From: Neovahlkampfia damariscottae
Taxonomy: Eukaryota > Heterolobosea > Selenaionea > Neovahlkampfiida > Neovahlkampfiidae
Assembly (NCBI GenBank): GCA_016618085.1
Contig: JABLTG010000069.1
Location: forward strand, 31,936 to 95,935
DNA length: 64,000 nt
Direction of reading: 5' to 3'
In this document: piece after piece, positions 1-64,000 of the stretch
How the letters are laid out: the number at the start of each line of letters is the position of its first letter
How positions within the stretch are numbered: the first letter of the stretch is position 1
Translations under genes and position numbers: made by a program
The notes under the pieces: generated by a model
Databases searched by the model: none
What the model was told of the DNA's origin: nothing
What the model saw: the letters and a program-made list of their open reading frames with translations, nothing else

Positions 1-1
1 T

Positions 2-514
2 CGTGAAGCTCATAAAACTCATACAAATCAATTAACACAAGAAATATTATCAAGATTAAAATTTGATCCAACTGATATGATTGAAGAGTTACAAATTACA
101 ATTACAAATTCTGAATTATTCTCAAAGTCACTTGTGAAAGATTCAATTATTCATGATGATAACAATCCAATTTTTATTGAAAAATTATTAGAGAATATAA
201 TTGAACACTCAGAAATGTTCATTCAAGAAGAAAATAAATTTCAATATTATCAAAGAAAAGTTACACAACAAAAAAAGAAAACAACTGAAGATGAATCAAC
301 TGCTCAAATTGCTGTTACTGGTGGTACTTCAACAGCTCCTGTTGCTACTACAACAGCTCCAGTTCATTTGTCTGTTGGTTCTTCAGCATCTGTAGTTGCT
401 CCAAATAGATTAGAAGCTTTATTAATTTCAACACAAGTTAAAGATTCAATTGCTGAAATTGATGCATTAGTTTCCTTATCAAAAAAGAAAATGACTGTTA
501 CTGATAAAATTTAA
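2..514 (+). CDS. eIF3h: Eukaryotic translation initiation factor 3 subunit H, C-terminal part (5' truncated by window edge)
   Basis: The reading frame is open from the first bases of the window, so the gene starts to the left. The visible ~170 residues carry features of the eIF3h C-terminal region: a segment ending in NKFQYYQRKVTQQ, the counterpart of the conserved QKFQYY helix, then a low-complexity Thr/Ala/Val linker, then PNRLEALLISTQVKDSIAEID, matching the family's terminal RxxxLLIxxQI helix. eIF3h is an MPN-domain scaffold subunit of the eIF3 complex in the cytosol; the MPN domain itself would lie outside the window. The TAA at 512-514 is clear. Family assignment is from remembered motifs, not a search. 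Confidence 0.8.
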   Translation, partial: REAHKTHTNQLTQEILSRLKFDPTDMIEELQITITNSELFSKSLVKDSIIHDDNNPIFIEKLLENIIEHSEMFIQEENKFQYYQRKVTQQKKKTTEDESTAQIAVTGGTSTAPVATTTAPVHLSVGSSASVVAPNRLEALLISTQVKDSIAEIDALVSLSKKKMTVTDKI

Positions 515-604
515 ATAATTATTTCAAAGTTTCTTTTTTGTTTTCTGCTTTAGTCATCATCACTACTTTAAATGATGAAAAATAATACTCATCCAATCAA
601 AATA

Positions 605-3047
605 ATGTCCTCCTTCACCCGAAGATACACAATAAAAAAAAAAAATTGGATAAGGTGGCCAAGGAACAATATACTCAGTACAAGATAAACAAAAAGATAT
701 TGAATACGCAATGAAATCACTTTACTGTGAAGACTATGAACAAGTTAATCAAATCATCAAAGAAATCAATTTTGTTAAAGAATTAAAACATCCAAATTTA
801 TTATCATATGAAGAAACTTTCATGAATTATGATGAAGAAAATGAAGTTTTGTCAGTCAATATCATAATGAAACTTTGTCAAGAAGGTTTGGAAAACACTG
901 TTCACTGAAAAAACTTTAAAGGTGATTTGAACAAATATATTTTAAGAAATGAACTTGATGAAGATAAAATTATTGATTTTATGATTCAAATTTGTCAAGG
1001 TTTGGAATATTTACATAAACAAAATGTGATTCATCGAGGTGAGCCAAATAAAAAGAAATTTTAAAAACTAAGACATCAAACCTGAAAATGTTTTAATAAG
1101 TATTGAAGAGAATGAAATAGTTTTGAAAATAACAGATTTTGGTCTTTCAAAAAAAGTTTCAGAAATTTCATTTGCTAAAACTTATTGTGGAACTCTTTAC
1201 TACAGTAAAAATATTGATTTATTTTAATTTTTATAGTTGCTCCTGAAATACTTTCTGGAAAATATGATGAAAAAGTTGACTTGTTTTCTGTTGGTTCAAT
1301 GTTGTATTTCATGATGACAAAACAGAATAAATCATTCCATCATGAAGTTTTAAACGACAAAAAAATTCATAAAAAAAATAGAAAGTGAATGTAATGGATA
1401 CTCAAAACAATTGATTTCAATGGTAATTCGTTTGTTAAATGTAATTCCGAATGAAAGACCTTCTTCAGCTGAATTATTGAAAATTTTGAAAAGAATGAAG
1501 GATAAAAAAGTGTTTGTTGTTGGGAGTATACCAAAAAATCGGTATGGGCACAGCTCACATCTAATAAATGACAAATTATATATATTTGGAGTTAGTCAAA
1601 AAAAACGTTTTTTTAACAAGCTAGGGTTACATTAATGACATTAAAAAAACGACAAATGAATCTCATGAGTTACTTTTAACAACCCTTGAATGGAAAAAAC
1701 TGGTTGATGTTGAATCTTTGTTTGAAGGAATCAATCCATTTTCAAAATCAAATTCTAGTGATAAATTACAAGAAATCAGAGGTTGTTTACCATCTACAAG
1801 ATGTTGGCATTCATCAACAGTATATGATAACTCATTTGTTGTAATGGGTGGTTGTGGTGATTATGAATACTTCAATGACATCTATAAGTACCAATATAAT
1901 TTTCAAAAGTGGTTGAAGATGCCGATAAAATTACCAAAACTATTAGCCAAGCATTCGACCGTAAAATTTGAAGATTCATTGTTTGTATTTGGTGGAATGT
2001 TTTATGAAAAGAAATTCTTTATCAACAATGATTTATTTGAAATTTCTTCATTGAAAGACATCAAGAAAGTCGAATGTTCTGGCGATATTCCTTCAGAAAG
2101 ATTTGGACATTCTGCTGTAGTCTATAATTCATGTATGTATGTTTTTGGTGGGCAAAATGAAAAGACAACAAACAATGAGTTGTACGAATTAAATTTTCAA
2201 ACAAAGAAATGGACAAAAATAGAAACTGAAGGAGATTTACCAACAATTAGAACAGATCACACTTGTTTAATTTACAAAAATTCAATGATTGTTATTGGTG
2301 GCCTTGAATCATTTGATCACATTTCACAAAATTTATCTCAGAGATTGGTGTATCAGTATTTCTTTGAACAAAAGAAATGGAAATATATTGAATTCACAGG
2401 TGATTTTCCATTCAAATTATCACAACATACTTCAGTTTTAGTTGGTGATGAAATTTTTTCATTTGGTGGAATGAGTTAGAATTATAAATTGAATAATACT
2501 CTTTATTCGTTGAATTGTCTGAATTGGACATTTCAAAACTTGAATAATGATCAATCAGAGCAGATAAAAGCATGGCAAAAAGAACATTTCTTTTTGTGTC
2601 ATGAATGTGCAAATCAGTGTAAGTTCAAATTTCATTAATGTTGTTGTGAAAGTGGTGTTTGGAATTTCATTCTATGGAACCAAAGAAGAGAACCTCTGTG
2701 CAGTGTGTTACAATAAATCAAATAAAAAAAACAAATTCATTCAAATAAATGACTTACTGCAAGCTTATCACCTTTCAAGTGGACATGAAAATCCGAGACC
2801 ATCAGAAGGTAAAAAATACTCATTTTTCGTTTCTTTGAAAAATAAATTGAAAAATTCAAATAAAGAAATATCATCTGCTCATCACTCAGAATCATCTGGA
2901 ATGAATTCAAATCAAGAATTGAAGTTGAAATTTTTTGAAAAGAAATTTCATGAGTATGATGAAAAATTTGAACTTTACGACAAAACTATAGAAAAATTAA
3001 CGAAAGAGATCAAAAGGTTGAATGAAATAATTGAAAAAAAAGAATAA
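605..3047 (+). CDS. Protein kinase-Kelch repeat fusion with C-terminal zinc-binding/coiled-coil segment; contains one in-frame TAG and one frameshift
   Basis: Exons joined by 32-36 nt introns (886-921, 1039-1072, 1205-1236, 1591-1624, 2619-2652) give a Ser/Thr kinase: glycine loop GGQGTIYSV near 655, Lys in YAMKSL, HRDIKPEN around 1031-1090, DFGLSKK near 1138 and the APEI motif after 1236. Kelch repeats (RYGHSSH, FGGYIND, CWHSSTVY, ERFGHSAVV) follow from about 1540 to 2480. After these come paired CxxC motifs (CHEC, CAVC) and a Lys/Glu coiled coil ending at 3047. Two defects: an A-run near 1360 shifts frame by one base, and TAG at 2477-2479 sits where the Kelch protein plainly continues (NYKLNNTLYSL). 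Either sequencing errors or a decaying gene. A CCAATCA box at 593-599 precedes the ATG at 605, but the join of the first short exon to the glycine loop is unresolved. Confidence 0.7.
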
Positions 3048-3090
3048 ATTATATTTTTCCAATAACCAATCATATCAATTTTTTTACTTG

Positions 3091-3549
3091 ATGCCGAGAA
3101 TCGTTGACGGAAAAATTGTAGAAGATTTAGAATCACAAACACCTGCTGATGGTAATACACAAGCATCAGGTGGTGATTTTGGAATGTCACAAATGCAAAG
3201 AGGAATGAACAACTTCAGAATTGGTTTAATGGTATTTTTGATTTTCTTTTTTAACAAAACAGATTGGAATGGCTGTACTTATCGGTTTATTTTTTGGAAT
3301 TAAAGCAATGTTAGTCTCTTTGGCAATCTCAGGAGTTATATATATCGCCATGACTGTAATTCTTTTTTTATTAAATTGTAGCCTGATGCAAGGACAAGAA
3401 TTTCAAATTTGTTCAGTGGAATGTTTGGAGGTGGAAGTAGTAGTTCAACTCAAGAAACCAGAGGTACAACGAACTCAGGCCAAGGAAGAACTTTAGGTTC
3501 AAATATAAGAACCATGGCTGATCTTCCACCTGAACCAAAAAGGAGTTGA
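3091..3549 (+). CDS. Small membrane protein, FAM241-like (DUF4605-type)
   Basis: Three exons (3091-3231, 3263-3355, 3382-3549) with introns of 31 and 26 nt encode 133 residues. The N-terminus MPRIVDGKIVEDLES resembles the start of FAM241 proteins. A hydrophobic stretch (VLIGLFFGIKAMLVSLAIS) forms one or two membrane helices. The tail is Gly/Ser/Thr-rich and ends with ADLPPEPKRS. Both splice joins restore a frame that is otherwise broken. The 26-nt intron at 3356-3381 is the shortest well-supported one in the window. The layout also recalls other small ER membrane proteins with an N-terminal tail, so the FAM241 link is tentative. Confidence 0.6.
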
Positions 3550-3842
3550 TCTAACTCAAAGTGTGATTTTTTATTTTAAATTTGTTAGTGATTGTTAAAT
3601 AAACACTGAGTGCATGAATCTTTCGAAATGAAAATTTTTCATATAAGTTGCATTGGCCATGAAACGTTTGAAAGCAAGAATCAGAAAAACTTGGGAATTA
3701 AAATTTTATTGAAAAAAATGGATTATTTTTCAACAAAAACAGTTTCAACACAAAAAAACTCAATGATTCAAGGAAACATCTGTTTATTCCACTATCAATT
3801 TTGTTAGTGCGATCGTTTTGGTGTTGAACATTATCAGGTGAA
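3550..3842. other. Intergenic region, no gene recognised
   Basis: A 65-codon open frame at 3610-3807 has no recognisable motif, no CCAAT-type box and odd composition, so I do not call it. The region runs directly into the tRNA-Lys gene. Confidence 0.5.
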
Positions 3843-3915
3843 GCCCGCCTAGCTCAGTCGGTAGAGCGTTAGGCTCTTAACCTAACGGTCGCGGGTTCGA
3901 ACCCCGCGGTGGGCT
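3843..3915 (+). tRNA. tRNA-Lys (anticodon CTT)
   Basis: A GC-rich island in AT-rich surroundings folds as a cloverleaf: acceptor GCCCGCC pairs with GGTGGGC, the D-arm is GCTCAGTCGGTAGAGC, anticodon stem TTAGG/CCTAA encloses loop CTCTTAA (anticodon CTT), and the T-arm is GCGGG TTCGAAC CCCGC. There is no intron. The base after the acceptor stem is T followed by A; a T discriminator would be unusual, so the exact 3' end is uncertain by one base. Sequence layout matches eukaryotic cytosolic tRNA-Lys. Confidence 0.95.
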
Positions 3916-4016
3916 ACAATTTTACTTTTTTCCCTGTTGGAATTTTACTGATTCTTTTGTGTGGGCAATTTTATGTTGAAAAGACACTATTTGGAACACA
4001 GTTTAAAAAAAAGATA

Positions 4017-4089
4017 TAGCAAAGGTAGGTTTTGATCCTACGACCTGTGAGTTATGAGCCCACCACGCTAACCTCTGCGCCACTTTGCT
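4017..4089 (-). tRNA. Initiator tRNA-Met (anticodon CAT)
   Basis: On the minus strand, acceptor AGCAAAG pairs with CTTTGCT plus discriminator A. The anticodon stem/loop is GTGGG CTCATAA CTCAC (anticodon CAT). The T-loop reads GATCAAAAC rather than TTCGAAC, the eukaryotic initiator hallmark, and the acceptor begins A:T (position 1:72), also typical of the initiator. No intron. It lies about 100 bp from tRNA-Lys, in opposite orientation. Confidence 0.93.
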
Positions 4090-4174
4090 TGTTTGATTCT
4101 TATAGCTAAAAGATAAAACATAATAGTAGAATTGGTTTTCGAAGGTTTCAATTTATTTTTTCTTTGAAATTTAT

Positions 4175-5257
4175 TCATTGTTTTTTGTGAATTCCAAGTG
4201 GACCATGTTCATCGTACTCTTCAGAAGTCATACAATAATTTTTGAAAGAATCTAAGCTACTGAAAGCAACATAACCTTTGAATACAGAGGTATCATTATC
4301 AATTGATGAAAAAATATTGCACACCTTGCTTTTAGAAAGTTTAGATATTTCAATTTTTAATCTTTGATCAAAATTTTTCCAAACTGTATTTCCACCTGAA
4401 AGAACAATATTGGAATACATTTCTTTTTGATATTCACGTTCAGAATCTTCAATTAAATCAATAATAATACTTTGTAAATTATCAGAATTTCCAACAAATG
4501 TTCCATCAAAAAACCCTTCTGCACATAAGAATCTCTCTTTTGAAATTGTCAATTTATTTCCATCTGGTAATGTATATAGTTCATCTTCAACCTTTTCTTT
4601 TGTCATATCCAGTGATACATATCCAAATTTTTCTTTAATTTTTTCAATTTCATAGATTGCATCTTCATACTTGAAAATGACTTGTTGTGAGTAAATATTG
4701 AAAAATTGTTGTGTTAAATCATGACCAAATAAATAATCTAACATTTTAGTGTTGGTTTTTTTTCCTTCTTCAAAACTGGAGATATCATTTCCTCCATAAC
4801 CACTATCAACAATAATTCCTGTGGTTAAGCCCATCGAAAACAGTGCCATTTTTGAAGTTGTTGAGATGTTCAAAGATGGAATTTCAAATTTTTCCATTGT
4901 TATTTGTGTTATTTTTTCCAAATCAGAATCACTCAATTGAGGGCCAACACTACAAAGAAAGTTATGATTTTGAAAATCAATTTTTGATTCTTTTGCTGCA
5001 TGTTCCCAAAGTTTTTCCAAATTATCAAAATTTTTGATTTTTCTATGTTGAATTGGATGTGAAATTTGATAAAGACTTTTTTTTAAAAATGCATTTTCTC
5101 CAAAATGTAATTGTTCACTTTGAAGGCCTCTCTCAGTCATTGTGATTCCTTTCAGTTTTTCTTTTGATATAACAGATGGGAAAATACATGATGGAGACGT
5201 GGATGAACTCAAACCACTTCTTATGAAGCCACTTCCATTGTCCACGATGAAGGACAT
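4175..5257 (-). CDS. Divergent actin / actin-related protein
   Basis: About 360 residues with the actin fold signature: N-terminal IVDNGSGFIRSGLS (phosphate loop 1), a degraded second ATP-binding loop TGIIVDSGYGGND, and the adenosine motif IVLSGGNTVWKNFDQRL. The C-terminus ends EYDEHGPLGIHKKQ instead of the usual His-Arg-Lys-Cys-Phe. Length fits actin (about 375), yet most surface loops differ, so this is an actin-like protein rather than a conventional actin; I cannot assign it to a numbered Arp. The ATG at 5257 is chosen because a CCAAT-type element lies just upstream on the plus strand (gaccaatga, 5261-5269). No introns are needed. A second divergent actin lies at 32.7 kb. Confidence 0.85.
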   Translation of the reverse strand: MSFIVDNGSGFIRSGLSSSTSPSCIFPSVISKEKLKGITMTERGLQSEQLHFGENAFLKKSLYQISHPIQHRKIKNFDNLEKLWEHAAKESKIDFQNHNFLCSVGPQLSDSDLEKITQITMEKFEIPSLNISTTSKMALFSMGLTTGIIVDSGYGGNDISSFEEGKKTNTKMLDYLFGHDLTQQFFNIYSQQVIFKYEDAIYEIEKIKEKFGYVSLDMTKEKVEDELYTLPDGNKLTISKERFLCAEGFFDGTFVGNSDNLQSIIIDLIEDSEREYQKEMYSNIVLSGGNTVWKNFDQRLKIEISKLSKSKVCNIFSSIDNDTSVFKGYVAFSSLDSFKNYCMTSEEYDEHGPLGIHKKQ

Positions 5258-5384
5258 TTTGACCAATGATTTTTATGAATCAATTGAACCAATCATCCAT
5301 TAAATATTTAATTTTATAAATTTTTGTTGAATATAATTTTCATTCTGAAAACTAGAAATATTCGGATGTATCCTCAAAAATAAT

Positions 5385-6089
5385 CTACCATTGAATTTCC
5401 TTGATAGTTTTCCATTCGCTCTGTTTCAACATCAAATCTGATAATTTTACGTTTCCAATTGCCACTCTTTCTAACTCTTCAACTTTATTTCCTATTGCTC
5501 CAATCATTCTTTTCACTTGATGATACAATCCTTGATTGATTTCCATTTCGATGATTTTGTCATCAATTTGATCAATTTTTAAGCAAGAAACAAACTTATC
5601 ATCATTAAGTGTAACTCCATTTTCCAATGATTTCTTCATTTCTTCTGTGAATTTATGTCTCAATCCAACTCTATAAAGTTTTGAAATTTTTTGATTTTGA
5701 AATTCATTAATCAAATGTCCGTTTGTTGATAAAAATAATAAACCTGTGGTGTTTACGTCTAATCGTCCAGCACATTTAATTGGTATTTTTCTTTTCAGAA
5801 ATCGTTCTGGAAGCAATGAAAAAACAGATTTATACAATTCAAAAGGTTGATGGCTGCATTCAATATTTTTTGGTTTATTCATAAATATGTGTACTTCTTT
5901 TTCCAATGGATATTCAATGCCGTCAATTTCTAAAATTTGTTCTTGTGTGGTGTCTATTTTCTTGCTTGGTATTTTTAACAATTTTTTGTTAAGTTTAAAT
6001 CTTCCGTTAATAATAATCTTTTGACATTCTTTTTTTGTTCCAAATCCAGAATGTGATAGTAAAGAAGAAATTTCCATCAAAGTCTTCAT
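5385..6089 (-). CDS. Pseudouridine synthase, RsuA/RluB family
   Basis: 234 residues without introns. The N-terminal ~60 residues are an S4 RNA-binding domain (SHSGFGTKKECQKIIINGRFKLN). The catalytic domain has HIFMNKPKN, then the motif AGRLDVNTTGLLFLSTNG around residues 107-124, whose Asp is the catalytic nucleophile of this family, and QGLYHQVKRMIGAIG near residues 185-200. Enzymes of this family isomerise a uridine in rRNA. In a eukaryote it would most likely act in an organelle or on cytosolic rRNA; no clear presequence is visible, so location is open. Confidence 0.9.
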   Translation of the reverse strand: MKTLMEISSLLSHSGFGTKKECQKIIINGRFKLNKKLLKIPSKKIDTTQEQILEIDGIEYPLEKEVHIFMNKPKNIECSHQPFELYKSVFSLLPERFLKRKIPIKCAGRLDVNTTGLLFLSTNGHLINEFQNQKISKLYRVGLRHKFTEEMKKSLENGVTLNDDKFVSCLKIDQIDDKIIEMEINQGLYHQVKRMIGAIGNKVEELERVAIGNVKLSDLMLKQSEWKTIKEIQW

Positions 6090-6165
6090 TCTTCTTGTTC
6101 ACTTCTCAGGATTCAAAACCAAAACGATTGGACAAATAAATACAATTTACATTTTATTTTATAAC

Positions 6166-6779
6166 TTAATTTAAGTCTCTACGGACAACTACAAGTGTCT
6201 CCAATGACACCATTCGTTTTATTTTTGGTTTTGCTTTTGAGAACATTTTGCTCAACGCTTTTGGAATTTTTAAAGTTCTTTGATTTGTTCTCCCAAGAAA
6301 AATAGATTCTCTGTAAACCTGGTATTCTTTTGATCCTTTAAACCTTAAAAAAGTGTCTGTGATCATTTGAGTAACGTAATCTTTAATTGGTTTCATAGTG
6401 TCACTGTCAATTTTTGATTGTGAAGTTTCTAAGAATTTTTCAATTTGAGTAATCAGCGTTTTATCGATTTCTATTTCCATAATTGCATCTTCTTCAAGAA
6501 ATACTTCATAGATTTCTTCAAGTAGGTTTTTCTTGTCATTTTGGGTCGCTTGTTCAAATTCAATAACTTTTTCAAGGAAATACAAATTTTCAGATGAACT
6601 ACGAAAAGAATGAATTAAAAAAATAAAAAACCAAACAATTCTTTCATGGTGAAGTTTCTAAATTGATGCATTAGTTTTTTGTCAGCAAAGACTTCAGTGA
6701 GTGTCAGACTGTTGAGTGAATGAATTTCTTTGATGTTTTCTACTTCAGTGTCGTGTGATGATTGTACAGTTGTATTCAT
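6166..6779 (-). CDS. RGS-domain protein (regulator of G-protein signalling)
   Basis: Two exons (6779-6637 and 6598-6166) with a 38-nt intron encode 191 residues. The join gives an RGS core: TLTEVFADKKLMHQFRNFTMKEF, SSENLYFLEKVIEFEQA, then DSDTMKPIKDYVTQMITDTFLRF. RGS domains speed GTP hydrolysis by G-alpha subunits. Here the domain occupies nearly the whole protein, unlike the membrane RGS proteins downstream. The basic tail (KMFSKAKPKIKRMVSLE) might bind membranes, which is only inference. Confidence 0.85.
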
Positions 6780-6882
6780 GTTTCAGGTGGTTTAGACTTG
6801 GTTGAAGGTTGATGGAATTGTCTTATCTCTAAATTAAGAAGGTTTAAAACAAATATAGAATTTGATTCAACCAATCAACAGC

Positions 6883-6960
6883 ATTTTACCTAAAGGAGAC
6901 ATCCGTTCGGTGACTTAATTTGGTGCTATAACCGACAAATTTTTTTCAAATCTTCCCCTT
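6883..6960 (+). ncRNA. Candidate small structured RNA (possibly snRNA-like)
   Basis: A local GC-richer patch lies in a 265-bp region without a protein gene. It begins six bases after a CCAATCA box (6871-6877), the motif found near many starts here. It holds a short hairpin-forming stretch CCGTTCGG, a second possible hairpin around TTTGGTGCTATAACCGACAAA, and a T-run AAATTTTTTT that could be an Sm-type site. The 5' segment ATTTTACCT is complementary to a 5' splice site of the form AGGTAAAAT, common in these genes, which would suit a U1-like RNA, but the usual U1 stem-loop I sequence is not present. Speculative. Confidence 0.25.
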
Positions 6961-7045
6961 TACATATTGATTTTGATGAATTGAAAAAATTTAAGATGGT
7001 AATTTCATTTAACAAAAAAAAAATAAACTGAAATAAAATATTTTC

Positions 7046-8257
7046 TTAAAACAAATTATAAACTTGATTGTCAACAAAGTATGCTCTTGTTTCTTGTAAA
7101 GTACCAGGTGGACAAAAATCTAAAGTTAAAGTTTTTAATTGTCCTTGAGCAGGATCATAGCCTAATTCTTGACAGAGCCATGAAGGAGAGAACCCAATTA
7201 GTTTTCCATTTTGTTGTAATTTGACATATAAAGTCATGAATTGTGTGGTTACATCAACTGTTAATCCTTCAACACCATAAACTGCATTGATGATTGTTGG
7301 CAAAACAATTGGTTTTTGTTGTTGTTGTTGTTGTTGTTGCATTCCAAATGATCCTTGTTGTACTCCAAATGAATTCTGATTTCCAAACATTTGTTGTTGT
7401 TGACCAAAACTTCCTTGTTGTTGTTGATTTTGTTGGGTTGAACCAAATCCAATTGCTTCAATTTCAACTCTTAAAGCACCTCTTTTTTCAAGAGGTAACC
7501 ATAAATCTTTGTTTAAACCAGCTTTTAAACTTGTCAATGTGACTACAACTTGTCCCATTTTGTCTTTGCTGCTTAACAAATCCCAATCATAAACTGAAGA
7601 AAAATTTAGAATTAAAAAAAAAAATAATCAAGGATTACCGCTTAAAAATATCGGAGCTGACATATCCTTAACGTGAAAATCAAACGTTTCATTCCATTGT
7701 GGATTAAGAGTTTTTTTAATTGTCTTAGTTTTTTTTTGTTCTTTTCCAAAAGAAATTTCAACAAAAGGATCACTTGTACCACCTTAAAATAATTAAAAAA
7801 ACCTTTGAGTGACATACCAATATCCATTGCTGGTAAATCTTTTCCTTCACAAACTTTTAAACGAATTGAAGGTTCAAGTTCCAAAATTACATGAAGTTGA
7901 GGATTTGTATTTTTAATAGGAGGTAATGTTAACCATAAATCATTTTTTCCATTTTGTAATTTTGATACTGGAATTGATGTTTTACCTACAGAATCATGCT
8001 TTCCAATCAAATCCCAGTCTGAAGTTTTAAAACAAAATTAACATACCATAGACTTCAAAAATAACATCATCATTCATATTATTGAAAGTTAGTTGAAATT
8101 TTTCATTCCAAATTGGTTGGAGTGATTTTTTAATAACTTTGGTTTTGTGGTTGTTTGGTCCTAATTTTGAAACCACATATAAATCTGACTTACCACCTAA
8201 ATCCATGGCTGGCATGTCTTTTCCTTCAACAACTGTAAAATTCAATAATAAACTCAT
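7046..8257 (-). CDS. C2-domain protein with Gln-rich linker (tandem C2)
   Basis: Four exons (8257-8047, 8018-7818, 7782-7639, 7593-7046) with introns of 28, 35 and 45 nt. Two C2 domains show the calcium-loop pattern GKDMPAMDLGGKSDLYV and GKDLPAMDIGGTSDPFV, with NPQWNETFDF and VYDWD later in the fold. A Gln-rich stretch (QQQQQQQQK) and an unfamiliar ~80-residue tail (YGVEGLTVDVTTQFMTLYV and on) follow. C2 domains bind membranes or partners, often with calcium. I start at the ATG at 8257 because a CCAATCA box (minus strand, 8290-8284) lies 26 nt upstream; an open frame runs on to 8389, but that part is antisense to a receptor pseudogene. Confidence 0.82.
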
Positions 8258-8341
8258 CAGCAGTTGATGTTCTTGAAGCTTGATGATTGGTCCATTTGTT
8301 TGAGATTTTTTATGTTTCGTTTTTTCTGACTTTGTTTCAGT

Positions 8342-8985
8342 AAAATCACACAACACAAGTAACCAAAAAATCAATATTCGGTGAAACATTTCAGAATATA
8401 CTATTTAATACAATTGATGGAACTTTCACATTTGCTTTTTTTTTTTGAATTCCACTGAAGTACAAAAAATTATTTTGCTTTTGCTCAGAACTTTGAACAG
8501 ACACCCAGCATTTCAAATAGAACTATTATCATGCCAAAACATGATAAATTCAGTAAATTCAACTATTTAGAACCCAGTTTGTAGAATTAGTCCTAACATT
8601 CCAGGCAGGTTAATAATGACTTTTCCTTGGTCTATAAACAATGATCAAATTGCTTTGATTTAAAAAGTCATTTATACCTGAAATTATTTTGAAAATTGTA
8701 GGAATAGTTGAAGTATCTTTTTCAATTTCTTTTCTGTGTTCAGGACCCATTGATTGAATTTGTTGAAGATATTTGAAAAATTCCTTGTAAGTCGATGATG
8801 GCAGCAGGAATGAAAATTGATTCTGGTGAAATAAATTATCAAATGCATAATTTTATACTTTAGAAGCTACTGTTGATTTGAATTTGACAGACACTATTTC
8901 CAGATTTCAATATATGTATATTCAAGATACCTGAGCGAAAAACAAAAACCAGAAAAAGAACTGCAAGGAATTGGACCATAAAAGA
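8342..8985 (+). pseudogene. Broken copy of the DOMON-7TM-RGS receptor family
   Basis: Bases 8342-8439 are identical by eye to 9346-9443 inside the next receptor gene (extracellular domain); similarity then fades to about 8580. The last part, 8862-8985, matches the family's C-terminal RGS end (VDLNLTDTISRFQ then a remnant of the KxxKELGL tail) but carries an in-frame TGA. The membrane region is missing and replaced by unrelated sequence at 8567-8830. Confidence 0.8.
8567..8870 (-). pseudogene. Unidentified gene fragment embedded in the receptor pseudogene
   Basis: On the minus strand, an open stretch (FSFLLPSSTYKEFFKYLQQ, then IQSMGPEHRKEIEKDTSTIP) joins across a plausible GTATAA..TAG intron to DQGKVIINLPGMLGLILQ and a TAA at 8567-8569. 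The composition and the in-frame splice look like real coding sequence, but no start or family is recognisable and both flanks belong to the receptor pseudogene, so I read it as an inserted fragment. Confidence 0.35.
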
Positions 8986-9077
8986 AATTTAGTATTTTCA
9001 ATTCTTCATTTGAATAAAAACATTTCCTAATCAAATTACAATTCAACCAATCAACATTGTTGTTGACTCAGTTTTTT

Positions 9078-10963
9078 ATGAAGAAACAACAAACGTTACT
9101 TTTGGTTTTTTTTCTGACATTAATGGTTTTAAGTGCTAATTCAACTCAGATAGGTTGTATTTTATGGGAAAACACTTTTGTGAGAATAGAAAAACAAGAT
9201 TTATCAACACACGAAGAATATATTTTTACAGTTCATACTAGACAATCTTCAGGATGGATGGGTGTTGGAATATACACAAAACCTAATATTTTTGATGGTT
9301 CTATTAATGTTGTTGGATTTCTGCCCAATAATGTTGTGGAATTGAAAAATCACACAACACAAGTAACCAAAAAATCAATATTCGGTGAAACATTTCAGAA
9401 TATACTATTTAATACAATTGATGGAACTTTCACATTTGCTTTTATATTGAATTCCTCTCAAGTACAAGGAAAAAATTATTTTGCTTTTGCACAAAACAGT
9501 TTTCAGACTCCAACGAGAAATAATGATACTTTAGAGATATCAAAACATCAGTCATTCAGCAGATTTCAATATTTTGAATTTAACTCTTCAAAAAACGTCA
9601 TTCCTGTTTGTCGAAATGGTTTGAATATTTCAGCACGTATAACAGGTAATCATCCGCTTGGATATGCAGCTATGATTATCTTTTATTGTATAGTGATAAT
9701 ATTAATGTTTTGGTTCAGGAATGAACAACCTTTTCGATCAAGATTTGCCAGTCCTTATATCTCAACTGCTGCAGTTTTTATCAATTTGGTTTTGGAAGAA
9801 ATTTTCGGGATCTTACCGTATTATCAATCCAGTCCAAATTACTGTTGGTTTGTAGGTTTTTTAACATATGGACCATTGCAAATGGCGTAAGAAAATCAAA
9901 CTCTTTTTTAAATCATAGAACAATTCTTCCACTTATTTTAGTATTTCGGTACTTCATTCTTCTTCGAATTCACAAAAGAAAAAGGCAATTTATAAAAAAA
10001 TTGAAGAAAAATACAGAAATTTTTGAAGAAAATGTATCCAGAAAGTTTAATTATCCGAAATTCATTTTGAATTCATTTTTGAAAATCGTATCTTCCAGAT
10101 GGATTACTTTGGCTGCACCGTTGATTTATACAACGTTATATTGTTTAGCGACTCTTTTTATTTACGCGATTTATTCATTCAAATGTGATCAATCAACTTA
10201 TTTCGCAATGAGATATTTGTATTTCGGAATGAACATTTGGGTCTATTGCATGATAGCTTTATTGATTTGCATTGATTTCATATTTAATATTCGTTGGATT
10301 TTCACATGCAAATGTAAGAAAATTTTTGTAGATGATGATCCTTTCAATTTCCGCCTGGACATCATCATGATTTTTGTACTTGTCCCAACGACAGTTGCTT
10401 GGGCATTTCTTCCATTACCCAAATATTTATATTCTGTTTTAACAGAATTAAATATGTTTTTAGCAGCTTGGGTAACTGGATGGCAAACATTAGTTATCAC
10501 AATGATCAAGAAATTGATATTTCTGATCAAAGAAAAAAGAAAGTCAAATAAACCTGAAAGAAACATTGTGAATCTAAATTACTGTATAAGCCCAGAAGTT
10601 ATTGATACTTTCATCGCATTTTGTGAATCCGAATGGTCAATTGAAAATATCCTCTGTAAATTAGACATTTTGAAATATCGATCTCTCAAATCAAAATCTG
10701 AAAGAAAAAAAATTTCCAAACAAATTCAAAAGAATTATTTAACAGTAGGTGTTTCAGAATTAGAAATCAATTGTCCTCATATCTTGATGAATGAAACAAT
10801 TAAAGAGATTGAAAAGGAAGAATTTGAGGATGATTTATTCAGAACTATCGAAAGAACAGTGGATGTCAATTTGGTAGACACTATTTCTCGTTTTAGATTT
10901 TCTTACATGTATGATGCATATGTATACAGTTTAGAGAAACAAACAAAAGATTTAGGTTTATAA
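9078..10963 (+). CDS. DOMON-like / seven-transmembrane / RGS receptor, copy 1
   Basis: Two exons (9078-9886, 9919-10963), 32-nt intron. A signal peptide (MKKQQTLLLVFFLTLMVL) precedes an extracellular domain of ~150 residues starting IGCILWENTFVRI, with FTVHTRQSSGWMGVGIY resembling the beta-strand/GW pattern of DOMON domains, and Asn-X-Ser/Thr sites. Seven hydrophobic helices follow (TM1 near residues 190-215). The cytosolic tail is an RGS domain: FIAFCESEWSIENILCKLD, then YRSLKSKSERKKISKQIQKNY, ending DTISRFRFSYMYDAYVY. By layout it would be a receptor with its own G-alpha GTPase-activating domain, as in plant RGS1, but with a large ectodomain. The ATG at 9078 is preferred because it starts the signal peptide and follows CCAATCA at 9047-9053. 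Confidence 0.85.
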
Positions 10964-10989
10964 ATAAATAATTCTCTGACCCAATCATT

Positions 10990-11397
10990 ATGTTTCATCT
11001 TAAACCGAACAGCTACAAAGTTACAACTATTAATACTGAAGGAAAAACAGGAAATAACACAGATTATATTGTTACATTTGAAAAAGTGAACAGGAATGAT
11101 ATCTCAGGATATGTCATGTCACATCACCAAAAAGTACCACTTGTTGGAAAATACGATGAAAATCAATTGACCTGGACTGAAAAACATAAACAGGCTGGAA
11201 CTTATAATAATAACTACACATATATCACAGATTGGAAAGGAAACGGAAACTACTTTTCTCATGACGGTTATTCATCTTTCAAAGGAAATATTATATTTCA
11301 TTTTGGCCGTGGGTGTTATTTTGAAGTGGAATTTTCAAAAGCTTTTGAAAGATTAAAAAAAGTGACTAATTTGGATATTCATTTTACTTATGGATAA
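10990..11397 (+). CDS. Hypothetical small protein
   Basis: An intronless 135-codon frame starts two bases after a CCAATCA box (10981-10987), typical for genes in this window. The protein is soluble and polar, rich in Asn, Tyr, Lys and Gly (for example TYNNNYTYITDWKGNGNYF), with no signal peptide or membrane helix. A beta-rich fold is likely from the alternating pattern. I do not recognise the family. It lies between two receptor genes on the same strand, 26 bp after the first. Confidence 0.6.
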   Translation: MFHLKPNSYKVTTINTEGKTGNNTDYIVTFEKVNRNDISGYVMSHHQKVPLVGKYDENQLTWTEKHKQAGTYNNNYTYITDWKGNGNYFSHDGYSSFKGNIIFHFGRGCYFEVEFSKAFERLKKVTNLDIHFTYG

Positions 11398-11594
11398 ATC
11401 AGATTGTGCCAAGATAAAGTATTTTTTTTGTGTTGATCATATCAACAGTTTTTGATTCTTCAAACTATTGAGATAAAACTCCTAAAAAAAAAGTTTGAAC
11501 GTTGGATTTATTGTTGGAAACAATTCGATTACATTGCTGATTGGTGGAGATTAAAGGAACCAATTGGATTTGACTCAAAAGCAGAAAGATAAAG

Positions 11595-13482
11595 ATGAAA
11601 TCACTCCTATTTATCTTCTTCCTTTTGATCATAAATATGATAAAATCACAAGAAACCACTGAAATAGGATGTGTCTTATGGGAAAACTCTTTTGTCAAAA
11701 TTTATCAACATGTGATTTCCAAATCACAAACAAGCTACATTTTTAGAGCTCACTCAAGGCAGAGGAATGGATATTTTTCAATTGGAATATTCTCACAACA
11801 ACATGTTTTTGAAGATTACATTGGAGTAATTGGGTATTTACCAAATAATGTTTTTCAACTAAAAAATCACACAGAAAAAGTTTCACAAAAAACTATTTTT
11901 GGTGAAACTGTCCAAGATGAAGTATTTAATTCACTTGATGGAACATTCACCTTCGCCTTTTTATTGAACGCAAGTGATGTAGAGACCAAAAATTACATTG
12001 CCTTTTCACAGAACTTTTACGAAACACCAACTGAAAAAAATACAAGCATCTCAATTCCAAAACATTCTTCATTTAGTTCATTCAAATATTTTCAATTCAA
12101 CTCAACAAAATATAATATACCAATTTGTCGATTTGGACTCAATATTTCTGCAAGAATTTCAGCTACTCACCCTGCCGCATACATCACAACCATATGTTTT
12201 TTGATTTTTGTATTTTTATTGTACATCCAATTCCACAATGATCAACCTTTCAAAAGTAGATTTGTTGCTCCTTATTTTTCATTTTTTGCAAATTTCGTAA
12301 ATTTCTTCACTGAAGAGTTATTCTCTCAATTAAATTATGAAACATCAAGTCATATATATTGTATAATGACACCGTTTATAGGATATGCTTCTTTACAAGC
12401 AGCGTAAATTTTATTTATTTTTGATCTTTTGTAGTTCAACACTTCCTGTCATTTTGTTATTTCGTTACATGATATTGCTGAAAATACACAACAACAAGAT
12501 TAATTTAATCAAGAAATTAAAGAAAAAAGCAAGTTTTCATGAAGAAGCAAATGAAGTGAAGTTCAATTGGTGGAAAGTAACCACCAACTATATTTTGAAG
12601 ATGATTTCATCTCCTTGGATTATTTTGATATTTCCAATCATTTGGATATTTGTTTTCTGGTCTTTTTTATTGATCATTTATGGCGTATTTGATTTTCAAT
12701 GCACCACTACAAGCTTTGGTTATATGAGATTATTTCATTTTGGTTATTTTGGAATCAATTTTGCTTTCATGATTGGTTACAGTTTTTATGATGTTCTTTC
12801 AAACATTCCATCAATTATACGTTGTAAATGGAAAAATATGTTTTATCAAGATGATCCGTTTTTTTACAGGTTGGACATGTATTCAATTTGGTTAATCATT
12901 CCTCCAAGTTGTATTTGGGGATTTGCAACACTTCCAAAGTATATTTATGCAATTGTTACTGATTGGGTCATACTTATTGGATTATGGGTTTCTGGTTGGC
13001 AAATGCTTGTCATTACAATTGTGAAGAAAATGATATTCTTTAGAAACAATTTTCGCAAGTCAAATGGTGAATCAGGGGAACAAGTAATCGATATCCAGTA
13101 TTGTATAGATCCTAAAATGGTTGATTTTTTCATCAGATTTTGTGAATCTGAATGGTCAGTCGAGAATATTTACTTTAAACTGGATGTTAAAAAATATGAA
13201 CTTTTGACCTCAAAATCTGAAAGGAAACAATTTTCTGAGATTATTCGACAGAAATACTTAATACCAGGAGTTTCTGAGTTGGAAATTAATTGCCCAAACA
13301 AATACATGTATGCAGTATCTAGACAAATAGATGAAGGAAATTTTCCCGATGATTTATTTCAAGCCATTGAATGTATTGTTGACATAAATCTATCAGACAC
13401 AATATCAAGATTTCAATTTTCATCAACTTACACAAATTATTTAACCAAGCAAGAAAAAAAGAATAAAGAATTGGGACTATAA
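11595..13482 (+). CDS. DOMON-like / seven-transmembrane / RGS receptor, copy 2
   Basis: Exons 11595-12404 and 12436-13482, 31-nt intron at the same place and phase as in copy 1 (after LQA). Signal peptide MKSLLFIFFLLIINMIKS, ectodomain beginning IGCVLWENSFVKI, YFSIGIFSQQHVF at the GW-like strand (Trp replaced), membrane helices, and an RGS tail with FIRFCESEWSVENIYFKLD and GVSELEINCP. It has the family's two-part WENxF and PxCRxGLNISAR signatures. Relative to copies 4 and 5 it is well diverged, so it was not part of the recent conversion event. Confidence 0.85.
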
Positions 13483-13808
13483 AGAATAGTAACACTCCAA
13501 AACTGCAATCATATACCTTCAAAACTTTCATTATTTAAAACTATTTGATAGAAAAACGAAATCCCATTGATTCCAAAAGCATCATCATAATTGGTCAAAA
13601 ATGAAACTAGTCGATGATCAAAAAAGACCAAATTTGAACAATTAGTAATCAAATGAAACAAGACAATGATCACTAAATTTGTTGAACATTTCGTACTTTG
13701 AACTAAAGATTTACTTTTCTGGAGTTTTTGATTTGAAAAATGATTCAAAAAAAACATAATAGGTAACTTCTGAAATTTTACAAAAGACTTGAATTTTTTT
13801 TATTGTTG
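13483..13808. other. Intergenic region with an unsupported minus-strand frame
   Basis: An 82-codon minus-strand frame (13509-13757) has fairly normal residue use but no recognised motif and no CCAAT-type box at its start. It could be a terminal exon or a remnant. Nothing else is visible here. Confidence 0.3.
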
Positions 13809-14432
13809 ATGATTTTTCATATTCACAAATCATTGCAACATCCAACATTTTGGATAAATCATCTAACAAAGGATTACAACTTTGAAAAATATCAACCAGT
13901 TCAAATTGCTTTCTTTCAACAAAAAATATTAGAAATATGGATTTTTAAAATGTGCACATTCATTTTCAATTCAAATCTATCAATTGAAGATCCAATGGAA
14001 TTTCTTTCATTGAATTTTATGATGACTGAAAGGGAAATTGCTATTTTTTTGAGGACTTATTTTGATAGTGTGATATTCGATCCAACATTGATTATTATTG
14101 CTGTTTTTTTATTCAATATTATTTGGGAAAATGGAAAAAAATCAGTTAGGGAATTTAAACTTTTATTTTCTGTTTGTATTGTTATTTCAATGAAATTTAA
14201 TGAAGATTTTTGTTATACAAATGAAACTTTATTTAATGAATTAGGTTTGAAAAATGAATCTTTTTCATTGAAATCATTCAATAAACTTGAAATTGAAGTG
14301 TTGAAATTTTTGGAATTTGATATTTTTATTTCACTAAAGGAATTGACAAATTTTGTTAAATTTTATTCTCATGTTTTGACAAACAGTATGGTTCATGAAG
14401 TTCATTTGAAAATGGAACTAATAAATTTTTGA
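13809..14432 (+). CDS. Cyclin-box protein (Pho80/cyclin-like)
   Basis: About 207 residues, no introns. The central region has the helical pattern of a cyclin box: IIIAVFLFNIIWENGKKS, then LFSVCIVISMKFNEDFCYTN, and SFNKLEIEVLKFLEFDIFI, which matches the third and fourth cyclin-box helices (the family's NxxExxxLxxLxFxL signature). Cyclins of this type bind and steer a cyclin-dependent kinase. The start is the first ATG (13809); upstream frame uses TTG only. Confidence is moderate because the N-terminal 60 residues are unremarkable. Confidence 0.65.
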   Translation: MIFHIHKSLQHPTFWINHLTKDYNFEKYQPVQIAFFQQKILEIWIFKMCTFIFNSNLSIEDPMEFLSLNFMMTEREIAIFLRTYFDSVIFDPTLIIIAVFLFNIIWENGKKSVREFKLLFSVCIVISMKFNEDFCYTNETLFNELGLKNESFSLKSFNKLEIEVLKFLEFDIFISLKELTNFVKFYSHVLTNSMVHEVHLKMELINF

Positions 14433-14507
14433 TTGTCCTTGTATTTAGGATAATTTTACAACTGTTTAATTCTCCGTTTTTAACAATTTCCGATTGGTCA
14501 ACTGATA

Positions 14508-16386
14508 ATGTGGAAGAGGTTTTTGCCATTAGTTTTGTTTTTCAGTTTTTTATATCTTGTAGAACCAAGAGAAGTTGGATGCATAATCTGGGAAAATACT
14601 TTCGTTTCGATTGACAATTCACAGACAGATGGAAATTTTATTTTTACTGTACACTCAAGAGAAAATAGAGGTTATATGAGTCTTGGAATATATTCAAAAC
14701 CAAATTATTTTGATGATTCAATTGCTGTTTTAGCTTATTTACCAAACAAATTTATTCAAATGAAAAACCACACTTTGCAAGCGTCTAAAAATACTTTTTT
14801 TGAAGCTCAATTTACAAACATGTTGTATGACTCGATAGATAAAACTATAACCTTTAAATTTAAAATGAATTCATCCGATTTATACAACAAAAATTATTTT
14901 GCTTTTTCACATTCAATTGAAAAACCAGTAGAAAAGAATGGAACCATTGTTATACCAAAACACCAAAAATATAGCAGCTTTAGATATCTACAATTGAATT
15001 CTACAAAAAATTTAATTCCAGTTTGTAGATTTGGAACCAATATAGCTGCTAGAGCTGGTGTACTTCATCCAATCGTTTATGTTGTATTCAATCTGATGTA
15101 TATCTCAACAGGTCTGATTTACATTTATTTTATGTATGATTATCCTTTCAAAAGCAGATTTGCTGGCCCATTTTTTGCTTTGGGTGGTCTGTACGTGAAC
15201 TTGATTGAAGAATTTTTTTTTACCATTTTGACCTATGAACAAAGCAGCAAATATTACTGTCTAATGACTGCATATTTCAGTTATAGTTCCATTATATTGA
15301 CGTAATATGACCAAAAACAACTTTTAAACTTTTGATAGTTTTGCTGTGCCAATGATGATTTTGTTTCGTTATCTTGTTCTTTTAAGGATTCAAAACAGAA
15401 AAAGAAAATATATTGAAGACATAAAGGATAAAAGAATGAGTGTTATGGATTTAGAAGCGATCAATATTTCTCCAACTCGTCATCGTGCATCCATCATGTT
15501 CAAATTTTTTTTAAAAGTGCTTTCATCAAGAAGAACAACATTATTATTTCCTGTTATTTGGGTAGGTTTATTCTTGTGTATTATATTTATAATTCATGCT
15601 GCTGGAAATTTTCAATGCCACACTGAAGTTTTTGGTAAAATGAGAATTGTCTATTTTGTTCAAGTCATTGCAGTCTATGGTTTTTATTTTATTCTTTTAG
15701 TAGTTGACCTTATGCTAAATATACCTAATATCTTTCGTTGTAAATGGAAGAAAATTTTTGTTGAAGATGATCCACATAATCATCGATTGGATATGTATTG
15801 GGTTCTTTTGATGGTCATTCCAACTGTTATTTGGGGTGTAGTACCCTTACCAAAAACTATTTATTCATTTGTTACTGAATTGGTGATGTCTTTTGGATTA
15901 TGGGTGTCAGGACTGCAAGTTATTCTCATAACCATCATCAAGAAACTTCTATTTTGGTTGAGTAAATCAAAATCAAAGAAGCGATCGAAAATGAAAAAGA
16001 CAAGAACTCTTATTGTTGATATTGATCATGTTTTCAATGATGAAATAGTTGGAGCATTTTTAAAATTTGCTGAAGCTGAATGGTCAGAAGAAAACGTATT
16101 ATTTAAAATTGATGTAAAACGATATAAAAAAGGAAATCAAGAGGAAAGGGAAAAATTTAGTGAGATAATTAGAAACAAGTATCTGATACCCAGAGTTTCA
16201 GAATTAGAAATTAATGCACCAACAAAATTTTTGAACATTGTTTGTCAACAGATTGATCAAAAGATTTTTGAACGTGATTTATTTCAACCTTTAGAGGACA
16301 TTGTAGATGTCAATATTGTTGATATCATTTCCAGATTTGCATTTTCTTCGCAATATTACAATTTATTGGATGAATTGGAAAAATAA
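14508..16386 (+). CDS. DOMON-like / seven-transmembrane / RGS receptor, copy 3
   Basis: Exons 14508-15301 and 15339-16386, 37-nt intron at the family position. Signal peptide MWKRFLPLVLFFSFLYLV, ectodomain VGCIIWENTFVSI, YMSLGIYSKPNYFDDS, then FGTNIAARAGVLHP before TM1. The RGS tail reads AFLKFAEAEWSEENVLFKID: the usual Cys of FCESEW is Ala here. A GATTGGTCA element lies about 10 nt before the ATG. The gene ends 45 bp from the convergent C2-propeller gene. Confidence 0.85.
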
Positions 16387-16431
16387 AGAAGATAATAAGA
16401 GAAACTCGCAATTGAAAATAAAGTAGTTTAT

Positions 16432-18559
16432 TTACCAAGTTGAAAAGGAGAAATTATTTCCATTGAGATATCCATAATGAGTTTTTCCATCTGAAGAAAC
16501 ATAAAAGAATTCAGCTGCCTTTCTTGATGGTTGATAAATAGCGTCAAGAGTTGATACACAATCAACTTGATGTCCAATTGAATTCCATGCAGAATTTTGA
16601 ACAAAATAATGTTGAATGCCAAATTTGGTTACATAAAGAACTTCAGTGTGTTGAGTGGTATCATTGAAAATAGTAGTAACATCACCAATAATTTCAGGTT
16701 TGAATAAATTCTTAGAACATCTCCACATTTGATCAACATAATAATAAATGAGATCGCCTTTAGAAGCATAAAAGATACCAGTGTGATTTCTTTGTTTTTC
16801 AAAAACAATTGAAATTGCACCAGTACAAGGTTCTACAAAAGTAGTTGCGTCTTTTGTCCATTGTTGTCCATTGAAATAGTTATATTGAAGTTGACCATTA
16901 CTATCATAAACAAAAGCAGATGAATTTCTTTGTGGTTCATAAACAGCTGCAAGATCACCTGTACAAGGTGCATCACCGAAACAGTAGTATTGCCAAGCAC
17001 CATTTTCAACATAGAAATAATGAATTTTTGCATCTTCACCAACAAAGAAACATGCAGAATGTGTTCTATGAGTTTCAAAAACAGTGCAAATTCTACCACC
17101 AACTTTTCCTCCTTTTTGATAACAGTCAGAAGTTGCCCATGATGAACCATTGAAATAAGTGTATTTGAGATAACCATCTTGTCCTTTGTAAAAGAAAGCT
17201 GCGTGACTTCTTTGTGGTTCATAAACTGATGAAACATCTCCATAAATATTTTTCGCAAGAATTTCATCACCCCATTGACCTGAATGTACGTATTTGTGAA
17301 TTAAATTTCCATTGAGAGTGAAGTAAATACCAGCATGAGCTCTTTGAGCTTCCCAAACAACTGAAATTGCACCATTACCAATCCAATTTGAAATAGCTTG
17401 TGAATTTGTTCTTGAAAAAGTGTTAAAAAAATATTTCACTTTACGATTGTTGTTGTTGAATATAACCACCATATTGTTGTTGTTGTTGATTTTGTTGTTG
17501 TTGAATACCTCCTGTGTAATTATTGAATCCTTGGTTTTGTTGAATACCTCCTGAATAATTATTGAAACCTTGATTTTGTTGTTGAATACCTCCAGAGAAA
17601 CTATTGAAACCTTGATCAATAATACCACCTGAAAAGTTATTGAAACCTTGATTTTGTTGATTGTTATAACCTTGTTGTTGGTTATTATAACCTTGATTTT
17701 GTTGATTGTTAAATTCTTGATTCATCATCATTCCACCTGAGTAATTGTTATTAAAACTACCTTGTTGTTGTGAAAATTGATTTTGTTGTTGAAAATCACC
17801 TGAATATTGATTTTCTGGAAATCCAATTTTTGTAATTTCCAAGTGAAGTTGACCTCCTTTTTCCAAATTCAAATCAACTTTGCTTATTTTTTGATTTAAA
17901 GCACTTAATGTTAAAATAGCTTTTCCAAGTAAATCATCACGACCAAAATCATTATCATATACTTGAAACATAACTGGATCATCAACACTATCTGATTCTA
18001 AAACAAAAAATTCTCTCCAGTTTGGATTTAAACTATTCTTGATTGTTTTTGTTTTAACTTTTTGTTTTCCATAGACAATAATAACATATGGATCTGCTTT
18101 TCCATTGAGGTCTGTTGATTTAAGGTTTGTTGCGTTGAGAACATTGATGTGAATTGTTGGATCAAGACTTAAGACAACATGGAGTTTAGCAACAGCTCCT
18201 TTCTTTTCTGGGTAAGGTAACCAAAGATCATTTGAACCATGTTTAAGGTCTGAGATGTAAAATTGAACTTTTCCAATTAAGTCATTTTTTGAAAGACCGT
18301 CACTATCGTACACTTAAAGGTTAACTTTTTTTTTTTTTTTACTAGCAAAAACAAGTCTTTCATCAAGTTTTTCATATGGAAATTCAAATTTTTCGTCCCA
18401 AATTGGATGAACAGCGTTGTTTTTAACTTTTGTTCTTCTGAATTTTCCAGCAACTTCAATTTCAATCATAACATCTGATTTTCCACCGAAAGTATCCATT
18501 TTTGGTACGTCATCAGCTTCTACTACATGAATTCTAACTTTTCCGAGATTTGATGTCAT
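16432..18559 (-). CDS. Tandem C2 domains - Asn/Gln-rich linker - beta-propeller (lectin-like)
   Basis: Exons 18559-18342, 18312-17445 and 17410-16432 with introns of 29 and 34 nt. The first C2 domain starts MTSNLGKVRIHVVEADDVP; the second has NATNLKSTDLNGKADPYV and VYDNDFGRDDLLG. A linker of YSGG/QQNQGFNN units follows. The last exon, joined in frame at 17445/17410, encodes about seven blades of ~45 residues, each with a strand like DVSSVYEPQRSHAAFFY and a turn with Gly-Tyr/Trp. The blades resemble fucose-type or PLL-like propeller lectins, but that is by pattern only. No signal peptide, so it is probably cytosolic and membrane-recruited by C2. Confidence 0.8.
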
Positions 18560-18752
18560 TTCTTTTTTTTTATCCGTTGATTTTGTGCACAACCGATATG
18601 ATTTGTTGGTTTTATAGAACATTCCAAAAGAAAATCCAAAAAAAAGTGTAGAATCTTGAAAAAACAAATCTCTGTTTTCTCCAAAAAACAAAAAAATCAT
18701 GATCTCTACTTTTGAGATCATTCCTATTGGACAAAGTTCCAAAGTTGTTTTG

Positions 18753-20626
18753 ATGAAACAGTTGCTTCTTGTGTTATTATTTTTTTCCAACTTTTTTGGA
18801 GGTTGTTGCCAACTTCAAGAAATTGGATGTCTTTTATGGGACGAAACATTTCTCAGAATCCATAAAAACATCAAGCACTCGTCACAAGATGAATATATTT
18901 TCACTGTTCACACAAGACAATGGAACGGATACATAGGTGTTGGTATATTTTCAAAACCAAATTTTTTTGATGATTCCACTTCTATTATTGCTTATTTACC
19001 AAATAATTTTATACAATTAAAAAACCACACCAAACAAATGAAAAAAAAAACAATTTTTGGAGAAAGCTTTCAAGGAAAATATGATACTTTAGATGGAACA
19101 TATACATTCGGGTTTATCATGAATTCAAGTGATTTAATTGGAAAAAACTATTTTGCTTTTTCAAAAAATGAAAACTCAAATCCATTGACAATAAATGGGA
19201 GTATTATCATTCCAAAACATTATACATTCAGTAAATATTATCATTTACAATTGAATTCAACAAATAATCTAAAAGCCCTTTGCAGAGAAGGACTTAACAT
19301 TGCTGCAAGAATAACAGCATTTCATCCTGCAATATTCTTAGTTGCTTTTGTTATTCATGTGCTAATAGCTTTATTATATCTGACATTTATGAATCATCAA
19401 CCTTTCAAAAGTCGTTTTTTTGGACCATACATAGCTTTGTCAGCTGTACACATTAATTTAATCATGGAATTTATTTTGACAATTAGAAGTTATGAAGCAT
19501 CAGCACTCAATTATTGTATTGATTCTATTTTATTCTCATATGGACCTTTACAAGCAGCGTAAGTTGTTCAAATTCAAAATTCATTCTTTTCAGATGTTCC
19601 ACACCTGTAGCATTGATATTTCGTTATATTGTTCTTTTGAAGATACATAATAACAAAAGAAAGTTTATTAAACTTCTAAGAATGAAATCTAGTCGTGATA
19701 CTGAAAATATGAAGAGAAAAGATAAACGCACTATTTTTCGAAAGAGATTTTTATCAACTATTTCCTCTCCTTGGACAATTGTTTTGGTTCCAATTATTTG
19801 GACAGGAATATACTTGATTTTTTCTTTTTCAGTTTATGCTGGTTTCAATTTTCAATGTAGTACTGACACTTTTATCATTCTGCGATTCATTTTTATTGGG
19901 ATGTTTGGTTTCTGTATTTTAGTGATTGCATCGCTTATATTGTTTGATTTCTTAACCAATATTCGATATATTGTCGTTTGTAAATGGAAGAAGATATTCT
20001 TTGAAGATGATCCCTTCAACTTTAGATTAGATATGATTGCAATGATTTGTCTTACACCCCCATTGATTGTATGGTCATTAGTTACATTGCCCAAAATCAT
20101 TTATGCAATTTTCACTGATATATTGATGTATTTATCAATATGGTCTGTAGGATTCCAGGCTTTGTTGATTACAATGTTAAACTCTTTCTTGCTGATGTTT
20201 CGAAAAAGTAAATCAAAAGAGAAAAATATAAAATATATACATCAAATATTGGAGCCAGGAATAGTTGATGTCTTTGTAGAATTTTGTGAATCTGAATGGT
20301 CTCTCGAAAATATTCTGTTTAAATTGGATGTTATCAAATACAAAAATTCAAAATCAAAGTCAGAAAGAAAACAGATCAGTTTAATGATTTTGAACAAATA
20401 TTTGATATCAAATATGTCAGAATTGGAGATTAATGCGACAAATGAAAAAATGGTTGCTGTTGGAAAATTGATTGAAAATGAAGAATTGGATGATGAACTT
20501 TTCCAAGGCTTGGAATCAATTGTCAATGTCAATTTAGCAGACACAATTTCAAGATTTCAATTTTCATATATGTATGAATCCTATTTGAAATCAATCAAAA
20601 AAAAAGAAAAATCTTTGGGACTTTAA
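18753..20626 (+). CDS. DOMON-like / seven-transmembrane / RGS receptor, copy 4
   Basis: Exons 18753-19559 and 19595-20626, 35-nt intron at the family position. Signal peptide MKQLLLVLLFFSNFFGG; the ATG at 18753 follows a TATTGGACA element by 20 nt and is preferred to the in-frame ATG at 18699. Ectodomain IGCLLWDETFLRIHKN (Asn of WEN replaced by Asp-Glu). Bases 18883-19268 are identical by eye to 40242-40627 in copy 5, although the flanks differ. The RGS tail has FVEFCESEWSLENILFKLD. Its TAA overlaps the stop of the convergent gene at 20623. Confidence 0.85.
18883..19268 (+). repeat. 386-bp tract identical to 40242-40627 (gene-conversion tract)
   Basis: Covers most of the extracellular domain of receptor copy 4. 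Identity to copy 5 is complete over 386 bp by direct line-by-line comparison and stops sharply at both ends. Confidence 0.9.
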
Positions 20627-21800
20627 TATTCAAACTTGAAGTTAAGATTGAAATATTTTTGACATTTCATAACATTTGGAATATCTATTTTGTTGATCAA
20701 ATCACTAAAGAATTCTTTGTCCAATTGTAAAAAATATTTTGTCAATCGTTTATCTTTTTTGTATACTTTTTCAAAAATCTCTGCATCCATTTGGTCTTCC
20801 AAATTTAAAATAAGGAAAACGTTCAACACCATGCAATAGAATTTCTTTTTTTAGTGATAAACACCTACAATACACCATGAAAAATGGTGGAAAAATTTCA
20901 ATCAATTTTTTAACTTCTTCCACAGTGAAATTATAAATTTCGAATTGATAGTTACCAATAACGAAAATGTATTACGGATTTTCCTCTAACAACTCAAAAA
21001 ATCTTGGTTTTAGTAGTTCTGATGCTTCATCAACAAGAGGAAAAACCTCTTCAAATTCATCATATTCAAAGTCATCTTCATCATAGTCATCTTCAGTGTA
21101 TATTGACAATATTTGAGAATATTCTTCATCTGATTCATCATTTTCGTGTAGATCGACCCAAATATTACGAAAAGCTTCTTTGAATGAAAAATCATTTGAT
21201 GTATTGGTTTCAACGTTTGATATTGATCCCCTTCTTGAAAATAAAAATATAACTGGAGCAATTGCATCATACATTGTCCAATAGAGGAAGGTAAAAATTC
21301 TGTGATGATACGTTTTAAAATTGAAAAATGCACTGAGTGAACGTTCACATTTGTGAAATGATCAAGAATCCCTTTGGCTATATCTTTAGATAATGTATCA
21401 TCCAAAAAGTGCCCACATCCAATAAACACAAACATTTCTCAAAATGAACAAGATGAAAATAACAAACTGCTTTAGTTTAAAAACTAAATCATTGTCAAAA
21501 TGTTTTAACCAATTATCACATAATTTGATGGATCTGTGATGGACTGCATGTTCAAATAGTTCAAACTCTCCTAACATGGTAAAATAAACTTTTAGAAAAT
21601 AGTCATCTCGGTATTTTTTGAATGTTTTTTTAACTCTTCAGAAAATTCAATTAATTGTTCAAAATTGAATTCTTCAACTTTTTCGATTTTTTGTTTTTTT
21701 AAAGATAATTGGTTCAATTGTTCAAAGTTTGTTCCTCTTCTTCAATAATCTCCAGTAACTTTCGTTTTATGTTCTGTTGATAAGGAACCTCTTCTTCCAT
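20623..21800 (-). CDS. Hypothetical acidic protein, exon structure unresolved; one in-frame TAA
   Basis: Several coding-looking blocks run in one direction: MEEEVPYQQNIKRKLLEII (start after an ATTGGTCA element), YRDDYFLKVYFTMLGEFELF, DDTLSKDIAKGILDHF, an acidic stretch EDDYDEDDFEYDEFEEVFP, and KYFLQLDKEFFSDLINKID to a stop at 20623. Some joins work with tiny introns: GTATGATG..CCAG (20 nt, about 21250-21270) and GTGTAT..AAAG (31 nt). Others do not resolve, and a TAA at about 20972 interrupts a frame that clearly continues. So it is either a rapidly decaying gene or one with unusual splicing. No family recognised. Its stop overlaps that of receptor copy 4. Confidence 0.45.
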
Positions 21801-21954
21801 CACACGTTGATCTGTTGGTCGAAATTGACCAATGAAACTCTTGAATTTCTTTTGTTGAAAAATAAATAAAATTGAAGAATTGAGAGAAAATTTTCATTTT
21901 TTCCTGTTTGGTAGTTTTTAAAGTCATTTCATTGGTTCACGTCATATAAAACAA

Positions 21955-23399
21955 ATGGCAACTGAATTGACAGTACAAAAGTGCGCTGTTACCAAACAGA
22001 TCCTAGAAAACAAGTATGCTGAAAAAAAATTAGAACAAATGGCAAAAATTAGATTGAGTCAAAAACAAGTTGAAGAAACTTCTTATCAATCCATGATTAA
22101 ACAAAGAAGATTTGTCAAAGAATACACAAAAGTAGCAACAATTGGAAGAGGAGCTTTTGGTGAAGTACGTTTAGTTAAAGACAAAACTGGAAAAGTCTTT
22201 GCGATGAAAATCATGAAAAAAGCAGAAATGTTAAAAAAACAACAAATTGGTAAAAAAAAAAAAAAAAATTAAAAAAAAAATAAAGCACACGTTCGTTCAG
22301 AAAGAGATATTCTTTCTTTATCACAAGACAATCCATGGGTAAAAAAGAAAAAGAAAATAATTCCAACTTTTTTTACAGATGGTTCAATTAGAATGCTCTT
22401 TTCAAGATGACAAAAATTTATATTTAGTAATGGATTATATGCCAGGTGGTGATATGATGACATGGCTTATTAAGAAAGAATTCTTTTCTGAAGAAGAAGC
22501 AAGATTTTATTTAGCCGAAATTGTATTGGCTGTTCATTCCATTCATCAATTAGATTATGTTCATAGGTAATAACTACAAGAAAACTAACCACTTTTCTAA
22601 AGAGATTTGAAACCTGATAATATTTTATTAACAGGGGACGGTCATATTAAATTATCAGATTTTGGATTATCAAAACCTTATTCATCACAAGAACCTGATG
22701 AAGATGTTGAAAATTTATTGAAAATTGCTTCAGAATCAAAGATTGATACTAAAAAAACAAGAAAATCAAAAACAAAAAAAGAAAGAGAAAAAATGTGGGA
22801 AATTGTTGGTTCAAATGGTTATATCGCTCCTGAAGTATTATTAAAACAAGGCTACGATCATACTTGTGATTGGTGGTCTGTAGGTTGTATCATGTTTGAA
22901 ATGATTTGTGGATGTAAAATTTTAACCAATGATTTTTAATCGTCCTTTCATAGATGCCCCATTTACAGATGTAAATAATGATCCACTTCAAACTTCTTTA
23001 AATATTGTAAAATGGAAAGAATATCTTGAATTCCCAGATGACATTGAAATCTCTGACACAGCAATGGATTTAATTCAAAAATTTTTATGTGGACCAAATG
23101 AAAGAATAAAAAAATTGAAAGATATCAAAAAGCATCCATTTTTCAAAGGAATTAACTGGGATCATATTCAATCAGCTCAAGCTCCTTTTATTCCAAATTT
23201 GAGAGATGAGTTTGATCATTCATATTTTGATGAATTTGAAGATGATGATGATATTGATAAAGAAATTTCAACAGAAAATAAACAACACAGAAATTTATTT
23301 GCTGATGAAAATCGTGTCTTTTTTCAATTTACATTCAATAAAACTGACACAAAAAAGAAACCTGCAAAAAATCTTCACCAAATCTTTTCAGATGAATAA
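21955..23399 (+). CDS. NDR/LATS-family AGC protein kinase
   Basis: Five exons with introns 22250-22285, 22339-22378, 22568-22603 and 22914-22953 (36-40 nt). The N-terminal ~60 residues are the basic helical segment that in NDR kinases binds MOB. Then GRGAFGEVRLV, VFAMKIMKK, HRDLKPDNILL (split at the Arg codon), SDFGLSK, and an activation loop with a Lys/Arg-rich insert (KKTRKSKTKKEREKMWEIVG) typical of NDR. The intron at 22914 yields CGYAPFTDV. The C-terminus is shortened: the hydrophobic motif is only weakly suggested (RVFFQFTFNKT). NDR kinases act in Hippo/morphogenesis pathways controlling cell shape and division. Confidence 0.92.
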
Positions 23400-23475
23400 A
23401 TTATTTTTTAACTCAAATTCAAAAAAAATACTTAATAAGGGCGATTTTCCTTGATTATTGAGAAAAATAATTGAT

Positions 23476-23482
23476 CCAATCA
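23476..23482 (+). promoter_or_regulatory. CCAATCA start-proximal element
   Basis: The motif ends one base before the ATG at 23484, among the tightest examples in the window. Similar boxes sit at 593-599, 9047-9053, 10981-10987, 29383-29389 and 31668-31674, and reversed before many minus-strand starts. Confidence 0.6.
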
Positions 23483-23483
23483 A

Positions 23484-23882
23484 ATGTCTCAAAAACTACT
23501 GAGTGTTTTTAATGGCAAGGCAACACCCCCAACAAAATTTCAATTCACATCATATGGTGATTGGGAATACCATATTTTAGCTGGAAAACCTGATAAATCC
23601 ATCGAAGAATTCATTCTTAACACACTGAAAGACTTTCAAATTACAAATGTTCATCCAAATGACTTCAAAACAGTTTCTTTCAAAAACTGGGATGAATTTC
23701 ATTCTAGATTAAACGTAGATATTGAAGGAACAAAAAAATTGTTACCGAATTGGAAATTCATGTCAAGTTATATTCCTGTTTTTCCAAAAGAATTTATAGA
23801 AATTATTCACAGTGGAAATGATAAAATATATGCTTGTAAATCAGTCAATGGTTATTTTATGATAAAATATGCCACATCATAA
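23484..23882 (+). CDS. Hypothetical small protein
   Basis: 132 residues, no introns, start one base after CCAATCA. The sequence is mixed alpha/beta (FQFTSYGDWEYHILAG, TVSFKNWDEFHSRL, KIYACKSVNGYFMIKY) with no signal peptide or membrane helix. I recognise no family. It sits 84 bp after the NDR kinase on the same strand. Confidence 0.6.
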   Translation: MSQKLLSVFNGKATPPTKFQFTSYGDWEYHILAGKPDKSIEEFILNTLKDFQITNVHPNDFKTVSFKNWDEFHSRLNVDIEGTKKLLPNWKFMSSYIPVFPKEFIEIIHSGNDKIYACKSVNGYFMIKYATS

Positions 23883-24022
23883 ATTTTTTTTTTTTTTGAA
23901 AATTGGAGAGGTCTTATTTTTTTGTATCACTGAAGTTATTTCGTGAATGTTTCATGAGTTGAAATCATGATTCTTCACAATGGGTGTATCTTTTTTTGTT
24001 TTTGTTTGAGCCAATAAAAAAC

Positions 24023-24439
24023 ATGGAAGATGAGGTGATAAAGTGCTGTTGGAAGAGATTTGTCAATGACAAAGATGGTTCTTATTACTATCATAACTTT
24101 ATTACAAACGAATTTTCATCAGAGAAAAAAGATTTAGTTGACAAAAAGACTGAAAAAAAATTTGAAAAATTTTTTCGTTTAAATCCTGTCAACATCAATT
24201 ATTTGAAAATTTGTCAAGATGTGTTACCTGATAAGTATTTGAATTTCCATTGCTCATTAATTGTGAATAACGAATATTCAAAAGAAAATTATAAAATTTT
24301 TAAAGAACAAATTCGAAATGAAATTGGTAAAATAGAAATAAACGAAAAAATTGAAACTGAAGAGTTAAATTATTCAAAATTTCGTCAAGAAGCGAATGAG
24401 TATGTTAAAAATTGGTTCAAATTGAAAATTAAGCAATAA
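24023..24439 (+). CDS. WW-domain-like small protein
   Basis: 138 residues, no introns. An N-terminal segment CWKRFVNDKDGSYYYHNFITNEFSSEKK follows the WW pattern (first Trp, Gly, YYxN, Thr) but lacks the second Trp and the final Pro, so it may be a degenerate WW domain. The rest is charged and helical. WW domains bind proline-rich ligands; whether this one does is unclear. Start at 24023 is chosen because a CCAATAA box (24011-24017) lies just before it; the open frame extends upstream only with non-ATG codons. Confidence 0.6.
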   Translation: MEDEVIKCCWKRFVNDKDGSYYYHNFITNEFSSEKKDLVDKKTEKKFEKFFRLNPVNINYLKICQDVLPDKYLNFHCSLIVNNEYSKENYKIFKEQIRNEIGKIEINEKIETEELNYSKFRQEANEYVKNWFKLKIKQ

Positions 24440-24531
24440 AAAAAAAGTTGAAAAAAAAACAATCAAACAAAAATGAAACTAAGTTTTAGAACCATATTTT
24501 TATTGATGCATGTGAAATTTGAATATCATTA

Positions 24532-25564
24532 CTACTTATAATAAAACCTTAATAAATTAATGAAGAGTGTTAAAATAAAAATAATGATGCCCAATAGATC
24601 TGAATACTTTTTTGTTTCATTTGGTGGATACTCATCGTATAACTCAATTGAATTCTTGATATGTTCTTCTATATCTAAGTTTGGCGGTAATTTTGTCAAA
24701 ACTTGATAAACCTATTGTGAAAATTGAACATCAAAAAAACTTACTTCACTAAATTCGCATTCTCTGCTCAAAATTTCCTTTCTTCTTGACAAAATAATTG
24801 ATGTAGCTAAATAAATTGGCATCCAAATATCACAAGAAAGAAAAAAATCAAATAATCGACAAATAACTTCAAAATCTTCAATAACATGAGAAAACCAAGT
24901 CAATATCCATGAAAAAGCAAAATGACTTGTAAAATTTAATAGAATAAAATAAAAAACCTTGTGTGATTCTGTGACTTCTGTATATGTTCACCCAATTCTG
25001 TTTAGAAAAAAATAATAAAAAAATTTTATCTTTTTCTTTACCTGGATCTATTTGATAAATTAATTCAAATATTCTTTCCATTTTTTGTATAATAGGATCA
25101 AACTCTGGTTTCAGCATTGAATCTTTCAAATGCAAAATTGTTAATTTTTTTATACAAGCCAAAGCAACATCTTCACCACAAACAAATAAAAATATTGTGC
25201 AAATATCATGAAACCCTTGAAAGTAATATAAGTCTTCATTATCAATCATCACATTATTCATTATATTTCTCAATTGATTTCGTTTGAATTCAGCTTCTTC
25301 AGGTGAATCATTTCTAATGAATTTCCACATACTTCTGTCAACATCTTTATCAATTTGATCTGAAAAATTATGTTTTTTAGTTATGTTTTTGTTTGAATTT
25401 GTGTCAATTGAAACATCTAATAGTAAACTCCAAACTTTTTTTCTGATTTCATTTGTGTATAAACCACCTGTTGTTTTACAAAAATTTTTTAATTTTTTAA
25501 CATTTTTCTTTTTTATTGCTTGTTCTATTTGATTTAGTTTTTCATCTTTTTCCTGTTGTTTCAT
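24532..25564 (-). CDS. TBC-domain Rab GTPase-activating protein, TBC1D20/Gyp8-like, C-terminal membrane anchor
   Basis: Four exons with introns 24997-25041, 24926-24957 and 24712-24744. The TBC motifs are present: RKKVWSLLLDVS, DVDRSMWKFI, a YYFQGFHDICTIFL block holding the Gln finger (YxQG), and FSWILTWFSHVIEDFEVICRLFDF after splicing. The arginine-finger position IRNDSPEE follows RSMWKF, where the usual Arg motif is IxxDxxR; the exact finger residue is not obvious. The C-terminus ends in one hydrophobic helix (LLGIIIFILTLFINLL), as in ER-anchored TBC1D20, which acts on Rab1. The stop is TAG, one of the clear uses of that codon here. Confidence 0.88.
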
Positions 25565-25893
25565 GAATGAGGATTATTGGTTTTGACCAATTGAAAAAAG
25601 GTGATTTAAAATTTGAAGAGAAATTAAAAGAAAGGATTTTATTTTGTCATTCAAGTTTATGGAGTTGTTTTTTCCTAAAACTAATTCAACATAAAATTCA
25701 AATTTAAAGTCAATGTTACTGGTATAAGGACTTGTTGAATCTTTTTACTGTTGTTTTTACTCAACAATTCGAATGCTCCAAACACTCATCTCAAGTAGTT
25801 GTTGATTGCTTCCTCCAATCAAAATGTATCTAAAAATAGATGACCAACCACAAGTTGCCAAAAAAAAAAATCACAACAAAATAAAGGAGAATC
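25565..25893. other. Intergenic region between divergent genes, no gene seen
   Basis: AT-rich with CCAAT-type boxes near both ends (attggttttgaccaatt at 25578-25594 and tccaatcaaaatg at about 25814). No open frame with coding character. Confidence 0.5.
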
Positions 25894-27299
25894 ATGAGTC
25901 AAAATTCAACAAAAGGAAAAATAATGGTCACCATAGTTGAAGGTAAAAATATGCCAACTATGGATTGGGTAGGTTCTTCTGATGTATATGTCCAAGCAAA
26001 AGTTGCTTCTTCAAAAGTAAAAACCAAAGTAATAAAACGTTGTCTCCAACCAATTTGGAATGAAAAATTCTTAGTTGGTTTCCAAAATACATCAGATGAA
26101 ATTGAATTCTCAGTTTATGGTAAAAATTTTTTTTTTTTTTTTTGACACAAATCAAGATTGGGACAGGTTTGTTTTTTTTATTTTTGACAATATAAAACTT
26201 CAGATTAAGTACAAATGATTTAATTGGAAAGGTCAATTACCCATTATCAAAGTTAGAAAACGGTAAAAACGACATGTGGTTACCGTTACCACAAATCAAA
26301 GGAAAAATACCTGAAATTCATGTCATTTTAGAATTACAACCTTGTTTAATTGTTAAAGTTTGTGAAGGTAAAAATTTACCAGCAATGGACATTGGCGGAA
26401 AATCTGATCCTTATGTTGAATTAGTTTTAGGAAAAAAAAAATTCAGAACAAAAAAAATCATGAGAGATGTAAATCCTGTTTGGAATGAAACATTTGATTT
26501 TGAAATCAAAGATTTAGAAAATACACTTGACATCAAAGTTTGGGATTGGGATCTACTTTCAAAAAATGATTTGATTGGCAAGTTAATCTTAACACTTTCA
26601 AGTTTAAAAGAAGGAAAGAATGATATTATTTTAGATTTAGAAAAAAAAGGTCATATTCGTTTAGAAGTAGATGCCATTGGTTTTGGTAAAAAACAACAAC
26701 AACAATGGCAACAACAATCAATGTACGGAATTCAACAACAACCACAACAAAGTATGTATGGTATTCAACCACAACAATCAATGTATGGAGTTCAATCTCA
26801 AAGTTTAAATCCAATGGGTTCAATGTATGTTTCACCACAGCAACAACCTTCAATGTATCAACCACAACAACAAAGTATGTATGGAATACAACCACAACAA
26901 TCAATGTATGGAATTCAACAACAACAACAACCACAACAAAGTATGTATCAACCACAACAACAAAGTACCTATGGTGTTTATCAACAACAACCTCAACAAC
27001 AAAGTATGTATCAACCACAACAATCGATGTATCAACAACCACAACAACAACAAAGTATATATCAACCACAACAACAACAATCAATGTATGGTGTCTATCA
27101 ACCTCAACAACAACAACAATATCAACAACCACAACAACAATATCAACAACCACAACAACAATATCAACAACCACAACAACAACAAGGTAGTTTTGGACAA
27201 CAACAACAATCCATGTATCAACCTCAACAACAACAAAATAACCAATATCAACAACAACAACAACCACAACAACAATACCAACCATTTAATCAAATGTAA
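25894..27299 (+). CDS. Tandem C2 protein with long Gln/Met/Tyr-repeat tail; contains a 10-nt micro-exon
   Basis: Exons 25894-26119, 26157-26166 (10 nt) and 26204-27299, introns of 37 nt each. Both introns and the micro-exon are needed to restore VYDWDRLSTNDLIGKV, which aligns with the same region of the paralogous C2 genes. The first C2 domain has GKNMPTMDWVGSSDVYV; the second has GKNLPAMDIGGKSDPYV and VWDWDLLSKNDLIGK. From 26690 on, the tail is built of units such as SMYGIQPQQ and YQQPQQQ, nearly all CAA codons. Such low-complexity tails can phase-separate, which is inference. No signal peptide. Confidence 0.85.
26690..27293 (+). repeat. CAA-rich (poly-Gln) coding repeat
   Basis: Irregular tandem repeats of CAACAA blocks with interspersed SMYG/MYQP codons inside the C2 gene. 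The run favours CAA over CAG almost without exception. It generates long spurious frames on both strands. Confidence 0.85.
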
Positions 27300-27400
27300 T
27301 GAAATTTTTTGATAAATTTTGAATTTATTTTTTATTTTACTTTCTTATTTTTTATTTTATTGGTCAATTTTTTTTTGTAAAAGAAACCACTGAGGAAAGG

Positions 27401-27844
27401 ATGTTAAAAAAATTGAGTTGTTTCAAAACAAATAAAGTTGTAAAAGATGTACTCCAAACTAAAAATTATGCGACACTTATGCACAGTGAATCACCAGATC
27501 ATGCAAAAAGAAGAGTTTTAGCAATTTACCGTATTTTATTGAAAGATTTGCCATGGATAAAAAATACATATCAAGTGACAACTACACAAAGAAAAATGAG
27601 AGATAGAGTAAAAAGAGAATTCTTAGTTCACAAAAACGTTAAAGACTTAAAAATTATTGATAATTTAATTTTCACTGCAGTTGAACAAGTTGAAGACACA
27701 AAAGCACGTCATAGTCAAAGAGGTCATGTTCTCAGATGGTTTGAAGAAGAAGATACAGCTACAATTGATTATTTAGAATCTTTCCACAGAGACTCAATGA
27801 ACTTACCAGAAGATTTAGACTTTGGTCCAAAAATTGGAGCTTAA
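27401..27844 (+). CDS. NDUFA6: Complex I LYR subunit NDUFA6 (B14)
   Basis: 147 residues, no introns. The LYR-family motif is ILAIYRILLKDLP-like (VLAIYRILLKDLPWI), followed by YQVTTTQRKMRDRVKREF, DLKIIDNLIFTAVEQVEDT, and an acidic tail, as expected for the B14/NDUFA6 accessory subunit. It would bind the acyl-carrier protein and sit in the matrix arm of mitochondrial complex I. The N-terminus MLKKLSCFKTNKVVKDVLQ could serve as a presequence. It argues for an aerobic, respiring mitochondrion. Confidence 0.82.
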   Translation: MLKKLSCFKTNKVVKDVLQTKNYATLMHSESPDHAKRRVLAIYRILLKDLPWIKNTYQVTTTQRKMRDRVKREFLVHKNVKDLKIIDNLIFTAVEQVEDTKARHSQRGHVLRWFEEEDTATIDYLESFHRDSMNLPEDLDFGPKIGA

Positions 27845-27869
27845 TTAACATCATTGAATACATAAATCT

Positions 27870-28653
27870 TTATTTTTTTGATAAATTTTTTGGAACTTTC
27901 ATTTTTTGTTTCGTCCAGTCTTTGACGCCTGCTTCGACAGTTTTTTTTTTTTTTTCTTTTTCATTGTTGGTCACAGTTTTCATCGTTTCAAGTTCATTTT
28001 CAATTAATGATATTATATTCAGGCATTGAGTTAAATTAGTTTGTAATTCCCATGAATGTGAATAACAAATCAGCACTGACAAGGAAATTTGATCTTGATT
28101 ATTTTGTAGTTTTTGAATGTCCTTTAATATTAATCCTTTGGTTATTAAATCTTTAGAAAAAAGAATTTGTATTTCTTTCATTTTTTGTACTTGGATTTTA
28201 AATTCAATTTTTTTGTTTACAAAGTTTGTTAGATTTGGAAATATTAGGAATTCCTTTGGATTGATTTATCATAAAAAATCTTTTTTCTTCAAAGTTTTCA
28301 GTTCGTTTTAACATTTTTTTGTGTTCTTTTTTCTATGAAAAATTTGTAAATTTTTTTTTTTTTGCTACTAAATTTTCATAAGCAGTATTTAATTTTGAAA
28401 TACAACTAAAAATATCATTCAGTATTTTTTCTTCAACTCTTTGTTGTATATTGTCGAATTCTGAAAAAACAGCCCAATTTGGACTATCAATGTACCTACA
28501 AGCAATTGAGTTAAATTATTTCTAAAACTGTTTTTCAATAATTAAATTTGAAAAGTTTAGGATTATTTCACTTCCTTTAGCTGATTCTTTAGACCAAAGA
28601 CGATATAATTTTTTGTTTTCTTCAATGGATTTTAAGATTTCTTCAACGTTCAT
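27870..28653 (-). CDS. Coiled-coil protein, weakly AIRIM/C1orf109-like
   Basis: Four exons with introns 28496-28528, 28333-28368 and 28190-28220 (31-36 nt); each removal restores an open frame. The ~225-residue product starts MNVEEILKSIEENKKLYRLW and is almost wholly helical, with charged heptads (VEEKILNDIFSCISKLN) and a basic tail (KKKKKTVEAGVKDWTKQKMK). The N-terminal part loosely resembles the ribosome-biogenesis cofactor AIRIM (C1orf109), but I would not rely on that. The gene converges on NDUFA6 with 25 bp between. Confidence 0.6.
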
Positions 28654-28710
28654 TACCTTAACATACAAAAAATATTTGATTGGCAAAAAAACACTCAATA
28701 AATAATTTTT

Positions 28711-29352
28711 TTATTCCAATTTTTCGGCAATAAAAGATACTAAATATTGTTTTCTATTACCAGTTTCATATTGAAATTCTTGAATGTAGTCTTTTGTTTC
28801 AATAAATTTGAAATTTTCAAAATCGTTTTTCAAGTCTTCTGTTGAATATAACAACTCTACAAGTGGAGGACCTCTTTCCTTTAATTTAAAGTGTTCTGTA
28901 TGAAAACCAGAGATCGCAATGCAACCATTTTTCTTTAACAATTTTTTCATTTGCTCATGAAGTTTGGAATACTCAACTGTAAACTGAATTTTAATTCCAA
29001 CAATCAAATCAAATTTCTTTTGAAAATCAAAATCTAATGTTCCTGTTTCAACAACCTTGTAATTTGTTAATTTTAATTCTTCTGCTTGTTCAATGGCTTT
29101 TTTGATGGCTTTTGTTGATATTTCAGTTGCTGTGACATTAATACCTAATTTTGCTAATTTTATTCCATTGTCACCATTTCCGTCTGCTACACAAAGACAC
29201 TCTTTGTTTTCAAATTTTTTGAAAAAATCTAAATGTTCTTCAATGAACTTTGACTTAATCCAAGGTACTTCATTTCCTCCTAAATCTTCATATAACTCAT
29301 CCCATGCTTTTGGATCGGAATAATTAGACATCTCACTTTTTTTAACATTCAT
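28711..29352 (-). CDS. Class I SAM-dependent methyltransferase, paralogue A
   Basis: 213 residues, no introns. Motif I is CLCVADGNGDNGIKLAKLG (glycine-rich SAM loop in the form VADGNGDNG), followed by VTATEIS (acidic motif II) and FDLIVGIKIQF (motif IV). Overall pattern resembles TPMT/TehB-like small methyltransferases; the substrate is unknown. A paralogue lies 1.6 kb away at 30911-31540 on the same strand with the succinate-CoA ligase gene between them. The ATG at 29352 follows an ATTGGAC element by a few bases. Confidence 0.82.
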   Translation of the reverse strand: MNVKKSEMSNYSDPKAWDELYEDLGGNEVPWIKSKFIEEHLDFFKKFENKECLCVADGNGDNGIKLAKLGINVTATEISTKAIKKAIEQAEELKLTNYKVVETGTLDFDFQKKFDLIVGIKIQFTVEYSKLHEQMKKLLKKNGCIAISGFHTEHFKLKERGPPLVELLYSTEDLKNDFENFKFIETKDYIQEFQYETGNRKQYLVSFIAEKLE

Positions 29353-29382
29353 TGAAAACGATTGGACAACTAACTATTCTAA

Positions 29383-29389
29383 CCAATCA
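29383..29389 (+). promoter_or_regulatory. CCAATCA start-proximal element of succinate-CoA ligase gene
   Basis: Ends two bases before the ATG at 29392. The divergent methyltransferase gene has its own reversed element (gattgg) at 29360-29365, so this 40-bp gap works in both directions. Confidence 0.6.
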
Positions 29390-29391
29390 AA

Positions 29392-30894
29392 ATGTTTCTT
29401 TCCAAAACCTTCACAAAATCAAAAAACATTCTGGTACTTCAATTTTTTTTTTTTTTTGACTTTTTAAGAATTCAGTTTCAAAAAGAAACCTTTACATTCA
29501 TGAATACCAAGGAAAAGAATTAATGAAAAAAGTAAAAAAAAAAATACGTTAAAACAAAAAGTATGGAATTGCTCATCAAAGAGGATTTGTTGCATCATCT
29601 GTTGAAGATGCTAAATTAGCTGCTGAAAAAGTTTCAAAAGAATTCAAAAGTAAAAATTTCATCGTTAAAGGACAAATTCTTGCTGGAGGAAGAGGAAAAG
29701 GAACTTTTGACACTGTAAAAAAAAAAAATTGAAAAATAACATTATTCAATAGGGTTATAAAGGTAAAATTATTCACTAAAAAAACTAATTTTAAGGTGGT
29801 GTTAAATTCACAAAAAGTAAAAAAATTCAAAAAATTAACAAAAATTTAAAGGCTCTGATGAAGTAGCTGAAGTTGCTAAACAAATGTTAGGAAATCGTTT
29901 AACAACAATTCAAACACCAAAAGAAGGAATTGAAGTCAAAACAGTTTATGTTGCTGAATGTTTAGATTTTGACAAAGAATTCTATTTGTAAGAAAAAAGA
30001 AGTTTTTATACTGTTTTAGTGCTATTGTGTTCGATAGAGGATATCAAGCTCCAGTCATGATTGCATCAAAAGAAGGTGGTGTTGAAATTGAAGAAGTTTC
30101 AAGAACAAATCCAGACGCTATTGTCAAAGAACCAATTGATATTAAAACAGGACCAACAGATAAACAACTTGAAAGACTTGGTACATCACTTGGACTTTCA
30201 GGAGATACTTTAAAACAATCAAAAACTTTGATGAATAATTTTTACAAATTAATGGTTGAAACAGATTCAACTCAAATTGAAATCAATCCTTTAATTGTTA
30301 CAAATGATGAACAAGTTGTTTGTGTTGATGCTAAAATCAATTTTGATGACAATGCTGAATTCAGACATCCAGACATTTTTGCTTTGAGAGATTTTTCAGA
30401 AGAAGATCCAAGAGAAGTTCAAGCATCAAAATTTGGATTAAATTATATTGGATTGGATGGTAATATTGGGTAAGTTACATTTTTCATTTTTTAAATTTCC
30501 ATTTCTTAGATGTATGGTGAATGGAGCTGGATTGGCCATGGCAACAATGGATATTATTCAATTATATGGAGGATCACCTGCAAACTTTTTAGATGTTGGT
30601 GGTGGTGCTCAAGTAGATCAAGTCCGTGAAGCTTTAAAAATTTTAACAAATGATCCAAGAGTAAAATGTGTTCTTGTTAATATTTTTGGTGGTATTATGA
30701 GATGTGATATTATTGCTAAAGGTATTGTTGAAGCTGTAAAACAATTAGGTGGTGTTAAAATTCCTATTGTTGCTCGTTTATCAGGAACAAATTCAGAAGA
30801 AGGAAAAAGAATCTTATTAGACTCAGGAATGAAATTTGTAGCTGCTGATGATTTAGATGATGCTGCTCAAAAAGCAGTTAAATGTTTAGAATAA
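29392..30894 (+). CDS. Succinate-CoA ligase beta subunit, mitochondrial
   Basis: Eight exons: 29392-29433, 29469-29531, 29562-29714, 29753-29762, 29796-29816, 29852-29987, 30020-30469, 30510-30894. Exon 4 is 10 nt and exon 5 is 21 nt; both are needed for [13 protein letters not shown]. The presequence [20 protein letters not shown] precedes [13 protein letters not shown], the mature start. Conserved parts include AGGRGKGTF (ATP grasp), [34 protein letters not shown] and [10 protein letters not shown], the C-terminal CoA-ligase domain. With the alpha subunit it makes ATP or GTP from succinyl-CoA in the Krebs cycle. Which nucleotide is used cannot be told here. Confidence 0.95.
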
Positions 30895-30910
30895 AAAAAT
30901 TCGAAACTTT

Positions 30911-31540
30911 TTAATTCATTTTTTGTCCAATGAATGATACCATTTTACTTGTCTTCTTACCAAAGACATCATCATATTCTGTACATTCAATAGTTTTAAA
31001 ATCTTTAAAATCATTCTTTAAATCCTTTGCATAATAGCAGAATTCTTTTCTTGGGTCATTTGATTCATTATCTGGTGTGTAACCAATGATGAAAATGACT
31101 CCATTTTTGTTGAGCAGGTTTTTCATTTGTGAATGAATTTCTGAAAAATTGCGAGTAAATTGTATTTTTACTGCTATAATTAAATCGAATTTTTGACCAA
31201 AATCATACTCTAAAGTTCCAGTTTCGATTGTCTTGAAGTTCTTTTCAACTGAAAATTCTTTTGCTCTTTTGTTTCCTATTTCAAGTGCAACTTTCGAAAT
31301 ATCTGTGGAAATGACATTTACACCTAATTTTGATAACAATAATCCATTATCACATGTTCCATCTCCAACACAAAGACATTGTTTGTCTTCGAATTTTTTA
31401 AAAAATTCTTCTTTGTTTTTTAAGAAATCTTCTGGTCTATAAGGAGCATATTTTGATGCTTCATACAAGAAATCCCAGAATTCACAATTTTTTAATTGCT
31501 CTTCTACTTTCTCAATTGGTACACCTTGAAAAAAGTCCAT
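30911..31540 (-). CDS. Class I SAM-dependent methyltransferase, paralogue B
   Basis: 209 residues, no introns. Motif I CLCVGDGTCDNGLLLSKLG, then VISTDIS and FDLIIAVKIQFTRNFSEIH, clearly related to paralogue A (shared phrases include KKFEDKQCLCV and FKTIETGTLEYDF). N-terminus MDFFQGVPIEKVEEQL. I start at the ATG at 31540 because a reversed CCAATCA (31555-31561) lies 14 nt upstream; the open frame continues further only through a TTG. Function unknown beyond methyl transfer. Confidence 0.8.
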   Translation of the reverse strand: MDFFQGVPIEKVEEQLKNCEFWDFLYEASKYAPYRPEDFLKNKEEFFKKFEDKQCLCVGDGTCDNGLLLSKLGVNVISTDISKVALEIGNKRAKEFSVEKNFKTIETGTLEYDFGQKFDLIIAVKIQFTRNFSEIHSQMKNLLNKNGVIFIIGYTPDNESNDPRKEFCYYAKDLKNDFKDFKTIECTEYDDVFGKKTSKMVSFIGQKMN

Positions 31541-31696
31541 TGATTTGATTGATATGATTGGAGAGAATTCGTCCAATAGTTTTGGAAGAAAACTTAATTT
31601 TGTGTTTCACAACTTCCAGAGTATACTTTTTCCCTGTGATCAATCATCAAAACGAAGAAAAAATAGACCAATCAAACCATTTTTAAAATTAACTTC

Positions 31697-32537
31697 ATGA
31701 CCACACAATACGCAACACTTCCAATCGAAATAATCTTTGAAATTATTGGTTTTTCAACAACAGAAACATTGGTATCCTTTCAACTCACAAGTAAAGAATT
31801 CTATGAAGGAATTGAAAAACATGAATTTTTATGGAAAAGTTTGGCAAAAGATTTAGAACAAAAACATTTTGTAAATCAACTAAAACCAAAAGAGTTAAAT
31901 TATAAACAATGGTACTTGGCTATTAGAAGAAATCTTTTTACTTGGGATGAAAAACTATCTTCACATTATTATAAAATTTCAAATAACAATTCTACTGTGA
32001 TGCACAACCATAAGAGTAACGGAGATTGTATAGCAAGGGTTTCAAGACCAATAAAAAAGGATATATACTACTTTCAAGTTTCTATTGAGAAATGCTTGCA
32101 TCAAGGAGACAATGTAAAATAAAAATCATTAACCAATTTAGATAATGGTTGGAGCTGCACATGAAACAAATAACTTTGAAACACAAACATATTTAGGTTC
32201 TTCATCCAATGGATACGGATATTTCAAAGAAGGAGGTCATGTGTTCAATTCAGGAACTGATAATCTAGAACCATTTAATCAGAATGATCACATTGGCATT
32301 TTATTAGATTTCAACGAAGGAATCATCTCTTTTACAAAGAATGAAAAGTTCTTTTTCCAGGTTGTCAAAAATTTGAATGGTGAGATGAGACCAGCTATAT
32401 CTTCACTGTATGTTTTTGATCAAATTTCCATCACAACAAACCCAATTCCAAAATTTACAGAATTTGATGATAACAAAGGTTCTTTGGAATACATTCAAAA
32501 AATCAACAAATATTTTGAAAATTTTGAATGGATGTAA
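31697..32537 (+). CDS. F-box / SPRY-domain protein
   Basis: Two exons (31697-32113 and 32142-32537), 28-nt intron. The N-terminus TLPIEIIFEIIGFSTTETLV with FQLTSKEFYEGI is an F-box-like helix pair, normally the Skp1-binding part of an SCF ubiquitin ligase. The rest has the SPRY/B30.2 pattern: VMVGAAHETNNF-type strand, YLGSSSNGYGYFKEG, HIGILLDFNEGIISFTKN, RPAISSLY. SPRY domains recognise substrates. CCAATCA lies at 31668-31674. Confidence 0.75.
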
Positions 32538-32729
32538 AATTATTAAATAAACAGAGTTGACCAATGAATATCATTTTCGTTTTGACAGGATATATAAGCA
32601 GTGAGCAGTGGTTCAAACGATTCTACCATGTCCATGTTATTGTTAACAAACTTTTAGTCCAAGATTTGGAATGATCTTATTGGTGCAACACAGATATTTA
32701 TTTTCACAGCCGATTGAAGTTGTGCCATA

Positions 32730-34006
32730 ATGAGTTATAATGAGTGTAATGTAGTGATGATTCAAGGTTCACAAATGATGATGTCTGGATTCACAGGTGA
32801 TTGTGCTCCACGTGCTGTATTTCCAAGTAAAAATAAAAAAAATGTAATTTTTAGATGTAACTGGAGAACCATTGGTAAAAACGATCCAAGTAGGAATGTC
32901 AAATACAACAGATTTTTATGTTGGTGATGAAGCAATTTCAAGACGCAAAAATTTAAAGCTCCAATATCCAATTAAAAATGGAGTTATTGTAAATTATGAT
33001 GACATGGAACAAGTTTGGAATCACACATTCTACAATGAATTAAGAACAGTGCCTGAAGAATGTAATGTTATCATGGGAGAAGGTGTTGGAAGTACTCTAA
33101 AGGCAAGAGAAAAAATAGCAGAAATTATGTTTGAAACTTTTTCCGTTAATGGATTCATTTTGGAACAAAAGTATCAAAAAAATTCTTTATTAATGATTTA
33201 GTTCAGTATTAGCTCTAATTTGTTCAGGGAGAACTACTGGAACAGTTGTATCACTTGGTGGTGACGTTAACAGTGTAACATCAATCTTTGAAGCATCAAC
33301 ATTGTCAAATTCTGAAGTCTCTGAAGTTGCAGGAAGCAAAATATCTGATTATTTGAGTGATTTATTGTATAAAAAAAGTGTTATTGAAAACACATCTTTT
33401 TTAGAAAAAGAGCATTTAACTGATATTAAACATTGTGTTTGTTATGTAGCTTTGGATGCAAAAATTGAAGAAAAAAAACAAATTATGAAACAGTATGACA
33501 TGGATAGTATAACATTAAAACTGGGTAATGAAGTGTTTCAATGCACTGAACCTCTGTTCAATCCAAAATTGATTGGTTCAAATTCGACTCCAATTCAACA
33601 AATGATTTGGGACTGTATTACCACCAAACCTTCAGATATACAAAGTGAGTTATTTAATAACATCATACTTGAAGGGGGTGGTAGTATGTTTCAAGGAATT
33701 GGTGAGAGAATTTTATTTGAATTAGAAAAATTTGATTATAAAAGTAAAATTAAAGTTATGGCCCCACCAGAGAGAAAATATTCAAATTGGATAGGAGGTT
33801 CTATTTTGAGTTCTTTAGATTCATTTCGTCAAAAATGGATTACAAATCAAGAATACCAAGAAAATGATGCAAGTGTCGTTAATTCTAAGTGCAAAAATCA
33901 TCCAGAATTTGTGTTTTCAACTGTAAAAGTATTGAATTTGATGAATGAGATTGTAAAATTTGTGAATTCCAAAAAAGTCATGGATTTGAATTTTGATTTT
34001 CTTTGA
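32730..34006 (+). CDS. Divergent actin-like protein with C-terminal extension
   Basis: Three exons (32730-32826, 32855-33170, 33202-34006), introns of 28 and 31 nt. Actin landmarks: GFTGDCAPRAVFP near the start, FYVGDEAISRRK, GVIVNYDDMEQVWNHTFYNEL, SGRTTGTVVSLGGDV (second nucleotide loop), IILEGGGSMFQGIGERI, and SNWIGGSILSSLDSF. The first loop (IDNGSG in actin) reads IQGSQMMMSG, so nucleotide binding is doubtful. Where actin ends at KCF, this protein has KC and then about 33 more residues ending KKVMDLNFDFL; the same ending recurs at 39.9 kb. Confidence 0.85.
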
Positions 34007-34055
34007 ACACAAAATAAATTTGTCAAAATGTGACTTGCTTTAAAATTAGAAAATT

Positions 34056-34130
34056 TATTCACATTACCAACATCATATCCATGTCATACTGTTTCATAAT
34101 TTGTTTTTTTTCATCATCATTCAATGAATT
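34056..34130 (-). repeat. Inverted partial copy of the actin-like gene
   Basis: Read on the minus strand, 34077-34113 reproduces the stretch around 33472-33510 of the actin-like gene (aaattatgaaacagtatg... with flanking A-run), with weaker similarity on either side. It lies 50 bp downstream of that gene's stop. Confidence 0.6.
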
Positions 34131-34138
34131 TTGATTAA

Positions 34139-36499
34139 TCATTCTTCAATTTCTTCATTTTCAATGTTTTCTTTTTCATCAGTTTTATTGATCAATAATT
34201 CAAAATCTCCAAAATATGAATATATATTTGGATTCATATATTTTTGAAGTTTATCATTATCAATGACAATTAAATCATTACATTTCAAAATTTTCTCTTT
34301 TTGATTTTCATTTATTTTTCCATTTGTAATAAATACATAAATTTTTTCATATTCTTTAAAATGATTTTCCATTCTTTTGTGAATGCTTTCATACCAATTA
34401 ATAGGATTTTTTCTGTTTCTTCTTCACTTGTATGTTTATATTGAATGAGAATTAAATAATCAGCAAAATTTGGATCTAGATTTTTAATAAATAATCTTCC
34501 ATCAAATTTTGGGTGATTTAAATGGTAATTGAAATATATGTTTAAATAAATCTTCTGTTTTCAATTCATTTTTTCTTTTTGTAATGAAAATTGGACGATT
34601 TTTTGAAAAATATTTTAATTGCTTATTTTCTAATTCAATGAAGGGATTTGTTTCCAATGCAAATTTTTTTTCACTGTATTTAATTTCAAGATCTAAAACA
34701 TCATCATTGGCATAACCTTGAAAAATATTTCTTATTTTATGTGATTCTCCAAAATTAATATCTTTTCTAAAATGAAATAATAATGATATTCTAAATAAAT
34801 CTATTTTTTCAAATAATTGCCATGTTATTGATGTTTTTAAATCTGGTAATAAATCGGAAGGAAAAATTGAAGTGTATTCACATAATTTTTTGAATATAAA
34901 ATGAGAAGTAAATACTCTGCCATTTATTTGATGTAAAATTCCTTTTTCAACAAATTTATAAGTCAATTGGATATGTTTATTTTCTAGGTCAGTATATTGA
35001 AGATTAGAAAATATTATTAAAAGCAAATCATTTGCATGTTGTATTGTATCATCGTCAAGATTCACATTTCTCATTTTATTATAACACTTATTCATAAAAT
35101 CAATATCAATTTGAATTTCATTTTGAGTACTTTCTTGAATTTCATTGAAATTATCCATAAAAATTTTAATTCCTTTTTCTAAATCTCTTGGAATTAAAGA
35201 ACATAATATCCAAAATCTATAAAATTCACTTTTAATATTTTCATTTTCATATTGATTAATTTTTTCATCAGACAATATTTTTTTTAATGTTTCAATGGTA
35301 AATGAATCTAATTTAAATTCATAAAAACCATATTCAGTTGGAAGAAATTTAATATCATTAATTTTTGTTCCTCCAATACTTGGTATTAAAATTAAATTAT
35401 AATCTTCAATTCTATCTTTTCTTCCCCAAATATATGATCCAATATTATTTCTGATATCTTTACATTCTCCTTCAACTCTATTTAACGTATATTGTATTTC
35501 ATCTAAATTGATAATAATTGGTGTGTATCCGACAATATTATTTTTATTGTTATATTCATTGATATAATCATTTAAAAAATCTAATACAATACTTAACTCA
35601 AAAACACCAGAATTTGAATAAATTTCAAAATCTTTTTCTTTTTGAAATATTTCAATTTTTTCATTTCTAAAAAATCTACTAAATATTCTAATACCAAGTA
35701 TATCATTTGGATCTTTACTTTCTTTAACAATAATTTTATCACCATTAAAAAAATCAATATAAATTTGTAAAGTATTTTGAAATTCTGGATATTTATTTGG
35801 ATCAATGTTTAATAAAATATTTCTTAATTCTAATAAAGATCTTGTTTTTCCCATTCTTGAACCTCCAATATGTAATAAATATTTTATATCTTGTTTGCCG
35901 TATGTTCCATTTTTAAATCTTTTAATTAAATCTAAATTTTCAATTGCTGATTTTTTAGCAACTTTTTCACCTTCTCTTTGATAAAAATTAAATTTCATTT
36001 CTTTTGGTTTTGTTTTTAAATGATCCAAAGACTTAATTATTGAATAATTGTAATTAATTCTTGTAATATTTTATATTTTTCATCTTTACTATAACTTTTA
36101 AACTTTTTTGATTTACTTTCAATTTGTTCTCTTTCTCTTTTTATTCCACGTTTTTCCTATTTTTTTAATCAAAAGTGTCTTTACCTTAAGTTCAGAAATT
36201 GCATTAAAAACGACAAGAGCATCACCAAATTTGAGACAAAATGGTTCATTTTGTAACATTTCAAAAGTCAGCAAAAACAAAGCTTGTCCTTGAATATTAT
36301 TTTGGATAAATAAATTTTTCAATCCAATATCCTTTAGTTCTGGCAATTCATCATCCAACCAATCTCCAACTTCTTCCTTAGTCCATTGAGAATATTTAAT
36401 TTTTGCTTTTGAATCTTTTCGTTCTTTCTCTGTAAGTTCAATTATTTCTTCTGACTCCATTTGGTCATTTTTTTTTTCCAAAATATCAGGTTCAGACAT
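34139..36499 (-). CDS. SAM domain - P-loop NTPase - restriction-like nuclease (Crinkler/RHS-type), with frameshifts
   Basis: Start 36499 gives an N-terminal acidic segment and a SAM domain (WTKEEVGDWLDDELPEL, then QGQALFLLTFEML). A 28-nt intron (36157-36184) leads to a charged linker. After a one-base frame shift near 36040 comes a STAND/AAA-like NTPase: Walker A GGSRMGKTRSLLEL, Walker B IIINLDEIQYTL, over ~450 residues. After another shift near 34510 a segment FDGRLFIKNLDPNFADYLILIQYKHT fits the catalytic D..QxK signature of the restriction-endonuclease fold seen in Crinkler-RHS proteins; a third shift lies in an A-run near 34400. Such proteins are known as mobile-element-associated or effector nucleases. 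Either decayed or sequencing indels. Base composition is even more AT-rich than neighbours. Confidence 0.6.
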
Positions 36500-36599
36500 T
36501 TTTTTATTTGAAGAATTGTTTTTGAGGTGATTAGATTTTAATTGGTTGAAAAAAATAATGAATTGATTAGTTAAATTTTACAACGCTCTGTTGTTTGCA

Positions 36600-37133
36600 A
36601 ACTTCGGAAACACTTTTACTTTCTTAATCTTGAATTTTAGTGTGATACAAAAATTTCCAGATATACTAAAAGAAAACTATGAGAAATTTTCATATCGGGA
36701 GACCAAGTGGGTTGTTCCCATAATTTCAAGCCAATAGTCTCAATATCTTCTTTCACAATTTTAGTTGTGTGAGCAGGATCTCCATCATGACATAATTTCC
36801 ACAATGGTTGGTTTTTTTTGGAAGACCACCCATAATCAGCATCCCCCAGGTTTTTATATACGATTTTCTTCTTTAAAATTTTTGTAAATTTTTGAATACA
36901 AAAACAAATCCTTTTTTATCTACAATCTTCCATGAAGTAATGCCAGTTTTACATTCTTTTTTATCATTCTTTTTTTTTAATCCACCTCGACCAGTCCACT
37001 TCCAAGCATCATCCAAACTGAGAATCAAAAATGGTATCCAACAGTCTTTTGATAAATGATGAAACTTCTCTTCTGCCTTTTCGAAATCAATATGAAGGTA
37101 GTGATTAATAAAATGATATTTTTTTTTTGACAT
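36600..37133 (-). mobile_element. Tc1/mariner-like DDE transposase remnant
   Basis: On the minus strand a degraded frame contains LILSLDDAWKWTGRGG (first catalytic Asp region), HDGDPAHTTKIVKEDIET (second Asp, matching the family's DNxxxHxxK motif) and LWEQPTWSPDMK (matching WPxxSPDLNPIE). The frame is broken by a stop near 36875 and the third Asp/Asn-Pro-Ile-Glu end is lost. Sequence to about 37330 may hold the N-terminal part in several frames. No terminal inverted repeats were found by eye. Confidence 0.6.
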
Positions 37134-37356
37134 TATTCCTTGAATAATTCATTTCCAAAAATTCCTGTTGAATCATGTTTCCAATAATTCTTCGACTTCA
37201 TGATTCTTACAAGACCTTTCACAAAATATATAATTAGCCAACACCATATAGATTCTTCTGTAACTTGAATCAACTGTTTTGATTTTGTTTTTCAAGTTCA
37301 AATTTGTTGCTTCCAAAATATTGTGAACAAAAGGTGTAAAAAAACCTTTTGAAAAC

Positions 37357-37426
37357 TGTAAATCTCTAAATATTTAACCAATAAAATTGTTTTTAGTCAA
37401 TAACTTAGACTACTTTCTTTTTTACA
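37357..37426 (+). repeat. 5' long terminal repeat (70 bp, shortened)
   Basis: Starts TGTAAA and ends TTTTACA. It matches the 3' copy over CCAATAAAATTGTTTTTAGT and AACTTAGACTACTTTCT but lacks two short internal blocks of about 15 bases each. An earlier TGTAAAA at 37335 is an alternative start. Confidence 0.65.
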
Positions 37427-37447
37427 TTTTTTTTATTGAACAGGAAA

Positions 37448-38540
37448 ATGGGTTACACAAAAGTATTGGTTGAAGTACTAAATGGAAATGACAGAACCAA
37501 GCCATCAACATGGAGTTCAGGTACAAAATCCAATGACTGGTGCAAATTCATGGTGATTTAGGAAATCTCAGTAGAAGACTTTTGGTACCTCTCAGAACAA
37601 GACCAAGAACAGCTTTTTGAAGAAATAAGCCTTAGGACCAACACCAAATCAGCGATCAAGAAACTCATAAGATTATGGAATCCATTAGAGCAATTCTCAC
37701 AAGATGCTGATCAAATAAGGCAAGCTCCAACATCAAGACCAAGTTTGGGTTCAGGAACACCACAAGGACAACAGATAAAGACAGTTGAACCACGTAAAAA
37801 ATTTGAAACAAGATTTCCAACGTACAAGAACAACATTTGGAATTTCCTTCAAGAGTTGAACACATTCGTCATCAAAGAGAATGTTACAAAAAAAGAGACA
37901 GAGTTAGTTATACGCATGAGTATTCCAGAAAACATATTGGAAGAATTCAAAACCAAACAAGCTGACTCTATGGACACAAAATGGGATGCTTCAGTACATA
38001 GAAATAGCGGTAAAGAAATAGATTCAGTCGAAAAAATACAAGAAATCATTGAATCATTAACCACAGACATCACGAGTGAAACATTTTTTACAGATTCTAA
38101 AAAAAGAAACAAAGGAAAGGCGAAGATGCATAAAATGTCAAATATTTATGGAAGAAAATAGTCCAAAACATTTAGCTAGGTGCGATAAATGTCATGCAAA
38201 AATCAAGAAAGAAGAGCAAGAGCAAAGAGAAAGAGCTGGAAAACAAGAGGAAAAAGGTAAGTCAAAAGAAGAAACGTTGGTTTGTTTTCATTGTGGAAAA
38301 CAAGGACACTCAAAACCAAAGCGCAAAGATGCTTCAAAAGCTCAAACACCAGCAGGAAAAAAATCTCAAGAAAGCTTTCAAGCTCGATTTTCAAATTTCA
38401 GACAAATGTTATCACAAATGGATACAGCACCAGATGGAGAAGACAGCGATTTTAATTTTATCAAAAGCTTAATGTTCAGAATGGCAACTACCCAAGATAC
38501 AGTAATGGATATCATCAATCAACACTCAAGAAAAGAATAA
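37448..38540 (+). pseudogene. gag-like pseudogene
   Basis: Starts MGYTKVLVEVLNGND 22 bases after the 5' LTR. A TAG at 37559-37561 interrupts it, and a frame change near 38100-38160 is needed to continue into a zinc knuckle CFHCGKQGHSKPKRK, in which the fourth ligand (Cys) is replaced by Arg. The overall layout (helical, Lys/Glu-rich, then CCHC near the C-terminus) fits a retroelement nucleocapsid. Confidence 0.65.
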
Positions 38541-38579
38541 GTGCTGCCAAATTTTGTAAGAAGATTTGAATGACCTTCA

Positions 38580-38760
38580 ATGCAATTCAAGCTTTGTGAA
38601 AAAGAAGTACCAATTTGGCTGGATACTTTAGCAAATCATTCACGGATACCATACAAGTACTTACAAGTTTTAATTCAAGAAATTAAAGGTTCAGACACAC
38701 CAATTCAGTCAGACGAGATGATCAGAATGGTCACAGCGGAAAAAGTAGTTAATTTTCTTT
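38580..38760 (+). pseudogene. Retropepsin-like protease fragment
   Basis: Short frame with VPIWLDTLANHSRIP, the position and form of the aspartic protease motif D[ST]GA, with Gly changed to Leu. It follows the gag remnant by about 40 bp as expected. Confidence 0.5.
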
Positions 38761-39048
38761 TTTTTAACCTTTTGACTATTTCCCATCTTTCAGGGCCTAA
38801 ATCTACTGATTTTATCTTTTGTTTGACTGGTAAATCCAAATCTTTGAACCTGATGTTGAATTTTTTTCTTTCTTCTTCAATCCTTTCAATATTTTTGGAA
38901 TTTGTAAATCTAAAGCATTTATCAAATCATTTCTTAAAATCACTGTTTCTGTCACTTTTGATGGTTCTCTGATTCCAAATTTCCACTTAAATGAATGAAC
39001 TTTATCTGATTCAATTGTTAGGATTATTGACTTTCTTTCTACTGTTGC
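38760..39048 (-). other. Unidentified remnant inside the LTR element
   Basis: Read in reverse, pieces in different frames look coding (FNIRFKDLDLPVKQK, KSVDLGPERWEIVKRL). This may be an inverted part of the element or an older insertion. No family is clear. Confidence 0.3.
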
Positions 39049-39462
39049 TTGATATCAAGATCATCATTGTATATGATCATGAAATTAATTGTTGACAGAT
39101 ATCTCGGTCCTTTTGTGATATCAGAAGTCCTTGAAGACAATCAATTCAAATTGTCCAATGGAAAATACTATTTTCATTCAAATTTAAAAAGTCTCAAGCT
39201 AAACGTTAGTGATAAATTAACTTCTCTTTATGCGGGAGATCTATGAAACTGCAACAGAAAGAGTTAATAAACTATTGGAAAATAGGGAAATCGGAAAGAT
39301 GGTATTTACAAAGATTTAGAAGAAATAAAAGAAACAATCATAGATTTAGATTCAGAATTTGAAAAGGAGGAAGATCCAATTGATACCCAAGAATCAAATC
39401 AGCAAACCCCAAAAAGAAAAATTAAAACAATCAAACATTTTCGTGATGAATTTGGTTACTAA
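39049..39462 (+). pseudogene. Integrase C-terminal (GPY/F module) remnant
   Basis: DRYLGPFVISEVLEDNQFKL followed by LSNGKYYFHSNLKSLK matches the GPF-type module at the end of Ty3/gypsy integrases. After a frame change, an acidic/basic tail (EDPIDTQESNQQTPKRK) ends at a TAA shortly before the polypurine tract. Confidence 0.6.
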
Positions 39463-39489
39463 ACTCAAGAATTTTCAAAAAAGGGGGAA

Positions 39490-39591
39490 TGTAAAAGATC
39501 AACTTATATAAATATCTAAATATTCAACCAATAAAATTGTTTTTAGTCAGTAATTAGAAACTCAATAACTTAGACTACTTTCTGTTTTACA
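39490..39591 (+). repeat. 3' long terminal repeat (102 bp)
   Basis: TGTAAAAGATC at the start, TTTTACA at the end, immediately after the polypurine tract. Contains CCAATAA, which resembles the host start-proximal motif. Confidence 0.7.
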
Positions 39592-39639
39592 ACTGTTTTG
39601 AAACTTCAGAAAGAGTAATGCCATAGGTTTTATAAAACT

Positions 39640-40035
39640 AGAGATAAAAAGAAAGTCTGCTATTATATTCCTCTTGCTGAAGATGTCACACTAGAAGTGA
39701 ATTTGGAAAAACAACAATACAAATTGTACATTGAATGCACACACAAATTTTTAGACATTCCAAAATTTGTGGACTTCGTTGATTTTGAAACACCAACCTT
39801 TGAAAAAATGGTGAATAGTTATATTCAATTGGACAAGGATCATTTATTGTTTGACATGTTGATTCAAAGACAATTGGGATACCTCGGAATCTGCTTCAAA
39901 ATTGACAACACAAGGTTCAAAGAACTTGTTATTGGAGAAATATATCAAGATAAAGAAGTATTGAATTTGACTAAAGAGATTGTAAAATTTATGAATTCCA
40001 AAAAAGTCACAGATTTGAATTTTGATTTTCTTTGA
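39640..40035 (+). pseudogene. Truncated gene sharing the 3' end of the actin-like gene
   Basis: An open frame without an ATG start runs from about 39640 (KKKVCYYIPLAEDV) to TGA at 40033-40035. Its last ~95 bp are nearly identical to the end of the actin-like gene at 33.9-34.0 kb (EIVKFMNSKKVTDLNFDFL versus EIVKFVNSKKVMDLNFDFL). The 5' part is unrelated to actin and not recognised. The LTR element ends just upstream and may have cut the gene. Confidence 0.5.
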
Positions 40036-40105
40036 ACATAAAATAAATTTTTCAAATACCTATTTCAATAAAAGAACCTCGAATTTGATTGGCTATTGAA
40101 TAATA

Positions 40106-41984
40106 ATGAAGTTTACTTCCGCTTCATCTGTGGTTGTTCTTTTTTTAGTTTTCAACTTCACCTTTATAAACACTGAAGTTATTGAAGTAGGATGTATAAT
40201 ATGGGAAAACACTTTCTTGAAAATTGACAAGAACTTAAAAACACAAGATGAATATATTTTCACTGTTCACACAAGACAATGGAACGGATACATAGGTGTT
40301 GGTATATTTTCAAAACCAAATTTTTTTGATGATTCCACTTCTATTATTGCTTATTTACCAAATAATTTTATACAATTAAAAAACCACACCAAACAAATGA
40401 AAAAAAAAACAATTTTTGGAGAAAGCTTTCAAGGAAAATATGATACTTTAGATGGAACATATACATTCGGGTTTATCATGAATTCAAGTGATTTAATTGG
40501 AAAAAACTATTTTGCTTTTTCAAAAAATGAAAACTCAAATCCATTGACAATAAATGGGAGTATTATCATTCCAAAACATTATACATTCAGTAAATATTAT
40601 CATTTACAATTGAATTCAACAAATAATTTCATTCCAGTTTGTAGATTTGGATTGAATATTTCAGCAAGAATTACAACTTATCACCCGTCAATCTTCATCA
40701 TTACGATGATTTTTCACATTTTTTTATTTTTTTTAGATTTAACATTTATGAATCAACAACCTTTCAAAAGTCGTTTTATCAGTCCATATATTGGTATTGC
40801 TGCAAATTATGTGAATACAGTTATGGAATTTATTTTTTCCATTGTCACGTTTGAACAATCAAGTAAAATATACTGCACACTTTCAATATTATTCTCATAT
40901 GCTCCAATTCAAGCAGGGTAAGTCCTGATTATTATTCAATTTTTTTTGTAGATTGGCTTGTCCATGTTTGATGATATTTCGATATATGATTTTATTGAGA
41001 ATTCATAAAAACAAAAGAAGGTATATAAAAAAACTGAAATCAAAGCAAAGTTTAAACCTTGAAAATGAAGAATTAAAGTTCAAAATGATTCCATATTTAA
41101 GAAAGAGATTATTGGCTACCTTAGCTTCACCCTGGATTTTCATTGGTGCTCCGCTCATCTGGGCTTCGATTTTTGTTGGAATTTGTTTAATTTTATTTGC
41201 TTCATTCTCATTTCAATGCACGACACATTTGTTTTTGTTTCTTCGTTATACCAATGTAGCTATGTTTGGAATTCTCTGTCTTGGGATATTTTCCTTTGTG
41301 ATGGTAGATTTCATTTTAAACATTAAGTTTATCATCAAATGTAAATGGAAAAAGATTTTCTTTGATGATGATCCGTATAATTTCAGATCAGATATGATTG
41401 GTATTTTATTCGTCATTTTGCCAGTTTCCATTTGGGTTTTGGTACCTTTGCCAAAAGTAGTATTTGCAATATTCACTGATATCATTCTTTATGGAGGGAT
41501 ATTATACAGTGGAGGCCAAGCATTAGTTATTACAATCATCAAATCAATTATATTTAGAATCAGAATAAGTAGGGGAAATAATCATTCATCCATTCATGTG
41601 AATGATGTGACATCACCAGAACTTGTTGATGTTTTTGTTCGGTTTTGTGAATCTGAATGGTCAGTCGAGAATATCATGTTCAAATTGGATATTCAAAAAT
41701 ACAAATCATTGAAACGATCTGAAAGAAAGTTATTTTCTGAATTGATCAAACAAAAATATTTGATCCCAAATGTTTCTGAATTGGAAATTAATGCACCTGT
41801 TAGGAGCATGATTGATGCTGGAAAATTGATAGCTGATGGAAAATTCGAGGATGATTTGTTCAATCAACTTGAAAAAATTGTTGATCTCAATTTATCTGAC
41901 ACAATCAACAGATTTAGATTTTCTTATATTTATGCCACACATTTAAATGATATTGAAATTCAGAAAAAAACATTAGGATTATAA
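40106..41984 (+). CDS. DOMON-like / seven-transmembrane / RGS receptor, copy 5
   Basis: Exons 40106-40917 and 40952-41984, 34-nt intron at the family position. Signal peptide MKFTSASSVVVLFLVFNFTF, then VGCIIWENTFLKIDKN, then the 386-bp block shared with copy 4, then FIPVCRFGLNISARI and seven helices. RGS tail FVRFCESEWSVENIMFKLD, PNVSELEINAP, ending KKTLGL like its relatives. It sits 20 kb from the main receptor cluster, next to mobile-element remnants. Confidence 0.85.
40242..40627 (+). repeat. 386-bp tract identical to 18883-19268
   Basis: Partner of the tract in receptor copy 4; same strand, same place in the gene, sharply bounded. Confidence 0.9.
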
Positions 41985-42229
41985 ACTGTAAATTCTACTT
42001 TTTTTCATGGAACGGACACAATTTAGCATTGATGACAATCAAAAAGGATATCAAAACAACAAACTAGTTGAATAATTATAATTTTTCCTATTGCATTGTA
42101 TAAAAAATTTATAACGGCTAATGAATTGATGGTTATTGTGATAAAAGTGGCCAATTAGATTTAATTTTGCCAGTTATTTTTACAATTTTTACTTGAAGTT
42201 GTTCAAGTTGAACAAAAAAGACCTTTTGT

Positions 42230-42693
42230 TCAACTAGAAAATACTGAAAAAGATCTCAAATGATGAAATTTTGATTTCAAAATTTCCAGTCAAAGGAATG
42301 ATTAAAAAATGGGAAAGAAAAATTCATAGTACAACAGTGAGAAAAATGCTTCATTGGTCTCATTTTCAATTTCGTCAAACACTAAAACATCTTGCTCAAA
42401 AAGATTCTGTTCAAGTACATGAAGTTTCAGAACATTATACCAGTTGTACATGTGGATCATGTGGAAAAATAGATTGGAAACTTGGAAAAAAAGATTATTT
42501 TAATTGTAAATATTGTAATTTTTCTCTTCCAAGAGATTATAATGGAGCAAGAAATATATTTCTGATGAATATACAAAATTTTATTGGAAATCCAAAAACT
42601 GCCAGTACTGCTGGCGACGGTCCTATCCCGAAAGAAACCTTGATGTTAATATCTGGTCTGATTAATCAGAATGAACAGAAAAATCAGTTTTAA
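42230..42693 (+). pseudogene. Fanzor (eukaryotic TnpB-like RNA-guided nuclease), C-terminal fragment
   Basis: The open part (MIKKWERKIHSTTVRKMLHW, SHFQFRQTLKHLAQKD, VHEVSEHYTSCTCGSCGKID) has the order of TnpB/Fanzor C-termini: a helix with WSHF.FR, the conserved E.YTS, a zinc ribbon with Cys at CTCGSCG and CKYCN, then RDYNGARNIF with the last RuvC Asp. Fanzors are eukaryotic relatives of TnpB that cut DNA guided by an RNA. The upstream half (wedge, REC and first RuvC Asp) is missing; a TAG in this frame lies near 42230. So it is a 5'-truncated copy. It ends DGPIPKETLMLISGLINQ. Confidence 0.75.
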
Positions 42694-42903
42694 GATAGCG
42701 GAAGTACTTTTTCTAAAAATAGATTCTATTTTTATCTTCTTTTTGTTTTTGTTTTTTTTCAGGTTTTTATGTTATTTTATTAGTTTCCTTGAAGTTGTAG
42801 AATTGAATAAACAATTCTGAGCAAAAAAAATTTTGTGCCAATCAGATTTGTTTGTAAAACGAATCTGAAACAAAAGTAAGAAGAGAGGAAGTGAAAAACA
42901 TAT

Positions 42904-45290
42904 TTATTTATTTAAATCAATATCAAAGGAGATATCATTAGGATCGTCTTCATCACTTTCTCTATCAAGAAATTCAGCAGGAATTGTATTTTTTTGTCTT
43001 GGAGATAATTCAATTGTTCCTGAGTTAATTTGTTGAATAACTTTTAATTCACTTGGTTTTTTTTGAAATTGGACTTCAGTATTTAATTCTTTTAACTCTA
43101 AAAGTTCTTTTTCTTCAGCTTTCATTAATGTTTCATCTTCAGCATCAATTGCAAATGATTCAAGAATTTTGGAATTGTTGTTGAAATGCAACATGTATTT
43201 TGGGTTTTTTTTCTTAATATATTGATCAATATTAGTTCTTGCTTTTTCATATAATGCCACTGAACCAGTATTTTCATTTAGTTCCACATTGGAATCACAA
43301 TTTGGTATATTTTTCATTTTTTAAATTTGGTTGATATTTAATGAAAGTTTTTTTCATTTTTTCAATTAATTCACATTCTGATTTTATTATTTTTTTTTCA
43401 ACATGTTCATTAAATTTTACATCTTGATTATTGAAGAATTTCGCATTCATCATTGAAGTTGATGTTGCATTAAATGTATAAGTGGATATATTGAAATCCA
43501 CATCTGGTGAATCTAAATTTTTATAAATTGATTTAGCAATTAAATTATAATTTTCCACAACTCCATCAAAAGAAATATAAATATCTTTTGAAGATTTTTA
43601 AAAACCTAATTTTTCATCAAGAATTAAAGATTTCAAATTGGTATTCATTAAGCAAAAATCCAAATAAAAAAACAAACTAGCTTGAGTATAATTTCGTTTG
43701 TTTGAAATGTAAAATATCAATAAAATTGTTGGTAACAATTTGATAATTTTGTTTAAATCTCCTTCTTTAGTTGATTCTGAATAAAGATAATACACATTGA
43801 TAAACAAGAAATACAATTTCAATTGTTTTAAATTATCTTCTTCATTTAATTGAATTCAAATTCTTTAATATTTTTTTCATCAAAAAATTCAATTAAAGCC
43901 AATCTAAAAAATTAAAAATTGATTAAAATACCTTGAAAATAAAATAAAATTTTTCATATCTTTATAATTTTTTGATTGATAATTAATTCTTTTCATTTCT
44001 AATTCAATTGCAAAATCTTTAATAAAAAAATCCTAAAATAATTTCATAATTCCCATCCCTAGATTCCAATCTAAATGAAAAAACCCAGGAATGGGAATAA
44101 CAATTTTAAATAATCCATTTGATTAAAATATATAAATATATTTTAGAACTCCCAAATCACAACAAAGTATTAATATTTGAGTTGGATAATTTTTTAATAA
44201 ATCTTCAATAATATTTTGACAATTTTCTTTTTTTGCAATATCTTGAATATTCATTGGAAGTACAAATAAATCTTCATATTTTCCAGCACCATGTTTTAAT
44301 TTTTTAACTGGCTCATGTATTTCAATTTCTTCATCAATAATTTTTACTAAATCTTTTAATTTGTAAAAAGAAATATTAATTTGTTTATTTTTAAATGTAT
44401 ATAATTCATTAATTACCATTTGATTTGAAGTAATTTTGAGTATTTGTTGACATGAATGAAACATTTGAGATTTATTACCTGTAAAGGAAATTGATTTTTT
44501 AATTCAAGCATCAAAATTATCAATACTAATAAAAAGAATGTTTTGTTGATTTTTTTGCAAATAATAATTGATTTCCTTTTAAGTATTTAAATATAATCCC
44601 CACATATTTGAAGCAATACTTTTGTTGCATGGTGTTAATCTTAAATATTTTAATAAATCAAAGTTTTTGAGACCAGCTGTTGCAAGCGATATACCTAATA
44701 GCTTTTGAGGATAATTTTTTTTTGGTGAAGCAGCAACAACTATCATTGAACAAATAAAACTGCACATTGATTGTTTTTGAATTAAAATAGAATGTTCAAA
44801 ATTTATTTTAATTAAATTTCGTATTAAACAATAAAGTGTAAGTAATTTTGTTTGAATATATAAAAAATAATCTTGCCAAGTTGCATTATTGACAGCTTTA
44901 ATAGCATTCTGTTTATCAATAAAAGGACTATAATTAAAATTTTGAATTTCTATTTTTAATTTTTTAATTAACGAAATATAATTTAAATCTTGTTCATTTT
45001 CTAATTTATTTATTTTCAATTCATTTTGAATTTGTATATTTTTTGACTCTTCGATTTGATTTTTTAAATGTAAATTTTCTTGAAAATAATTTTGGTTGTT
45101 TATAAATTGAAGTTCTTAATAATCATCACATAATTTTTTAAATATTTTATTTTTTATAAAATGTTTTGAAAATATTTCATCTTGATCATAGCCCATTTGA
45201 GCACCAATTTCCTTAAATTTGTTTTGAATACAGCCATTTAATTCCCAAGTTTTTCTTTTTTTTTGTTTCTTTAAGTGTTTTCATTTTTTT
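42904..45290 (-). pseudogene. Long degraded gene of unknown family, possibly transposon-derived
   Basis: A series of coding-looking blocks in one direction: a basic start near 45290, GAQMGYDQDEIFSKHF, a TAA at about 45118 inside a continuing frame, MKINKLENEQDLNYISLIKK, SIASNMWGLYLNT, FKNKQINISFYKLKDLV, NYPTQILILCCDLGVL, YISFDGVVENYNLIAKSIY, and a Glu/Asp-rich end at 42904. Several breaks remain after allowing short introns. The ILILCCDLG and DGVVENYN patterns faintly recall DUF6589-type transposon proteins; that is a guess. Confidence 0.4.
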
Positions 45291-45463
45291 CATTAAAGTA
45301 ATTTTGTTGGTCAAACTTCAATTGAATCTTTTTGGTAAAATAATTTTACAAGAAAAAAAAACGAAAAATCACAATAGGAGAATTTATTAAACAAATTTGA
45401 GTGTTTCCATAGGGTGGGTAAAAACAATAGACAACCATTAATTGAGTTATACTAGCTGTTTTT

Positions 45464-46238
45464 ATGCAATTATTGTCAGGAAGACAAAAATATTTCGTCA
45501 GTTACGGATTAGCTATTTTAGGATTCATCATTCCAACTTTCCACACAATATTTGGCATCAAAGAAGAAAATACAATATCCACAACAAAACCAACAAATGA
45601 AGAACAATTTTCATGGAAAAAATGGTTTATTGAAAATGTGCTCAAATCATTCTACTTTCCTTTTGAAACATATCATACATTTTATGCGATTTCATTTTGC
45701 ACATTATTTATTTACACTGGATTTTATTTGATAGGTCCATACTTCCAATATTTTCTCAAAGAATTTCTTGAATACAGAATGCCAGTTATTTCATCAGCTG
45801 TTGGATAAACCATTTTATGTCTTGTGCATCTTTTGGAAGTATAATTGGTGGATATTTCAGGGACAAAACCAATGATATTCGGGATTGGCATTGTTTATTA
45901 TTGGATTCAGTGGATATTTAATGGTTGTACTTTTTGCTTACAAATCATATTTTGCAGGTGTCATTTTGATTGCAAGTTTCATTTTTATTGGAATTGGATT
46001 TGGTTCTTCATTAACTTCTTTAACAGTTATGGGACATCATTTTACCCCAAACAAAGAGTCAATGGGAAGAAATTTTGCTGTAATTCATCAATGTATGTCA
46101 CTTGGTCAAATCATTCGAACTATTGTCGGAGGTCAAATTCTTGGGTGGATCAAATTATATTCAACAAGATTCGCCTATGTAATTTTACTATCAACCACTT
46201 GTTTCTGCTTGACGAACCAACAAATCATTTCACCCTAG
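45464..46238 (+). pseudogene. Major-facilitator-type transporter pseudogene
   Basis: Membrane-helix stretches appear in three frames: YGLAILGFIIPTFHTIFG, FYAISFCTLFIYTGFYLIG, FGSIIGGYFRDKT (a loop like MFS motif A), ALFIIGFSGYLMVVLFAY and FIFIGIGFGSSLTSLTVMG. A TAA at 45806 and two frame changes near 45870-45890 break it, and both ends are missing. Substrate unknown. Confidence 0.6.
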
Positions 46239-46288
46239 AAAGTGAAGAAGATGAAGATGTTTAGAAAATTTAAAAGTACAATTTTGTA

Positions 46289-49265
46289 TTATTTTATTAC
46301 GTTTCTAATGGATGATCTCTTTGATTTTTGTTTTACTGGAAGTCTCATATAATTATTTAAATCTTGACAAATGACATCCTTTTCAAATCTATTTATTGAG
46401 TCCAACATTACTGTAGCTGTTACATGTTGTGCAATCTCTTCAAATATCTTTGAATTAATATCTCCAGTCTTTTTTGATTCTTGAAGTTCTGCAGAAATGT
46501 TTTGTCTATATTTACCACTGATATTAATTTCTAATGCTGATGTTGATGATAAATAAGATGAACAAATTTCTTCTGCTTTTAATAATCTTTCTTTATCTGA
46601 TTTTAAATTTCTAAAAATTTGAACATCTTCATAAAATAAAATAGCTTCTGCTGCCCATTCATGTCTCAAAAATGCTTTTAGAAATTGTCTAAATGTTTCA
46701 TGTTGAACGACAATCTTCTGATATTCACTCAAAGTTGAAAATTTGTTTTGTAATTTCCAATTTAAAGAGAATTTGGTTTTTAATGGTTTTTGAATTTCTC
46801 GTAATTCCGAAATAATATCTGATATCAATGGTCTATTCTTTGGATTTTTATCAATCATTTGAATAACAATATTTAAAATAGATGTTGTAAATTGAGTTGT
46901 ACCCTGACCAATTAAAATGATGCAAAAATCAATTACCTTTAATGACATCAATTCTTGTTTAAAATTCAAAACATAATCTGCTCCCTTTCTTTGAAATACA
47001 TTTTTCACAGATCCACGATTATATTTTTTATCATAAATTTCTTGAATTTTCTCCGGAGAATAAAAAGTCAATAATCTAAAAAAAATAAAACCAGCAGCAT
47101 AAATATCACTTTCACTGGATTTTATACCTTCTGCTGCAACATAATAAGGTGAAAAATCTTCATATGATAAATAAAATCCAGTATCTAAATAAATAGAATT
47201 GTAATAACTTGAGATTCGAATGTTGACTTCTCTCAATTTCCCCAATTCAAAAAATACATTTTGAGAATGAAGATGTTGCAAAGCGGATAGTATTTGAATC
47301 ATATAACTTACTACTTCCTGAAAAAAAAAAAAACATTAAAAAATATAGACCTTACAAGTTCAACTAATTTACTACTTGAATTTTGAATATATTTCTCAAG
47401 TGTATCACTCACTTCTGTTGTAATAATTGTCAAACAATATTTACCATCAGATTGTTCTTCATTGAAAGATTCAATTAATTGAATAATATTTTCATGTTTT
47501 ATTTGATTTCCAAGAAACTACTCAAAAAATTAAAAATTTGAAAAGTCAAAACTCTTAATGTTATATTTTCGATATTTTCTTTTGAATCAATTATTCTTTT
47601 TGCCCAAAACTTTTCATATGTTGCCTTATTCCTCACTAAAAATATTGATATTTTTGAAGTTTCTTTAATGATTTCTTCAATTGAATAAATTTCATCAAAT
47701 TTATAATTCTTTTGTTTTGATGAAGTTGAGTTCACATAATCTTTCCAAATGATTGAATTTATAAATCTTGGATAATACTCTTCTGAAAGGACATGATGAA
47801 CAATTTTGAATAATTGATTGAACCAATCAGGTGATATTTTATCTTTAATTAATATTTTATCTCGAATTTTTGGATCATGAATGACTAAACAAGGTGAAGA
47901 TAATTTACAATATCTATCAATAATTTTTTGAATTTTGACTTTTTTTAATCCACCTGTAGTATCATAGTTATAATCTGTTTCGGAGATTAAATTTAATTCA
48001 TCAAAACAATCAATAAAATGTTTACCAAAAGCATCACGAACATAATTCTTGAACAATTTATATGCAATTTTTGATTTGATTAACGAATCAAAATCAGTCG
48101 GAAAATTGGCTTCTTTCTTTTTTGCTTCTTCTTCTTTTTGAATTTTTGATTCAAAATTAATTTTTTCAAATTCCTTAAAAGAAGATTCTAATTCATTGAA
48201 TACCTGTGGGAAAAAAAAATGAATTTTTGAATTATAAATTACATGTCTGTATCCCATTTTAAAGGAACTAGCTGATCCTTTTTCATATAGTTTCGTCATA
48301 ATCTTTAAATCTTGTTGAGAAAAAGAAATTGAATTTTCACCATTTGGTTGAATAAAATCATTAAATAATTGTTTACTCAAAGACTCTTTTAACTCATCAT
48401 CCTTTTCTGTAAAGTATTTATGATATAATTCATAGTATTTGAATTGTTCTGATAATCCATTTTCAGTTGTATGTCTTTGAAAGAAATTTCTTTGTTTTTC
48501 ATTCAAAAATACAGGTAGAATTTTGAAATCTGATTTAGATTCTTTTGGAATTTCAAGATATGACTGATTAATTCTTTTCACTTGAAGTGTTGATTTTCTG
48601 CGATTCGATGAACCAAAATTTCTATTGGATATTTTTTTCTCCGGTTTATCTTTTGGTTTCTTTTTTTCTTCAATGATTTCTGAAATACTCCTTTGAAGTA
48701 ATTTCAATGTTTTTCTTCTTCTTTTTTCATTTTCGGATGTGAATGAATTCAAAGATGATGATGAGTCATTATTTGTAGTTATTTCAATATTTTGTGATTT
48801 TTTATCTTCTTTTATTTGTGAGTGACTTGATTCTCCTCTTGTTGTTGTAGTTCTTTGTCTTGAACTCTTTTCTGGTATAATTTCGGATAAATTTCTTTTC
48901 AAAAGTTTAAGAGTCTTTTTTCTTCGCTTTTCATTTTCTTTCATTGTTTTTAATTTCTCTACTTTTCGTTCTTTCAATACTACTTCTTGTTTTTTTTCTT
49001 TTTCTTGTAATTTTGACTCCATCAGTTTCATTTGAATTTTGAGTGCTTCTAGCTCATTTTGTAATGATTTATGACTATTCTCTAACTCTTGAATCTTAAT
49101 TTTATCTTGTTCCAATTCTTGTTTTTGTTTTTTATTCAACCCCTCAAGTTGAGTATTCTCATCAGCTATTTCTATCAATTTCAGGTTCAATTTTTCCAAT
49201 TCTGACTCTTTAACATTTGAGGAACTACTTATTCTCTTCCACAAAGAACTTGATTTTTTTTGCAT
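46289..49265 (-). CDS. Coiled coil - RGS - RGS - pseudokinase - RGS signalling protein
   Basis: Introns around 48209-48244, 47517-47552, 47317-47352 and 46902-46937 (each GT..AG and frame-restoring). N-terminal Ser-rich and coiled-coil region (to residue ~130), two basic repeats (KRRKKTLKLLKRNLSEII and KRRRKTLKLLQRSISEII), a first RGS-like domain from NEKQRNFFQRHTTENG, a second from DSLIKSKIAYKLFKNYV, then a kinase-like domain: FWAKRII keeps the Lys, but the HRD site reads FELGKLREVNIRI and DFG reads LDTGF, so it is probably inactive. A third, C-terminal RGS domain follows (FRQFLKAFLRHEWAAEAILF). The ATG at 49265 is 30 nt after a reversed CCAATCA. Confidence 0.78.
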
Positions 49266-49338
49266 TGTTATTCTTTGATGTGTGGCAGCGGAATATGATT
49301 GGACAACTCTCATCTGTCACCGAAAAACCAATTATAAC

Positions 49339-49434
49339 AATGGAAAAATCAATTACACAGCAAAGAACATTCATTGAGGATAAATATGATTTGGAAATTC
49401 AGAAAAAAACTGAGGTTCTTGTCAATCAAAATTG
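49339..49434 (+). other. Possible 31-codon small ORF
   Basis: Starts with ATG after a CCAATTA box and reads MEKSITQQRTFIEDKYDLEI with a charged helical tail to TGA. It is divergent from the RGS-pseudokinase gene. Could be chance. Confidence 0.25.
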
Positions 49435-49440
49435 ATATTT

Positions 49441-50396
49441 TTAATTTTTCTGTTTTGATTCATAGTACTCATCAATATCATAATATCTACTCAATAAATC
49501 ACCTATTTGCTGTGCTGTCCTTCCAGTTGCATCTGTTATTGTGGCATCTGCTCCATTATCAATTAATAGTTTCACCATCTTTTCTGAACCAAATCCAGCT
49601 GCATAGTGCAATGGAGTCCATTGTATTGAATGACCATATGACTTTTTTTCCTAAGAAATGAGTAAATTGATTCAAATTTCAAACATCTTCAAAGTACTCA
49701 AAATATGTCAAAAAAACAATTAATTGAATTTACTTTCTGTTTGATGTTAAATTTCAGATATTTGTTTTTTTACACCCTTTCCATGATTAATTCTACAATT
49801 TCTTACGTACTATAGAAAACATTAAATGAGCTATCATCTTACATACTACAAATAATATTTTAGAATAACTCAACTAAAAGATTACAAGTTCATCCTTCAA
49901 ACAAGTTAATATGAATAAAACAAAGATACAAAATACTTGAATTTGATTAGAACTGAAAAACTTACAAACTAAAGCATAAACTGAATTTCAACTTACATAC
50001 TGAATTTCTTCAATAGAAAAAAGTTCTTACATACTAAACAGTTGACCAAATTAACAAAACTCTTACACCCTAAATGTAATTCAGAATTTGGAAAAAAAAG
50101 ATACATTCTAGATTTGTAAAAAAAAACCTGAAAAACTTACTTTCTTTTTGTTAAAGTCAAAAATAGTACTTACATACTGTACATTTTTAAAAAGAACAAA
50201 ATTTACATACTAGGAATAATATTAAAAAAAAAAAAAAGTGACTCACAATCTTTTTTTTTAAAATTTGAGAAAAGAGTTATCTTACACATCCAATAGAAAA
50301 ATCATATTTCACGTTAATTTCAAATCCTTGAGAAAGAATATATTTCATTGAATCAATGTCTTCATCTCTAATCGCTTGAGATACGTTATTTTCCAT
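49441..50396 (-). CDS. Ankyrin-repeat protein interrupted by a 17-intron, 16-micro-exon array
   Basis: First exon 50396-50286 (MENNVSQAIRDEDIDSMKYI, ILSQGFEINVKYDFSIGC, an ankyrin half-repeat). Last exon 49650-49441 with SIQWTPLHYAAGFGSEKMV, KLLIDNGADATITDATGRT, a full ankyrin repeat and a tail. Between them, 635 bp contain seventeen stretches that each begin GT and end AG, 28-40 nt long, separated by 3-12 nt. Removing them all adds 22 residues, IYYKNGYYFYF then DELYYGKYFED, without a stop, giving a 128-residue protein. All introns are phase 0. The alternative is one 635-nt intron, which would be far longer than any other here. TGATTGG at 50418-50424 marks the start. Confidence 0.75.
49651..50285 (-). 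other. Micro-exon array (16 exons of 3-12 nt)
   Basis: Micro-exons on the minus strand, in order: 50247-50249 ATT, 50207-50209 TAT, 50174-50176 TAT, 50141-50143 AAA, 50105-50107 AAT, 50067-50069 GGT, 50031-50033 TAT, 49997-49999 TAT, 49966-49968 TTT, 49930-49935 TATTTT, 49886-49894 GATGAACTT, 49843-49845 TAT, 49807-49809 TAC, 49774-49776 GGT, 49734-49736 AAA, 49685-49696 TACTTTGAAGAT. Donors are GTAAG (eight), GTGAG (one), other GTAA (five: GTAAA three, GTAAT one within these) or GTAT/GTTT forms; acceptors are YAG, AAG or GAG. Each junction has the form AG-NNN-GT. Confidence 0.75.
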
Positions 50397-50620
50397 CTTT
50401 TTTGTTTTTCTACGAAATGATTGGTTTAACTGCCGGTCATAAATTATGATTGTTTTGGGTAAAAAATGACAATGTTTGAAAAACCATCCCATGTAAACAA
50501 TCATGATAATTGATTGTAAAATGTTTCAATTCCTGGTTTTATATTCAAAGTTACCTGAAAATGAATGTCAAAAGAAGCCTTTGAAGTATACTACTACTAT
50601 TATTCAAAAGTTAAAACAAT

Positions 50621-51480
50621 TTATTTAAGTGCTGATAATTCATCATCAACATCTTCTTTTGTTGTAGTTGAAATTGAACTGAACAAACCTCCTTTTGGTT
50701 TATTATTTTTCAAATTTTCGATATATTCTATTTTATGAAGATATTGTTTAATAGCAGCATTAAAACCATCTTTGATATTAATATTTTCTATCAAAAAGTT
50801 TAAAAATAAAAGGACATACGTTTGGCACTTGTTTCAAAGAAAAATGGATACTCTTTTGATTTGTGAGGTTTTGAATTTGGAAAAAGATATTCTTCAGCAA
50901 CTTTTAAACCATTTTTTGAATCAACTTTTTTTTCACTTTTATCAACATCACATTTGCAACCTGGTAAAATATTTTTGTTTTTTTTTTATGGTTTACCACA
51001 AAGAACTGCTGGAAAAAAAGGCATATCAGGAACTTGAATTTCTGATTCTTTATGTCTTTGTGCCTTTTCCATCAATTTACCAACTTCTTCGAGTGTCGAA
51101 TATTTAGTAATGTCATAACAAAATACAATAGCTTTAAAAAAAATAATTACTCATATTTTTTTAGATACCATCAGCTGTTTGAATCCATGAATCTACTAAA
51201 ACTTTAAATTCATCTTGACCTGCTGTATCAACAACTGTAACAAAAACTTTTTTTCCATCAATTGTTACAACTGTGTCATACGTGTTTTCTATTGTTGGAT
51301 CATACTTTAAACTATTTTAATATGTAAAAAAAGAACTTCTTCGTCATATTGATGATCCAAAAAACGTAATGTAATGGAACTTTTTCCCACACCTAGTTTT
51401 GTTTAATTTTATTGAAATGTTTAACCTCCTCCACCGAGTAAAGTTACTTTGATGTATTTTTCTTTCTCTTCTTCAGTCAT
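50621..51480 (-). CDS. Ras-family small GTPase
   Basis: Six exons with ~30-45 nt introns. G1 is LLGGGGVGKSSITLRFLD (split by an intron), G2 YDPTIENTYDTVV with the effector Thr, G3 VVDTAGQDEF, and ETSAKR as G5. G4, normally NKxD, reads GCKCD after splicing GTAAACC..CCAG, so the Asn is replaced by Cys. Insertions (GKLMEKAQRHKESEI region) and an Asp/Glu-rich end (KEDVDDELSALK) replace the usual CAAX box, so no prenylation signal is seen. Closest to the Ras/Rap group by effector loop. It shares a 66-bp divergent promoter with the next gene. Confidence 0.85.
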
Positions 51481-51526
51481 ATTTGTCTGCTTATCACTAA
51501 CGGTTTTTGACTGAATAAACGGTTGA

Positions 51527-51533
51527 CCAATAA
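51527..51533 (+). promoter_or_regulatory. CCAATAA element in a divergent promoter
   Basis: Lies between the Ras-like gene (ATG at 51480, minus) and the methyltransferase-like gene (ATG at 51547, plus), 13 nt before the latter. The only such box in the 66-bp gap. Confidence 0.5.
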
Positions 51534-51546
51534 AAAATTAGAAACA

Positions 51547-52377
51547 ATGAACTTTATTCGTTTACCTTATGATTGTTTAAAGTCAATTTTTTCGGAGACT
51601 GAGAAACCACTTGAAAATTATACAACTAAAGATATATTTTTTGGAGCTTCTTTGTACACTGGTGTCCTTTTTTCAGTTGGTTATATTTTTTTAAGAAAAA
51701 AAAGAGTTATTCATGATGATGAATATAAAACGATATTGTTCCCAGAGAACAATCAAAATTTTCAAGTTGGTGAAGTAGTTTTTGTTTTAAAGGATAAAAA
51801 ACCATTCGCCAAAGCAAAAATAATCAAAGACATTGAAACAGAAAAAACAAACAAATTTTTTGGAAGATTTGAAGTTGAATTTTTAGGTGATAAAACATTA
51901 TATCATTGTAGACCTCAAGCATTAATCAGAATTGAAGATTCAAAAAAAACAAAAAAAATTTTAGTGTGTGAAACAACTCATGAGTATAGAAGAATGGCAA
52001 AAACACAAATTGATAAAAATGATTTAGTTTTAGAAATAGGATCTGATTTTGGTGAAACTACAAAATTTTTACATGAAATTTGTAAAAAAGTCATTGGTAT
52101 TGATAAATCAAAAGTGCATGTTGAAAGAGCAAAAAAGATGCACCCAGAAATTCAATTTGAATGTTTGGACGTTTTTTTAAAAATTGAAAAATTTAAAGAA
52201 ATTGGTAAAGGATGTAACAAAATATTCATTGATATCAATGGAAATCGTGAATATCAATCAGTTATTGATTTAATAATTTTAGTGAAAGATTTATTCAAAC
52301 CTGAAATGATTTTTGTTAAAAGTAAAAAGTTAAAAGATCTATATAAAAATGATGAATCTATGATGTTAAAAAAATAA
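51547..52377 (+). CDS. Membrane-anchored SAM-dependent methyltransferase-like protein
   Basis: About 276 residues, no introns. One N-terminal membrane helix (FFGASLYTGVLFSVGYIFL), then a small beta-rich domain (GEVVFVLKDKKPFAKAKII, FEVEFLGDKTLYHCRP), then a class I methyltransferase core: motif I DLVLEIGSDFGETTKFL, acidic loop VIGIDKS, and CNKIFIDINGNREY at the motif IV position. Substrate unknown. Start is the ATG just after CCAATAA at 51527. Confidence 0.75.
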   Translation: MNFIRLPYDCLKSIFSETEKPLENYTTKDIFFGASLYTGVLFSVGYIFLRKKRVIHDDEYKTILFPENNQNFQVGEVVFVLKDKKPFAKAKIIKDIETEKTNKFFGRFEVEFLGDKTLYHCRPQALIRIEDSKKTKKILVCETTHEYRRMAKTQIDKNDLVLEIGSDFGETTKFLHEICKKVIGIDKSKVHVERAKKMHPEIQFECLDVFLKIEKFKEIGKGCNKIFIDINGNREYQSVIDLIILVKDLFKPEMIFVKSKKLKDLYKNDESMMLKK

Positions 52378-52431
52378 TCAAACAAATGAATGGTTTTTGT
52401 TAAAAATAAAAAATAAAATTTTTTAAATTTT

Positions 52432-53840
52432 TTATTCATAAATGTGTCTCTTCAATGTACAATCTGATGATCCTGTATATATTTTTTTTTGATTTTCTAA
52501 TGACCAATCTCCACATAGAACTTTTTGAGGTGCTTTCCATTTTTTTTCTTTCGCACTCAATTCAACTTCAGGAATATTATGTACGATTGTATGTAAAGGA
52601 ATTGTAGATCTAATATCCCAAACTTTACATGAATTATCATCAGCACATGAAAAAAATTGATAATTTGAAACATTTTCTTTAGTTGAATTTAACCACTTAA
52701 CTTGTCTAATCCAAGATTTATGTGATTTTAAAATTGTTGGTTGAATAATTTTTTGTCTTGGATCCCATGTTCTAACCATATGATCTGGATGTCCTGAAAC
52801 AATTAAACCTAATTCTTCGTTCATTGAAACTGATGTAACAACTTTATTTCCATTCTATAGTCGAATTTTTAAATTTATTTTTTTTTCTTACCAAAGTAGA
52901 TATTGGTAATGCTCTTGAAACATCCCATAATCTGATAGTATGATCAAATGAGCCTGAAACTAAAACATTTTCATTTTTTCTCCAGAGTAAAGAAGTAACA
53001 CCTGATTTGTGACCTTCTAAAGTACCTAAAGCTTCAATTTCTGATTTTTTATCATCATGTGTTTTTGTTTTTTTCTTTTTTGGTTCTTCTTTTGTTGTAG
53101 TTTTTCCTGAAATTTCCCAAAGTTTAATTAATTTATCTTGAGCTCCAGTACAAACCAAATTACCAGTTGGATTAAAATCAACAGATTCAACATTTGCGGA
53201 ATGTCCTTTTAAAACTGAAACTAATTCAGTTTTTGTATTTTTAAAATTCCAAATGAAAGCATTTTGTTCTCTTGTTGCTGTGACAAATGAAATTGCTCCA
53301 TTTTTATTTTTAAAAGTTGAAAGGTCAACAACTGGTGTATCATGTTTCGCTTCTGAAATAGTTGAACCTGATGTATTTAAAATTCTCACAATACCATCAT
53401 AACAACCTGTTAAAATGAGGTTTTCATCAACACAAGAAACAGCTGAAACCCAATCATCGTGTGGAATTGAATCAACTGATTTTGGTGCAGGTTGTGCTTC
53501 CATATATTCTAATGTTATTGTTGTTTCTGGGTATTCTTGAATTTTTAAAAAGAAATCCTTCAATGAAGTTCTGAGTAAAACATTATTTTCAGTTCCATGA
53601 ATTAAAAATTCAAATGGTGTTGGTTCATCTGTTTAATTTTTTAGTAAAAGAAATATAGTTTTTACGGTGATCCAATAAATGATTTATAATTTCTGATAAT
53701 CCGTGTCTTGATAAATCAGAAGGTAATTTGAATGGTGTTTCTGTAACTTTTTCATGATAAGTATTTGTTATAAATTTAATATCAATTTCTTTTGGAAAGT
53801 TTTTTGATGTTAATTTTGGGGTTTCTTCTTCGACTTGCAT
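52432..53840 (-). CDS. WDR12: WDR12/Ytm1 ribosome-biogenesis WD-repeat protein
   Basis: Three exons with introns 53629-53665 and 52855-52891 (37 nt each). The N-terminus is an NLE domain (EIDIKFITNTYHEKVTETPF, SDLSRHGLSEIINHLLDH), which binds the MIDAS domain of the AAA-ATPase Mdn1/Rea1. Seven WD repeats follow: HDDWVSAVSC, VLKGHSANVESVDFNPTG, TLEGHKSGVTSLLWRKN, HTIRLWDVS, SGHPDHMVRTWDPR, FSCADDNSCKVWDIR, TGSSDCTLKRHIYE. It belongs to the PeBoW complex for 60S subunit maturation in the nucleolus. The ATG at 53840 follows a reversed CCAATCA by 25 nt. Confidence 0.92.
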
Positions 53841-54170
53841 AATTTTTTTCACACAAAAAGAAAAATGATTGGACAAAATTTATCGATGACTTTTTTTTTT
53901 GTTTTGAAAAAAAGAAACAAAAGTTTAGTAACTTTATTGTTGAAGAACCATTTGAATATGGAATAAAATAAAATGTACCACAAAAAACTGTTTTCTTTTA
54001 CTCTGCTTGTTTGGGAGAGGTGAGTGGAAGTTGTTTTAGTTAAGAAACTTTTTTAAGATTTTGTCATCAATCTTTTTTCTGATTAAACAGAAATATCTCC
54101 TACGCCGGAGAATTAAAAAATGAAAAAACATTTTTTTAAATTTCAGATAAATTTTTTTATGTACATATTT
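53841..54170. other. Intergenic region, nothing recognised
   Basis: Between two minus-strand genes. AT-rich with T-runs; a small GC-richer stretch (ctcctacgccggag, about 54099) could form a hairpin but has no other support. Confidence 0.4.
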
Positions 54171-54599
54171 CTATTTAACAAGTTTGAAGTTGTCAAATGA
54201 AAAGAAGTCACTTGGAAGATTATCTGCTTTTGTTGCGTAACATGAGTCAACAGCACATGTGAATTGTTTTTCAACAATTGGTGACATTATACAACTTATT
54301 TTCACTCTTAACATTGAACCGCTTTGTTCAAGAGCAACACTCCATTCAACCTCATCAGAGACTTCTGTCCATTCTATTGAATGTTAAAAGAAGTTGTTTT
54401 TTTTTTACCATTTTCTTCATTTAAGTATTTAACATGATTCAAGACTTCTATTCCTTCTTGTGATAGTATTAAATCTTGGAATTCTTGAAACGTTTTGTTT
54501 TGTATTTGAAATCTTGTGAACGTTAAAAGTTAAAAAAAATAACCTGCGGATTTCACAATTTGGTAAATAAATCTTGGCTACTTTTGTGCTTGTTGTCAT
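54171..54599 (-). CDS. PB1-domain protein
   Basis: Three exons with introns 54513-54543 and 54374-54407 (31 and 34 nt), about 120 residues. After splicing, EIRRFQIQNKTFQEFQDLI and VKYLNEENEWTEVSDEVEW have the PB1 pattern: a basic cluster on the first strand and the acidic OPCA-like motif (Tyr-x-Asn-Glu-Glu-x-Glu-Trp-x-x-x-Ser-Asp-Glu-x-Glu-Trp). PB1 domains pair head to tail in signalling and autophagy scaffolds. The tail (KQFTCAVDSCYATKADNLPS) is not recognised. Stop is TAG. Confidence 0.75.
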
Positions 54600-54741
54600 A
54601 TTCTTTCTGTTAGTACTGTATATATCAAGAAAATAAAAACAACGGAGGTATTGAAGTTGTTTTTTTTTGGTTAGGAGAAATAAACCAATCAAATCGTATT
54701 TATGACTTATTGGATGGGATCGACCAATCAGAGTAAAAAAT

Positions 54742-55876
54742 TTATTTTACAACGAATAAAATGTCCGTGAAGCGATCATTTTTTAATTTTTCCAATAATA
54801 AATCTTTTTCTTTGTTCTCATCCGGTAAAGTCATCATACATGTCATGCTCTCTCCAACAAAAAAATAGTTATATTGTGAACTATCGAATACGCAAAATTT
54901 ATCATTATTTTGGTATGAGTTACTGAATCTTTTTCCTATTTCTAATCATTTTTTAAAGAAAAAAATTCAAAAAATACGGTAGATTTTCTTTGAAGCTGTC
55001 AAGAAGATAAATTCAAAATTCCAATGAGAAAAATCACTGATTATTTCTTTCTCTAAGCATTCAAATACACAATATTTGTCATCATATGACACTAAACCAT
55101 CTACATTTATACCTTTACTTGGTTTACGAATCAAAAATTTTCCAGATTCTGAGGAATAATCAAATATCAAAAAATATTACTTAACAGTATCAACATGACA
55201 TCTTGAGCAGAAGATATTTTCTTCACATCCTTTAATACATCATTGTTAATAGAAATATCCAAATTTCCCGATTTTTTCAAGAAATTCCCATGATTTCTAA
55301 TCACTTCAAAATCAAGAATAATTTCATCACATTTATGAATGAGAGTAAATTTGATTTCATTCTTTGAGTATCGATTATATTTACAATTATGTACACCAAC
55401 TATAATTTAACATAAAAATATTCAAACCATGATTCAACAAATAAATACAATCATTTGTTAATTTCACTTTTGAAACTAATGGGATTTGTTGAACGTTGTA
55501 ATTCCTTCTTTGATCAAACGGTTCTGCTTCTAAATGAGAACTAAATATATGAATATTATAATAAGATTCAGTCAAAAAAATCGTCAAAAAGTTGTTTGTT
55601 TCTACATCCAAAACTTTTTGATTTTTGAAATATTTCATTTCTATTAAATCAACACCTCCAGAAAGTTCAAAGTAATATGTTAACCCAGAAAGAAAAACTT
55701 TTCCTTTACCTTCAAAAAGTAAAAAATGAACAAATAATACTAGTGATAAAAAAGATGGTGTAATAATTTTGTTTGATTTTGATAATATAATCATCTTCTT
55801 TTTGTAATAAATTATTGACCTTTTTTTGTAATTGAAGTGTTGTTGAATATTCTTTAACATCAATGAGCTGTTTCAT
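54742..55876 (-). CDS. RCC1-like/beta-propeller protein, possibly ending in a cut-off BTB domain
   Basis: Starts MKQLIDVKEYSTTLQLQKKV at 55876 (reversed CCAAT box 20 nt upstream). Four introns restore the frame, among them GTATTATT..TGAAG near 55735, GTTTGAAT..TATAG near 55410, GTAATATT..CTCAG near 55165 and GTATTTTT..TTAG near 54950. Blocks such as ITSKGKVFLSGLTYYFELSG, FMTIFLTESYYNIHIFS-like strands and VSYDDKYCVFECLEKE suggest a propeller. The last residues LKNDRFTDILFVVK resemble the first strand of a BTB domain, then stop at TAA. Overall family uncertain. Confidence 0.5.
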
Positions 55877-55943
55877 TTGAAAAAAATAAAAAAAAATCTA
55901 TTGGTCAAAAAAATTTTAAAACCAATAAAAAGACAAGTAAAAA

Positions 55944-57065
55944 ATGCAACACAAAAGAAAACTGAATCAAATTGGTAGTTCTCAAGAATCAAAAACGAAA
56001 TATCCAAAAGTTGAAAATCCATTGAGAAAAAGTTGTGCTTTTCTTGGAACTATGAATTTCAAAACATTTACTCCAGAAAAACCTTTTGAACCAAAACTTT
56101 ATAAATATCCTTTTGATAAAATGAGACATGTAATTTATAAAACTACTTCTTTAGAAAAGAATTACAAACACACTTTATTTACAGAACCAAATCTCGGAAT
56201 CAATTTTGACTTAATTCAAGGTGCTATAAAAGACTCTGGAGAAATAAAAAAGAAAGAATTAGATCCTGAAGATATTATACTTTTATCAGAGGACACTCCT
56301 GAAGTTCAACAATTAAAAAAAATTACAACAACAAAAGCTGCTTGGATGAAGAAATCAGATCCAACTGCTTCAAAAAGTTATTATCAACCAAAAAAAGTAT
56401 CAATGGCACCTCCACCTAAATCATCATCTTTAAGTTCACCAAGAAAAAACAAAAATATAACAACTTCATCTGTTGAAGAAATTGAAAAAACATTTGAAAT
56501 AGTAGACGATATTTCTCATCCAACAAAAAAGGTTTTAAAAGTAACACCTTTATTACCAAACTTAGATTTATTACCAAACTCGTAATTTCTTTCTTTTTTT
56601 TTTTATTCACTTTTTTTCAAAGTTATGTTCAAGTTTACTTTGACTCAGATCCTGGTTCAAATGGTAAAAATGCAATCATTACACAAACAACAACAGACTC
56701 AAAATATGTCAGTTATATACTTCCAAAATCTGAAAAAGATGAAAATTTAACAGAAATAGGTCAAATTGGTGATTTTGATTATATAAGAGGTTCGAGTTGA
56801 GATTCAATTATTAACTTTATTTTTAGAATATCAACATGCTTTAAATCAAGATGAAGGTGTTGATAATTTATTCTTTTTAACACAAAATGGAAATGAAACA
56901 AAATTTCTTTCTCTTGATGGTAAAATTAAAATGGATCGTGTTAGAACATCAGAAAATTCAAAAACAAAAAAACCATCAAAAGTTACTGTTGAATTAAGAT
57001 CACTCAATGAAAAAGAATTAGAACAACAACATTCTAGATTTTCAGAAGTGTTAAATGAAGATTAA
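55944..57065 (+). CDS. PAF1: RNA polymerase II-associated factor 1 (Paf1 complex subunit)
   Basis: Three exons (55944-56581, 56622-56789, 56827-57065), introns of 40 and 37 nt. Conserved Paf1 blocks: YKTTSLEKNYKHTLFTEPNL then GINFDLI, LDPEDIILLSEDT, KAAWMKKSDP, EEIEKTFEI, VTPLLPNLDLL, VQVYFDSDP, YDYI-like REYQHAL and LDGKIKMDRVR. The protein belongs to the Paf1 complex that travels with RNA polymerase II and promotes elongation and histone marks. It is shorter than animal Paf1 (no long acidic Ser-rich tail). CCAATAA lies at 55922-55928. Confidence 0.92.
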
Positions 57066-57192
57066 CCTTTTTTTGAATAAAATACCAGAGCAAAACTGTT
57101 CATATACGTAGTATTCAAACCAAACTTGATAGTCTGTTCAGTTTTGATTTTTGGTTTTTTTTTTGTCAGTTTCTTTAAGGAAAAATAAAAAT

Positions 57193-57858
57193 TTATTCTT
57201 GATTTTTTTTCTTTCTTGAAGTTGAAAGGAAAGATGATAAAGCTGCACCAACTAAACAAGAAATAACATAATTTGCACGAACATCAACATTTTTCAAAAA
57301 GTAAAAAGTGAAAGATAAAACAGTCAACAAGTAAACTAAGTTACCAAACATAATTCCATAACCAGCTGAACCTAAATCAGTAAGTCTTTGTTGTTCACTT
57401 TTGAGATGTGATCTAAGTAGAAAAGGTGGTTAGTTTTATATCAAAAAAAAAAAATACTTTTGGTGTTGTTGTAATTTGAACTTTTGTGATTGAGATACAA
57501 TTTTATCATATTTTTCAGATAATTTTCCTCTTGTTCTCATGAAGTAATTATGATATCCAGTTGATAATAAAACAGTTGAAACAATAGTTACAACAATATA
57601 AATTCCGAGGTTAAAATTATTCATTGGCATATCTAAAATACTTTGGAATAAGTCTTATGTCTTTTAGTTTCTTTTTTTTTTTTTTTTACAGTTTGGTAAA
57701 CAAGAAGTTAAAAGTGCTAAAACTAAATAAAATAATTGTCTTTCGAGTGTAAGAGTAACTGTATTTTGTTCTGAGACTTTTTTTAATAATTCAAAATCTG
57801 CTGCATCTTTTTCTTTTTTAGCTCTTTTGATTGCTGCTTGTTTCTCTTTGTCGTTCAT
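57193..57858 (-). CDS. SSR3: Translocon-associated protein subunit gamma (TRAP-gamma, SSR3)
   Basis: Three exons with introns 57633-57689 (57 nt, the longest ordinary intron here) and 57413-57457. About 185 residues. Four membrane helices in two pairs: TLTLERQLFYLVLALLTSC, FNLGIYIVVTIVSTVLLSTG, YGIMFGNLVYLLTVLSFTFY and NYVISCLVGAALSSFLSTS. Between the pairs is a charged cytosolic loop (RTRGKLSEKYDKIVSQSQKF). The end LSTSRKKK matches the family's LLSTGSK. TRAP assists protein translocation at the ER Sec61 channel. Unlike animal forms the first loop is short. Confidence 0.85.
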
Positions 57859-58059
57859 CCCTGCAACTAACACTAAAAGTTTTAACCAATCAAACAGTTT
57901 GATAAGAAAATTCTTATACGAAACGTGGTCCAATCATTTTTATCCTTAAATAAAATATGAATTTTTTTTTAAAAATAATCAGAAAAATATCAAAATCATT
58001 TTTTAAAAATTCCCAATAAGTTTTATTGGTCCAAATTATACAGAAGAAAAACCAACACA

Positions 58060-58820
58060 ATGGTGAGGAAATCAATCATTTTAATAACATTTAGAAATTT
58101 AAATTTTGTGGAAATTTAGATGCACCAGAGTGGTTGTTGAATGGAATTTCAATTTTGTCAGAACTCGTAAAAAAAAAAAAAAAAATGTTAAAAAAAACAA
58201 AAGACACCAGTAAAATTAAAATTAGTTGCAGTTTCAATAATGAAAGATAAAACTGGAGAAACAAAATTTAACGTTTGAAAAAAAAAAAATTTAAAATGCG
58301 AAGTACGAAAAAGCCATTTCTAGAACATCTCGTCTTGAGTCCATAGCTGAACAAAAAGCAGCTATTGCATCATTAACTTTTATAATATTAAACGCAGCAA
58401 AATTTGAAGTCAAAGAAACTTCACTTTCATCAGAACTTCAACAATTAGGTTTACCAAAAGGTTTGGGAAAAAAAAAAAAAATTGAAAGTTTTAGATTCAA
58501 GTTTAACTTTATGTCGTTCATATAAAAAATATCGTGATGATTTAATGTATAAATTAAAAACTGAAACTTTGAAGTTACCAAGAATTGATGATTTAGCGTG
58601 GAGAGTTGATTTTATATTATCATCATCTTATTTGAATGAAGTAAATGCTCCTAATGTTCAATTAAAAATCAAAACAACAAAACAAGAAAATTATGCATTT
58701 GACATTCCAATGGATAAATTTTTCGCTTTAAAAAAAGGTAAGAAGAAAAATGAAAATTAAAATCTTTAATAAAAACAAGAACTAGAAGATGCAAAAGTTT
58801 TAATGGAAAATATTTTTTAA
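58060..58820 (+). CDS. COMMD4: COMM-domain protein COMMD4; start codon alone in exon 1
   Basis: Six exons: 58060-58062, 58095-58166, 58204-58272, 58304-58460, 58488-58737 and 58780-58820, introns of 32, 37, 31, 27 and 42 nt. The coding part of exon 1 is only ATG; splicing gives MKFKFCGNLDAPEWLLNGIS, matching COMMD4. Later blocks: YEKAISRTSRLESIAEQKAA, LSSELQQLGLPK and the COMM domain DLAWRVDFILSSSYLNEV ending ALKKELEDAKVLMENIF. COMMD4 is part of the COMMD/CCDC22/CCDC93 (Commander) complex of endosomal recycling. Its TAA overlaps the stop of the convergent V-ATPase gene. Confidence 0.93.
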
Positions 58821-59587
58821 TTCTTTGGAAATAAAAGACTTCTTAATTCAGGAATTTTTTCTTGGTAACATAATTCAACTCTTTCTTCCAAAGTATTATC
58901 AACACGGATTCTATCATAAAGACCAGTTGCAATGATACCACCCATTCTAAAAAAAAAGTATTTTAATTTTTTTTGTGTTAAATTTTACCCTTCCAAATGA
59001 TGTTTTTCACTGATTTTCACAGTAACTTTAATTTTTGTAGCTTTTGTAAATTCTTCAGATACAGTTGGGATTATTTTTTTAATATAATCAGAATCTTCTT
59101 TACGACATTCAACTGTTACTTTTTTTTCTCTAAGTGTATCTAATGCCTTGTTAAATGTAAAAAAAAAAAAAAAAAAAAAACTTGATAAAGACTTGAATTC
59201 AAAAATGCTTCATATTTTGGTTTATCATTGACCATATTTTGAATTTCCTTCAAACATTCTTTTTTTAATTTTTTCATAATTTCATCTTGTAAACCTAAAA
59301 CTTCCATTCTAGCTGCAGTTAAAACATCTGATTTTAAACTTTTAACAGTCAGTGTGATTTTTTATATTTTACATTCTTTTTTCAACTTCAACTTGTTTGT
59401 TCTTTTCTTCATATTCTTCACGGAGTTTATGTTTTGCAGTTTCAACTCTTTCATTTTTTTCGATGGTACAATCTTGTTTTGTTTGATCATCAATTTCTTT
59501 TGCTTTTTCAGAAGCCTCTTGGTCAATGAAACTAATCATTTGATTAATTTTATCTTGTTGTTTTTTTTGGAGTTTTTCTTTAGTCAT
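58817..59587 (-). CDS. V-type ATPase subunit E
   Basis: Four exons. Introns: GTAAAATA..AAAAG near 59367, a T-run intron GTTTT..ACAAG near 59155-59192, and GTAAAATT..TTTAG near 58948-58989. N-terminal long helix (INQMISFIDQEASEKAKEID, ERVETAKHKLREEYEEKN) is the peripheral-stalk coiled coil. C-terminal domain: LTAARMEVLGLQDEI, VECRKEDSDYIKKIIPTV, GGIIATGLYDRIRVDNTLEE, ending PELRSLLFPKN. Subunit E pairs with G in the stator of the proton-pumping V-ATPase. Typical length for the family. Confidence 0.93.
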
Positions 59588-59599
59588 TGTTGAGGTTGA

Positions 59600-60240
59600 T
59601 TGTTAAGGATGGTTATCCAATCAAATTGAATTACCTGATTTATTCTTTTTTTTTCCGCGGAAGAGAATAAGAAATAAAAATGAATTAAAATAATTATTTT
59701 TATTCAATTAAACCCGTACGAGCAATAATTTCTCATTGGAAGAAGTTTCACAACAAAGAAGTGAATCAAAAGTTATTTTCAAATTTTCAAAGAAACTGAG
59801 AGAATTTTAGAATATCAAGATGACCAAGTTTGATTATTAAAATTGAAATTTTTGACAAAGAAAAACATGATGATGAAATTTTTCACATTTTAAACTTGCA
59901 ACATGAATTATTCAAAAAATTAAAAACGAAGAAGATTTAGAGGAGTATATTCTACATTACAGAAAAGAATTTAACAAAAAAAAATCAAAGTAACTCTTGA
60001 AGAAAAAAAAAAATATTTAACATTTAAAGTTCAATGGGTATTTTAATGTTGGATAAAACAAAAAAAGATAAAGTAATAGGATCAAGTAGATATTAATTTT
60101 GAAAATAAGGGCAGGATTTGGATTTCACATTGTACTCCAAAGAGCATCAACAGCGAATACAGAGTCAAAATTATCATTTTCTTAGAAACGCTTTTGAAGA
60201 ATTAAATCAGGGACGAACACAATCTAATTTGATATGATAA
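59600..60240. other. Intergenic region with weak coding traces
   Basis: Short plus-strand open pieces (SLIIKIEIFDKEKHDDEIFH, then LNLQHELFKKLK) lie between stops in changing frames. They may be a decayed gene. CCAATCA-type box at 59611-59617 probably belongs to the V-ATPase gene. Nothing else recognisable. Confidence 0.35.
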
Positions 60241-60247
60241 ACTCAAT

Positions 60248-62245
60248 TTATTCAATTATTTTTGAATCTGATTTATTCATTGAATGATGTAAAATTATCA
60301 CTTCATCATGATTTGACGGAATTATATCTAATTTAAAATTCAAATCTTTCATCAAACATAAATCTTTTGAACAATAGTATATTTGACATTTGATCAACAA
60401 TTCCTTTGAAAATTTACATTTAATGTTCAACAAACAACTGTTGTTTTCTGTTTTCTCAATTTTTCCTTTTGTTGAGTTGATTGTCCATTTGGATGGAGCA
60501 TTTTCATGTAAATGAGACATTCTTGGTAATTCAATGATGATTTTAAACTCAATTTCTTTCCCTTCAGTCCATTTTATAGGATCCAATTTGATGAATTCCT
60601 CATCAACTTCGTTTGTAGATTTGATAAATTCAACAGTGGATGAAGATTTTTTAGACAAATCTAAACATCTTATACAGTGATTATTTGTGTCAGCAATATA
60701 TAAAAAATTGTTAAAATGACACATTCCTGATGGCTCATTGAATTTCATTTTTGAAAAATCATCTGAGTCTTGATGACCTGGTGAGCCATCACCAGCAAAG
60801 TTGGAAACATAATCATCTTTTATCAACTTTATTCTATGATTATATGTATCAGAAACTATCAAATTTTCATATAGCTTCAAAATACCAAGTGGATGTTGAA
60901 ATTTTGATTCTTGTAAAGATCCTGTGATATCTCCATAATCAAACAAATTTTTGGGATTATTTTGATCACCTCCTGTTATTGTTAATGTTTCCATTGAATT
61001 CAAATTGACTTTTCTGATTGAGCTACTTTCAGAATCAGTGAAATAAAGAAATTCATTTTCAACAAAAATACCTGATGGCTGAGCCAAAGAAACAGAAAAC
61101 GGATCAGTCCCATTTTTATGCATTTCATCAGTATTTCCAATTATATTCTTCCCAAATGATTGTTCAATTTTCCAAATTTGATGGGAACCTGACATTGTTA
61201 CAAAAATACTGTCTTCGTGAACAAAAAGTTCCCAAGGAGAATTCAGGGATATATTAGATCCAAAACCTTCACTCTTTGAGTTTAAGACACCAATATTTCC
61301 ATTTCCTATTAAAGTGGTCACAACTCTTTTGTTAAAGTCAATTTTTCTAATTGAATGGTTATCAGTATCTGCAACAAAAAGAAAATTTCCATCAGATGCC
61401 AAACCATGTAAATGATTGAATTCACACTTTTCAAATGTTCCATCTTTGAATCCGGATTTTCCTGATCCTATTAAGTACAAAACTTCAAATTGATTTTCAC
61501 TTTTTTTTTTTGAAACAACTATTCGATTATTTGAAGAGTCACTAATAAAAAAGTAATCCTTATGATGAATGATATTAGATGGAAAGCTCAAAAAGTTATT
61601 TTTTGAGTGGGTTTTAAATTTTACAACTGACTTGTTTGATAATTCCTCTTTATGAAACATTAAAGCTTCATCAATTAACATTTCTAATTCATCTCTGTTT
61701 CCTTCACCAACAAATTTTTTAACAAATTTACCATCAGGACTAATCAATACAAAAGTTGGCCAACATGAAATTTGCATTTCTTTCCACATTTTCATTTCAA
61801 AATCATTCACAACAGGATGATGAATATCATATCTCAAAATTGCATTTTCAATATTTTCGCTAATTTTTTCATTTTCAAACTTTGCACTATGTACTCCGAT
61901 AAAAATAATTGAATTTTCATTTTTGTATTTATTTTCTTCAATGTTTAATTTTTTTTTGTTTTTGGTTTTACCTAAATACTTGATATCTGGAATTACATGA
62001 ATACAATTCATACAACAGTATGTCCAGAAATCTAAAATTACAATTTTACCTTTTAATTCTTGATCAAAAGATAATGGTTGAGAGTTAAACCAATCTAGAT
62101 TTTTTTGAAAGTCTTTTGCTCTTGTTGTGCTTAAAGTGGCTTTTTTTAAGAATCTTTGTTGAAGAGATAAATTTGAATTTGAAGAATCTACAACTTCTGA
62201 TTTTTTCAATTTGTTCATTTTTGCTCTTATCTCATCTAAAGACAT
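60248..62245 (-). CDS. NHLRC2: NHL-repeat protein 2 (thioredoxin-like + NHL beta-propeller)
   Basis: N-terminal thioredoxin-like domain with DFWTYCCMNCIHVIPDI (the family's CCxNC motif) and ISCWPTFVLISPDGKFV. Six NHL blades follow, each with a phrase like HLHGLASDGNFLFVADTDNH or PSGMCHFNNFLYIADTNNHC. A C-terminal beta domain closes it. Removing GTAAAACC..TGAAG (61936-61971, 36 nt, no stop, multiple of three) gives IPDIKYLENKYKNENSIIFI, which matches the family better than the unspliced read. The ATG at 62245 follows a reversed CCAATCA by 18 nt. Role in animals is poorly defined (redox/cell survival). Confidence 0.9.
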   Translation of the reverse strand: MSLDEIRAKMNKLKKSEVVDSSNSNLSLQQRFLKKATLSTTRAKDFQKNLDWFNSQPLSFDQELKGKIVILDFWTYCCMNCIHVIPDIKYLGKTKNKKKLNIEENKYKNENSIIFIGVHSAKFENEKISENIENAILRYDIHHPVVNDFEMKMWKEMQISCWPTFVLISPDGKFVKKFVGEGNRDELEMLIDEALMFHKEELSNKSVVKFKTHSKNNFLSFPSNIIHHKDYFFISDSSNNRIVVSKKKSENQFEVLYLIGSGKSGFKDGTFEKCEFNHLHGLASDGNFLFVADTDNHSIRKIDFNKRVVTTLIGNGNIGVLNSKSEGFGSNISLNSPWELFVHEDSIFVTMSGSHQIWKIEQSFGKNIIGNTDEMHKNGTDPFSVSLAQPSGIFVENEFLYFTDSESSSIRKVNLNSMETLTITGGDQNNPKNLFDYGDITGSLQESKFQHPLGILKLYENLIVSDTYNHRIKLIKDDYVSNFAGDGSPGHQDSDDFSKMKFNEPSGMCHFNNFLYIADTNNHCIRCLDLSKKSSSTVEFIKSTNEVDEEFIKLDPIKWTEGKEIEFKIIIELPRMSHLHENAPSKWTINSTKGKIEKTENNSCLLNIKCKFSKELLIKCQIYYCSKDLCLMKDLNFKLDIIPSNHDEVIILHHSMNKSDSKIIE

Positions 62246-62318
62246 TTTGTGTGGCACAACTTTTGATTGGATAATTGAAGTTGTAATACAAAAATAGAAT
62301 TCACTCACAAATCAAAAT

Positions 62319-63268
62319 CTATTCTTTATTTTTGACTTTTCCAATTATAATAGTAATATCATCAATTTTACCACCTGTAAAATAAACACCACTATTCATT
62401 GCATTTATCGCAAAAGGAGTGGCCACAATTTTACTATGACTTCTTTTAAGAGTGTTGTTCAATAATTCTTTAGAGATTTGATCAATATTAGATTTACATT
62501 TTTCTATAATCTCAACAATTTCTTCATCAAACAAATTATCAAAAAGACCATCTGTCCCAAGTACTAAAATATCATTTTTTTCAACTTTGAATTCATTTTG
62601 ATCTGCGTGACTTGGAAGATCATTCAAATTACCACCTACTTGGAATTTCCTTCTTAAACTTGGTGTAACATACATTAATTGAAATGGCGCATTGAAGAAG
62701 TGTTGTTGTTCAATTGTTCGATAAATAACTCCTTTCATTGGTCTATAAAGTAGAAATCCAGAATCTCCTAAATTTGAATATTCTAACTTATTATCTTTCA
62801 AATTGACAATACACGCTGTGCTGCTGCCTGCTTCTACTTGGTCTTTTTCATGGATCAAGTTATAAGCTTTGGTCAAGACTAAATTTGAAGTTAGATTTGG
62901 AGTTGAATCTGCGAATAACTTTGAATTTTCCATGAGTTGCCAAGAGAAATTACTTGAATCGATTCCTGAGGATGCCCAACCACCAACTCCATCTTGAAAA
63001 ATAATGTTAATTTTTTTTTCACACCTGCAATTCCGATTGTTTTTTTATTTTCAGAAATAAAAAACGCATCTTCTCCTGCGTAAGTTTGATTTCTTGTCCA
63101 GTTTTTTTTTTCATTTTTTCCTTTGAAAACAACAGAGGTTTCAAAAAAAAAATCAATTTCCTTTGCTTGAATATTAAAAGAGTTCAACGATTTTTTCATG
63201 ACACTACTGAAGTAATTCAATGAAAGAAAAAAATTGTGTTGAGGAAAGCATTTCTGTTGTTGATTCAT
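62319..63268 (-). CDS. PP2C-type protein phosphatase, Ptc7/PPTC7-like
   Basis: Two exons with a 32-nt intron at 62993-63024. Splicing yields IGIADGVGGWASSGIDS, the metal-binding Asp-Gly motif of PPTC7-type phosphatases, after GEDAFFISENKKT. Other motifs: STACIVNLKDNKLEYSNLGD then SGFLLYR, DILVLGTDGLFDNLFDEEIV, and DDITIIIGKV at the end, with the remaining metal-binding Asp residues. The Ptc7 group is mitochondrial in yeast and animals; the N-terminus (MNQQQKCFPQHNFFLSLNYF) could be a presequence. I start at 63268, two bases after a reversed CCAATCA (63271-63277). Confidence 0.85.
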
Positions 63269-63379
63269 TCTGATTGGATGCGTTGCGAAAAAATGGAAGA
63301 TTCTGAGTTTTGAAATGAATTGTTGAACAAAACAAGTAATAAAAGGTTGTCTTCGTAGCTTCTGTAACAAATTGTTCAT

Positions 63380-63728
63380 TTAAGTCAATTAAAACTACAT
63401 TTGACATAGCTGATGCTGATCCTTGTGCTATTATTGGAACTACAACAGAAAGTGGTGGATTTAAAATTGCGGTTATCTGATCTATTGATGTACAAGCTAC
63501 AAATTGGACACCAATCTATATGCAACCAACAGCTGCAAGTTTGGTGGAATTGTTCTTGGTGATTCAACACCAGCAGTAGCAATTGCATCAGGTTCAAAAT
63601 TATTTAGTGTTGGTGGTATTTCAAGTTCATCAACACTTAAGAATCATTTTCAAAAAGAAAAAAAAAGTTCTTCTTCCAATTTAATACTGTCTCAAACATT
63701 CTTGATTCAAACAATTTTTGCGTTTTAA
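63380..63728 (+). pseudogene. Gene fragment near the chromosome end
   Basis: Two coding-looking stretches in different frames (TTFDIADADPCAIIGTTTES and CKFGGIVLGDSTPAVAIASG followed by KLFSVGG) suggest pieces of a beta-propeller protein; the pattern faintly recalls BBS2. A TGA at about 63479 and a frame change break it. No start. Low confidence. Confidence 0.3.
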
Positions 63729-63787
63729 TTTTCTTCTTTGCTTTCTATTTTTTTTGAAAAACTGACCAATCATCAAAATTTAGTTGG

Positions 63788-64000
63788 TTTTGAGTTTTAG
63801 GTTTTAGGTTTAGGGTTTGAGGTTTTGGGTTTTAGGTTTGAGGTTTTGGGTTTTGGGTTTTGGGTTTTGGGTTTTGGGTTTTGGGTTTTAGGTTTTAGGT
63901 TTTGGGTTTTGGGTTTGGGTTTTGGGTTTGGGTTTGGGTTTTGGGTTTGGGTTTGGGTTTGGGTTTGGGTTTGGGTTTGGGTTTGGGTTTGGGTTTGGTT
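63788..64000 (+). repeat. Telomeric repeat, TTTGGG/TTTTGGG type
   Basis: Irregular units TTTTAGG, TTTAGGG, TTTGAGG and TTTTGGG at the inner side grade into uniform TTTGGG at the tip. The G-rich strand runs 5' to 3' toward the right edge, the correct orientation for a right chromosome end. Variants inside and a clean repeat outside are typical of telomeres. Confidence 0.85.

Follow-up and report, generated by a model that had tools for sequence, protein, structure and literature searches.

Arrays of predicted one-codon exons in a family of ankyrin-repeat genes of Neovahlkampfia damariscottae

An ankyrin gene of the heterolobosean Neovahlkampfia damariscottae (GenBank assembly GCA_016618085.1, contig JABLTG010000069.1) contains a 635-nt block in which the motif AG-NNN-GTAAG recurs. 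The question raised by this locus is whether the block is removed from the transcript as a single long intron, or whether its three-base segments are exons of one codon each that are joined into a protein loop. We addressed this question computationally, in the 64,000-nucleotide stretch of DNA that contains the gene (contig positions 31,936 to 95,935; hereafter the window, whose own numbering is used throughout) and in the genome assembly as a whole.

Results

A 635-nt block tiles into tiny introns and micro-exons

The original prediction resolved the block, on the minus strand, into 17 GT..AG introns of 28-40 nt and 16 intervening micro-exons, of which 13 have a single codon, and a dynamic-programming tiling returned the same segmentation with no remainder. 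The tiling also returned the claimed phase 0, the exon lengths that are all multiples of three and the absence of stops in the window micro-exons, under rules that forbid stops in exons, favour 3-nt exons and impose GT..AG, so that the exon and intron totals given below are models. Chance tiling was rejected: with introns limited to 28-40 nt and exons to 3-12 nt, no tiling existed for any of 2000 dinucleotide-preserving shuffles in which the terminal GT and AG were retained. The recurrence of AG-NNN-GTAAG had been said to exceed chance and does so: there are eight copies in the 635-nt block against a shuffle mean of 0.06 and maximum of 3, and, with both strands counted, a single copy outside the block in the 64-kb window, at 8198 on the minus strand. 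The claim that the array introns are of ordinary length holds against the one gene used for comparison, a neighbouring Ras-family gene whose five introns measure 33, 32, 37, 36 and 32 nt. Because the block tiles, shuffles do not, and the lengths are like those of these five introns, we class the array introns as putative GT..AG spliceosomal introns, and by their splice-site bases and length they would belong to the U2-type class. Excision at the DNA level, in the manner of the internal eliminated sequences of ciliates, would suit inserts that are short and AT-rich and spacers among which TAT is frequent; however, the GT..AG boundaries are like those of the Ras-family gene and no constant TA repeat bounds the inserts, and we regard excision of this kind as extremely improbable. 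The layout of the window gene is as follows.

50286..50396, minus strand: N-terminal constant exon, ATG..TGT, 37 codons (MENNVSQAIRDEDIDSMKYILSQGFEINVKYDFSIGC), its last residues being the family motif ..GC (sequence; 12 aligned N exons; ankyrin match of the spliced protein in Pfam)
49651..50285, minus strand: array of 17 introns and 16 micro-exons, predicted to encode IYYKNGYYFYFDELYYGKYFED (dynamic-programming tiling; 0 of 2000 shuffles tile)
49936..50285, minus strand: introns 1-10, with nine single-codon exons I Y Y K N G Y Y F between them (tiling)
49930..49935, minus strand: 6-nt micro-exon TATTTT (YF) (tiling)
49886..49894, minus strand: 9-nt micro-exon GATGAACTT (DEL) (tiling)
49734..49885, minus strand: introns 12-15, separated by the single-codon exons Y, Y and G and followed by K, also of one codon (49736-49734) (tiling)
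49685..49696, minus strand: 12-nt micro-exon TACTTTGAAGAT (YFED), an instance of the Y-[FILM]-x-[DN] element (shared by 13 of the 17 array genes, with a correspondingly spaced counterpart in 6 of 8 paralogues that lack an array)
49651..49684, minus strand: last intron, donor GTTTGA (tiling)
49441..49650, minus strand: C-terminal constant exon EKKSYGHSIQWTPLHYAAGFG..KQKN*, ankyrin repeat (sequence; 13 aligned C segments; spliced protein against Pfam, Ank_4 at 3.6e-11)

In order, the micro-exons read ATT TAT TAT AAA AAT GGT TAT TAT TTT TATTTT GATGAACTT TAT TAC GGT AAA TACTTTGAAGAT; thirteen are of 3 nt, and there is one each of 6, 9 and 12 nt. Fifteen of the 17 donors start with GTA, the remaining two being GTGAGT and GTTTGA. 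The C-terminal exon starts GAAAAAAAG (EKK..) at 49650, and the predicted product is MENNVSQAIRDEDIDSMKYILSQGFEINVKYDFSIGC, the loop, then EKKSYGHSIQWTPLHYAAGFGSEKMVKLLIDNGADATITDATGRTAQQIGDLLSRYYDIDEYYESKQKN. The micro-exonic part is the loop only, 22 of 128 residues; in three other family members, L001, L003 and L006, the loop would have 71, 21 and 29 residues (tiling models). When compared with Pfam, the spliced protein matches Ank_4 with 43.4 bits (cut-off 22.7) and Ank with 37.0 bits (cut-off 21.1), and by these matches the window gene is predicted to encode an ankyrin-repeat protein.

Elsewhere, the window ends with its contig (C273) in about 32 copies of the 7-base repeat GGTTTTG (TTTTGGG) at 63786-63996, probably a telomere, which would place the array gene about 13 kb from it. 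Five open reading frames contain an RGS domain (9845-10963, 12385-13482, 15346-16386, 40953-41984 and 46289-47302), one of them with a protein-kinase match as well, which suggests a large RGS family. The same tandem-repeat consensus occurs at 19202-19245 and 40561-40604, inside the reading frames 18699-19562 and 40106-40921, and suggests a duplicated gene segment. A thioredoxin-NHL protein is encoded in one open frame at 60248-62308; the named proteins among the best 120 of its 4007 matches are bacterial, plant and, in a few cases, animal.

Seventeen paralogues carry an array at the same protein position

Using the C-terminal ankyrin segment of the window gene as a query against the genome (G000; 20.4 Mb, 307 contigs), we obtained 40 matches, by our count 33 places. 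Arrays are present at 17 of these, the window gene included, and all lie at one position in the protein, so the array is not a one-off curiosity; the other 16 places have no array at our scan thresholds (at least three or four motifs within 90 bases of each other). The 17 tiled models contain 325 single-codon exons, from 3 to 66 per gene, and 366 introns of 27-75 nt (median 36), of which 259 have a GTAAG donor. Exact genome searches for AG-codon-GTAAG with TAT, TTT or GAT as the codon returned clusters confined to these genes. On a tree of 25 constant regions, whose support is weak, array presence requires four changes. No relatives of the family were confirmed in viral contigs.

Two near-copies on different contigs, L021 and L022, have a largely continuous loop in which, by eye, an ATG immediately ahead of the C exon appears to be the one exon of a single codon; they are possibly an intermediate form. 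The array-free paralogue at L028:3516-4295 has an SH3 domain on its C-terminal side, and the array-free EukProt protein P0001 carries a precomputed PF00610 label, which we take to be the DEP domain; family members may therefore be signalling adaptors.

The micro-exons look coding

The absence of stops was retested free of the tiling rule, on AG-NNN-GTAAG motifs across the 17 array spans. A spacing of three bases between AG and GTAAG occurs 245 times, and each of the other spacings from 0 to 15 occurs 0-13 times. None of the 245 triplets is a stop, where the base composition of the introns (0.117 per triplet) would predict about 29; the count overstates the significance because duplicated units are not independent.

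A second line of evidence comes from the family motif YP.GC; across the 12 aligned N exons its G and C hardly vary. The arrays of L002 and L014 start earlier than those of the other array genes and split the motif, as AYPI|GGA|TGT and RYPI|GGA|TGT respectively, with YPI in a 12-nt exon in front of the G and C exons. From the single-codon frequencies of the other arrays, the chance of G and then C at a named place is about 0.0017. Adjacent single-codon G-C pairs number 4 of 301 in total, including one in L009 and a second in L014, and since such pairs arise elsewhere in these genes the split GC alone is modest evidence; we regard it as supportive rather than conclusive, strengthened by the 12-nt YPI exon ahead of it.

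A third is the last micro-exon, which in 13 of the 17 array genes (12 by tiling, L010 by eye) is a 12-nt exon encoding Y-[FILM]-x-[DN]. Among these 13 rows, hand-chosen for showing the element (L002, L008, L012 and L014 were left out), its distance to the following I-x-W is the same in 12, and in L007 is one residue longer. Read from the DNA and anchored on the W alone, six of eight array-free paralogues (L024-L029; L022, as a near-copy of L021, was excluded) carry Y-[ILV]-x-[DN] in uninterrupted sequence at the corresponding place, and the same pattern was found at none of 150 other offsets in the array-free paralogues. The two exceptions are L021, which apparently has introns there, and L030. 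In four of the 17 array genes the element was not found as an exon: in L008 its sequence is present and the acceptor is changed to TTGG; in L012 YIKG runs continuously towards the C domain with two extra residues, as it does in the EukProt model P0003; and L002 and L014 have no Y-[FILM]-x-[DN] at all.

The composition of the array residues is also distinctive, with 20.9% Tyr, 9.5% Gly, 4.0% Trp and 1.2% Leu against 4.1%, 3.9%, 1.0% and 8.7% in 13 window reading frames, and with no Gln or Met. Counts of 0 of 55 for AAG/GAG and 0 of 19 for GTA are only suggestive of avoidance of cryptic splice sites, the units being duplicates. Synonymous codon preference did not discriminate (0.75 observed; 0.72 and 0.71 expected). 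Silent retention would be possible for only 16 of the 366 modelled introns, those with a length divisible by three and no stop.

These data bear on an alternative, raised with the original prediction, in which the block is one long intron that arose by tandem intron duplication and is removed whole or recursively, its three-base spacers being discarded. Tandem duplication explains the repeats and fits the younger arrays, which consist of tandem near-identical units, but this account leaves the codon-level conservation, the absence of stops and the residue bias unexplained. Specifically, L002 and L014 place the family G and C in exons of one codon each, a counterpart of the YxxD micro-exon exists in paralogues that have no array, 0 of 245 triplets are stops, and the whole spans would be single introns of 218-2629 nt across the 17 genes against 32-37 nt in the neighbouring gene. 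We therefore consider a single long intron quite unlikely. The claim that the one-codon exons are real, and would be spliced by intron definition, gains support from the 16 further array genes, the split G and C residues and the array-free counterpart of the 12-nt micro-exon. Taken together, the micro-exons look coding, as judged from genomic sequence.

Eleven EukProt gene models lack the single-codon exons

The EukProt proteins apparently come from the species of the window genome, as P0001 and L024 are 97% identical and differ by an intron. None of the 11 EukProt models returned for the family (P0002-P0011, P0018) contains a single-codon exon, which is what removal of the array as one long intron would give. 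In six models (P0006-P0011) the C exon directly follows GC, in P0002 GC is followed by YIKD, and P0003, P0004, P0005 and P0018 are truncated or mis-started; skipping the whole array keeps the reading frame. P0006 matches G000 at no more than 80-92% over its longer pieces, and its own gene may differ in whether it has an array. The variety of these errors suggests ab initio prediction, and the missing codons look like gene-finder behaviour, although they would be heavy counter-evidence if the models were backed by RNA. A metagenome protein, P0012, probably from another species, has FRRC ahead of its C domain; back-translated by eye, FRRC could hide a YLED-type micro-exon with splice sites.

The array maps to a predicted hairpin between ankyrin repeats

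An AlphaFold2 model of P0001 has a mean pLDDT of 50.5 and a pTM of 0.30, with the ankyrin helices at about 87-95. Between two helix pairs, the model has one strand at 34-37 and another at 79-82, and the residues enclosed by them at the array position (40-73) are of low confidence. The most likely product of the array is therefore the tip of a beta-hairpin that lies between ankyrin repeats. Ankyrin hairpin tips bind partners, and in designed ankyrin binders, as in antibody CDR loops, a variable loop rich in Tyr, Gly and aromatic residues sits on a constant scaffold, the hairpin tips forming a binding surface. The Tyr/Gly/Trp-rich composition of the array loop resembles that of such binding loops; the analogy is one of function only, with putative ligand binding by the array loop.

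Near-identical introns beside diverse codons in young arrays

We compared codon and intron diversity using modal-length inner introns only, of which old or short arrays have as few as two to four. Codon diversity per site is 0.44-0.78 in every array, regardless of intron age, and intron diversity is 0.00-0.58. In the extreme case, L006, 22 modal-length inner introns differ at 0.3% of sites and the codons at 48% (ratio 189); the ratio is 45 in L003, 15.5 in L023 (four introns), 13 in L009, 12 in L005, 11 in L001, 3.1 in L007 and 1.0-1.6 in the rest, and the infinite ratio of L019, from two introns, means little. Arrays differ in age: in old ones the introns have diverged to background, and in young ones near-identical introns lie beside very different codons. 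Young-array spacers are far more diverse than the introns next to them, the reverse of what is expected of discarded sequence, a further point against a single long intron.

Between paralogues, the array-intron consensus is 86-100% alike against 76-91% for the N exon, the introns being higher in 12 of 12 pairs; for the C-exon region the figure is 79-95%, which in some pairs equals that of the introns and in one pair exceeds the intron consensus. Unit gain or loss is seen between L003, modelled with 17 single codons, and its near-copy L019, modelled with 3. Codons are associated with variants of the adjacent intron on both sides in L005 (P 0.03) and on one side in L001 (0.002; other side 0.06), and no such association was found in L003, L006 or L009. 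This pattern fits unit duplication with frequent intron exchange and with selection keeping the codons apart. Six arrays (L005, L007, L008, L012, L019 and L023) hold stretches of 65-75 nt in which a splice site may have been lost.

The original prediction pictured introns inserted between almost every codon of the segment. This is one possible history only, and duplication of intron-plus-codon units fits the young arrays at least equally. A burst of introner-like insertion into a formerly continuous loop exon, with ancestral codons and recent, identical introns, would explain identical introns beside diverse codons with no rapid codon change, and array-free paralogues with largely continuous loops do exist. 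Against such a burst, the 20-nt core of one array unit has 83 exact matches in the 20.4-Mb genome, all of them in the arrays of C25, C117, C223 and C274, and is thus not dispersed, and codons are associated with neighbouring introns in L005 and, on one side, L001, though the other three arrays (L003, L006, L009) gave no association. A dispersed mobile intron is therefore not supported for the one unit searched, which is distinct from those of L003/L019 and L005/L008. We know of no inserter that acts every three bases in frame, and judge an insertion burst unlikely.

Discussion

We think it quite probable that the block is a coding array for the hypervariable loop of a small ankyrin protein, with codon cassettes set between introns. 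The constant exons would supply ankyrin structure on either side of the array, a helix pair on the N-terminal side and one more repeat on the C-terminal side. At the hairpin tip, most residues would come from separate one-codon exons, and a few exons would contribute two to six residues, between tiny phase-0 introns (median 36 nt). The one-codon exons would be joined by the spliceosome through intron definition; intron-plus-codon units would duplicate, so that arrays grow and shrink; and recombination would homogenise the introns, selection keeping the codons different. Each paralogue would thereby acquire its own loop rich in Tyr, Gly and aromatic residues. The features read from the genome are the array anatomy as modelled, the family of 17 genes with its array-free paralogues, a 12-nt micro-exon and two one-codon exons that appear conserved as coding sequence, and the decoupling of codon from intron diversity; we infer splicing of every unit, unit duplication as the mode of growth, selection as the diversifier and ligand binding as the function.

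Compatible with a coding array is combinatorial splicing, in which the units are optional and in-frame skipping yields many loops from one gene; a similar scheme has been proposed for schistosome micro-exon genes, but here it would act one codon at a time. Micro-exons that are multiples of three between phase-0 introns, a property imposed by the tiling and unforced in the AG-N3-GTAAG spacing (245 against at most 13), would leave any subset in frame, the full-skip form included, and the near-identical splice sites along young arrays offer no obvious enforcement of one pairing. However, strong donors (GTAAG in 259 of 366) and short introns favour pairing within each unit, and we hold combinatorial splicing to be somewhat unlikely. 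A broader idea, which we advance tentatively, is that the arrays are codon-by-codon diversity generators, in which the loop of an ankyrin receptor or adaptor is kept in one-codon cassettes and a repertoire arises by stochastic exon choice or by recombination between identical introns. Such recombination would reorder and copy codons and never break the frame, and codons would diversify far faster than their surroundings. Targeted codon change is another possible source of the codon diversity.

The nearest known organisation is that of schistosome micro-exon genes, in which, in the part of the published account drawn on here, very small symmetrical exons make up most of the coding region and alternative splicing yields a pool of similar proteins (PMC4350168). 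Small symmetrical exons, as predicted for the arrays, would be the common feature. As far as that account extends, the arrays differ in having mostly one codon per exon, tandem units, homogenised introns (in young arrays) and hypervariable codons, and in lying inside an ankyrin hairpin of a unicellular eukaryote; the likeness is one of gene organisation, known here from genomic DNA. Whereas most of the coding region is micro-exonic in the schistosome definition as given there, here this holds for the loop only, 22 of 128 residues in the window gene. Plant micro-exons of 1-15 nt, in genes such as APC11 and VPS55, indicate that spliceosomes can use exons down to 1 nt and that annotations miss them (PMC8831610, in part); as described there they are isolated and conserved, unlike the long, hypervariable arrays found here. 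Tandem duplication is a described source of introns (PMC4974935, PMC2891723), and a stwintron paper describes genes with two 3-nt exons (PMC5639578); in the portions of these papers considered, the cases are single introns or two 3-nt exons, against runs of up to 66 one-codon exons here. In the open-licence PMC literature, which is without preprints and most subscription papers, we found no report of runs of one-codon exons, and we rate such arrays, pending RNA, as a categorically new gene organisation.

If spliced as predicted, these genes would represent an extreme of exon size, with up to 66 consecutive single-codon exons recognised by intron definition, and a natural test of the smallest exon that a spliceosome can use repeatedly. 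The EukProt models examined leave out the one-codon exons, and similar arrays may therefore be hidden in other published genomes. The near-identical introns beside very different codons provide material with which to ask whether selection or targeted change diversifies the loop. If our reading is true, this ankyrin family would have taken an unfamiliar route to protein hypervariability, in which introns serve as frame-safe recombination spacers between single codons.
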